Shown here in pieces: positions 1 to 34,378 of a stretch of DNA of 34,378 nucleotides (position 1 is its first letter; the number at the start of each line of letters is the position of its first letter). This DNA is from Lachnospiraceae bacterium (lineage in GTDB: Bacteria; Bacillota; Clostridia; Lachnospirales; Lachnospiraceae), in NCBI GenBank assembly GCA_024694625.1, contig JAILJP010000004.1:1-34378 (forward strand), written 5' to 3'. The notes under the pieces are model-generated. The model had not been told where the DNA came from. It saw only the letters and a list, made by a program, of their open reading frames with translations, and did not search any database. The translations under genes were made by a program, and so were the position numbers.

Positions 1-1272
1 CTTGCAGAATTATCTGCTGCAGGTACAGATGATGATACTAAGATACAGATTGCAAATCTTACTTTAGATGCTGGAGAACTTAAGGCACAGCTTACAAATC
101 TTGCATCTGATACAACAGATGTTAAGAATCAGCTCACAAACCTTGCGTCTGATACAACAGAAGTTAAGAATCAGATTGAAGGACTTAAGAATCAGCTTGA
201 AAATGAAGTAACAAAGGCAGCAGAAACTCCTGATACCAATTCTAAGTTTGATGACATAGCATTTGCAGTTGAGGAAGTTAAGGAAGGACTTTCAGGTCTT
301 GCTTCAAATAATGAAGAAGTCAAATCTCAGATCGCAAGCTTATCAGCAAGTGCTGAAGATATTAAGTCTCAGAATTATACACTTGCTACTAACATAGATG
401 AGCTTAAGGCTCAGTACATTCAGGCAGTAGCTAATCTTGATTCAATTAGCAGAGCTCTTCAGGAAGCTAAAGAGGCCGAAGCATCTAAGGAAGCAGGACT
501 TTCAGCAGAAGATCTTGAAGCTATTAAGACATATAGTCAGGAAAGCAAACTTGCTATCGAGGCATTTGCACAGGATAGTAAGGCATCATTCGAAGCGTAT
601 GCTCAGCAAAATAAAGCTGCACTTGATACAATCAGTGAAGACAACAAGTCAGCATTTGGTAGCATCTATAATCAGGTGGAAGAGGCTAAGAACGCAGCTA
701 TAGAAGCAAAGAATATAGCTTTGCAGCTTCAGTCAGCTCCACAGGATAGTTCATCATTATCAGCGGAAGAACTTAAGGCTCCTCTCATCGATATTCTTAC
801 AGGTACAGAAGAAGTTCGTACTGCTGTTAGAAATCTTAAGAATGCTAATGATGATACAAAATCAACACTTAAGACATCACTTGATAGTGCTATATATGGT
901 CTCAAGCAGGATAACAAAGAAATCGTTGAATTCATGCAGCGTATGAATTCAAATATCCTTGCTAAGCCAGTTGATCCAGACGCAGAGCGTAAGGAAGAGG
1001 AAGCTAAGAAGCGTGATGAAGAACAGAGACAGGCATTTGAAGAAAGAATCAAGCTTGCTGAAGACTTCATGCACAAGGAAAGCGTTAAGGTTTACAGAAA
1101 TGTTCAGGCGGTTATCAATGAAAAGACTGACCGCCAGACAGACGGCCTTGATGGAAGAGTAAAAGAAAGCACATCAAAGATTGGACAGGTTAAAACAATA
1201 GCTATTATTGCTGCAGGACTTTCAGGAGTAAGCGTAGTTCTTCAGGTTCTCAGCATTCTTGGTATTTTATAA
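1..1272 (+). CDS. Coiled-coil protein with C-terminal membrane anchor (5' partial)
   Basis: The reading frame is open from the first base of the window, so the N-terminus is missing; 423 residues are visible. The protein is very rich in Ala, Glu, Lys, Gln and Asp with heptad-like Leu/Ile spacing, including two adjacent near-identical 14-residue units at residues 30-57, so a long coiled coil is likely. Residues about 315-345 form a charged KEEEAKKRDEEQ-type helix. The last 28 residues are a hydrophobic segment (Ile/Ala/Gly/Leu/Val) reaching the stop codon, as expected for a C-terminal tail anchor. A GTG at 676 is in frame, but the coding pattern continues unchanged upstream of it, so it is not the real start. 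The stop overlaps the next start by one base (TAATG), indicating translational coupling. No family is recognised and no function is proposed. Confidence 0.8.
   Translation, partial: LAELSAAGTDDDTKIQIANLTLDAGELKAQLTNLASDTTDVKNQLTNLASDTTEVKNQIEGLKNQLENEVTKAAETPDTNSKFDDIAFAVEEVKEGLSGLASNNEEVKSQIASLSASAEDIKSQNYTLATNIDELKAQYIQAVANLDSISRALQEAKEAEASKEAGLSAEDLEAIKTYSQESKLAIEAFAQDSKASFEAYAQQNKAALDTISEDNKSAFGSIYNQVEEAKNAAIEAKNIALQLQSAPQDSSSLSAEELKAPLIDILTGTEEVRTAVRNLKNANDDTKSTLKTSLDSAIYGLKQDNKEIVEFMQRMNSNILAKPVDPDAERKEEEAKKRDEEQRQAFEERIKLAEDFMHKESVKVYRNVQAVINEKTDRQTDGLDGRVKESTSKIGQVKTIAIIAAGLSGVSVVLQVLSILGIL
88..171 (+). repeat. Two tandem 42-bp units inside the coiled-coil gene
   Basis: Units 88-129 and 130-171 each encode a 14-residue block of the form QLTNLASDTT(D/E)VKN. 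They differ mostly by silent changes (CTT/CTC, AAT/AAC, GCA/GCG) plus one Asp/Glu change. The mostly synonymous divergence suggests an old duplication kept under selection for the protein sequence. Fourteen residues equal two heptads, consistent with growth of a coiled coil. Confidence 0.85.
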
Positions 1273-1838
1273 TGGGAAGAGAATCATTCAAACCTGGTAA
1301 TATGCTTTATCCATTACCAGTAGTACTTATAACAAGCGGAGATATTAATGGAAAGAGCAACATATTTACTGTTGCATGGACAGGAACTATATGTTCAGAT
1401 CCTCCATATGTATCAATATCAGTTAGAAAATCAAGATATTCATATGACCTTATTAAAGAGTCAGGAGAATTCGTTATAAACCTTACAACAAAGGAGCTTG
1501 TAACTGCTACAGATTACTGCGGTGTTGTTAGCGGCAGAGATGTAGATAAGTGGGAGAAGATGAACCTTACTAAGGCTGCATCAACAGTAGTTAAGGCTCC
1601 ATACATTGCAGAGAGTCCAGTTGCTATTGAGTGTAAGGTTAAAGAAATTAAAGAACTTGGAACTCATGACATGTTTATAGCTGAGGTTGTAGCTGTAACT
1701 GTAGATGACAAATATATGGATGAGAATAAGAAGTTTGACTTTACAAAGTCTAATCCACTTGCATATTCTCATGGCGAGTATTTTACACTTGGCGACAATC
1801 TTGGAAAGTTCGGATTTAGTGTCAGGAAAAATAAGTAA
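1272..1838 (+). CDS. Flavin reductase-like (FMN-binding split barrel) protein
   Basis: This 188-residue cytoplasmic protein has the layout of the flavin-reductase-like split-barrel family. An N-terminal YPLPVVLITSGD segment is followed by NIFTVAWTGTICSDPPYVSISVR, with the Ser/Thr-Pro-Pro turn that lies near the flavin phosphate in this family, then FVINLTT and, at the C-terminus, HGEYFTLG. Clostridial relatives of this size are usually annotated as flavin reductase family proteins; the electron acceptor and physiological role are unknown. The ATG overlaps the upstream stop codon and its own stop overlaps the next start, so it is the middle cistron of a three-gene coupled operon. Family assignment is good; substrate is not inferable. 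Confidence 0.85.
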   Translation: MGRESFKPGNMLYPLPVVLITSGDINGKSNIFTVAWTGTICSDPPYVSISVRKSRYSYDLIKESGEFVINLTTKELVTATDYCGVVSGRDVDKWEKMNLTKAASTVVKAPYIAESPVAIECKVKEIKELGTHDMFIAEVVAVTVDDKYMDENKKFDFTKSNPLAYSHGEYFTLGDNLGKFGFSVRKNK

Positions 1839-3253
1839 TGTCTAATAATAATCATTCATCATATGGTTTGATAAAGGTAGGAGTCATTTTAAAAATGGCT
1901 CTTCTTACTGCCTTTCTAATCGTTCTATATTTTCCGCAAAATGACATAGAAGATTACAGTGACCTGTTTTACATCAGGTCTTCTTCTGATGCGGAAAGTG
2001 GAGATGAGAATAAGCCTGAAATTGACGTTCCAGGCTATGAAAATGCCTATATTATAAAGGTTAATGAAACTATAGTCTATCTTAAGGATTCTGATCATGT
2101 TAAGAAGATGTTTCAGGATACTATAGATAAATACGATGATAAGGGGAACTTCCAAGCTTCTATACTTAGAAATAGTAATAGAGAGCTAACAGCTCTTACA
2201 GTGTCAGTAAATCAGGTCTATGATAATAGTAGTGAGAAGCTTGATGATTGTATAGTAACTGCAGGCTTAGAAAAGGCTATAGACGTACCTTCATCAGAAA
2301 TACAGCCTGAAGGTGAGCTATCGTTTGATTCCTTTGAACTTGGGGTAAAGGATGTTCACTTTAATGAACCTGTGGAGATAGTACAGGCCTATGTTAAGTC
2401 TGACAATATCATGGATATAAAGGATGCTGCCAGCTTAATAACAGAAAATCAGGAAACTCAGCAGATATATAAGGTACAGTCTGGTGACACCTTATCAGAA
2501 ATATCTATTAGCACAGGGGTTCCACTTGAAGATATTATTGATATGAATGATGCTCTTGAAAATGAAAGCTCAACCATATTTGTTGATCAGGAACTTCTTA
2601 TTACAGTTCCTAAGCCAGAACTATCAGTTGTTTGGACAGAGCAGACAAGAGTAGAGGAGGCTTATGACCTTCCTGTTGAATATATCTACAATGATGAATG
2701 GTATACAAATCAGAAAGTAACTCATGTTCAGCCATCTGCTGGCTATCATGAGGCTATCGCTTCTGTAACCAGAATCAATGAAGATATGGTATCTAATGAT
2801 ACTTTATATGAAGAAATTAAGATGCAGCCTGTTGCAAAGGTGGTAGAGATAGGTACTATAGTTCCTCCTACATATATTAAGCCATTAGCAGGTGGACGTC
2901 TTACATCAGGATTTGGTAAGCGTAAAGCGCCTAAGGCAGGAGCATCTACATATCATAAGGGTGTTGACTGGGCAACTCCAGTTGGAACCAGCGTATACGC
3001 TTCAAGTGGTGGTGTAGTAGCATTTGCCGGATGGGGCAGAGGATATGGTAATGTTGTATATATCAACCACCCAGACGGTAAGCAGACAAGATACGGCCAC
3101 CTTAGCAGAATTAATGTTAGCGTTGGTCAGAGTGTAAAACAGGGCGAAATTATTGCAGCAAGTGGTAATACAGGTGTAAGTACTGGACCACACGTGCATT
3201 TTGAGATTCTCGTAGGTGGAACTCAGGTCAATCCATTCGATTATCTGTACTAA
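1838..3253 (+). CDS. Membrane-anchored M23 peptidase with LysM and G5 domains
   Basis: This 471-residue envelope protein has an N-terminal membrane helix at about residues 13-31. An Asp/Glu-rich outer region follows. A LysM domain (about 209-258, starting YKVQSGDTLSEIS) and a G5-like domain (about 262-340) precede an M23 zinc metallopeptidase domain (about 348-471). M23 ligands and catalytic residues are visible: H373 and D377 (HKGVD), YGHL at 419-422 and HVHFE at 452-456. The family cleaves peptide bonds in peptidoglycan; LysM and G5 would hold it on glycan. All key residues are present, so it should be active rather than a degenerate EnvC/NlpD-type activator. Translation is coupled to the gene before it (TAATG). 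Cleavage specificity cannot be read from sequence. Confidence 0.92.
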   Translation: MSNNNHSSYGLIKVGVILKMALLTAFLIVLYFPQNDIEDYSDLFYIRSSSDAESGDENKPEIDVPGYENAYIIKVNETIVYLKDSDHVKKMFQDTIDKYDDKGNFQASILRNSNRELTALTVSVNQVYDNSSEKLDDCIVTAGLEKAIDVPSSEIQPEGELSFDSFELGVKDVHFNEPVEIVQAYVKSDNIMDIKDAASLITENQETQQIYKVQSGDTLSEISISTGVPLEDIIDMNDALENESSTIFVDQELLITVPKPELSVVWTEQTRVEEAYDLPVEYIYNDEWYTNQKVTHVQPSAGYHEAIASVTRINEDMVSNDTLYEEIKMQPVAKVVEIGTIVPPTYIKPLAGGRLTSGFGKRKAPKAGASTYHKGVDWATPVGTSVYASSGGVVAFAGWGRGYGNVVYINHPDGKQTRYGHLSRINVSVGQSVKQGEIIAASGNTGVSTGPHVHFEILVGGTQVNPFDYLY

Positions 3254-3304
3254 GTCACTGATTCAAAAACTTGGTCATTTTACAAATGACCTGTTAAGAA
3301 TCTT

Positions 3305-3331
3305 GTTTACATAAGAAAAACACATGTAAAC
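3305..3331. promoter_or_regulatory. Inverted repeat upstream of the murA promoter
   Basis: GTTTACAT at 3305-3312 is matched by ATGTAAAC at 3324-3331 with an 11-base spacer. It ends 17 bases before the murA -35 box and has no following T-run, so it looks more like a protein-binding site than a terminator. The regulator is unknown. A weaker hairpin (GGTCATTT/AAATGACC, 3273-3291) lies between it and the M23 gene. Confidence 0.4.
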
Positions 3332-3348
3332 CGCTGTGAAATCTTGTT

Positions 3349-3377
3349 TTGACATGATAAAAATGATAGTATATAAT
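3349..3377 (+). promoter_or_regulatory. Consensus sigma-A promoter of murA
   Basis: TTGACA at 3349-3354 and TATAAT at 3372-3377 are separated by exactly 17 bases, a perfect housekeeping promoter. Transcription should start near 3384, leaving a leader of about 85 bases. The leader contains a 7-base inverted repeat (CGATTCG 3406-3412 / CGAATCG 3445-3451) ahead of the ribosome binding site. Confidence 0.85.
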
Positions 3378-3469
3378 ACGATAAGTTTTTAATGAGAACT
3401 TATACCGATTCGCCAGTTGGGGATGCAATAATTCTGGATATAAACGAATCGAATAATTAGAGGTGTCAA

Positions 3470-4765
3470 ATGGAAAAGTACGCTATAGTTGGAGGGACTC
3501 CACTGACAGGCCAGGTAGAAATTGGCGGTGCTAAGAATGCAGCACTTGCTATACTTGCGGCAGCTGTTATGACGGACGACCCTGTCACTATTGAAAATGT
3601 TCCAGATGTAAGGGATACGAGAGTGCTCATGCAGGCTATGGAAAGCATAGGCATAAAGATTGAGCACATAGACAGACACACAGTTAAGATGGATTCTTCT
3701 AAGGTATCTGACTGTGTCATAGATGACGAGTACATGAAGAAGATTAGAGCCTCATACTATATGATAGGCGCTCTTCTTGGTAAATATAAAAGGGCCGAAG
3801 TTCCTCTTCCAGGTGGATGTAATATCGGTATTAGAGCTATCGACCAGCATCTTAAGGGATTTAGAGCACTTGGCGCTGAAGTAAGAATCGAGCACGGAAG
3901 TATTGTAGCTACAGCTACAGACCTCCGTGGTAATCATATATTTATGGATAAGGTTTCAGTTGGAGCAACTATCAATGTTATGATGGCAGCTTCTATGGCA
4001 GCAGGTAAGACTATTATCGAGAACGCTGCTAAGGAACCACACGTAGTTGACCTTGCAAACTTCCTTAACAGTATGGGTGCCAATATAAAGGGTGCAGGTA
4101 CTGATGTTATTCGTATTAAGGGTGTTGAAAAACTTCACGGTTCAAACTATGCAATTATTCCTGATCAGATTGAAGCAGGTACATTTATGATGGCTGCAGC
4201 AGCAACTAAGGGTGACGTTGTAGTTAAGAATGTTATTCCTAAGCATCTTGAGTGTATTACAGCTAAGCTTCAGGAAATTGGATGTCTTGTTGAAGAGTAT
4301 GATGACGCAGTTAGAATTAAGTGCGACAAAACACTTGCAAATACACAGGTTAAGACTCTTCCATACCCAGGTTTCCCAACAGATATGCAGCCACAGATGA
4401 CAGTACTTCTTGGAACTGCTCAGGGAACAAGTATTGTAACAGAAAGTATATTTGATAATAGATTTAAATATGTAGATGAGCTTGCCCGTATGGGAGCTAA
4501 TATAAAAGTAGAGGGGAATACTGCGATTATAAGCGGTGTTGACAAATACTCAGGGGCCTCTATCACAGCACCAGATCTTAGAGCAGGTGCAGCACTTGTA
4601 ATTGCAGCTCTTGTTGCTGACGGAGAAAGTGTAGTTGATGACATAACCTATATTGAAAGAGGTTATGAAGACTTCGACCAGAAGTTAGCAGGACTTGGAG
4701 CTAATATTGTAAGAGTAGCTTCTGAAAGAGAACTTAAAATGTCAAGGCTTAAGCTTGTAGAGTAG
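3470..4765 (+). CDS. murA: UDP-N-acetylglucosamine 1-carboxyvinyltransferase
   Basis: MurA transfers enolpyruvate from PEP to UDP-GlcNAc, the first committed step of peptidoglycan synthesis in the cytoplasm. The 431 residues match the usual family length. The N-terminal GGAKNAAL segment (19-26) carries the conserved Lys22-Asn23. The catalytic loop PLPGGCNIG places the nucleophilic, fosfomycin-sensitive cysteine at C117. IIPDQIEAGTFM and PYPGFPTDMQPQ, both typical of MurA, are present in order. The gene has its own strong promoter and is followed after 16 bases by the HD-GYP gene, probably in one transcript. Low-G+C bacteria often carry two copies (MurA/MurAA and MurZ/MurAB); which one this is cannot be decided here. 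Confidence 0.96.
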   Translation: MEKYAIVGGTPLTGQVEIGGAKNAALAILAAAVMTDDPVTIENVPDVRDTRVLMQAMESIGIKIEHIDRHTVKMDSSKVSDCVIDDEYMKKIRASYYMIGALLGKYKRAEVPLPGGCNIGIRAIDQHLKGFRALGAEVRIEHGSIVATATDLRGNHIFMDKVSVGATINVMMAASMAAGKTIIENAAKEPHVVDLANFLNSMGANIKGAGTDVIRIKGVEKLHGSNYAIIPDQIEAGTFMMAAAATKGDVVVKNVIPKHLECITAKLQEIGCLVEEYDDAVRIKCDKTLANTQVKTLPYPGFPTDMQPQMTVLLGTAQGTSIVTESIFDNRFKYVDELARMGANIKVEGNTAIISGVDKYSGASITAPDLRAGAALVIAALVADGESVVDDITYIERGYEDFDQKLAGLGANIVRVASERELKMSRLKLVE

Positions 4766-4781
4766 TACTTAGGTTAACTAC

Positions 4782-6080
4782 ATGAAACATGTCAAAATCA
4801 GCGTTCTTATTCCAGGTATGGTTACAGCGGAAGATGTAATCGGAAAAGGAAATCAGCTTATTCTACCAAAGGATCTTGTACTTACCGATAAGGCAATTGC
4901 AAGACTGGAGGCATATCAGATTAAATCCATCAGAATCGAAGATCCTGTAGATATCGAAGTCGAAGAAGTAGAAGACGAAGAAGAGGAGATACAGGAAGAA
5001 AAGAAGAAGCTAGTAGAGGGGCAGGTAGCCATCGATAGCTCTCTTTTGGCTTCTGATGCAGACAGTCTTCTTGCAGCACTTGCAGGACTTGATTCAGGAG
5101 AAACTGATGTTAAGGGCGGCGATGAATCTCAGATAGAGAAGACATCTACTGAAAAGGCAAAGAGCGTAGAGCAGTCTATAGTAGTTAACCAGCTTGAAGA
5201 GCCTTCACACTTTGAAAAAGTTCAGGCTAGCCCACAGTTCAAGGAATTCAAGAAGAGTTTTGAGAACAATGTTAGTGAACTTAAGAATAGCATCAATGAT
5301 ATTGTAGAGAAGAATGCTCCTATTGATGTTGATAGTATGCTTAGTTCAACTATGAAGCTTCTTTCAACTCAGAACAATACATTCGGCGTATTCGATATGC
5401 TTCATAATATGAGAGCGTTCGACGACCTTACATATGCACATAGTATGAACGTTGCTCTTATCTGCAATGTATTTGGCGAGTGGCTTCATCTTTCTGATGA
5501 TGAGATTAAACTTGCTACAACCTGTGGTATGCTTCACGATATAGGAAAACTTAAGATTGATGATGCAATTATTAAGAAACCCGGAAAGTTAACTACAGAA
5601 GAGTACAAGGCTATTAAGAAGCATCCTTATGAAGGATATAAGATTCTTCAGCATCAGAATATATCAGAACATGTTAAGAATGCAGCTCTCATGCATCATG
5701 AAAAATGCGATGGTTCAGGATATCCTCTGGGGCTTAAAGGGGATAAGATTGATCCTTATGCTAAGCTTGTTGCTATTGCAGATGTGTACGATGCTATGAC
5801 ATCTGCCAGAGTATATAGAGGTGCCCTTTGTCCGTTTACTGTTATCGAAGTATTCGAAGATGAAGGACTTAGTAAGTATGATGTAGTTTACATTATGACT
5901 TTCCTTGAGAATGTTATTAATACTTATATTGATAACATGGTTCAGTTGTCTGATGGAAGAAAGGGTATCATCAAGTGGATTGATAAGCAGAATCTTTCAA
6001 AACCTATGGTTCAGCTTCTTGATGGATCATTCCTTGAACTTGCAAAACATAAAGATCTTAAGATCGTAAAGATACTTTAA
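4782..6080 (+). CDS. HD-GYP domain protein, probable c-di-GMP phosphodiesterase
   Basis: This 432-residue soluble protein has an N-terminal region of about 55 residues (KISVLIPGMVTAEDV) of a type found at the front of many clostridial HD-GYP proteins. An acidic linker (55-80, mostly Glu/Asp) and a variable helical region follow, then an HD-GYP domain from about 205 to 350. Key residues are intact: H220, H252-D253 in LHDIGK, the HHE segment at 305-307 and the GYP signature at 313-315 (GSGYP). The family hydrolyses cyclic di-GMP, so a role in second-messenger turnover is likely. A C-terminal extension of about 80 residues contains QLSDGRKGIIKWI, resembling a small beta-rich output module. It shares the murA transcript and ends at a strong terminator. 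Confidence 0.9.
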   Translation: MKHVKISVLIPGMVTAEDVIGKGNQLILPKDLVLTDKAIARLEAYQIKSIRIEDPVDIEVEEVEDEEEEIQEEKKKLVEGQVAIDSSLLASDADSLLAALAGLDSGETDVKGGDESQIEKTSTEKAKSVEQSIVVNQLEEPSHFEKVQASPQFKEFKKSFENNVSELKNSINDIVEKNAPIDVDSMLSSTMKLLSTQNNTFGVFDMLHNMRAFDDLTYAHSMNVALICNVFGEWLHLSDDEIKLATTCGMLHDIGKLKIDDAIIKKPGKLTTEEYKAIKKHPYEGYKILQHQNISEHVKNAALMHHEKCDGSGYPLGLKGDKIDPYAKLVAIADVYDAMTSARVYRGALCPFTVIEVFEDEGLSKYDVVYIMTFLENVINTYIDNMVQLSDGRKGIIKWIDKQNLSKPMVQLLDGSFLELAKHKDLKIVKIL

Positions 6081-6087
6081 TAATAAT

Positions 6088-6119
6088 CGCCAGGTGTTAT
6101 ATACACTTGGCGTTTTTTT
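6088..6119 (+). terminator. Intrinsic terminator after the HD-GYP gene
   Basis: CGCCAGGTGT (6088-6097) pairs with ACACTTGGCG (6103-6112), with one G-U pair, and is followed by seven T residues at 6113-6119. It closes the murA transcription unit and insulates metK. Confidence 0.92.
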
Positions 6120-6161
6120 CGCTTCGCGCTGATTATGGGAATGATTACCATCAATTTTTTA

Positions 6162-6190
6162 TTGACATGAATTATTTGATATAGTACATT
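6162..6190 (+). promoter_or_regulatory. Promoter of the metK riboswitch transcript
   Basis: TTGACA at 6162-6167 and TACATT at 6185-6190 lie 17 bases apart. A start near 6197 places the aptamer P1 helix about 15 bases into the transcript, the usual geometry for a SAM-I leader. Confidence 0.7.
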
Positions 6191-6211
6191 TATCTTGAAT
6201 TAAATAATCTT

Positions 6212-6327
6212 CTCTTATTCAGAGTAGTGGAGGTACATAGGACCTATGAAGCTACGGCAACCCCATTATGGAAGGTGCCATCCTGAGCGATAACTCATGT
6301 ATTGAGAGATTGATCGAACAATAAGAG
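6212..6327 (+). ncRNA. SAM-I (S-box) riboswitch aptamer
   Basis: The aptamer binds S-adenosylmethionine. P1 is formed by CTCTTATT (6212-6219) and AATAAGAG (6320-6327). The conserved S-box core is visible in order: AGAGTAGTGGAGG, then ATGAAGCTACGGCAACC, then GGAAGGTGCCATCCTG, then GAGCGATAACTC. The element sits in the leader of metK, the gene making SAM, so it provides direct end-product feedback. Alternative pairing supports an OFF mechanism: GGATCA at 6327-6332 pairs with TGGTCC at 6350-6355, extending to AAG/CTT at 6323-6325/6357-6359. That helix would consume both the 3' strand of P1 and the 5' arm of the downstream terminator. Confidence 0.96.
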
Positions 6328-6350
6328 GATCATATATACGAGTTTTATTT

Positions 6351-6382
6351 GGTCCGCTTGTTGAGAGCGGATTATTTTTTTA
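6351..6382 (+). terminator. Riboswitch-controlled terminator
   Basis: TCCGCT (6353-6358) pairs with AGCGGA (6366-6371) around a 7-base loop and is followed by a T-rich tract to 6381. Its 5' arm is shared with the antiterminator helix (6350-6359 with 6323-6332). SAM binding stabilises P1, frees this arm and stops transcription before metK. Confidence 0.88.
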
Positions 6383-6413
6383 CCTTATGCACAGATTCGC
6401 GCAGGAAATAATT

Positions 6414-6464
6414 TCGGCTGACGCCGAGCGCAAATCGCGCGTGCACGTAATGCAAAGCATTACG
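6414..6464 (+). promoter_or_regulatory. Two hairpins between riboswitch terminator and metK
   Basis: The 117 bases between the terminator and metK are unusually G+C-rich for this part of the window. They hold TCGGC/GCCGA (6414-6418/6423-6427, 4-base loop) and CGTAATGC/GCATTACG (6446-6453/6457-6464, AAA loop). A short TTCGCGC word occurs at 6396-6402 and also at 6123-6129. A ribosome binding site follows at about 6489. Function is unknown; they could affect translation or mRNA stability, or be remnants of a small repeat. Confidence 0.45.
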
Positions 6465-6499
6465 CAAGTAGAGTTTTAGTTTTTATATGGAGGACGACT

Positions 6500-7681
6500 A
6501 TGGAGAAAAGATTATTCACTTCAGAATCAGTAACAGAAGGCCATCCTGACAAGGTCTGCGATGCCATCTCAGATGCCATCCTTGATGCTTGTATGGCAAA
6601 GGATCCTATGAGCCGTGTTGCTTGTGAGTCAGCAGCATGTACAGGATTCGTACTTGTAACAGGTGAGATTACAACTAATGCATATGTAGATATTCAGAAG
6701 GTTGTACGTGACACAGTTAAAGAAATCGGTTATACAAAATCTGAATATGGTTTTGATGGAAACACATGTGCAGTACTTGTTGCTATCGATGAGCAGTCAG
6801 CAGATATAGCTATGGGTGTTGATAAGGCACTTGAAGCTAAGGAAGGAAGTCTTAAAGATGACCTTGATACAGGTGCTGGTGACCAGGGTATGATGTTTGG
6901 TTATGCAACTAACGAAACAGATGAGTATATGCCATATCCTATCTCGCTTGCTCATAAGCTTGCTCTTCAGCTTACAAAGGTTAGAAAAGACGGTACACTT
7001 AAGTATCTTAGACCAGACGGAAAGAGCCAGGTTTCAGTAGAATATGATGAGAACGATAAGCCAAAGAGACTTGAGGCTGTAGTTCTTTCAACACAGCACG
7101 ATGATGATGTTACTCAGGAACAGATTCACGAGGACATCAAGAAGTATGTATTCGACCCAGTTCTTCCTAAGGAACTTGTTGATGCAGATACAAAGTTCTT
7201 CATCAACCCAACAGGTCGTTTCGTAATCGGTGGACCTCACGGTGATGCTGGTCTTACAGGACGTAAGATTATTGTAGATACTTACGGTGGAATGGCTCGT
7301 CACGGCGGCGGGGCTTTCTCAGGAAAGGATTGTACAAAGGTAGACCGTTCTGCAGCTTATGCAGCACGTTATGTTGCAAAGAACTTGGTAGCGGCAGGAT
7401 TGGCTGACAAGTGTGAAATCCAGTTGTCTTATGCGATTGGTGTAGCACAGCCTACTTCCATTAACGTGGATACCTTCGGTACCGGAAAGCTCGACAGTGA
7501 AAAATTAGTAGAGATCATTCGTGAAAACTTTGATCTTCGTCCTGCCGGAATTATTAAGATGTTGGATTTACGTCGTCCAATCTATAAGCAGACAGCTGCT
7601 TACGGACACTTCGGAAGAAACGATTTGAACCTTCCTTGGGAAGCGCTTAATAAGGTTTCTGATTTAAAAAAGTATCTGTAA
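6500..7681 (+). CDS. metK: S-adenosylmethionine synthetase (mosaic codon usage)
   Basis: MetK makes SAM from methionine and ATP. The 393 residues are the normal length and the protein is intact. Visible signatures are [20 protein letters not shown] at the ATP/methionine site, [12 protein letters not shown] and the glycine-rich [16 protein letters not shown]. It is controlled by the SAM-I riboswitch upstream. Codon usage changes within the gene. Counting by hand, the 18 Leu codons up to 7255 are 17 CTT and 1 TTA. The 13 from 7384 on are 5 TTG, 3 TTA, 3 CTT, 1 CTC and 1 CTG. The downstream part also begins to use TCC and ACC, which are rare upstream. The protein therefore looks joined from two related metK genes within a highly conserved stretch; function should be unaffected. 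Confidence 0.96.
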
Positions 7682-7707
7682 GAGATAAAGAGAAATGATA
7701 TAATAAG

Positions 7708-7739
7708 GGTCGTAGGGAGTTTTCCCTGCGACCTTTTTT
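7708..7739 (+). terminator. Intrinsic terminator after metK
   Basis: GGTCGTAGGGA (7708-7718) pairs with TCCCTGCGACC (7723-7733), one G-U pair, loop GTTT, followed by six T residues at 7734-7739. It separates metK from the two-component genes. Confidence 0.93.
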
Positions 7740-7764
7740 ATTTCTATGTTTACGGGTTTTGATT

Positions 7765-8856
7765 ATGAAGCTACGGGATCGATTAATTATTTCATTTTTT
7801 ATAATACTTTTTGTGCCGGTGCTGCTTTTTTCTGCAGTGGCGGTAGTGGTGGTGCATTTCCAGGGACAGGGGACGCTGAAGTTTCTTACGGTTGACTTGG
7901 GGATGTCTGTCATGATTATTCTTTTGTTTACCGCTATTATTTTGATTATGTGGATTTATGGTAGTATCGTCCAAAAAATCAATCATTTGAAAGATGCAGC
8001 GGAAAACATCAAAGAGGGCAACTTGGATTTCAATATTGACGTTAGAGGAAACGATGAGTTTTCCGAAGTGGCGAAAGCTTTGGAGGCCATGCGGAAGCGT
8101 TTAAAGGAAAATGCAGTGGAAAAGTTGGAAACGGAGAACAACGAAAAGCAGTTGATTTCCAATATTGCTCACGATTTAAAGACGCCTTTGACAGCAATTC
8201 AGGGATATGCAGAAGGTCTTTTGGACGGAGTTGCCGCTACTCCGGAAAAACAGATGTCCTACATTAAGACCATCTACAACAAAGCCGGAGAGATGAATAC
8301 CCTTTTAAATGAGCTGACCATTTATTCCAAGATTGATACCAATCGTATTCCTTATAATTATCAAAAGTTAAATCTGTCCGATTATTTTTTGGACTGTGTG
8401 GAAGAGTTGGGAATGGATTTGGACAATCAAAACATTCAGTTGAACTATTACAACCAGGTGGATGACACCACAGAAATCATTGCGGATCCGGAGCAGCTTA
8501 AGCGGGTGATTCACAATATTGTGGGAAATTCCGTAAAATATATGGGCAAAAAAACCGGATTAATTCAACTTCGCCTTTTGGATGTGGGAGATTTTGTCCA
8601 GGTGGAAATTGAAGACAATGGAAGAGGAATCGCAGTAAAAGATCTTCCCTATATATTTGATCGAATGTATCGGGGGGATGCTTCTAGAAATTCTTCAGTT
8701 CGGGGAAGCGGAATCGGACTTTCCATTGTACAAAAAATCATCGAAGATCACGGCGGAAAAATTTGGGCAACAAGTAAAGAGGGAGAAGGTACGGTAATGT
8801 ACTTTGTTCTTCGCAAGTATCAGGAGACGTTACATGAACAAGATATTGATAATTGA
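7765..8856 (+). CDS. Sensor histidine kinase with minimal external loop
   Basis: From the ATG at 7765 this is a 363-residue membrane kinase; a TTG two codons upstream is possible but less likely. Two membrane helices lie at about 8-31 and 47-67, joined by only some 15 residues, followed by a HAMP domain (about 65-118). The dimerisation domain has the phosphoacceptor H136 in the H-box NIAHDLKTPL. The ATPase domain shows HNIVGNSVKY (N-box), DNGRGI (G1) and GSGIGLSIV (G2). The very short extracytoplasmic loop is typical of intramembrane-sensing kinases that detect envelope stress or a partner membrane protein rather than a soluble ligand. It overlaps the response regulator start by 23 bases, so the pair is co-translated. 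No transporter gene is adjacent, so the stimulus is unknown. Confidence 0.92.
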   Translation: MKLRDRLIISFFIILFVPVLLFSAVAVVVVHFQGQGTLKFLTVDLGMSVMIILLFTAIILIMWIYGSIVQKINHLKDAAENIKEGNLDFNIDVRGNDEFSEVAKALEAMRKRLKENAVEKLETENNEKQLISNIAHDLKTPLTAIQGYAEGLLDGVAATPEKQMSYIKTIYNKAGEMNTLLNELTIYSKIDTNRIPYNYQKLNLSDYFLDCVEELGMDLDNQNIQLNYYNQVDDTTEIIADPEQLKRVIHNIVGNSVKYMGKKTGLIQLRLLDVGDFVQVEIEDNGRGIAVKDLPYIFDRMYRGDASRNSSVRGSGIGLSIVQKIIEDHGGKIWATSKEGEGTVMYFVLRKYQETLHEQDIDN

Positions 8857-9523
8857 GGATGAAGAAGCAATTGCAGAATTGGAAAAGGACTATCTGGAGC
8901 TAAGCGGGTTTTCGGTAGAGCTGGAAAAGGACGGAGAAACCGGATTACACCGAGCACTTTCAGAGGACTTTGATCTGTTTATTTTGGATGTGATGCTACC
9001 GGGGATAGACGGATTTGAAATCTGTCAGGAAATCCGAAAAGAAAAAAATGCTCCTATTTTAATGGTGTCTGCAAGAAAAGAAGATATCGATAAAATTCGA
9101 GGCTTGGGTTTGGGGGCAGATGATTACATTACGAAGCCTTTTTCCCCGGGAGAGTTGGTGGCTAGAGTAAAGGCACATCTTTCCAGATATGACAGAATTG
9201 TGGAGTCTCTTATGCCGGACAACAGCATTATAAAGATTCGTGGGTTGAAGATTGATACGGCCTCCAGAGAAGTTTGGGTCAATGGTGAGTCCAAAAACTT
9301 AACAGCCAGAGAGTACGATCTGTTGGAGTTTTTTATGCGCCATCCCAATCAGGTCTATTCAAAAGAGGATATTTTTAAGGAGCTTTGGAACATGGATGCC
9401 ATCGGAGATATAGCTACCGTTACCGTTCATGTAAAAAAGCTTCGTGAAAAAATAGAAGTGGATCCTGCAAAACCTCAGTACGTGGAAACCGTATGGGGTA
9501 TGGGCTACCGCTTCAAAGTGTAA
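8834..9523 (+). CDS. OmpR/PhoB-family response regulator
   Basis: The 229-residue regulator starts at the ATG at 8834, preceded by CAGGAGA; an in-frame TTG at 8804 has no such support. The receiver domain (1-120) has the acidic pair E8-D9 (IIEDE), phosphoacceptor D52 (LFILDVMLPG), S79 and K101 (DDYITKPF). The C-terminal winged-helix domain (about 130-229) ends with the usual VETVWGMGYRFKV. It is the partner of the overlapping kinase. Target genes are not identifiable in the window. Confidence 0.95.
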   Translation: MNKILIIEDEEAIAELEKDYLELSGFSVELEKDGETGLHRALSEDFDLFILDVMLPGIDGFEICQEIRKEKNAPILMVSARKEDIDKIRGLGLGADDYITKPFSPGELVARVKAHLSRYDRIVESLMPDNSIIKIRGLKIDTASREVWVNGESKNLTAREYDLLEFFMRHPNQVYSKEDIFKELWNMDAIGDIATVTVHVKKLREKIEVDPAKPQYVETVWGMGYRFKV

Positions 9524-9540
9524 TAAAAAGGGGGATTTTT

Positions 9541-10200
9541 ATGGAACAGTGGGAAGTGTTGCACGAAGACGAAGAGATTATTGTTTGCTACAAGCCGGCA
9601 GGGATTGCGACCCAAAACGCCAAGGCGATGGAGCCGGACATGGTAAGCATCTTGAAAAATTATCGTAAGGAAAAAGGAGAAGATACCTATATCGGTGTGA
9701 TTCAGAGATTGGATCAGCCGGTGGAAGGGGTGCTTTGCTTCGGTAAGACGAAGGAAGCTACCGAAGCGCTTACAAAGCAACTTCGGGAACATAAAATCAC
9801 AAAAAAGTATTACGCTATTATTACCAGAGGCAACATGCCTACAGAAGGAATACTAGAGGACTACCTAGTAAAGGATGGACGAAAAGGCCGGGCCATGGTG
9901 GTGAAAGGGGATGACCCCAGAGCCAAAAAGGCAAAGCTTTCCTATCGGGTGGTATCGGAAGTGGATGATATGCGACTTTTGGACATTTCCCTAGAGACGG
10001 GACGGTTCCATCAGATTCGTGTTCAACTTGCCAGCCGAACAGCGCCGATTTACGGAGATGTGAAATATGGTGGAGTATCTACCAACCGACCTTTATGTTT
10101 ATGTGCATATCAAAGTCGATTCCTACATCCCAAAACGGGGATGCCAATGGAGTTTACTATTAACCCGAAAGGTGAGGATTTCGAGGATTTGTTGCCTTGA
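9541..10200 (+). CDS. RluA-family rRNA/tRNA pseudouridine synthase
   Basis: This 219-residue protein has the RluA fold signatures: EIIVCYKPAGIATQ at the N-terminus, the catalytic Asp in QRLDQPVEG (D58), KKYYAIITRG, TGRFHQIRVQLA and GDVKYGG near the end. The family isomerises uridine to pseudouridine in structured RNA. There is no S4 domain, so it belongs to the short stand-alone group whose target cannot be told from sequence. The start is the ATG at 9541 behind an AAAAGGGGG ribosome binding site; an upstream in-frame ATG at 9493 lies inside the response regulator and is rejected. It is 17 bases after the response regulator, probably on the same transcript. The proS promoter overlaps its last codons. 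Confidence 0.9.
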   Translation: MEQWEVLHEDEEIIVCYKPAGIATQNAKAMEPDMVSILKNYRKEKGEDTYIGVIQRLDQPVEGVLCFGKTKEATEALTKQLREHKITKKYYAIITRGNMPTEGILEDYLVKDGRKGRAMVVKGDDPRAKKAKLSYRVVSEVDDMRLLDISLETGRFHQIRVQLASRTAPIYGDVKYGGVSTNRPLCLCAYQSRFLHPKTGMPMEFTINPKGEDFEDLLP

Positions 10201-10225
10201 CATAGGAAGGTTCCTTCACTAAAAT
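10197..10225 (+). promoter_or_regulatory. Promoter of proS
   Basis: TTGACA at 10197-10202 overlaps the stop codon of the pseudouridine synthase gene, and TAAAAT at 10220-10225 follows after a 17-base spacer. The leader to proS is only about 30 bases, too short for a T-box. Confidence 0.75.
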
Positions 10226-10261
10226 ATAGTGGATTAAATTGATAGTTAGGAGATTTTTAGC

Positions 10262-11701
10262 ATGGCAAATGAGAAAAAACTGGTAGAAGAGATTACTTCT
10301 ATGGAAGTTGATTTTACCCAGTGGTACACAGATGTTGTAAAAAAAGCAGAATTAATGGAGTATTCCACAATCAAGGGATTTATGATTTTAAAGCCCAACG
10401 GTTATGCATTGTGGGAAAATATTCAGAAGGAATTAGACGCAAGATTTAAAGATAATGACGTTGAAAACGTATATATGCCAATGCTAATCCCCGAGTCATT
10501 ATTGCAGAAAGAAAAGGATCATGTGGAAGGTTTCGCCCCCGAAGTTGCATGGGTTACCCATGGCGGTTTAAATGAACTTCCGGAAAGACTTTGTATCCGT
10601 CCTACCTCTGAGACTTTGTTCTGTGATTTATATAAGAACATTGTTCATTCACACAGAGATTTACCTAAGATTTATAACCAGTGGTGTTCTGTAGTTCGTT
10701 GGGAAAAGACTACTCGTCCTTTCCTACGCTCTTCTGAGTTTTTATGGCAGGAAGGCCATACGGCTCACGCTACTGCTGAAGAAGCACAGGAAGAAACCAT
10801 TCGTATGTTGAATGTGTATTCGAAATTCTGTGAAGATGTTTTGGCTATCCCTGTAGTAAAGGGACAAAAAACAGATAAAGAAAAATTCGCAGGTGCAGAA
10901 GCTACCTATACCATCGAAGCTTTGATGCACGATGGAAAGGCTTTGCAGTCCGGTACTTCCCACAACTTTGGAGACGGATTTGCAAAAGCATTTGGTATTC
11001 AGTATGCAGATAAGGATAACAAGCTTCAGTACGTTCATCAGACATCCTGGGGTGTATCTACCAGATTGATTGGTGCCATTATCATGGTTCACGGTGATGA
11101 TTCCGGATTGGTACTTCCTCCCAGAGTTGCGCCTGTACAGACTGTAGTTATTCCTATTCAGCAGAAAAAAGAAGGCGTGTTAGAAGGCGCTGAGGAGATT
11201 AAAAAGACTTTAAAGGCAGCAGGCCTTCGTGTTTCTTTAGATGAGAGAGATAAGTCTCCCGGATGGAAGTTTGCAGAAGCTGAAATGCGTGGTGTTCCCG
11301 TACGTGTGGAAATCGGACCCAGGGATTTGGCTGAAGGCAAATGTGTTTTGGTTCGTCGTGATACCAGAGAAAAACTTGTTGTGGAAATTGCAAATGTAGC
11401 TGAAGAAGTTTCTAAGTTGTTAGAGCAGATTCACAATGATATGTTTGCTCGTGCAAAGGCACATTTGGAAGCACATATTTCTGATGCATTTACCTATGAT
11501 GAATTTAAGGATGCTGTAGAAAACAAGCCTGGATTTATCCGTGCTATGTGGTGTGGCGATGAAGCTTGCGAGTTGAAGATTAAAGAAGATACCACAGCAA
11601 CCAGCCGTTGCATGCCTTTTGAACAGGAAAAGATTTCCGATGTTTGTGTTTGCTGCGGAAAGCCGGCACATAAGCTTGTTTACTGGGGTAAGGCTTACTA
11701 A
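10262..11701 (+). CDS. proS: Prolyl-tRNA synthetase, archaeal/eukaryotic-like type
   Basis: It charges tRNA-Pro. The 479-residue length, lack of an editing insertion and C-terminal zinc-type domain place it in the short ProRS class (type 3) common in Clostridia. Class II motifs are visible: motif 2 in the [23 protein letters not shown] region, and [13 protein letters not shown] before it. Motif 3 lies near the [14 protein letters not shown] segment. An anticodon-binding domain follows (VVIPIQQKK onward). The last 80 residues contain Cys residues as MWCGDE and VCVCCGKPA and end in a terminal Tyr, as in this class. It has its own promoter and is monocistronic, ending at a large hairpin. Confidence 0.96.
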
Positions 11702-11718
11702 ATAAACTATAATATTAT

Positions 11719-11848
11719 AAACGCGGTGGTTCTGTTTCACCGAGGACACGCTCTCGCTCTTAGTCGAACATAGCGGACACTAAGTTCGCATTCGCTTACT
11801 AAGTGTCGATGTCCGACTCAACTACGTGAAACAGAACCACCGCGTTTT
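11719..11848 (+). ncRNA. Large branched hairpin: terminator/structured RNA or dispersed repeat
   Basis: A perfect 22-base inverted repeat (11719-11740 / 11826-11847) closes an 85-base interior and ends in a T-rich tract (11845-11851), so it will terminate proS transcription. The interior folds further. CGAG/CTCG forms a small arm at 11741-11756. AGTCGAACAT (11762-11771) pairs with ATGTCCGACT (11809-11818) with one mismatch. GACACTAAGT (11776-11785) pairs with ACTAAGTGTC (11798-11807) with one mismatch. The result is a branched RNA of about 130 bases, much more than a terminator needs. It may be a non-autonomous mobile repeat or a small RNA. No copy is seen elsewhere in this window and no coding capacity is evident. 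Confidence 0.75.
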
Positions 11849-11944
11849 GTTTACATACATTATAAGGATAATGGGATGTATAGGAGTTGGTGTTTTTTAG
11901 GTAGAGCAAAAATGGCAATGGTATCCTACAGAAAAAGATGAAAT

Positions 11945-11973
11945 GTGACGTTGGGCTTTGTATAATGTATAAT
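11945..11973 (+). promoter_or_regulatory. Promoter of cca
   Basis: A TATAAT box at 11968-11973 has GTGACG at 11945-11950 as a 4/6 match to the -35 consensus, 17 bases away. A second overlapping TATAAT at 11961-11966 lacks a good -35. Apart from this promoter and the large hairpin, the 312 bases between proS and cca show nothing I can assign. Confidence 0.6.
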
Positions 11974-12013
11974 CAGAAGGAAAATGAATATTTAAAGCAT
12001 TAGGAGTGAACAC

Positions 12014-13348
12014 ATGACCATAGAGATTCCTGCAGGAGTGCAGAAAGTATTGGCACAATTGCATAAAGAAGGCTATGAGGCCTACGTAGTGGGCGGATGT
12101 GTCAGAGACTGTGTAATGGGCAGGATTCCCAATGATTGGGACATTACCACCTCCGCTCTCCCTACGGAAGTAAAGGCTTGCTTTGAACGAACCATTGATA
12201 CCGGTATTCAGCATGGTACGGTAACGGTTCGTATGGATGGGGAAAGCTATGAGGTGACCACCTATCGTATTGATGGAAAATACGAAGACGGACGCCATCC
12301 CAAAGAGGTGACTTTTACCCCTAGTTTGGAAGAGGATTTGAAACGTCGGGACTTTACCATTAATGCCATGGCCTACAATGACAGAGATGGATTAGTGGAT
12401 CTTTTTGATGGAGTTTCAGATATTAAGAATCGAAAGATTCGTTGCGTGGGTGTGGCGAGGGAACGCTTTTTTGAAGATGCCCTTCGTATGCTTCGTGCTC
12501 TTCGTTTCAGCGCCCAATTAAACTTTGATATAGAAGAGGAAACCTTTTTGGCCATAAAGGAATTGGCTCAAACTTTGGAAAAAATCTCGGCAGAGAGAAT
12601 CCAGGTGGAACTGGTGAAACTGATTACTTCCGATCATCCGGAAAAGATGCGGGATATATATGAAAGCGGACTCTCAGGTGTGTTCTTCCCGGAGTGGGAT
12701 GATATGCTTTTGTGTGAACAAAATTGTCTTCACCACTGTTATAGTGTGGGAGAACATTCTATTAAGGTGATGGAACTGGTGCCTGCAGATAAAAAAATGC
12801 GTTTGGCTGCCCTTTTGCATGATGTGGGAAAACCTCTGTGCAAGAAAACAGACGAAAAGGGTAGAGATCATTTTGTGGGGCATCCTTCTTTGGGAGCAAA
12901 GATGGCTCGGGAGATTTTGCAACGTTTAAAGTTTGATAATGCTACCATAGATGATGTGGTTCGACTGGTTCGTTATCATGATGAGAGGCCGGAACTTTCA
13001 AAGCGGAATGTCCGTCGTATGATGAACCGTGTGGGAACAGAGTATATGGAGGATTTGTTCCTCTTGAAAAAAGCGGATACCCTAGGACAAAGTGAGTTTA
13101 ACCGAGAAGAAAAACTGGCCTATTTGGATTCCCTCAACGGATACTACCGAGAAATTTTGGAAAGCCAGGATGCGGTAACGGTTAAGCAGCTGCAAATCGA
13201 CGGAAAAGATTTGCTGGAGCTAGGCGTTCAACGAGGACCGCAGATAGGAGAGATCCTTGACGAACTTTTGAAATTGGTAATGGAGGATCCCTCTATGAAT
13301 CAAAAGGATGTTTTGCTGGAAGAGGCAAGAAAGGCGATGGATTCATGA
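12014..13348 (+). CDS. cca: CCA tRNA nucleotidyltransferase with HD domain
   Basis: This enzyme adds or repairs the 3'-CCA end of tRNAs. The 444 residues show the class II nucleotidyltransferase head: VVGGCVRDCVMG (about 25-36) followed by the catalytic DWD at 41-43. Motif B is RRDFTINAMAY, and an RFFEDALRMLRALRFSAQL segment binds tRNA. A C-terminal HD domain (about 245-380) has HSIKVMELV, LLHDVGKP and a later YHDERPE, so metal-dependent phosphohydrolase activity on cyclic phosphates is possible but not shown. It overlaps the downstream lipoprotein gene by 4 bases (ATGA), so the two are translationally coupled. Confidence 0.95.
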   Translation: MTIEIPAGVQKVLAQLHKEGYEAYVVGGCVRDCVMGRIPNDWDITTSALPTEVKACFERTIDTGIQHGTVTVRMDGESYEVTTYRIDGKYEDGRHPKEVTFTPSLEEDLKRRDFTINAMAYNDRDGLVDLFDGVSDIKNRKIRCVGVARERFFEDALRMLRALRFSAQLNFDIEEETFLAIKELAQTLEKISAERIQVELVKLITSDHPEKMRDIYESGLSGVFFPEWDDMLLCEQNCLHHCYSVGEHSIKVMELVPADKKMRLAALLHDVGKPLCKKTDEKGRDHFVGHPSLGAKMAREILQRLKFDNATIDDVVRLVRYHDERPELSKRNVRRMMNRVGTEYMEDLFLLKKADTLGQSEFNREEKLAYLDSLNGYYREILESQDAVTVKQLQIDGKDLLELGVQRGPQIGEILDELLKLVMEDPSMNQKDVLLEEARKAMDS

Positions 13349-14625
13349 AAAAGTATTTAATTTACGTTTTATTGGCTTGTTTTTTCCTAGTGTCCTTTTC
13401 CGGATGTAGCGGTAGCCAGGACGGGGATGAGGATTCCTCCCAGGTGACCATTACCCGAAAACCGGGGACGCCGGCAGACAGCGGTGAAGAAGAGGAAGAG
13501 GTTTCTGAAGGCTCCAGATTTGTGGTACAAAGCGTCAATGGGGAAGAAGAAAAGATTGTGTTGAAATCTCTTGCCTATAACAAGCGCTATGTGTATAAGT
13601 ATTCTTTAACTACAAGGTTTTTGGATAAGTATGGAGATACTACCAGTTCTGCCAATTTCACCCCAGGTGATGTGGTGGTTTTGGGAGATCAAATGTCCGA
13701 TGGAGTTTTAGAGTCCATTCAAAAGTCCAAGGATGTTTGGGAGTTTGATGACGTAGAAGTCTTTGATTTAAATGGGTTTACCCAGGTGTTAAATATCAAC
13801 GACACCAATTACAGATTGACGGAAAATACTCAGGTCTTTTCCAATGATATTGAAGGAAGTTTGACGGATATTGGTGAAGATGATGTGCTAAAAGTTATTG
13901 GGTTGGATAAGGAGATTCTTTCCATCTCCGTGACTACAGGACACGGGTATTTGACGTTGTCCAATACAGACAAATTTGAGGGTAGCTTAATTTATGTAGG
14001 GAATAAAATCATTACCACTGTGACAAAGGATATGACCATTACCGTACCGGAAGGTAGCTATGACGTTACGGTGGCAAACGATGGCTACGGCGGTACAAAG
14101 ACCGTAGGTGTGGTGCGAAACGAAACTACACTTTTGGATTTGGCTGAACTAGAAGGGGAAGGACCGAAGACCTGTAAGCTGACGGTTTCCTCGGCTGTGG
14201 AAGGCGCTCAGATTTATCTGGACGGAAGTCAGATTGAAAGCGGAAAAGAAATTGAAGTTTCCTACGGAAAGCATAGTTTGATGATTTCCGTGGAGGGATA
14301 TAATACCTGGAATAGGACCTTGTATGTGAATTCACCTACGGCAGAGATTACAGTGGATCCTACGGAAAGCGATACGTCTTCTGACAGTAGTTCTTCCGAT
14401 AGTTCATCCTCAAGTTCTACTGATAGCAGTTCGACTTCGAATTCCAATTCATCGAACTCTTCGTCGAATTCATCAAGCTCTACCGGTTCAACTGACTCGT
14501 CAAGCTCGTCAAGCTCGTCGAATTCATCCAGTTCGTCCAGCTCTTCCGATACGTCGGATTCGGAATTGGATTATCTGTCAACCATATCGAGTCTGATCAA
14601 TTCTTTGACCAGTAGTAGCAATTAA
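13345..14625 (+). CDS. PEGA-domain lipoprotein with serine-rich tail
   Basis: A signal peptide with a lipobox ending FSGC puts the lipidated cysteine at C21, so the protein should be anchored on the outer face of the membrane. The mature protein has an acidic linker (25-55) and a beta-rich region containing a poorly conserved PEGA-like repeat (about 225-270). A clear PEGA domain follows (about 277-335, including GAQIYLDG and YGKHSLMISVEGYNTW). A low-complexity tail at about 345-410 is mostly Ser with Asp, Thr and Asn. PEGA domains are common in surface proteins; the tail may span the cell wall or be glycosylated. Function is unknown. It starts inside the cca stop codon. Confidence 0.85.
   Translation: MKKYLIYVLLACFFLVSFSGCSGSQDGDEDSSQVTITRKPGTPADSGEEEEEVSEGSRFVVQSVNGEEEKIVLKSLAYNKRYVYKYSLTTRFLDKYGDTTSSANFTPGDVVVLGDQMSDGVLESIQKSKDVWEFDDVEVFDLNGFTQVLNINDTNYRLTENTQVFSNDIEGSLTDIGEDDVLKVIGLDKEILSISVTTGHGYLTLSNTDKFEGSLIYVGNKIITTVTKDMTITVPEGSYDVTVANDGYGGTKTVGVVRNETTLLDLAELEGEGPKTCKLTVSSAVEGAQIYLDGSQIESGKEIEVSYGKHSLMISVEGYNTWNRTLYVNSPTAEITVDPTESDTSSDSSSSDSSSSSSTDSSSTSNSNSSNSSSNSSSSTGSTDSSSSSSSSNSSSSSSSSDTSDSELDYLSTISSLINSLTSSSN
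14371..14560 (+). repeat. Low-complexity serine-coding tract
   Basis: This is a degenerate array of TCG/TCA/TCT/TCC/AGT/AGC codons with interspersed GAT, AAT and ACT; the clearest local unit is a CTCGTCAAG 9-mer repeated at about 14496-14516. All six Ser codons are mixed, so it is held by protein selection rather than being a fresh slippage expansion, though length variation between strains is likely. Confidence 0.8.
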
Positions 14626-14629
14626 TGGA

Positions 14630-14659
14630 TTGACCATATAAAAATAAAGCGATTATAAT
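14630..14659 (+). promoter_or_regulatory. Promoter of the phosphohexomutase gene
   Basis: TTGACC at 14630-14635 and TATAAT at 14654-14659 are separated by 18 bases, just after the lipoprotein stop codon. No terminator is visible for the lipoprotein gene, so read-through is also possible. Confidence 0.7.
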
Positions 14660-14691
14660 ATGACCACATGAGAAATTCAAAGGAGGCAAAC

Positions 14692-16374
14692 ATGTACAAA
14701 GAAGAATATTTACGTTGGCTTAAAGCAGACCTTTTGGATCCGGACTTAAAACCGGAACTTATGAATGTAAAAGATAACGATGAGGAAATTAAAGATCGTT
14801 TTGCTGTGTCATTGAAGTTTGGAACTGCTGGTTTACGAGGAACCTTGGGAGCAGGAACCAACCGTATGAATATCTGGGTGGTTCGTCAGGCTACACAGGG
14901 ACTTGCAAATTGGGTAAAAACCCAGGGCGGAAATCAGACGGTAGCCATTAGTTATGACAGCCGTTTAAAGAGTGATGTTTTTGCGAAAGAAGCGGCAGGC
15001 GTATTGGCGGCAAATGGTGTCAATGTTCGTATTTATGATGCTTTGATGCCGGTACCGGCCCTTTCTTTTGCTACCCGTTTTTATAACTGCAATGCGGGAA
15101 TTATGGTAACAGCGTCTCACAATCCTGCAAAATACAATGGATACAAGGCATATGGTCCTGATGGATGTCAGATGACAGACGATGCTGCAGCCATTGTATA
15201 TGATGAGATTCAAAAGACAGATATTCTTACCGGAGCAAAGTATATGTCTTTTGCAGAAGGTGTGGAAAAGGGACTTATTAAATTTGTACAGGACGATTGC
15301 AAGGAAGCCTTTTATGCAGCAATCGAAGAGCGTCAGGTTCGTCCCGGTCTTGCAAAGGATGCAGGATTAAAGCTTGTGTATTCTCCTTTAAACGGTACAG
15401 GCCTTGTACCGGTTACAAAGGTATTAAATGATATTGGAATTACAGATATTACCATTGTGCCGGAGCAGGAATATCCCAACGGATACTTTACCACTTGCTC
15501 CTATCCAAACCCTGAGATTTACGAAGCTTTGGAATATGGATTGAAGTTGGCAGAAAAGACAGGGGCTGATTTGATGCTGGCAACAGACCCGGATGCAGAC
15601 CGTGTGGGAATTGCCATGAAATGTCCGGACGGAAGCTATGAATTGGTTTCCGGAAATGAGATGGGTGTTTTGCTTTTGGATTATATTTGTGCAGGACGCA
15701 TTGAAAAAGGCACTATGCCCAAAAATCCTGTTGCAGTTATGTCTATTGTATCTACACCTTTGGCAGACAAGGTGGCAGAGCATTATGGCGTAGAGCTTCG
15801 TCATGTGCTTACAGGCTTTAAGTGGATTGGTGACCAGATCGCATCTTTAGAGGCAGCAGGTGAAGTGGATCGTTTTATCTTCGGATTCGAGGAAAGCTAT
15901 GGTTATTTGGCAGGACCTTACGTAAGAGATAAGGATGCGGTTATCGGTTCCATGCTGATTTGCGAAATGGCTGCATACTACAGAAGTATTGGTTCTTCCA
16001 TTAAACAGCGCTTAGAGGAAATTTATGCTGAATATGGACGTTATTTGAATAAGGTGGACAGCTTTGAATTCCCCGGACTTACCGGTATGGACAAGATGCA
16101 GTCTATTATGGATGATTTCAGAAAGAATCCTCCGGCAGAGTTTGGCGGAAAAAAGGTGCTTTCTGTTACGGATTATGCAAAACCGGAAGAAACCGGATTG
16201 CCCAAAGCCAATGTTTTAATTTATCAGTTAGAGGATAACGCAACTGTTGTAGTTCGTCCGTCCGGAACGGAGCCAAAGATTAAAACTTACTTTACTACCA
16301 CAGGAAAGGATTTGGCTGAGGCTACCGCGAAAAAAGATGAGTTGGCAGAGGCCTTAAAGCCAGTGTTTGCCTAG
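14692..16374 (+). CDS. Phosphoglucomutase/phosphomannomutase (PgcA-like)
   Basis: It interconverts hexose 1- and 6-phosphates, supplying glucose-1-phosphate for glycogen and envelope sugars. The 560-residue protein starts at the ATG at 14692, five bases after an AAAGGAGG site; the in-frame ATG at 14668 lacks a ribosome binding site. Family features in order are KFGTAGLRGTLGAG at the N-terminus, the phosphoserine loop TASHNPAKYNGYKAYG, the metal-binding DPDADRVGIA, the sugar-specificity loop GFEESYGYLAG and the phosphate-binding RPSGTEPKIKTYF. The length and the 'EESYG' loop are those of the Bacillus PgcA type. It is transcribed alone, followed by the hup promoter. Confidence 0.93.
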   Translation: MYKEEYLRWLKADLLDPDLKPELMNVKDNDEEIKDRFAVSLKFGTAGLRGTLGAGTNRMNIWVVRQATQGLANWVKTQGGNQTVAISYDSRLKSDVFAKEAAGVLAANGVNVRIYDALMPVPALSFATRFYNCNAGIMVTASHNPAKYNGYKAYGPDGCQMTDDAAAIVYDEIQKTDILTGAKYMSFAEGVEKGLIKFVQDDCKEAFYAAIEERQVRPGLAKDAGLKLVYSPLNGTGLVPVTKVLNDIGITDITIVPEQEYPNGYFTTCSYPNPEIYEALEYGLKLAEKTGADLMLATDPDADRVGIAMKCPDGSYELVSGNEMGVLLLDYICAGRIEKGTMPKNPVAVMSIVSTPLADKVAEHYGVELRHVLTGFKWIGDQIASLEAAGEVDRFIFGFEESYGYLAGPYVRDKDAVIGSMLICEMAAYYRSIGSSIKQRLEEIYAEYGRYLNKVDSFEFPGLTGMDKMQSIMDDFRKNPPAEFGGKKVLSVTDYAKPEETGLPKANVLIYQLEDNATVVVRPSGTEPKIKTYFTTTGKDLAEATAKKDELAEALKPVFA

Positions 16375-16496
16375 ATTTGCGCCATGAAAACATATTTTCA
16401 AAAAGTTCAATAGGAAATGTGTAACGGAAATTCATTACAAAATTTGTAAAAATAGCCCAAAATCAAGGCTTTTCGCGGAAAAAATGCCGTAAAAAC

Positions 16497-16525
16497 TTGA
16501 CACTGTGGGGTAAAACAATTATAAA
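16497..16525 (+). promoter_or_regulatory. Promoter of hup
   Basis: TTGACA at 16497-16502, a 17-base spacer and TATAAA at 16520-16525 make a strong sigma-A promoter, fitting an abundant nucleoid protein. A leader of about 65 bases follows, with an AAAGGGAGG ribosome binding site. Upstream, a short AGCC/GGCT hairpin with four T residues (16454-16474) is at best a weak terminator for the mutase gene. Confidence 0.82.
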
Positions 16526-16599
16526 TAGTTTTGTGGTTTGCGCGGTAGGATGCGCAAGACTCAATAATACTTAATATTCCAAAGGGAGGAAATTTTACT

Positions 16600-16875
16600 A
16601 TGAACAAGACAGAATTAGTAGCAGCTATGGCTGCAAAGGCTGATCTTTCTAAGAAAGATGCTGAAGCTGCATTAAAGGCTTTCACAGAAGTTGTTGCTGA
16701 AGAGCTTAAGAAGGATGAAAAGATTCAGTTAGTTGGATTCGGTACTTTCGAAGTTTCCAAGAGAGCTGCTAGAACAGGACGTAACCCTAGAACAGGCGAG
16801 AATATGACAATCGCTGCTTCTAAAGCGCCTAAGTTCAAAGCAGGAAAAGCTTTAAAGGATATCGTTAACAAATAA
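16600..16875 (+). CDS. hup: HU-family DNA-binding protein
   Basis: A 91-residue nucleoid-associated protein of standard HU length. It begins [11 protein letters not shown], has the family signature [23 protein letters not shown] (about 46-68) covering the beta-arm that bends DNA, and ends [15 protein letters not shown] binds DNA as a dimer with little sequence preference and compacts the chromosome. It has a strong promoter and its own terminator. Its position just upstream of rqcP is common in Firmicutes. Confidence 0.96.
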
Positions 16876-16898
16876 TTCTTGTTGATATGTAATATCTG

Positions 16899-16932
16899 AG
16901 GGCTCAAACCGAGTGTTTGAGCCCTTTCTATT
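16899..16932 (+). terminator. Intrinsic terminator after hup
   Basis: GGGCTCAAAC (16900-16909) pairs perfectly with GTTTGAGCCC (16915-16924) around a 5-base loop, then TTTCTATTT. It lies 18 bases before rqcP, so rqcP is expressed by read-through or from a promoter I cannot identify. Confidence 0.92.
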
Positions 16933-16950
16933 TGAGAAAGAGTGTAAACT

Positions 16951-17190
16951 ATGAGATTGGATAAGTTTTTAAAGGTTTCCCGTTTGATCAAACGTCGTAC
17001 CGTTGCCAATGAGGCTTGCGATGCGGGACGAGTAATGGTAAACGATAAGGTGGCGAAGGCTTCCGCAAATGTGAAGGCTGGAGATATTATTGAGATTGCC
17101 TTTGGAAATAAAACCGTGAAAGTAAGGGTGTTGGACTTGAAGGAAACCACGAAAAAAGACGAAGCAAAAGATTTGTTTGAATATTTATAG
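16951..17190 (+). CDS. rqcP: S4-domain RNA-binding protein, RqcP (YabO/Hsp15-like)
   Basis: The 79-residue protein is essentially one S4 domain (MRLDKFLKVSRLIKRRTVANEACDAG) followed by a beta-rich tail (VKAGDIIEIAFGNKTVKVRVL). In Bacillus, RqcP/YabO binds tRNA on 50S subunits and works with RqcH to add C-terminal alanine tails to stalled nascent chains. Size, sequence pattern and position ahead of divIC match. It is a second link to ribosome quality control in this window, besides the GTPase-nuclease fusion at 25943-28516. No rqcH is present in the window. Confidence 0.88.
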   Translation: MRLDKFLKVSRLIKRRTVANEACDAGRVMVNDKVAKASANVKAGDIIEIAFGNKTVKVRVLDLKETTKKDEAKDLFEYL

Positions 17191-17235
17191 AATTATCTGA
17201 TAATTATTGAAAAAACTCAAAGAAAGTGTTAAGAT
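17191..17235 (+). promoter_or_regulatory. Promoter of divIC with adjoining palindrome
   Basis: TTGAAA (17207-17212), a 17-base spacer and TAAGAT (17230-17235) form a reasonable sigma-A promoter. A palindrome AATTATC-T-GATAATT at 17191-17205 ends one base before the -35 box, a placement typical of an operator, although AT-rich palindromes can arise by chance. Confidence 0.55.
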
Positions 17236-17291
17236 TTGAGAAAGAACAGCCGATATAGGTTGTGAAACAGTTAATCTGGTGTGTAAATAAT

Positions 17292-17591
17292 ATGAGTAAA
17301 AAGAAAAACAGCCGAAAGAAACAGAGAGTAAATCGTGTATATTTCGTGTTGATTGCAGGGTTTGTGATTGCCGTTATGGTAATTCAGGTTGCCAGCTTGT
17401 ATCAAAAGAACGCTGCTTATGCTGCCCAGGAAGCTGAGCTGAAAAGCGAATTGGAATCCCAGCAGGAAAAGCAGGAAGAGCTGGAAAACTACGAGAACTA
17501 TATTCAATCAGACGAATACAAAGAGAGCGTTGCCCAGAGTAAGTTGGGACTCGTTCATGAAAATGAAATTATCTTTCGTGAAAACGAATAG
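17292..17591 (+). CDS. divIC: Septum formation initiator, DivIC/FtsB family
   Basis: A 99-residue bitopic division protein. It has a basic cytoplasmic N-terminus (KKKNSRKKQR), one membrane helix at about 16-37, an extracytoplasmic Gln/Glu-rich coiled coil (41-70) and the family C-terminus YIQSDEYKESVAQSKLGLV. DivIC/FtsB forms a complex with FtsL and DivIB that activates septal wall synthesis. I chose the ATG at 17292; a GTG at 17262 would add ten residues unlike the family, but neither start has a good ribosome binding site. Position after rqcP matches Bacillus, except that the sporulation genes yabP and yabQ, normally between them, are absent. Confidence 0.88.
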   Translation: MSKKKNSRKKQRVNRVYFVLIAGFVIAVMVIQVASLYQKNAAYAAQEAELKSELESQQEKQEELENYENYIQSDEYKESVAQSKLGLVHENEIIFRENE

Positions 17592-17607
17592 TCATAAAAT
17601 GCAAATT

Positions 17608-17710
17608 AAAACTCGACGAACCGATATCAGTTTTGTGGCAACAGGCCGGAACCTTCAACGGACCCAAGTACCGCAGGATTGATGTCCACGTTCCTCGGGT
17701 TTTCTTTTTA
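17608..17710 (+). ncRNA. Long structured RNA/terminator between divIC and tilS
   Basis: Three stacked helices can be drawn by hand. P1 is 17608-17621 with 17690-17703 (14 positions, one C-C mismatch, one G-U). P2 is GATATCAG (17623-17630) with TTGATGTC (17679-17686). P3 is TTTTGTGG (17631-17638) with CCGCAGGA (17671-17678). P2 and P3 abut on both strands, giving a continuous 16-base-pair helix. The apical loop is 17639-17670, with C-rich and A-rich stretches. The 3' strand of P1 runs into TTTTCTTTTT, so the element can terminate transcription. It ends only 24 bases before tilS. It may simply end the divIC transcript or act as an attenuator for tilS. It matches no RNA class I recognise. Confidence 0.65.
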
Positions 17711-17734
17711 ATAGAATTGCTATAGAATAAGAAT

Positions 17735-19123
17735 ATGTTAAGTGTTTTGGATTTTGTAAATGAACAGAATTTATTGGAAGATGGCGATGGAGTCTTACTG
17801 GGCGTTTCCGGTGGGGCGGACTCTGTTTGCCTTCTTTTTCAATTTATGAAGATAATGGAATACATTGACATCCGTCTCCACGTCATTTATGTGGACCATG
17901 GAATCCGGGGAGAGGAAAGTTTTGAGGATGGCCGCTTCGTAAAAGCCCTTTGCGATCAGCTGTATATGCCCTATACCCTTATTTCCGTGGATGTGCCCAC
18001 CTATTGCAAACATATGGGACTTTCTACAGAAGAGGGGGCGAGAAAGCTTCGCTACGAAGCCTTTTTTGAAGAGGCCAGACGGTTGGGGTTAAACAAGATT
18101 GCTACGGCTCACAATGCCAATGACAATGCGGAGACCATTTTGTTTCAGATGATTCGGGGCACAGGAGTAAAGGGACTGACCGGTATGGATCCTATTTCCA
18201 TGCGGGAGGGTTACACTTTGATTCGACCTTTGCTGGAAACCTCCCGGGAGGAGATCGAAGCTTATTTGAATGAGATCGGACAAAGCTATCGAACGGACAG
18301 CACAAATCTTACTGATGATTATGCGAGAAATAAAATCCGCCATCAGATTATGCCTCTTATGGAGGAAATCAACCAAAAGGCGGTTGACCATATTAACCAG
18401 GCAGGCCGGGCTGTGGGGAAAATCTTTCGAGATGTGGAGGAAGACGCCTTGGATGCGCTGCAAACCATTTCCGGAGAGGAAGGTTTGGATTTGTGGCGCT
18501 TGCGACAGATTGAGGAAGGAAAGCGCAGCGAGATTCTTTTGGCTTGGCTGAAAATGCAGGGGGCTGCCCACAATGTGACCAAAGCCCACATTGAAATGTT
18601 AAATGAGTTGATTTTCATGGAAGTGGGGAGGGAATATCATTTGCCCCATGGCTTTGTGGTTCGAAACGGTTACACCCATCTGAGACTATTGAAACGGGAA
18701 AGTGAGGCAAAAAGAGAACCGGAAGAATCCAGAATTACGGTGCCACTGTTTTCCCAAGAGGAAAGTTACAGTCTTTCTTTGAAGGGTTTGGATGTGAAAT
18801 TTCGCACCAGAATAGCCGGAGAAAATGAGCAATTACCTACAAAAACCTATGCGAAAGTCTTTGACTATGGTAAAATAAATGGCAGTATGGAGATACGACA
18901 TCGAAAGGAAGGAGACTATTTGGTAATCCATCCGGATGGGCGTAAAAAACTCCTGCAGGACTATTTTGTAGAAGAAAAGGTCCCGAAAGAAGAAAGAGAC
19001 TCTGTTTGGATGTTGTGCCAGGGCTCAAAGGTGATTTGGATTTTTGGCATGAGAAACAGTGAAGATTATCGCATTGATGAATATACAAAGAATATACTCG
19101 AAGTAGAATATTGGAGGAATTAA
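17735..19123 (+). CDS. tilS: tRNA(Ile)-lysidine synthetase
   Basis: TilS converts C34 of tRNA-Ile(CAU) to lysidine, changing its reading from AUG to AUA, and is essential. The 462 residues are typical. The PP-loop SGGADS is at 25-30, followed by HVIYVDHGIRGEES, TAHNANDNAETILFQMIRGTG and RPLL. Then come the linker carrying DSTNLTDDYARNKIRH and a C-terminal TilS domain with IRHRKEGD and an end ...DYRIDEYTK. The start ATG at 17735 has no clear ribosome binding site and lies 24 bases after a T-run, so initiation may be weak, leaderless or controlled by the preceding structured RNA. It is one base from hpt, in the conserved tilS-hpt-ftsH order. Confidence 0.94.
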   Translation: MLSVLDFVNEQNLLEDGDGVLLGVSGGADSVCLLFQFMKIMEYIDIRLHVIYVDHGIRGEESFEDGRFVKALCDQLYMPYTLISVDVPTYCKHMGLSTEEGARKLRYEAFFEEARRLGLNKIATAHNANDNAETILFQMIRGTGVKGLTGMDPISMREGYTLIRPLLETSREEIEAYLNEIGQSYRTDSTNLTDDYARNKIRHQIMPLMEEINQKAVDHINQAGRAVGKIFRDVEEDALDALQTISGEEGLDLWRLRQIEEGKRSEILLAWLKMQGAAHNVTKAHIEMLNELIFMEVGREYHLPHGFVVRNGYTHLRLLKRESEAKREPEESRITVPLFSQEESYSLSLKGLDVKFRTRIAGENEQLPTKTYAKVFDYGKINGSMEIRHRKEGDYLVIHPDGRKKLLQDYFVEEKVPKEERDSVWMLCQGSKVIWIFGMRNSEDYRIDEYTKNILEVEYWRN

Positions 19124-19124
19124 A

Positions 19125-19649
19125 ATGGCAGAAACAGTGAAAGAAATGCTTTCGGAAGAAGAACTTACCAAAAGAATTCAGGAATTGGGAGATCAGATTT
19201 CCAAGGATTATGAAGGAGAAAGCGTATTTTTGGTTTGCATCTTAAAGGGTGCTGCTTTCTTTGCCTGTGAGCTTGCAAAAAGAATTACCGTACCTGTAAC
19301 CATCGATTTTATGGCTACTAGCAGTTATGGTTCCGGAACCGTATCCACCGGTGAAGTTCAGATCAAAAAGGATTTGGATTTAGGTGTGGAAGGAAGACAT
19401 GTAATTATCGTAGAAGACATTATCGACAGTGGTAATACTTTGAATTACTTGTCCGGATTGTTCAAAGACAGAAAAGCAAAAAGTGTACGTATGTGTGCAA
19501 TGTTAGATAAGCCGGATCGCCGTGAGGTAGATGTGCCCGTAGATTATATTGGATTCACAATTCCGGATGCTTTTGTTGTAGGATACGGACTTGATTATGA
19601 CCAGAAGTATCGTAACTTGCCCTACATTGGTGTGGTTGAGTTCGATTAA
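19125..19649 (+). CDS. hpt: Hypoxanthine phosphoribosyltransferase
   Basis: It salvages hypoxanthine and guanine to IMP and GMP using PRPP. The 174 residues match the family. LVCILKGAAFF holds the pyrophosphate-binding Lys-Gly, VIIVEDIIDSGNTL is the PRPP-binding motif, and VDYIGFTIPDAFVVGYGLDY is the purine site and C-terminal signature. It follows tilS after one base, with GGAGG inside the tilS end, and precedes ftsH by 15 bases, so all three are one operon. Confidence 0.96.
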   Translation: MAETVKEMLSEEELTKRIQELGDQISKDYEGESVFLVCILKGAAFFACELAKRITVPVTIDFMATSSYGSGTVSTGEVQIKKDLDLGVEGRHVIIVEDIIDSGNTLNYLSGLFKDRKAKSVRMCAMLDKPDRREVDVPVDYIGFTIPDAFVVGYGLDYDQKYRNLPYIGVVEFD

Positions 19650-19664
19650 GAATAGGAGTAGAAG

Positions 19665-21551
19665 TTGAGACGAAGAAGCGGATTTGGGTTTTACTTGCTG
19701 TTGATTCTCATCGTGATTTTTCTTTGGTATACCTTTACCGGAAAAACCGCGCCGACTATGAGTACAGCCCAACTAAAAGAGTTTTTGCAAAATGAAACAG
19801 TAGAGAAGGTTCGGATTGACCAAAATCTTCAGGTGCCGACCGGTACTCTTACTGTGTACTTAAAGTCGGATGATGATAAACAGCCAACGACTTATACACT
19901 TTATGTATCTGATGTAAATGACGCCATTGATTTGATGGAGTCCTATGGATTTGGAAATTACATTATTTATGATGTTCCTCAGGATGGGTGGTTTACAGAA
20001 ATGCTTCCCATGTTGATTGTTGTGGCAGCACTTTTTGTTTTGTTTATGATTCTGATGAATGGTCAGGCTGCCGGCGGTGGCGGCGGAGCATCCAGTCGAA
20101 TGATGAACTTTGGAAAATCCAGAGCAAAGATGACCACACAGGAAAACATGAAAATCCGCTTTGATGATGTGGCCGGACTTCAGGAAGAAAAAGAAGAATT
20201 GGTGGAAGTGGTGGATTTCTTAAAGGATCCTGCCAAGTACACAAAGGTTGGTGCCCGCATTCCAAAGGGTATGCTTTTGGTGGGCCCTCCTGGAACAGGT
20301 AAAACACTTTTGGCTAAGGCAGTTGCTGGGGAAGCCGGTGTTCCCTTCTTTTCTATTTCCGGTTCTGACTTTGTTGAAATGTTCGTAGGTGTAGGTGCAT
20401 CTCGAGTAAGAGATTTATTTGAAGATGCAAAGAAAAATGCACCTTGTATTGTTTTTATCGATGAGATTGATGCGGTTGCCAGAAAGCGTGGTTCCGGTAT
20501 GGGCGGTGGCCATGATGAACGTGAGCAGACATTGAACCAGATGTTGGTAGAGATGGACGGCTTTGGCGTAAACGAAGGAATTATCGTTATGGCAGCGACC
20601 AACCGTGTGGATATTTTGGATCCTGCTATTATGCGTCCCGGACGTTTTGACCGAAAGGTCTTCGTGGGACGACCGGACGTAAGAGGCCGAGAAGAGATTC
20701 TTAAGGTTCATGCAAAGAACAAACCTCTTTCTGATGACGTGGATTTAAAACAGATTGCACAGACCACGGCAGGGTTTACCGGAGCAGATTTGGAAAACCT
20801 TTTGAACGAAGCAGCCATTGCTGCCGCAAAAGATAATCGCCGTTTTATTCGTATGAATGATATTAAAAATTCCTTTGTTAAGGTTGGTATTGGTACAGAA
20901 AAGCGCAGTAAGATTATTTCCGACAAGGAGAAAAAGATTACGGCTTATCACGAAGCAGGACATGCGATTTTATTCCATGTACTTCCTGATGTGGGACCGG
21001 TGTATTCCGTATCCATTATTCCCACAGGACAGGGTGCGGCAGGATATACCATGCCTTTACCTGAAAAGGATGAGATGTTTAATACAAAAGGAAAGATGCT
21101 TCAGGAGATTGTTGTTGACTTCGGTGGACGAATTGCAGAAGCTATGATTTTCGGAGATGTAACTACAGGAGCATCTCAGGATATTAAACAGGCGACAGAA
21201 ACTGCCAGAAGAATGGTTACCACTTACGGCTTTTCGGACAAGATAGGACCGGTGGATTACAACCAGGATGGTGATGAAGTATTCTTGGGCCGTGATTACG
21301 GACATGTAAAAGGATACAGTGAAGATGTGGCTTCTTCCATTGATGAAGAGGTTCGTCGTATCATTGATGAATGCTACAAAAAAGCAGAAGATATTTTGAA
21401 AGAACACGAAGATGTTCTTCATAAATGTGCCGATTTACTTCTTGAAAAAGAGAAGATTAATCGACAGGAGTTCGAGTCACTTTTTGGAGATGAAGTTATT
21501 GTGAAAAGTGAAGGCGTGCTTGAACAGGAGGGTGTTGCTGTAGAGGATTAG
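19665..21551 (+). CDS. ftsH: ATP-dependent zinc metalloprotease FtsH
   Basis: A 628-residue membrane AAA+ protease for quality control of membrane and regulatory proteins. It has a first membrane helix (about 8-24), an extracytoplasmic segment, and a second helix (about 110-130) ending in a Gly-rich turn. The AAA domain has Walker A GPPGTGKT at 206-213, Walker [10 protein letters not shown] and second region of homology [22 protein letters not shown]. The peptidase has zinc motif HEAGH at 429-433. Translation starts at TTG (19665) after TAGGAG; no ATG is available before the first helix. It is the last gene of the tilS-hpt-ftsH operon. Confidence 0.97.
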
Positions 21552-21556
21552 TAAAA

Positions 21557-21623
21557 CTGCACAAAAAATAATATATAAATTTAGTAAGTTTGTGCAGACT
21601 TAAGATGGTTGGGAGGCTATAAT
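21557..21623 (+). promoter_or_regulatory. Inverted repeat and candidate promoter before the amylase gene
   Basis: CTGCACAAA (21557-21565) and TTTGTGCAG (21589-21597) are perfect 9-base arms with a 23-base spacer and no T-run. A TATAAT box lies at 21618-21623. Its -35 position (21595-21600, CAGACT, 3/6) would overlap the right arm, so a regulator bound there could control the promoter. The promoter is weak and tentative; the inverted repeat is clear. Confidence 0.45.
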
Positions 21624-21692
21624 TACATTCGTAAAAACCCCCCAATACATTTTATTTTTACTATCCCCCATAGTAGAAATACCTTCTCCTAA

Positions 21693-21721
21693 AAAGGCAG
21701 CGCGCGAAGCTGTCTTTTTTT
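21693..21721 (+). terminator. Intrinsic terminator between ftsH and the amylase gene
   Basis: AAAGGCAGC (21693-21701) pairs with GCTGTCTTT (21709-21717), one G-U pair, with a T-run to 21721. It lies after the TATAAT at 21618, so either it ends ftsH transcription by long read-through or it sits in the leader of the amylase transcript as an attenuator. The ribosome binding site AAAGGAGAG follows directly. Confidence 0.8.
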
Positions 21722-21745
21722 CATTTTACAAAGGAGAGTAGTGTT

Positions 21746-23788
21746 ATGAACAGGGAAGCGTTGTTTAGTGACGGAACGGAATATTTTCGTTGTCCCTCCG
21801 AACCGAAGGTTGGGGAGGCTGTTACTATTCGCATCCGGGGAGATCATAATGATCCTCTGGAGGTGCATTTGTGCACCAATGAAAGCCGCTATCCCATGGG
21901 ATATGTAGAAACCAGGGGGATGTTTTCTTATTATCAGGTCAAGATTTCCTTGAAAGATACCCCTATTACCTATTATTTTGAAGTTCGTTGTGGAAATGAA
22001 ATCTGCTATTACGACAGGTTTGGTGTTTCCGAAGATATTAGAATGCAATACGCCTTTCACATAGTTCCGGGATTTTCTACACCGGATTGGGCCAAAGGGG
22101 CGGTAATGTATCAGATTTTGGTGGATCGTTTCTGCGATGGAAATGATGATAATGATGTGGTTGACCACGAGTATCATTACATTACCATGCCGGTACGAAA
22201 GATTGAAGACTGGAGTCAGTATCCTGCAGAATTTGATGTGGCAAGCTTCTACGGTGGCGATTTACAGGGAGTGGAATCCAAACTGGATTATCTCCAGGGA
22301 TTGGGAGTCGAAGTCATATATTTTAATCCGTTGTTTGTTTCTCCTTCCAATCACAAATATGATATTCAGGATTATGATTATATTGATCCCCACTACGGTT
22401 GCGTGGTGGAAGATGGTGGGGACATTCTTCCAGAGGGAGATTATGACAACCGTCATGCCACCAAGTACATAAAGAGGGTGACAGATAAAAAGAATCTGGA
22501 AGCCTCCAATAAGTACTTTGCTCAGTTGGTGGAAAAGATTCATGCTAGAGGCATGAAGGTGATTTTGGACGGAGTGTTTAACCACTGCGGATCCTTTAAT
22601 AAATGGCTGGATCGGGAACGTATCTATGAGAATCAGCCGGGCTACGAAGATGGAGCCTATATTTCCGAGACCAGTCCCTATCATGATTTCTTTTATTTCT
22701 ACGAAAATGAATCGGAGAAATGGCCTTACAACTATACTTATGACGGATGGTGGGGTCACGATACTCTGCCAAAGCTAAATTACGAAGGCAGCAACGATTT
22801 GACGGAATATATTTTAAACATCGGACGAAAATGGGTCTCACCTCCATACAATGTGGATGGCTGGAGATTGGATGTAGCCGCGGATTTAGGTCATAGCGAA
22901 GAATTTAACCATGAATTCTGGCGAAAGTTCCGGAATGCAGTAAAAGATGCAAATCCCAATGCTGTGATTTTGGCAGAGCATTATGGAGATGCCACATCTT
23001 GGCTTCAGGGAGACCAGTGGGATACCATTATGAACTATGATGCGTTTATGGAACCCATTTCCTTTTTCCTAACGGGAATGGAAAAACACTCCGATCGTTT
23101 TGAAGATCACGCCATGGGAGATGGCAAGCGATTTGAAATGACGATGCTCCATTGCATGGCTCAGTTTATGACACCGTCTTTGTACTGCGCCATGAATCAG
23201 CTGGACAATCACGATCATTCCAGATTCTTGACCCGAACCAATCACAAGGTTGGGCGAGTGGCACAGCTGGGAAGCAAGGCTGCAGAAGAGGATATCAATG
23301 TTTCCGTATTAAAACTGGCATCATTGATGCAGATGACATGGCCAGGAGCGCCGACATTGTATTACGGTGATGAGGCCGGAGTGGTTGGATTTACCGATCC
23401 GGACAACCGCAGAACGTATCCTTGGGATACTGCAGATAGGGTACTTATCGGATATCACCGAGATGTGATACAACTACATAAGAACAACCAATGTTTAAAA
23501 ACGGGATCCTTCATCTTCTTATCTACAGGAAGAGATTTTGTTTCCTATGGAAGATTCCTTCCGGAAGAAAAAATCTTAGTAGCGGTGAATTCCGGAGGAA
23601 ATCTTATGGAAGTGGATATACCGGTTTGGAAATTGGATGTACCGTCATCTGCAGAAATGGAACAGATTTTCATGACCAATGAGTTGGGTTATTCTCTTTT
23701 CCCTTTACGCCATTGTGTGGAGGGTGGATATGTGCACTTAAAACTTTTGCCGTATTCGGCATTGGTACTAAGATATAAAAACAACTAA
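21746..23788 (+). CDS. GH13 alpha-amylase family enzyme (neopullulanase/cyclomaltodextrinase-like)
   Basis: The 680-residue enzyme lacks a signal peptide and should act on imported maltodextrins in the cytoplasm. An N-terminal beta-rich region of about 110 residues (CBM34-like by position) precedes the barrel, which begins AVMYQILVDRFCDGN. GH13 conserved regions are present: GVFNHCG; GWRLDVAAD with the nucleophile D376; VILAEHYG with acid/base E411; LDNHDHSRF with the third carboxylate D490. TLYYGDEAGVVGFTDPDNRR follows. The N-terminal domain plus MPVRKIEDWSQYPAEFDVASFYGGDLQGV resembles the neopullulanase/cyclomaltodextrinase group, but exact specificity (alpha-1,4, alpha-1,6 or cyclic) cannot be fixed. 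The FIST gene follows after 14 bases. Confidence 0.92.
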   Translation: MNREALFSDGTEYFRCPSEPKVGEAVTIRIRGDHNDPLEVHLCTNESRYPMGYVETRGMFSYYQVKISLKDTPITYYFEVRCGNEICYYDRFGVSEDIRMQYAFHIVPGFSTPDWAKGAVMYQILVDRFCDGNDDNDVVDHEYHYITMPVRKIEDWSQYPAEFDVASFYGGDLQGVESKLDYLQGLGVEVIYFNPLFVSPSNHKYDIQDYDYIDPHYGCVVEDGGDILPEGDYDNRHATKYIKRVTDKKNLEASNKYFAQLVEKIHARGMKVILDGVFNHCGSFNKWLDRERIYENQPGYEDGAYISETSPYHDFFYFYENESEKWPYNYTYDGWWGHDTLPKLNYEGSNDLTEYILNIGRKWVSPPYNVDGWRLDVAADLGHSEEFNHEFWRKFRNAVKDANPNAVILAEHYGDATSWLQGDQWDTIMNYDAFMEPISFFLTGMEKHSDRFEDHAMGDGKRFEMTMLHCMAQFMTPSLYCAMNQLDNHDHSRFLTRTNHKVGRVAQLGSKAAEEDINVSVLKLASLMQMTWPGAPTLYYGDEAGVVGFTDPDNRRTYPWDTADRVLIGYHRDVIQLHKNNQCLKTGSFIFLSTGRDFVSYGRFLPEEKILVAVNSGGNLMEVDIPVWKLDVPSSAEMEQIFMTNELGYSLFPLRHCVEGGYVHLKLLPYSALVLRYKNN

Positions 23789-23802
23789 AACGGGAGGGCG
23801 TT

Positions 23803-24897
23803 ATGAAAAGTAAGTCAGGGGTTAGTAGAAATACATCAGCAAAAGCTGCTGTAGAAGAGGTACTCTCCGGAGTACAAAATCCAAAAGGTATTTTCTTTTT
23901 CTGCGATTATTCAAGATTGGAAGAGATTTCTTCTTTGCTAAAAGAAAAATTTCCCAAGGTGGAATGCATTGGAACGGCAGGAAGATGTTATTACAACGAT
24001 ACCATCAATGACAGTAACATTTTTATGGCAACGGCTTTTATATCAGAATGTGAGGTTTGTGCCGGCGTAATGAAGCATTTGGCTACGGCGCCATTGTCGG
24101 ATTTAAATAATTTGGACAGAGCACTTTCCTGTGTAAAACCGGGAGTCGATGATACTGTTTGTATGGAACTTTGTACCAATCATGAAGAGCGATTGGTTTC
24201 CACTATGAATATTTCCTTAAAGAAATATGGAGTAAGCCTTGTGGGTGGAACTGTGTTTGGACAGCCAGAGGGAAAGGCAGCAAAGGTTAGTGTAAACGGA
24301 ACACTTTATGAAAATGCCGCAGCCTTTATGGTAATTAAAAATACCGGCGGAAAAGTTCGTATCTACAAAGAAAACATCTATGAAAAGGGTGACTTCCCTA
24401 CGCACGTTGCAACGAGAGTAAATCGTGCCACCAAGGAATTGGTGCAGTTAGACAATCGTCCGGCAGTAGACGTATATGCTGCTGATACCGGTTTGGCTAG
24501 AGACCAGATTATCGGAAACGTATTCCAGCAGCCTTTAGGCCGTGTCCTTGGAGATGATGTTTATATTTGCTCCATGTACGATATTGGAAAAGACGGTTCT
24601 TTGGTTAATTACAAACAGTTTGGTGAAAATGATGCGGTTACGATTTTGCAACTTCAGGATTATCGTGAGATTGTAGAACGTACCAAAGATCAGATTCGAG
24701 AGGAAAACACCAAGACAGAAACGATGATTTCCTTTAACTGTATCTATCGATACCTGTTATTTGAACAGGAAAGCTATACTTCAGATTACCTATCCTCCAT
24801 GTCTTTGGTATGTAACAACATGGGTTATGTGGCAGGCGGAGAACAATTCCAACGTCAGCATGTAAACCAGACAATGGTTTGTGCGGTGTTTGAATAA
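23803..24897 (+). CDS. FIST-domain sensory protein
   Basis: A 364-residue soluble protein with FIST N (about 25-200: [50 protein letters not shown]) and FIST C (about 215-350: [74 protein letters not shown]). FIST domains are predicted intracellular sensors of small molecules, possibly amino acids, usually linked to chemoreceptors, kinases or cyclic-dinucleotide enzymes. Here the next gene, 13 bases away, encodes a membrane-free chemoreceptor, so the two probably form a split cytoplasmic receptor. Co-transcription with the amylase hints that the ligand may relate to carbohydrate use, but this is inference. Confidence 0.88.
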
Positions 24898-24910
24898 GGA
24901 GGTAAGTGAT

Positions 24911-25876
24911 ATGTTTGGATTTGGTAAAAAAGAAAGCGTAGCGGAGGAAATGCCAAAGGCAAGAAAAACTCCGGATTATAAAGAGATTTTGAATCCTATG
25001 ATGGATTCCGGAAATTATATTTACGAGCAGGAAAAAATCCTCCAGGAGCAGGAGCTTGAGACAACATCAGGATTGAATCGTATTCGTGATTCCTTCCAAG
25101 CGGTACAGGAACAGTCGCAGAATGCTACAGCGTCCGTAGAGGGATTAAAAGAGCAGTTCAACAGCGTAATTGATATTACCGGACAGTTTGAGGATATTAT
25201 CAATCGTATGGTTTCAACTGCGGATGAAACTCATGAAAATATGGATAAGATTCGTGCTTCTTCAGGTTCTGTAAATGATACCATCGGTACCATGGAACAG
25301 GTATTTGACGAATTCCAAAAGAGTTATGATGATATTTCCGACAAGATTAATGCCATCAACGGTATTGCAAATCAAACAAACCTTTTGGCTTTGAATGCCT
25401 CCATTGAGGCAGCAAGAGCCGGTGAGGCAGGCCGTGGTTTTGCCGTAGTAGCAGATCAGGTTACAAAGCTTTCTGTAGAGATTAAAGATATGATTGCGGA
25501 CATTGGTGTCAGCATGGAGACTTTGACTCAGAATAATGAGAATCTTATGAGCTCCATTGACAGTACCAGAAAAGCAATGGAAGAGTCTATGCATCATATT
25601 AACGAAACAGAAGAAATTGTAGAAAACATCAAATCGGTTGCTCAGGAAATCGAAGATGGAAATTCTTCTATGATGGATGTAATTAATACCTGTACCAGTG
25701 AGGTGGACGGGGTGGTTGATACCATTACCGGTTCTAAGGTATACTATGACGAAGTGGAAGACAATATTCAGGCGATGTCAGAACAAATCACTCGAAAGGG
25801 ATTAATCTTCGAGGATTTGAATAATATTCTGGAACAGTATCCGGATTATTTGAAAAAGATTTCCAACAGGATGTAA
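24911..25876 (+). CDS. Soluble methyl-accepting chemotaxis protein
   Basis: The 321-residue protein has no membrane helix and no recognisable ligand domain. An N-terminal stretch of about 55 residues precedes a long coiled coil with the chemoreceptor hairpin tip at about 152-183 ([20 protein letters not shown] and [11 protein letters not shown]), which contacts CheA and CheW. The start is the ATG at 24911 after AGGAGG; an in-frame GTG at 24881 lies inside the FIST gene. The lack of its own sensor domain together with the adjacent FIST gene suggests that FIST supplies the input. No che or flagellar genes are in the window, so whether the output is motility or another pathway is open. Confidence 0.93.
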
Positions 25877-25879
25877 AGT
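25850..25879 (+). promoter_or_regulatory. Candidate promoter for the GTPase-NYN operon
   Basis: TTGAAA (25850-25855), 18 bases and TAAAGT (25874-25879) overlap the end of the chemoreceptor gene. Transcription would start near 25886, so the hairpin at 25889-25926 would form the entire leader. This is a tentative promoter assignment. Confidence 0.4.
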
Positions 25880-25888
25880 TATGAGGAC

Positions 25889-25926
25889 AAAAATCCCCTG
25901 ATCAGAAGCGATCGGGGGATTTTTTT
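25889..25926 (+). terminator. Strong hairpin terminator or leader attenuator
   Basis: AAAAATCCCCTGATC (25889-25903) pairs with GATCGGGGGATTTTT (25910-25924), with one T-G pair and a 6-base loop, and ends in a T-run to 25926. It terminates the chemoreceptor transcript. The ribosome binding site AAAAGG of the next gene begins only about five bases later, so any mRNA for that gene starting upstream must pass through this hairpin. Confidence 0.92.
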
Positions 25927-25942
25927 GAAAAAAAGGATGGCT

Positions 25943-28516
25943 ATGAAGAAAAATACAGTGGGCATTTTGGCCCATGTGGATGCAGGAAAGACAACTTTAT
26001 CGGAAGCGCTTTTGTATCGTTGCGGTACCATTCGAAAACTGGGGCGGGTTGACCATAAGGACAGTTATTTGGATGGGGAGGAAATCGAACGTGCCAGAGG
26101 TGTTACCGTCTTTTCCAAACAGGCGCGCTTTTTGTATGAAGATATGGAGGTTACCCTGTTGGATACACCGGGGCATGTGGATTTTTCGGCGGAGATGGAA
26201 CGTACCTTAAAGGTGTTGGACTACGCTATTTTAGTGATTAGCGGAACTGACGGAGTGCAAAGCCATACGAAGACACTTTGGAAGCTTTTGGATGAGTATA
26301 AGGTGCCGGTATTTTTGTTTGTAAACAAAATGGATATTTCTCTTCGTAGCAAAGAAGAAATCATTTCGGAATTAAAGGAAGAGTTGTCAGAGGGATGTGT
26401 GGACCTCCATCAGGATGAAGAGGATATTGCCACCTGTCACGAAGACTTATTGGAGATTTATTTGGAAACAGGTCACCTTTCAAGGGAGCAGCTGCGCTTA
26501 GGAGTAACGCAGCGGTTTTTGTTCCCTGTTGTTTTTGGCGCGGCGTTGAAAGAGGATGGTGTGGAGGAACTTTTAGATCATCTTTATACCTATTCCACAG
26601 AGAAAACCTATGAAGATAGCTTTGGGGCCTTAGTTTATAAAATCGATCGGGATAAAAACGGTGAGCGATTGACTCATGTGAAAATCACAGGAGGAAGCAT
26701 TTCTGTAAAGGAACTTCTTTCTCACAAAGATGAGGAGAGAGGCAAAGAAAAAATACAAGGTATTCGCCGTTACAACGGAGAAAAGTTTGAAAGTGTCACC
26801 ACCGTTGACGCAGGAGAAATCTGTACGTTTGTGGGATTGGATAAATCCTATGCCGGAGAAGGCTTCGGAAAGGAAGAGGATGTTTTTGTAACCTATTTGG
26901 AACCGGTCTTATCCTACGAAGTGATTCCGCCGGAAGGGGTAGACGGAGGCAAACTTTATCTTAGTTTGAAAGAACTGGGGGAAGAGGATCCTACATTACA
27001 GTTAGACTATGTGGAAGAGACAAAAGAAATCCGCATTCAGCTTATGGGACCTTTTCAGCTGGAAGTGTTGCAACAGGAAATCAAGCGCCGGTATGGAGTG
27101 CTGGTTACCTTTGGTGTGGGAAAGATTATGTATCGGGAAACCATCTTGGATGAGGTGGAAGGAATCGGTCATTTTGAACCCTTGCGACATTATGCAGAGG
27201 TTCATGTGAAGTTGGAACCCATGGAGCGGGGCGGCGGCATATCGGTGGACAATGTATGCTCTACCGACGTCCTTGGAAAAAACTATCAGCAGCAGGTGTT
27301 ATCCGTTTTGGAACATCGAAGACATGTGGGAGTTCTTACCGGTTCCACCTTAACGGATGTGAAGATTACTCTTCTTTCCGGAAAGAGTCATACCAAGCAC
27401 ACGGAAGGGGGAGATTTTTCTCAAGCCACCCGACGGGCGGTACGACAGGGATTAATGAAGGCTACCAGTGTTTTGCTAGAGCCGTATTATGCCATGGAGC
27501 TTACCATTCCATCCCAAATGGTGGGACGGGCTATGACGGATTTGGACCGTATGGAAGGAAAAATTAATCCGCCGGAAATCCTGGGAGATACCGCTGTTTT
27601 ACGGGGAAAGGTTCCGGTGTCTACTTCCATGGATTATGCAACAGAGGTAGCATCTTATACCGGAGGCTTGGGACAACTTTCCCTTTCGTCCGCAGGATAT
27701 GATATCTGTCATAATGCCGAGGAGATTATCCGTCAAAAAGACTATCGTCCCGAGGAGGATAAGAGACATCCTACCGGCTCAGTATTTTGCTCCGGAGGGG
27801 TGGGATATGTGGTGCCTGCTTCTCAGGTGGAAGAAAAAATGCATCTTCCCTATGCCCTTCATCAAGAGGATGCTCCAAAGGATGAGTTTTATATTCCGCC
27901 CATACAAAAAGAAATTAATGATAAAAAGAACAAAAAAGTGTATGATGGATATGGTGGTTTGACATCAGATTTAGAAGAAATCTTCGTACGGGAATTTGGA
28001 CCGATTCGCAGTCCGATTTCCTACAGCAAACCGGTAGTGCGGGATTACAATCAAAAGGAGTCCAAAGCCTACAAGCCGAGAAAATTTGAAAAGAGAAAAC
28101 GCTACATTCTGGTAGACGGATACAATGTTATTTTTGCATGGGAGTATTTAAATGATTTGGCAAAAATGGATTTGTCCGCGGCCAGAGGAAAGCTTATGGA
28201 TATTTTATGTGACTACCAGGGATATGTGGGAGATGACGTGATTGTTGTTTTCGATGCCTATCGGGTAAAGGGTAATCCAGGAAGTTCAGATAAATATCAC
28301 AATATATATGTGGTGTATACAAAAGAGGCTCAGACAGCGGACGCTTATATAGAGCGGGCTGTTCATGAGATGATACCGAAGCACGATATTACTGTAGTGA
28401 CTTCAGATGGTGCGGAACAGGTGATTGTAGCCGGTGCAGGAGCGCTTCGGATTTCCTCTAGAGAGTTTTATGAAGAAGTAAAGAGGGTTAAATCAGAGGG
28501 GATATTGAACCAGTAG
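25943..28516 (+). CDS. TetM-like ribosomal GTPase fused to Rae1/YacP-type NYN ribonuclease
   Basis: From the ATG at 25943, six bases after AAAAGG, the protein is 857 residues; starts at 25925 (TTG) and 25937 are less likely. Residues 1 to about 640 follow the EF-G/TetM ribosome-protection layout. G1 is AHVDAGKTT (10-18), then RARGVTV, DTPGHVDF, NKMD and a GAALKEDG segment. EF-G-like later domains are GHFEPLRHYAEVHVKLEP, SHTKHTEGGDFSQATRRAVRQG and LLEPYYAMELTIPSQMVGRAMTDLDRMEG. After a charged linker, residues about 721-857 are a NYN domain like Bacillus Rae1/YacP, a ribosome-dependent mRNA A-site endonuclease. Acidic residues D725 (VDGYN), D771 (VVFDAY) and D822 (TSDGAEQ) are conserved. I infer a factor that binds the ribosome by its GTPase part and cuts mRNA. 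Similar proteins are often labelled tetracycline resistance; nothing here supports that. Two nuclease/ATPase genes follow. Confidence 0.9.
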   Translation: MKKNTVGILAHVDAGKTTLSEALLYRCGTIRKLGRVDHKDSYLDGEEIERARGVTVFSKQARFLYEDMEVTLLDTPGHVDFSAEMERTLKVLDYAILVISGTDGVQSHTKTLWKLLDEYKVPVFLFVNKMDISLRSKEEIISELKEELSEGCVDLHQDEEDIATCHEDLLEIYLETGHLSREQLRLGVTQRFLFPVVFGAALKEDGVEELLDHLYTYSTEKTYEDSFGALVYKIDRDKNGERLTHVKITGGSISVKELLSHKDEERGKEKIQGIRRYNGEKFESVTTVDAGEICTFVGLDKSYAGEGFGKEEDVFVTYLEPVLSYEVIPPEGVDGGKLYLSLKELGEEDPTLQLDYVEETKEIRIQLMGPFQLEVLQQEIKRRYGVLVTFGVGKIMYRETILDEVEGIGHFEPLRHYAEVHVKLEPMERGGGISVDNVCSTDVLGKNYQQQVLSVLEHRRHVGVLTGSTLTDVKITLLSGKSHTKHTEGGDFSQATRRAVRQGLMKATSVLLEPYYAMELTIPSQMVGRAMTDLDRMEGKINPPEILGDTAVLRGKVPVSTSMDYATEVASYTGGLGQLSLSSAGYDICHNAEEIIRQKDYRPEEDKRHPTGSVFCSGGVGYVVPASQVEEKMHLPYALHQEDAPKDEFYIPPIQKEINDKKNKKVYDGYGGLTSDLEEIFVREFGPIRSPISYSKPVVRDYNQKESKAYKPRKFEKRKRYILVDGYNVIFAWEYLNDLAKMDLSAARGKLMDILCDYQGYVGDDVIVVFDAYRVKGNPGSSDKYHNIYVVYTKEAQTADAYIERAVHEMIPKHDITVVTSDGAEQVIVAGAGALRISSREFYEEVKRVKSEGILNQ

Positions 28517-28532
28517 ACAGGAAGGAATTTAT

Positions 28533-29615
28533 ATGAAACTGATACATGTGGCAGACTTGCATTTAGATTCCAAAATGGAAAGCAATCTGACTTCGGAAAA
28601 AGCAAGACTTCGTCGGGAAGAATTGTTGGATCGTTTTTGTGAATTGGTGTATTACGCTGAGAAAAACGGAATCAGCGGTATTTTGATTGCCGGAGATTTG
28701 TTTGATAAGACCCATATTCGCAAGGCTGCAAGAAATAGAGTCTTGGATGAAATCAAAGAGCATCCGGATATTACTTTTTTCTATTTACAGGGAAATCATG
28801 ACCGTAGTGATTTCCTTCAGAATGTAAAACCCAAAGACAGTCCCAATCTAAAACTTTTTGATAAGGATCAGTGGATTTCCTATGACTTTGGAGAGGCTGT
28901 AATTACAGGAAGAGAGATTACGCCGGACAATTCCAAAACCTTTGCCATGAATTTGGTTTTGGACCAGGCTAATTGTAATATTGTCATGCTTCACGGTCAG
29001 GAATCGGACTATGAAGGAAAGGATAAAACAGAAATCATTCCCTTAGGGGAACTTCGAGGTAAGCATATTGATTATCTTGCCTTAGGTCATATTCATTCCT
29101 ACAAAAAAGAGCGATTGGATGACCGAGGAGAGTATTGCTACAGTGGTTGCTTGGAGGGAAGAGGCTTTGATGAATGTGGTTCGAAAGGTTTTGTCCTTTT
29201 GGATGTAGAGGATGGCACAGTGACTTCGGAGTTTGTGCCTTTTGCGAAACGCCATTTTCATGAAGTGGTGGCTGACCTTACGGAAGAGGATGAAATGCCC
29301 TCTGTTTTGGCGAAGCTTCGTGAACAGTTAGAAAACATCCCCGAAGAAGATTTTGTAAAGATTGTATTAAACGGATATACCCATGTGGATTTTGATGTAG
29401 ATGTGAATCGAATTCTTAGGGAGTTCGGGGAGAAGTTTTTCTTTGTAAAGGTTTATGACAAATCCACCATAAAGGTACATTACGAAGACTATTTAAACGA
29501 CAAATCTTTAAAGGGTGAGTTTGTTCGTTTAATGGAAAAACAGGAAATGGAAGAAGATAAAAAAGGACTGATTGTAGAAATCGGTATGAAAGCATTAATG
29601 GGGGAGGAATTATAA
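28533..29615 (+). CDS. SbcD/YhaO-like metallophosphoesterase (DNA repair nuclease)
   Basis: This 360-residue protein carries the Mre11/SbcD phosphoesterase motifs in order: DLHLD (8-12), AGDLFDKT, LQGNHDR, MLHGQE and ALGHIHS. All metal ligands are present, so it should be an active Mn-dependent nuclease. A C-terminal region of about 130 residues would contact the ATPase partner. The next gene starts directly at its stop codon (TAA then ATG) and encodes the matching SbcC/Rad50-like ATPase, as in the YhaO-YhaN pair of Bacillus. Such pairs process double-strand breaks and DNA ends. It is 16 bases after the GTPase-NYN gene. Confidence 0.88.
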   Translation: MKLIHVADLHLDSKMESNLTSEKARLRREELLDRFCELVYYAEKNGISGILIAGDLFDKTHIRKAARNRVLDEIKEHPDITFFYLQGNHDRSDFLQNVKPKDSPNLKLFDKDQWISYDFGEAVITGREITPDNSKTFAMNLVLDQANCNIVMLHGQESDYEGKDKTEIIPLGELRGKHIDYLALGHIHSYKKERLDDRGEYCYSGCLEGRGFDECGSKGFVLLDVEDGTVTSEFVPFAKRHFHEVVADLTEEDEMPSVLAKLREQLENIPEEDFVKIVLNGYTHVDFDVDVNRILREFGEKFFFVKVYDKSTIKVHYEDYLNDKSLKGEFVRLMEKQEMEEDKKGLIVEIGMKALMGEEL

Positions 29616-32285
29616 ATGTTACGATTAATCTCCTGTTATGTGACAGGTTTCGGAAGACTAGAAAACTTCGAATTTCAATTTAACGATGGACTGAATACCG
29701 TCTTAGAAGAAAACGGTTGGGGAAAGACAACCTTTTGTGTATTTTTGAAATCCATGTTTTACGGTATGGAGTACAAAAGAGGAAAATCCTTAACGGAACG
29801 AAAGCATTATCTCCCCTGGTCAGGGGCAGTCTATGGCGGAAATCTTGTTTTTGAAAAAGACGACAAGCGTTACCGAATTGAACGAACTTTTGGCGCAAAG
29901 GATAAAGATGATACGTTCTGCCTTATGGATTTGGATACGGAAAAAGAGTCCTTTGATTATACGGAGAACATCGGTGAGGAACTCTTTGAGGTAGATCGGG
30001 AGTCCTTTGAGAAGAGTCTCTTTTCTCCCCAGGAAGAAATTAAAACTTCCATGACGGACAGCTTAAATGCGAAGATGGGTGATTTATCTGCGGCCAAAGA
30101 TGATATGAACAACTTCGATGTGGCCATTGCCAAAATCGAAGAGGCGAAGAAGGAATACTCGCAGAGAAGTCAGGTGAACCCTGGTAAATTAATGCGGGTG
30201 CAAAGCGAGATTTCCCAGTGTAGAGAAATGGTAGAGGTTTTGCCGGTAAAGCTGGAGGCTTATGATCTTCAGGGGAAACTTTTGCAGGACAAAAATCATC
30301 AGCTTTTAAAATTAAAAGAAGAACGTACGAAGATTGCAGACCGTATTGCAGCTCAGAGTAAACGGGAACAGGAAATCGGAGCGCTAAAGGCAAAAAGGGA
30401 AAGTCTGAAAAAAAGCAAAGAGGAACTGGCCCAGTTAGATGACTTTTTTGCAAAAGGGATTCCGGAGGCAGAAGAGATTTCCGATATTCAGGAAAAACAA
30501 AATTCCCTTCATGGAATTTTGGGTAGATTTGAATCCGTGCATTCTTTGTTGCCTTCTAAAGCGGATGAAGGAAAGCTAAATGAAATGTTTCGAGACCATG
30601 AGGTGACGGAAGATCAGCTGGATGCCTGGGATGAACAGGCGCAGCGCATGAAGGAACTTCGGGTACAGGGCGAGCATAATCAGATGCCGGAAGAGGAAAA
30701 GACAAAACTTTCGGAGTTGAAGTATTACTTTTCAAAGAAGGTTCCTTCTGAGGAAGAACTTTCTGCTGTGTCGGAACAGGTGACATCCTTGGTTCGTGCG
30801 GATGCAGAGTTGTCTGTGCGTGAAAAACAGTATCAGACACTTCTTGCAGAAAAAGAAGTTTTGGAAAAAAGTGAAAAGGGAAAAGAAAGAGGCGCCGGTT
30901 TGGTGTGGCTATTTTTCCTTTTAGGCGTGGTTTGTATTGTTGGTGGCGTGGTATTTACCTATTATATTCACGAAGACATCAGTCTTATGGTGGCTACAGC
31001 ATTTTATGTGGCTGGTATCGTTTTGGAACTGGTGGTATTCGTTCAGATGCTCCACCGAAGAACCAGACATACCACGAGACGTCAGGGATTGGATGAGCAG
31101 CTGGCAGAGGCATTGGAAGAATTGGAAGAATCCAGACAGTTACGAGATGACATAAATGACAGCTGTAAGGAATTTTTATCCGGTTATCTGGTAACCCCTA
31201 CAGAAAGTATGCGGGATATGATCCGGGAAATTCAGGACAAGACCTTGCTTTATAACCAGCTTTTGGAAGAGGAGAAAAAATACAACGAGCAAAACTCCGA
31301 AAGCTTGGAAGAGTTGTCGGAACTTCAGCTGAGTATGTATACCGCTCTTTCCCACTATGCTACGGTGAGCAATATGAATTTGTATGAAGATCATTGCGAA
31401 ATGGAATTGTTGCACCGCTTGCATAACGATTACCGAACCTACAAAGAATATAAAGAAAACAAAAAGATAGAAAAAGAGCTTCGGGAACAAAAGGAATTCT
31501 TAGAAGAAGAAATCAATGGATTCTTGGAGCGATTCCCGGTGATTGAAGAGGAAGAAAATCGTCTTACAGGAATTGAACACAATCTTCGCTCTTACCAGCG
31601 CTTGAGTGAACAGGTGGAGGCTTTGGAGCAGGAATTGGAAGCGATGAAAGAGGTTTCCGATTTGCCGGAGGATGAGGCTTCCATAGAGCAGCTTCAGGCA
31701 ACGCAGCAGGAGATGGAAGCTCAGTCGGATTTACTAAACGAGCAGTTGGTCCGGGACAATGAAGAATTAAATCGTATCTCTGAGGAAATTGAAGCTTGTG
31801 AAGATGCCAAGGAACGATTGGAAGGATTGCTGGAAGAGGAATCCGAGATCAAAGAGAAGATTGAAATCTATGAGCTGTCTGCAAAATACTTGCAGCAGGC
31901 GAAGGATAATTTCTTAAGTAAATATATGGGACCTTTGCGAAAGGGATTGCGACATTATTTGTCTATGATATACGATGAGGAATCCAGTTTCCTTTTGGCG
32001 AAAAACTTCTCTTTGGATATGGACTTAAAAGTACATTACAATTTCCAGGGAAGTACAAAAGAAGAAGGGTATTTGTCTGCGGGATATAAAGACTTGGTTG
32101 CTTTTTGTTCTCGATTGGCATTGATCGATGCTTTGTATTTGGAAGAGAAGCCTATACTGATATTGGATGATCCCTTCACAGATTTAGATAATGAAAAGAT
32201 AAAAGAGTCACTTTCTCTTTTAAAAGAAATCGCAAGAGACCGACAGGTGTTATACTTTACCTGTCATAAAAGTAGAATGGTGTAA
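29616..32285 (+). CDS. SbcC/Rad50-like ATPase with two membrane helices (YhaN-like)
   Basis: An 889-residue Rad50/SMC-type ATPase. The N-terminal head has a P-loop of the form ENGWGKTT (residues 32-39), with Glu where the first Gly of the usual motif would be. Two long Glu/Lys/Gln-rich coiled coils follow (about 170-425 and 485-770). The C-terminal head has a YLSAGYKDLVAFCSRLAL signature and Walker B PILILDDPFTDLD (about 846-858). Between the coiled coils, where Rad50 has its zinc hook, are two hydrophobic segments (about 428-451 and 456-480) and no CxxC hook. The molecule is therefore probably tethered to the membrane at the apex, as in YhaN-type proteins. It pairs with the upstream nuclease and ends the operon at a terminator. 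Confidence 0.88.
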   Translation: MLRLISCYVTGFGRLENFEFQFNDGLNTVLEENGWGKTTFCVFLKSMFYGMEYKRGKSLTERKHYLPWSGAVYGGNLVFEKDDKRYRIERTFGAKDKDDTFCLMDLDTEKESFDYTENIGEELFEVDRESFEKSLFSPQEEIKTSMTDSLNAKMGDLSAAKDDMNNFDVAIAKIEEAKKEYSQRSQVNPGKLMRVQSEISQCREMVEVLPVKLEAYDLQGKLLQDKNHQLLKLKEERTKIADRIAAQSKREQEIGALKAKRESLKKSKEELAQLDDFFAKGIPEAEEISDIQEKQNSLHGILGRFESVHSLLPSKADEGKLNEMFRDHEVTEDQLDAWDEQAQRMKELRVQGEHNQMPEEEKTKLSELKYYFSKKVPSEEELSAVSEQVTSLVRADAELSVREKQYQTLLAEKEVLEKSEKGKERGAGLVWLFFLLGVVCIVGGVVFTYYIHEDISLMVATAFYVAGIVLELVVFVQMLHRRTRHTTRRQGLDEQLAEALEELEESRQLRDDINDSCKEFLSGYLVTPTESMRDMIREIQDKTLLYNQLLEEEKKYNEQNSESLEELSELQLSMYTALSHYATVSNMNLYEDHCEMELLHRLHNDYRTYKEYKENKKIEKELREQKEFLEEEINGFLERFPVIEEEENRLTGIEHNLRSYQRLSEQVEALEQELEAMKEVSDLPEDEASIEQLQATQQEMEAQSDLLNEQLVRDNEELNRISEEIEACEDAKERLEGLLEEESEIKEKIEIYELSAKYLQQAKDNFLSKYMGPLRKGLRHYLSMIYDEESSFLLAKNFSLDMDLKVHYNFQGSTKEEGYLSAGYKDLVAFCSRLALIDALYLEEKPILILDDPFTDLDNEKIKESLSLLKEIARDRQVLYFTCHKSRMV

Positions 32286-32307
32286 ATGTATAAACTTGTA
32301 TACAAAG

Positions 32308-32338
32308 ACCGTGTACTGTATTAAGTACACGGTTTTTT
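32308..32338 (+). terminator. Intrinsic terminator after the YhaN-like gene
   Basis: ACCGTGTACT (32308-32317) pairs perfectly with AGTACACGGT (32324-32333), 6-base loop, followed by T residues to 32338. It ends the GTPase-NYN/nuclease/ATPase operon. Confidence 0.95.
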
Positions 32339-32356
32339 ATTTACAATTGAGAATTA

Positions 32357-32374
32357 TTGTGATAAATTTAACAA
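32357..32374. promoter_or_regulatory. Candidate Rex (NADH/NAD redox) operator upstream of pflB
   Basis: TTGTGATAAATTTAACAA at 32357-32374 fits the clostridial Rex consensus TTGTTAA-N4-TTAACAA at 12 of its 14 defined positions. Rex represses fermentation genes when NADH is low. The site lies about 70 bases before the -35 box, upstream rather than within the promoter, so the assignment is tentative. Confidence 0.5.
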
Positions 32375-32378
32375 GCAA

Positions 32379-32392
32379 TGAAAACGTTAGGG
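32379..32392. promoter_or_regulatory. Candidate CcpA (cre) site upstream of pflB
   Basis: TGAAAACGTTAGGG matches the cre consensus TGWAARCGYTWNCW at all but the last two constrained positions. It lies about 50 bases before the -35 box, a location from which CcpA activates overflow-metabolism genes in Firmicutes. Confidence 0.45.
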
Positions 32393-32419
32393 CTTCCTAA
32401 CTCCATAAGTTGCAAAAGA

Positions 32420-32494
32420 CACCATTTCAGGAAAATGGTGTTGACAGAAAAGTTACCACAATATATAGTATAGATGTTTGCGGTTAAACGCAAA
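32420..32494 (+). promoter_or_regulatory. pflB promoter with flanking inverted repeats
   Basis: TTGACA (32441-32446), 17 bases and TATAGT (32464-32469) give a strong promoter starting near 32476. A perfect inverted repeat, CACCATTT-CAGGA-AAATGGTG (32420-32440), touches the -35 box and could be a repressor or activator site. A second, TTTGCG-GTTAAA-CGCAAA (32477-32494), lies at the start of the transcript and could be an operator or a 5' stabilising hairpin. Confidence 0.75.
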
Positions 32495-32518
32495 TGTTGT
32501 ATGATGAAAGGAGATATT

Positions 32519-34378
32519 ATGGCATCAGCAGAAACAGCCGCAACCCTAGCGGCAACAAAGCCTCAGTGGCATGATTTCAGAGGAACGAAGTGGAAAACAG
32601 AAGTAAACGTAAAGAACTTCGTAAAACACAACTACACTCCTTTTGACGGAGACAAATCCTTCTTGGAAGGTTCTACTGCAAACACAGATGAATTGTGGGG
32701 AGCACTTCAGAAGTTACAGAAGGAAGAACGTGCAAAAGGCGGCGTATTGGATATGGATACCGATGTAGTATCCTCTTTGACCAGTCATGGCCCCGGTTAT
32801 ATTGATGAAGCATTAAAAGATAAGGAAGTAATCGTTGGTCTTCAGACAGATAAGCCCTTAAAGAGAGCTTTCATGCCTTACGGCGGAATCAAAATGGCAG
32901 AGGAATCCTGTGAAATGTACGGATACAAACCCAATCCGGAATTTCATAAGATCTTTACCGAATACCATAAAACACATAACCAGGCAGTTTTTGATGCTTA
33001 TACACCGGAAATGAGAATTGCTCGTCGTAACAAGATTATGACAGGTCTTCCGGATACATACGGAAGAGGACGTATCGTTGGCGATTATCGACGTGTCGCT
33101 TTATACGGTATTGACTTCTTGATTGAAGAAAAAGAAAAAGACTTCGCCCGTTGCGGAAACGGAACCATGACAGAAGAAGTGGTACGTACCCGTTTGGAAG
33201 TTAGAGAGCAGATCAATGCATTAAAGGGAATGAAGGAAATGGCAAAGCTTTACGGATTTGACATCTCCCGTCCTGCAGAAAATGCAAAGGAAGCTACCCA
33301 GTGGTTATACTTTGGATATCTTGCAGCTATTAAGACACAGAACGGTGCAGCAATGTCCGTAGGACGTGTTTCTACCTTCCTTGATATTTACTTTGAAAGA
33401 GATTTGAAGGCCGGCATTATTACAGAAAAAGAAGCTCAGGAAATCATCGATCATTTCTGTATGAAGCTTCGTATGGTTAAATTTGCCCGTATTCAGTCAT
33501 ACAATGAATTATTCACAGGCGATCCCGTTTGGGCTACCTTGGAAGTAGGTGGACTTGGAAATGACGGACGTCATATGGTAACAAAGAACGACTATCGTTT
33601 CTTACATACATTGGAAACCATGGGACCTGCTCCTGAACCCAACCTTACCGTACTTTACTCTAAGAGACTTCCTAAGTCCTTCAGAGATTATGCTGCAGAG
33701 ATTTCTATTAAGACATCTTCTATCCAGTATGAAAATGATGATGTTATGCGTCCGGTTTGGGGCGATGACTACAGCATTTGCTGCTGTGTATCTGCTACAG
33801 AGACTGGTAAGGAAATGCAGTTCTTCGGTGCTCGTGCAAACCTTGCAAAATGTTTGCTTTACGCTATCAACGGTGGTGTTGACGTGAAGTCCGGAGACCA
33901 GGTTGGACCTAAGTATCAGAGAATTACTTCAGAGTACTTGGATTATGATGAAGTAATGGAAAAATATGACAAGATGATGGATTGGTTGGCAGAACTTTAT
34001 GTTAACACTTTGAATTTGATCCATATCATGCATGATAAATACTACTATGAAGCAGCTGAGATGGCATTAATCGATACAGATGTACGTCGTACATTTGCTA
34101 CCGGTATTGCAGGTTTCTCTCATGTAGTAGATTCACTTTCTGCTATTAAGTATGCAAAGGTTAAATGTGTTCGTGATCCTGAAACAGATTTGGTTGTAGA
34201 ATACCAGACTGAGGGAGATTTCCCGAAATATGGTAACGATGATGATAGAGCGGATGACATTGCAGTATGGTTATTAAAGACTTTCATGAACAAGTTAAAA
34301 CAGTATCCTACTTATCGTGATTCTGAGCCTACCACATCAATCCTTACAATTACTTCAAACGTAGTATATGGTAAGGCT
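32519..34378 (+). CDS. pflB: Pyruvate formate-lyase (3' partial)
   Basis: PflB splits pyruvate with CoA to acetyl-CoA and formate by a glycyl-radical mechanism and is central to anaerobic sugar fermentation. The window ends inside the gene, after 620 of about 750 expected residues. Visible features are the N-terminal [59 protein letters not shown] and the active-site segment [26 protein letters not shown], which contains the catalytic cysteine pair. The glycyl-radical loop lies beyond the window edge. The start is the ATG at 32519 after AAAGGAG. Promoter and operators lie upstream; the activating enzyme gene pflA commonly follows but is not visible. Confidence 0.96.

Follow-up and report, generated by a model that had tools for sequence, protein, structure and literature searches.

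A Rae1-type endoribonuclease joined to an EF-G-like GTPase appears to have taken the place of stand-alone YacP in Clostridia

When a translational GTPase and a ribonuclease are encoded as a single chain, is the product a resistance protein with an added domain, a cleavage machine driven by GTP, or a ribosome-targeted form of a known nuclease? The question is raised by a gene of a Lachnospiraceae bacterium, located in a stretch of 34,378 nucleotides of contig JAILJP010000004.1 (assembly GCA_024694625.1), which we refer to as the window. The gene (25943 to 28516, + strand) encodes a protein of 857 residues, in which Pfam profiles delimit a GTPase, a linker, and an NYN domain. Its frame is already open at a TTG codon at 25925; because this codon sits inside the T-run of a terminator hairpin (25892 to 25926), the ATG at 25943, which has AAGGA upstream, is the likely start. 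The architecture has been known since 2015, when Atkinson et al. reported that Tet proteins from ten Clostridiales carry a YacP-NYN domain and speculated on a role in antibiotic resistance (PMC4342817). Those proteins have the same domain architecture and taxonomic range as the window fusion; they were filed in the TetM/TetO-like subfamily, whereas here the GTPase groups apart from Tet-like GTPases and its NYN partner appears to have replaced a separate Rae1. What the present analysis adds is evidence that the GTPase is distinct from TetM, that the fusion arose once, and that it replaced Rae1. Our literature search, which covered mainly papers available without subscription, returned no later study of the architecture and no experiment on any fusion.

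Our preferred reading, to which we assign a probability of roughly 0.6, is that the fusion is the Rae1/YacP of these lineages, tethered by a flexible leash to a non-Tet, EF-G-like GTPase that would deliver the nuclease to ribosomes. Residues 1 to 637 contain the EF-G series of domains, in agreement with the original prediction of a ribosomal GTPase with all G motifs. The G domain (residues 5 to 217; 25955 to 26593; PF00009 [GTP_EFTU], 9.1e-51) carries AHVDAGKT, DTPGH, and NKMD and is followed by domains II-III (residues 227 to 391; 26621 to 27115; EF-G_D2 weak, EFG_III at residues 320 to 391 with 2e-13), domain IV (residues 393 to 507; 27119 to 27463; EFG_IV, 1.4e-18), and domain V (residues 510 to 591; 27470 to 27715; EFG_C, 1.7e-19). 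D13, K16, H78, K129, and D131 are invariant in 116 fused proteins, and G motifs, catalytic His, and domains II to V, the features of an EF-G/EF-2-type GTPase, are all present. In a model built with AlphaFold2 from 36 fused relatives, residues 1 to 640 and 720 to 856 are folded. A Foldseek search of the PDB with the whole model gave EF-G for the body, and EF-G relatives only among the matches listed.

The C terminus is of the Rae1 type, as the original prediction had it. Residues 722 to 851 (28106 to 28495) match the NYN_YacP endoribonuclease family (PF05991, 5.1e-48) with 163.6 bits against a curated cutoff of 24.6, and a PDB search with this part retrieved only YacP/Rae1 of Bacillus subtilis (5mq8/5mq9, 2.6e-24), to which 56 of 128 aligned residues (44%) are identical. 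The acidic residues singled out beforehand lie where they had been placed, are identical to those of Rae1, and show no loss across 116 fused proteins, the window protein included. The predicted catalytic aspartates D725 (VDGYN; 28115 to 28117) and D771 (VVFDAY; 28253 to 28255), together with D800 (QTAD; 28340 to 28342), are kept in 116 of 116, and catalytic D822 (TSDG; 28406 to 28408) is kept in the 115 that are readable there, one protein running into a contig end before this position. Besides the 640-residue GTPase attached to it and its other location in the genome, the window NYN domain differs from B. subtilis Rae1 in being C-terminally short: it matches profile positions 1 to 132 of 166, with about 33 C-terminal positions absent, and has 19 residues beyond S838 against a median of 42 in the fusions. 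Roughly half of the fusions have the same shortened end, and the segment is complete in many others. In B. subtilis Rae1, an R166P substitution in the same C-terminal region causes loss-of-function behavior in vivo (PMC6613710). The activity of the short fusions may be altered, or contacts elsewhere may replace the missing segment.

The distribution of yacP genes argues that the fused NYN domain has taken over from a separate protein. It had been proposed to survey whether genomes with the fusion lack a stand-alone yacP, and they do: in a class sample of 291 genomes, none of the 103 with a fusion (one of which, G461, has two) encodes a separate NYN_YacP protein above the family cutoff, versus 75 of the 169 genomes devoid of the GTPase (Fisher p about 2e-19, with genomes taken as independent of ancestry). 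The same pattern was seen among the fused genomes of 41 relatives and of 299 phylum genomes, as well as in the complete genome of Hungatella hathewayi DSM 13479 and in seven other named genomes. Second matches that suggested a separate yacP beside the fusion in G464, G528, and G569 were rejected, because each aligns only in part and, at 21 bits, falls under the Pfam cutoff.

Gene order bears on the same event. Stand-alone yacP lies immediately behind rlmB in 36 of 39 loci, and a sigma-factor gene comes next in several. In the window genome, where the order is cysS-mrnC-rlmB-sigma, 4 bp separate rlmB from the sigma gene, so the yacP slot is closed, and the fusion gene is not adjacent to rlmB, the usual though not strictly required context of yacP. 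Eighteen fused genomes, the window genome among them, had both flanks of the slot: 16 show a gap of 4 to 341 bp without NYN, G549 has a 652-bp gap without NYN, and G361 has a 647-bp gap containing a stop-ridden yacP remnant in which the VVFDAYL block is recognizable (L320:2217-2870, between rlmB and the sigma gene). In G392, which belongs to the same genus as G361, yacP is intact in the slot and the GTPase search gave no match. Five further fused genomes showed neither a sigma gene nor an NYN domain in the neighborhood. That the separate yacP is lost or decaying where the fusion is present is as expected if the fused NYN domain does its job. On these sequence comparisons, the fusion has replaced stand-alone rae1/yacP and stands in for the gene behind rlmB.

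The GTPase is present in 122 of the 291 class genomes and fused in 103 of the 122, the fusions spanning about 25 families. Since both genes are absent in 94 of the 291 genomes, the function is dispensable, a point against our preferred reading. In a tree of 69 GTPase sequences, 42 of them fused, the fused GTPases form one clade (99% SH-aLRT) within which a single unfused member is nested, that of plasmid pMP118 of Ligilactobacillus salivarius; the remaining unfused members branch elsewhere, the majority of them in a sister clade. As judged from this tree, the fusion arose once, and the L. salivarius member is a secondary loss of the NYN domain, the single loss seen. The NYN tree is too short to resolve the matter; one clade of fused NYN domains is compatible with it (p-AU 0.21), not demonstrated by it. 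The unfused members, such as LSL_RS10690 of pMP118, lack the NYN domain and share with the fusions an HTxGGDF loop III and a 45-residue C-terminal extension specific to the subfamily (residues 592 to 637; 27716 to 27853), which TetM/TetO and EF-G do not have. Unfused members terminate at the end of this extension, which therefore marks the fusion junction. About seven genomes have an unfused GTPase and no YacP (in one, G564, the gene is partial); the GTPase therefore does not need the nuclease and must also serve some function without it, which again counts against our preferred reading. An association between unfused GTPase and yacP was considered and dropped, their co-occurrence (10 of 17) being not above the background of 75 of 169 (p 0.31). 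On the pMP118 megaplasmid (L221:4529-6920), the unfused gene sits beside an extra rpsN (S14) and a gene for a "putative metal homeostasis protein." In Clostridia bacterium UC5.1-1E11, a fusion is split across three frames (L178:3322-6384), probably through assembly errors.

Between the two folded parts lies a linker of roughly 75 residues (residues 641 to 718; 27863 to 28096). It had been described as conserved-looking, a description that does not hold: its length and sequence vary widely among fusions, and most of it is predicted to be disordered, with AlphaFold2 pLDDT values below 50 at residues 642 to 674 and 685 to 716, the 642-716 stretch being interrupted by a low-confidence helix at residues 675 to 685 (27965 to 27997). 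This short helix is the one motif recognized, DLEEIFVREFG-like in the window protein and ELEEIFARTYG or EIDQIINKTFY elsewhere. A loose pattern for it matches 64 of 115 fused linkers versus 0.06 expected in shuffles, a contrast that is descriptive because the pattern was drawn up after inspection of 36 of the same sequences. Among three genus mates, amino acid identity is 93 to 97% in the NYN domain, about 80% in the GTPase, and 69 to 82% in the linker, and dN within the genus is 0.015 to 0.035 for the NYN domain versus 0.14 to 0.17 for the GTPase; the NYN domain, with the highest identity, is thus the most constrained part of the protein and the one under the strongest purifying selection, in favor of our preferred reading.

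How might such a protein work? EF-G/TetM-type factors place their domain IV in the ribosomal A site. We infer from the known families that the fusion would bind ribosomes, act as an RNase, and cleave in the A site. Binding of the GTPase body at the factor site and the A site, most likely on paused ribosomes with an empty A site, would bring the nuclease to the ribosome. As the A site could hold only one of them at a time, domain IV and the Rae1-type domain would have to act in turn: domain IV would depart, the leashed NYN domain would then move into the A site and cut the codon there, and the truncated complex could be handed to tmRNA-SmpB. SmpB is encoded in the window genome. For B. subtilis Rae1, stalling may raise access to the mRNA (PMC6613710). 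This order of events, like any gating of cleavage by GTP, is plausible but conjectural. If the delivery reading is correct, the A-site ribonuclease of a large group of Clostridia from the gut and elsewhere, with species of Hungatella, Clostridium, Anaerostipes, Dorea, and Butyrivibrio among them, is built into a ribosomal GTPase that databases often label as a tetracycline-resistance protein, and the fusion offers a natural handle on how Rae1-type nucleases find their ribosomes.

A more demanding version, the strong form of the original prediction, couples the two activities, in that GTP hydrolysis would drive entry into the A site or its clearing and would license the cut, in one cycle on stalled ribosomes. 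The invariance of the G motifs and of the catalytic His, the persistence of the joined parts since a single origin in about 25 families, and the flexible leash between them are in its favor. Coupling would need two steps, however, given the single site that domain IV and the NYN domain would share; unfused GTPases of the subfamily are found in genomes without YacP and accompany yacP no more often than background, and the linker is highly variable in length and sequence. To our knowledge, stand-alone Rae1 functions in B. subtilis without such a GTPase partner, which also counts against a cut licensed by GTP. We hold this coupled cycle to be possible but rather unlikely. The specific form in which the GTPase detects a vacant A site and, once GTP is hydrolyzed, yields it to the tethered RNase, as a single-chain, GTP-regulated endonuclease, is a doubtful proposition; if it were true, the fusion would be a bacterial no-go-decay enzyme that combines surveillance and cutting in one protein.

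At the opposite extreme, the two parts could be independent ribosome factors that share a chain with no functional coupling. Each part does occur without the other, and the L. salivarius lineage has dispensed with the NYN domain, but the fusion has been retained across a large clade with that one loss, and the separate yacP has been lost throughout. We consider an uncoupled fusion unlikely.

It is improbable, in our estimation, that the NYN domain processes stable RNA, in rRNA or tRNA maturation, while the GTPase contributes to ribosome assembly or quality control. In relatives, yacP adjoins the rRNA-processing genes mrnC and rlmB, and such a role was an early proposal for NYN domains (cited in PMC4342817); however, the only characterized YacP is Rae1, which cleaves mRNA within the A site of the ribosome (PMC12320835), and Rae1 is also the nearest solved structure.

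There remains the relation of the GTPase to the tetracycline-resistance proteins. The fusion GTPase has the domain order I to V and the G motifs of TetM and TetO and the five-domain fold of EF-G. In an alignment, its identity is about 28% with TetM and TetO, and with EF-G it is about 25 to 30%; loop II is EF-G-like and differs from that of TetM/TetO, and loop III and the C-terminal extension differ from those of both. Loop III of domain IV (residues 480 to 492; 27380 to 27418) reads GKSHTKHTEGGDF, the TetM equivalent in the alignment being GLYYSPVSTPADF; within it, SHTKHTEGGDF has SHTKH where TetM has YYSPV with P509, and H486, G490, and D491 are present in at least 113 of 116 fused proteins. 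P509 of TetM loop III overlaps the drug site (PMC7456112). The TetM variant S508A/P509A/V510A remains active (PMC4750697), and since TetM tolerates such changes, the loop sequence is not decisive against tetracycline protection. The best NCBIfam model for the protein is tet_protect, with a score of 411 versus a cutoff of 775 bits. A subfamily profile covering residues 410 to 640 gives 205 to 421 bits for intact members and at most 138 bits for other EF-G and Tet proteins, and fused and unfused members together form a clade (96%) apart from the Tet-like outgroups L121, L127, and L128, with TetM and TetO themselves compared by alignment. From its sequence, we read the GTPase as a non-Tet, EF-G-like protein, and nothing in it predicts tetracycline protection. 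Hence a tetracycline-resistance protein with an added RNase, as Atkinson et al. (2015) suggested, is very improbable: the EF2 superfamily is shared, tet_protect ranks first, and NCBI names some relatives accordingly, but the low score and identity, the clade apart from Tet-like GTPases, the absence of YYSPV/P509, and the lack of conserved neighbors all stand against it. The warning that such annotation misleads was justified, relatives being named "TetM/TetW/TetO/TetS family...," and if our reading is correct, many genes annotated as "TetM/W/O/S family" in gut genomes probably do not confer resistance. With regard to EF-G itself, canonical fusA was not found in the window genome (an 88%-complete assembly). 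The best EF-G there (C21:13882-15933) falls short of the EF-G cutoff, and its G motifs are altered (GHSGAGKT and DTPGS), like those of EF-G2.

No conserved neighbor emerged from the ORFs around 117 distinct fusions. The hairpin just before the ribosome-binding site of the window fusion, also found in two genus mates, could be the terminator of the upstream gene or an attenuator. An attenuator-like leader was discarded as a family feature, terminators preceding 11 of 116 fusions versus 28 of 373 other genes and thus being not commoner there. A mobile or phage origin was suggested by two "Bacteriophage sp." records from feces, MT835514.1 and MT835563.1, both with a full-length fusion; the one inspected is an UNVERIFIED, unannotated fecal scaffold and possibly bacterial DNA, and the idea was not retained. 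Directly behind the window fusion (28533 to 32285) lie genes for a metallophosphoesterase and an AAA coiled-coil protein, an SbcD/SbcC-like pair; they were rejected as operon partners, since the order recurs in only three other loci.
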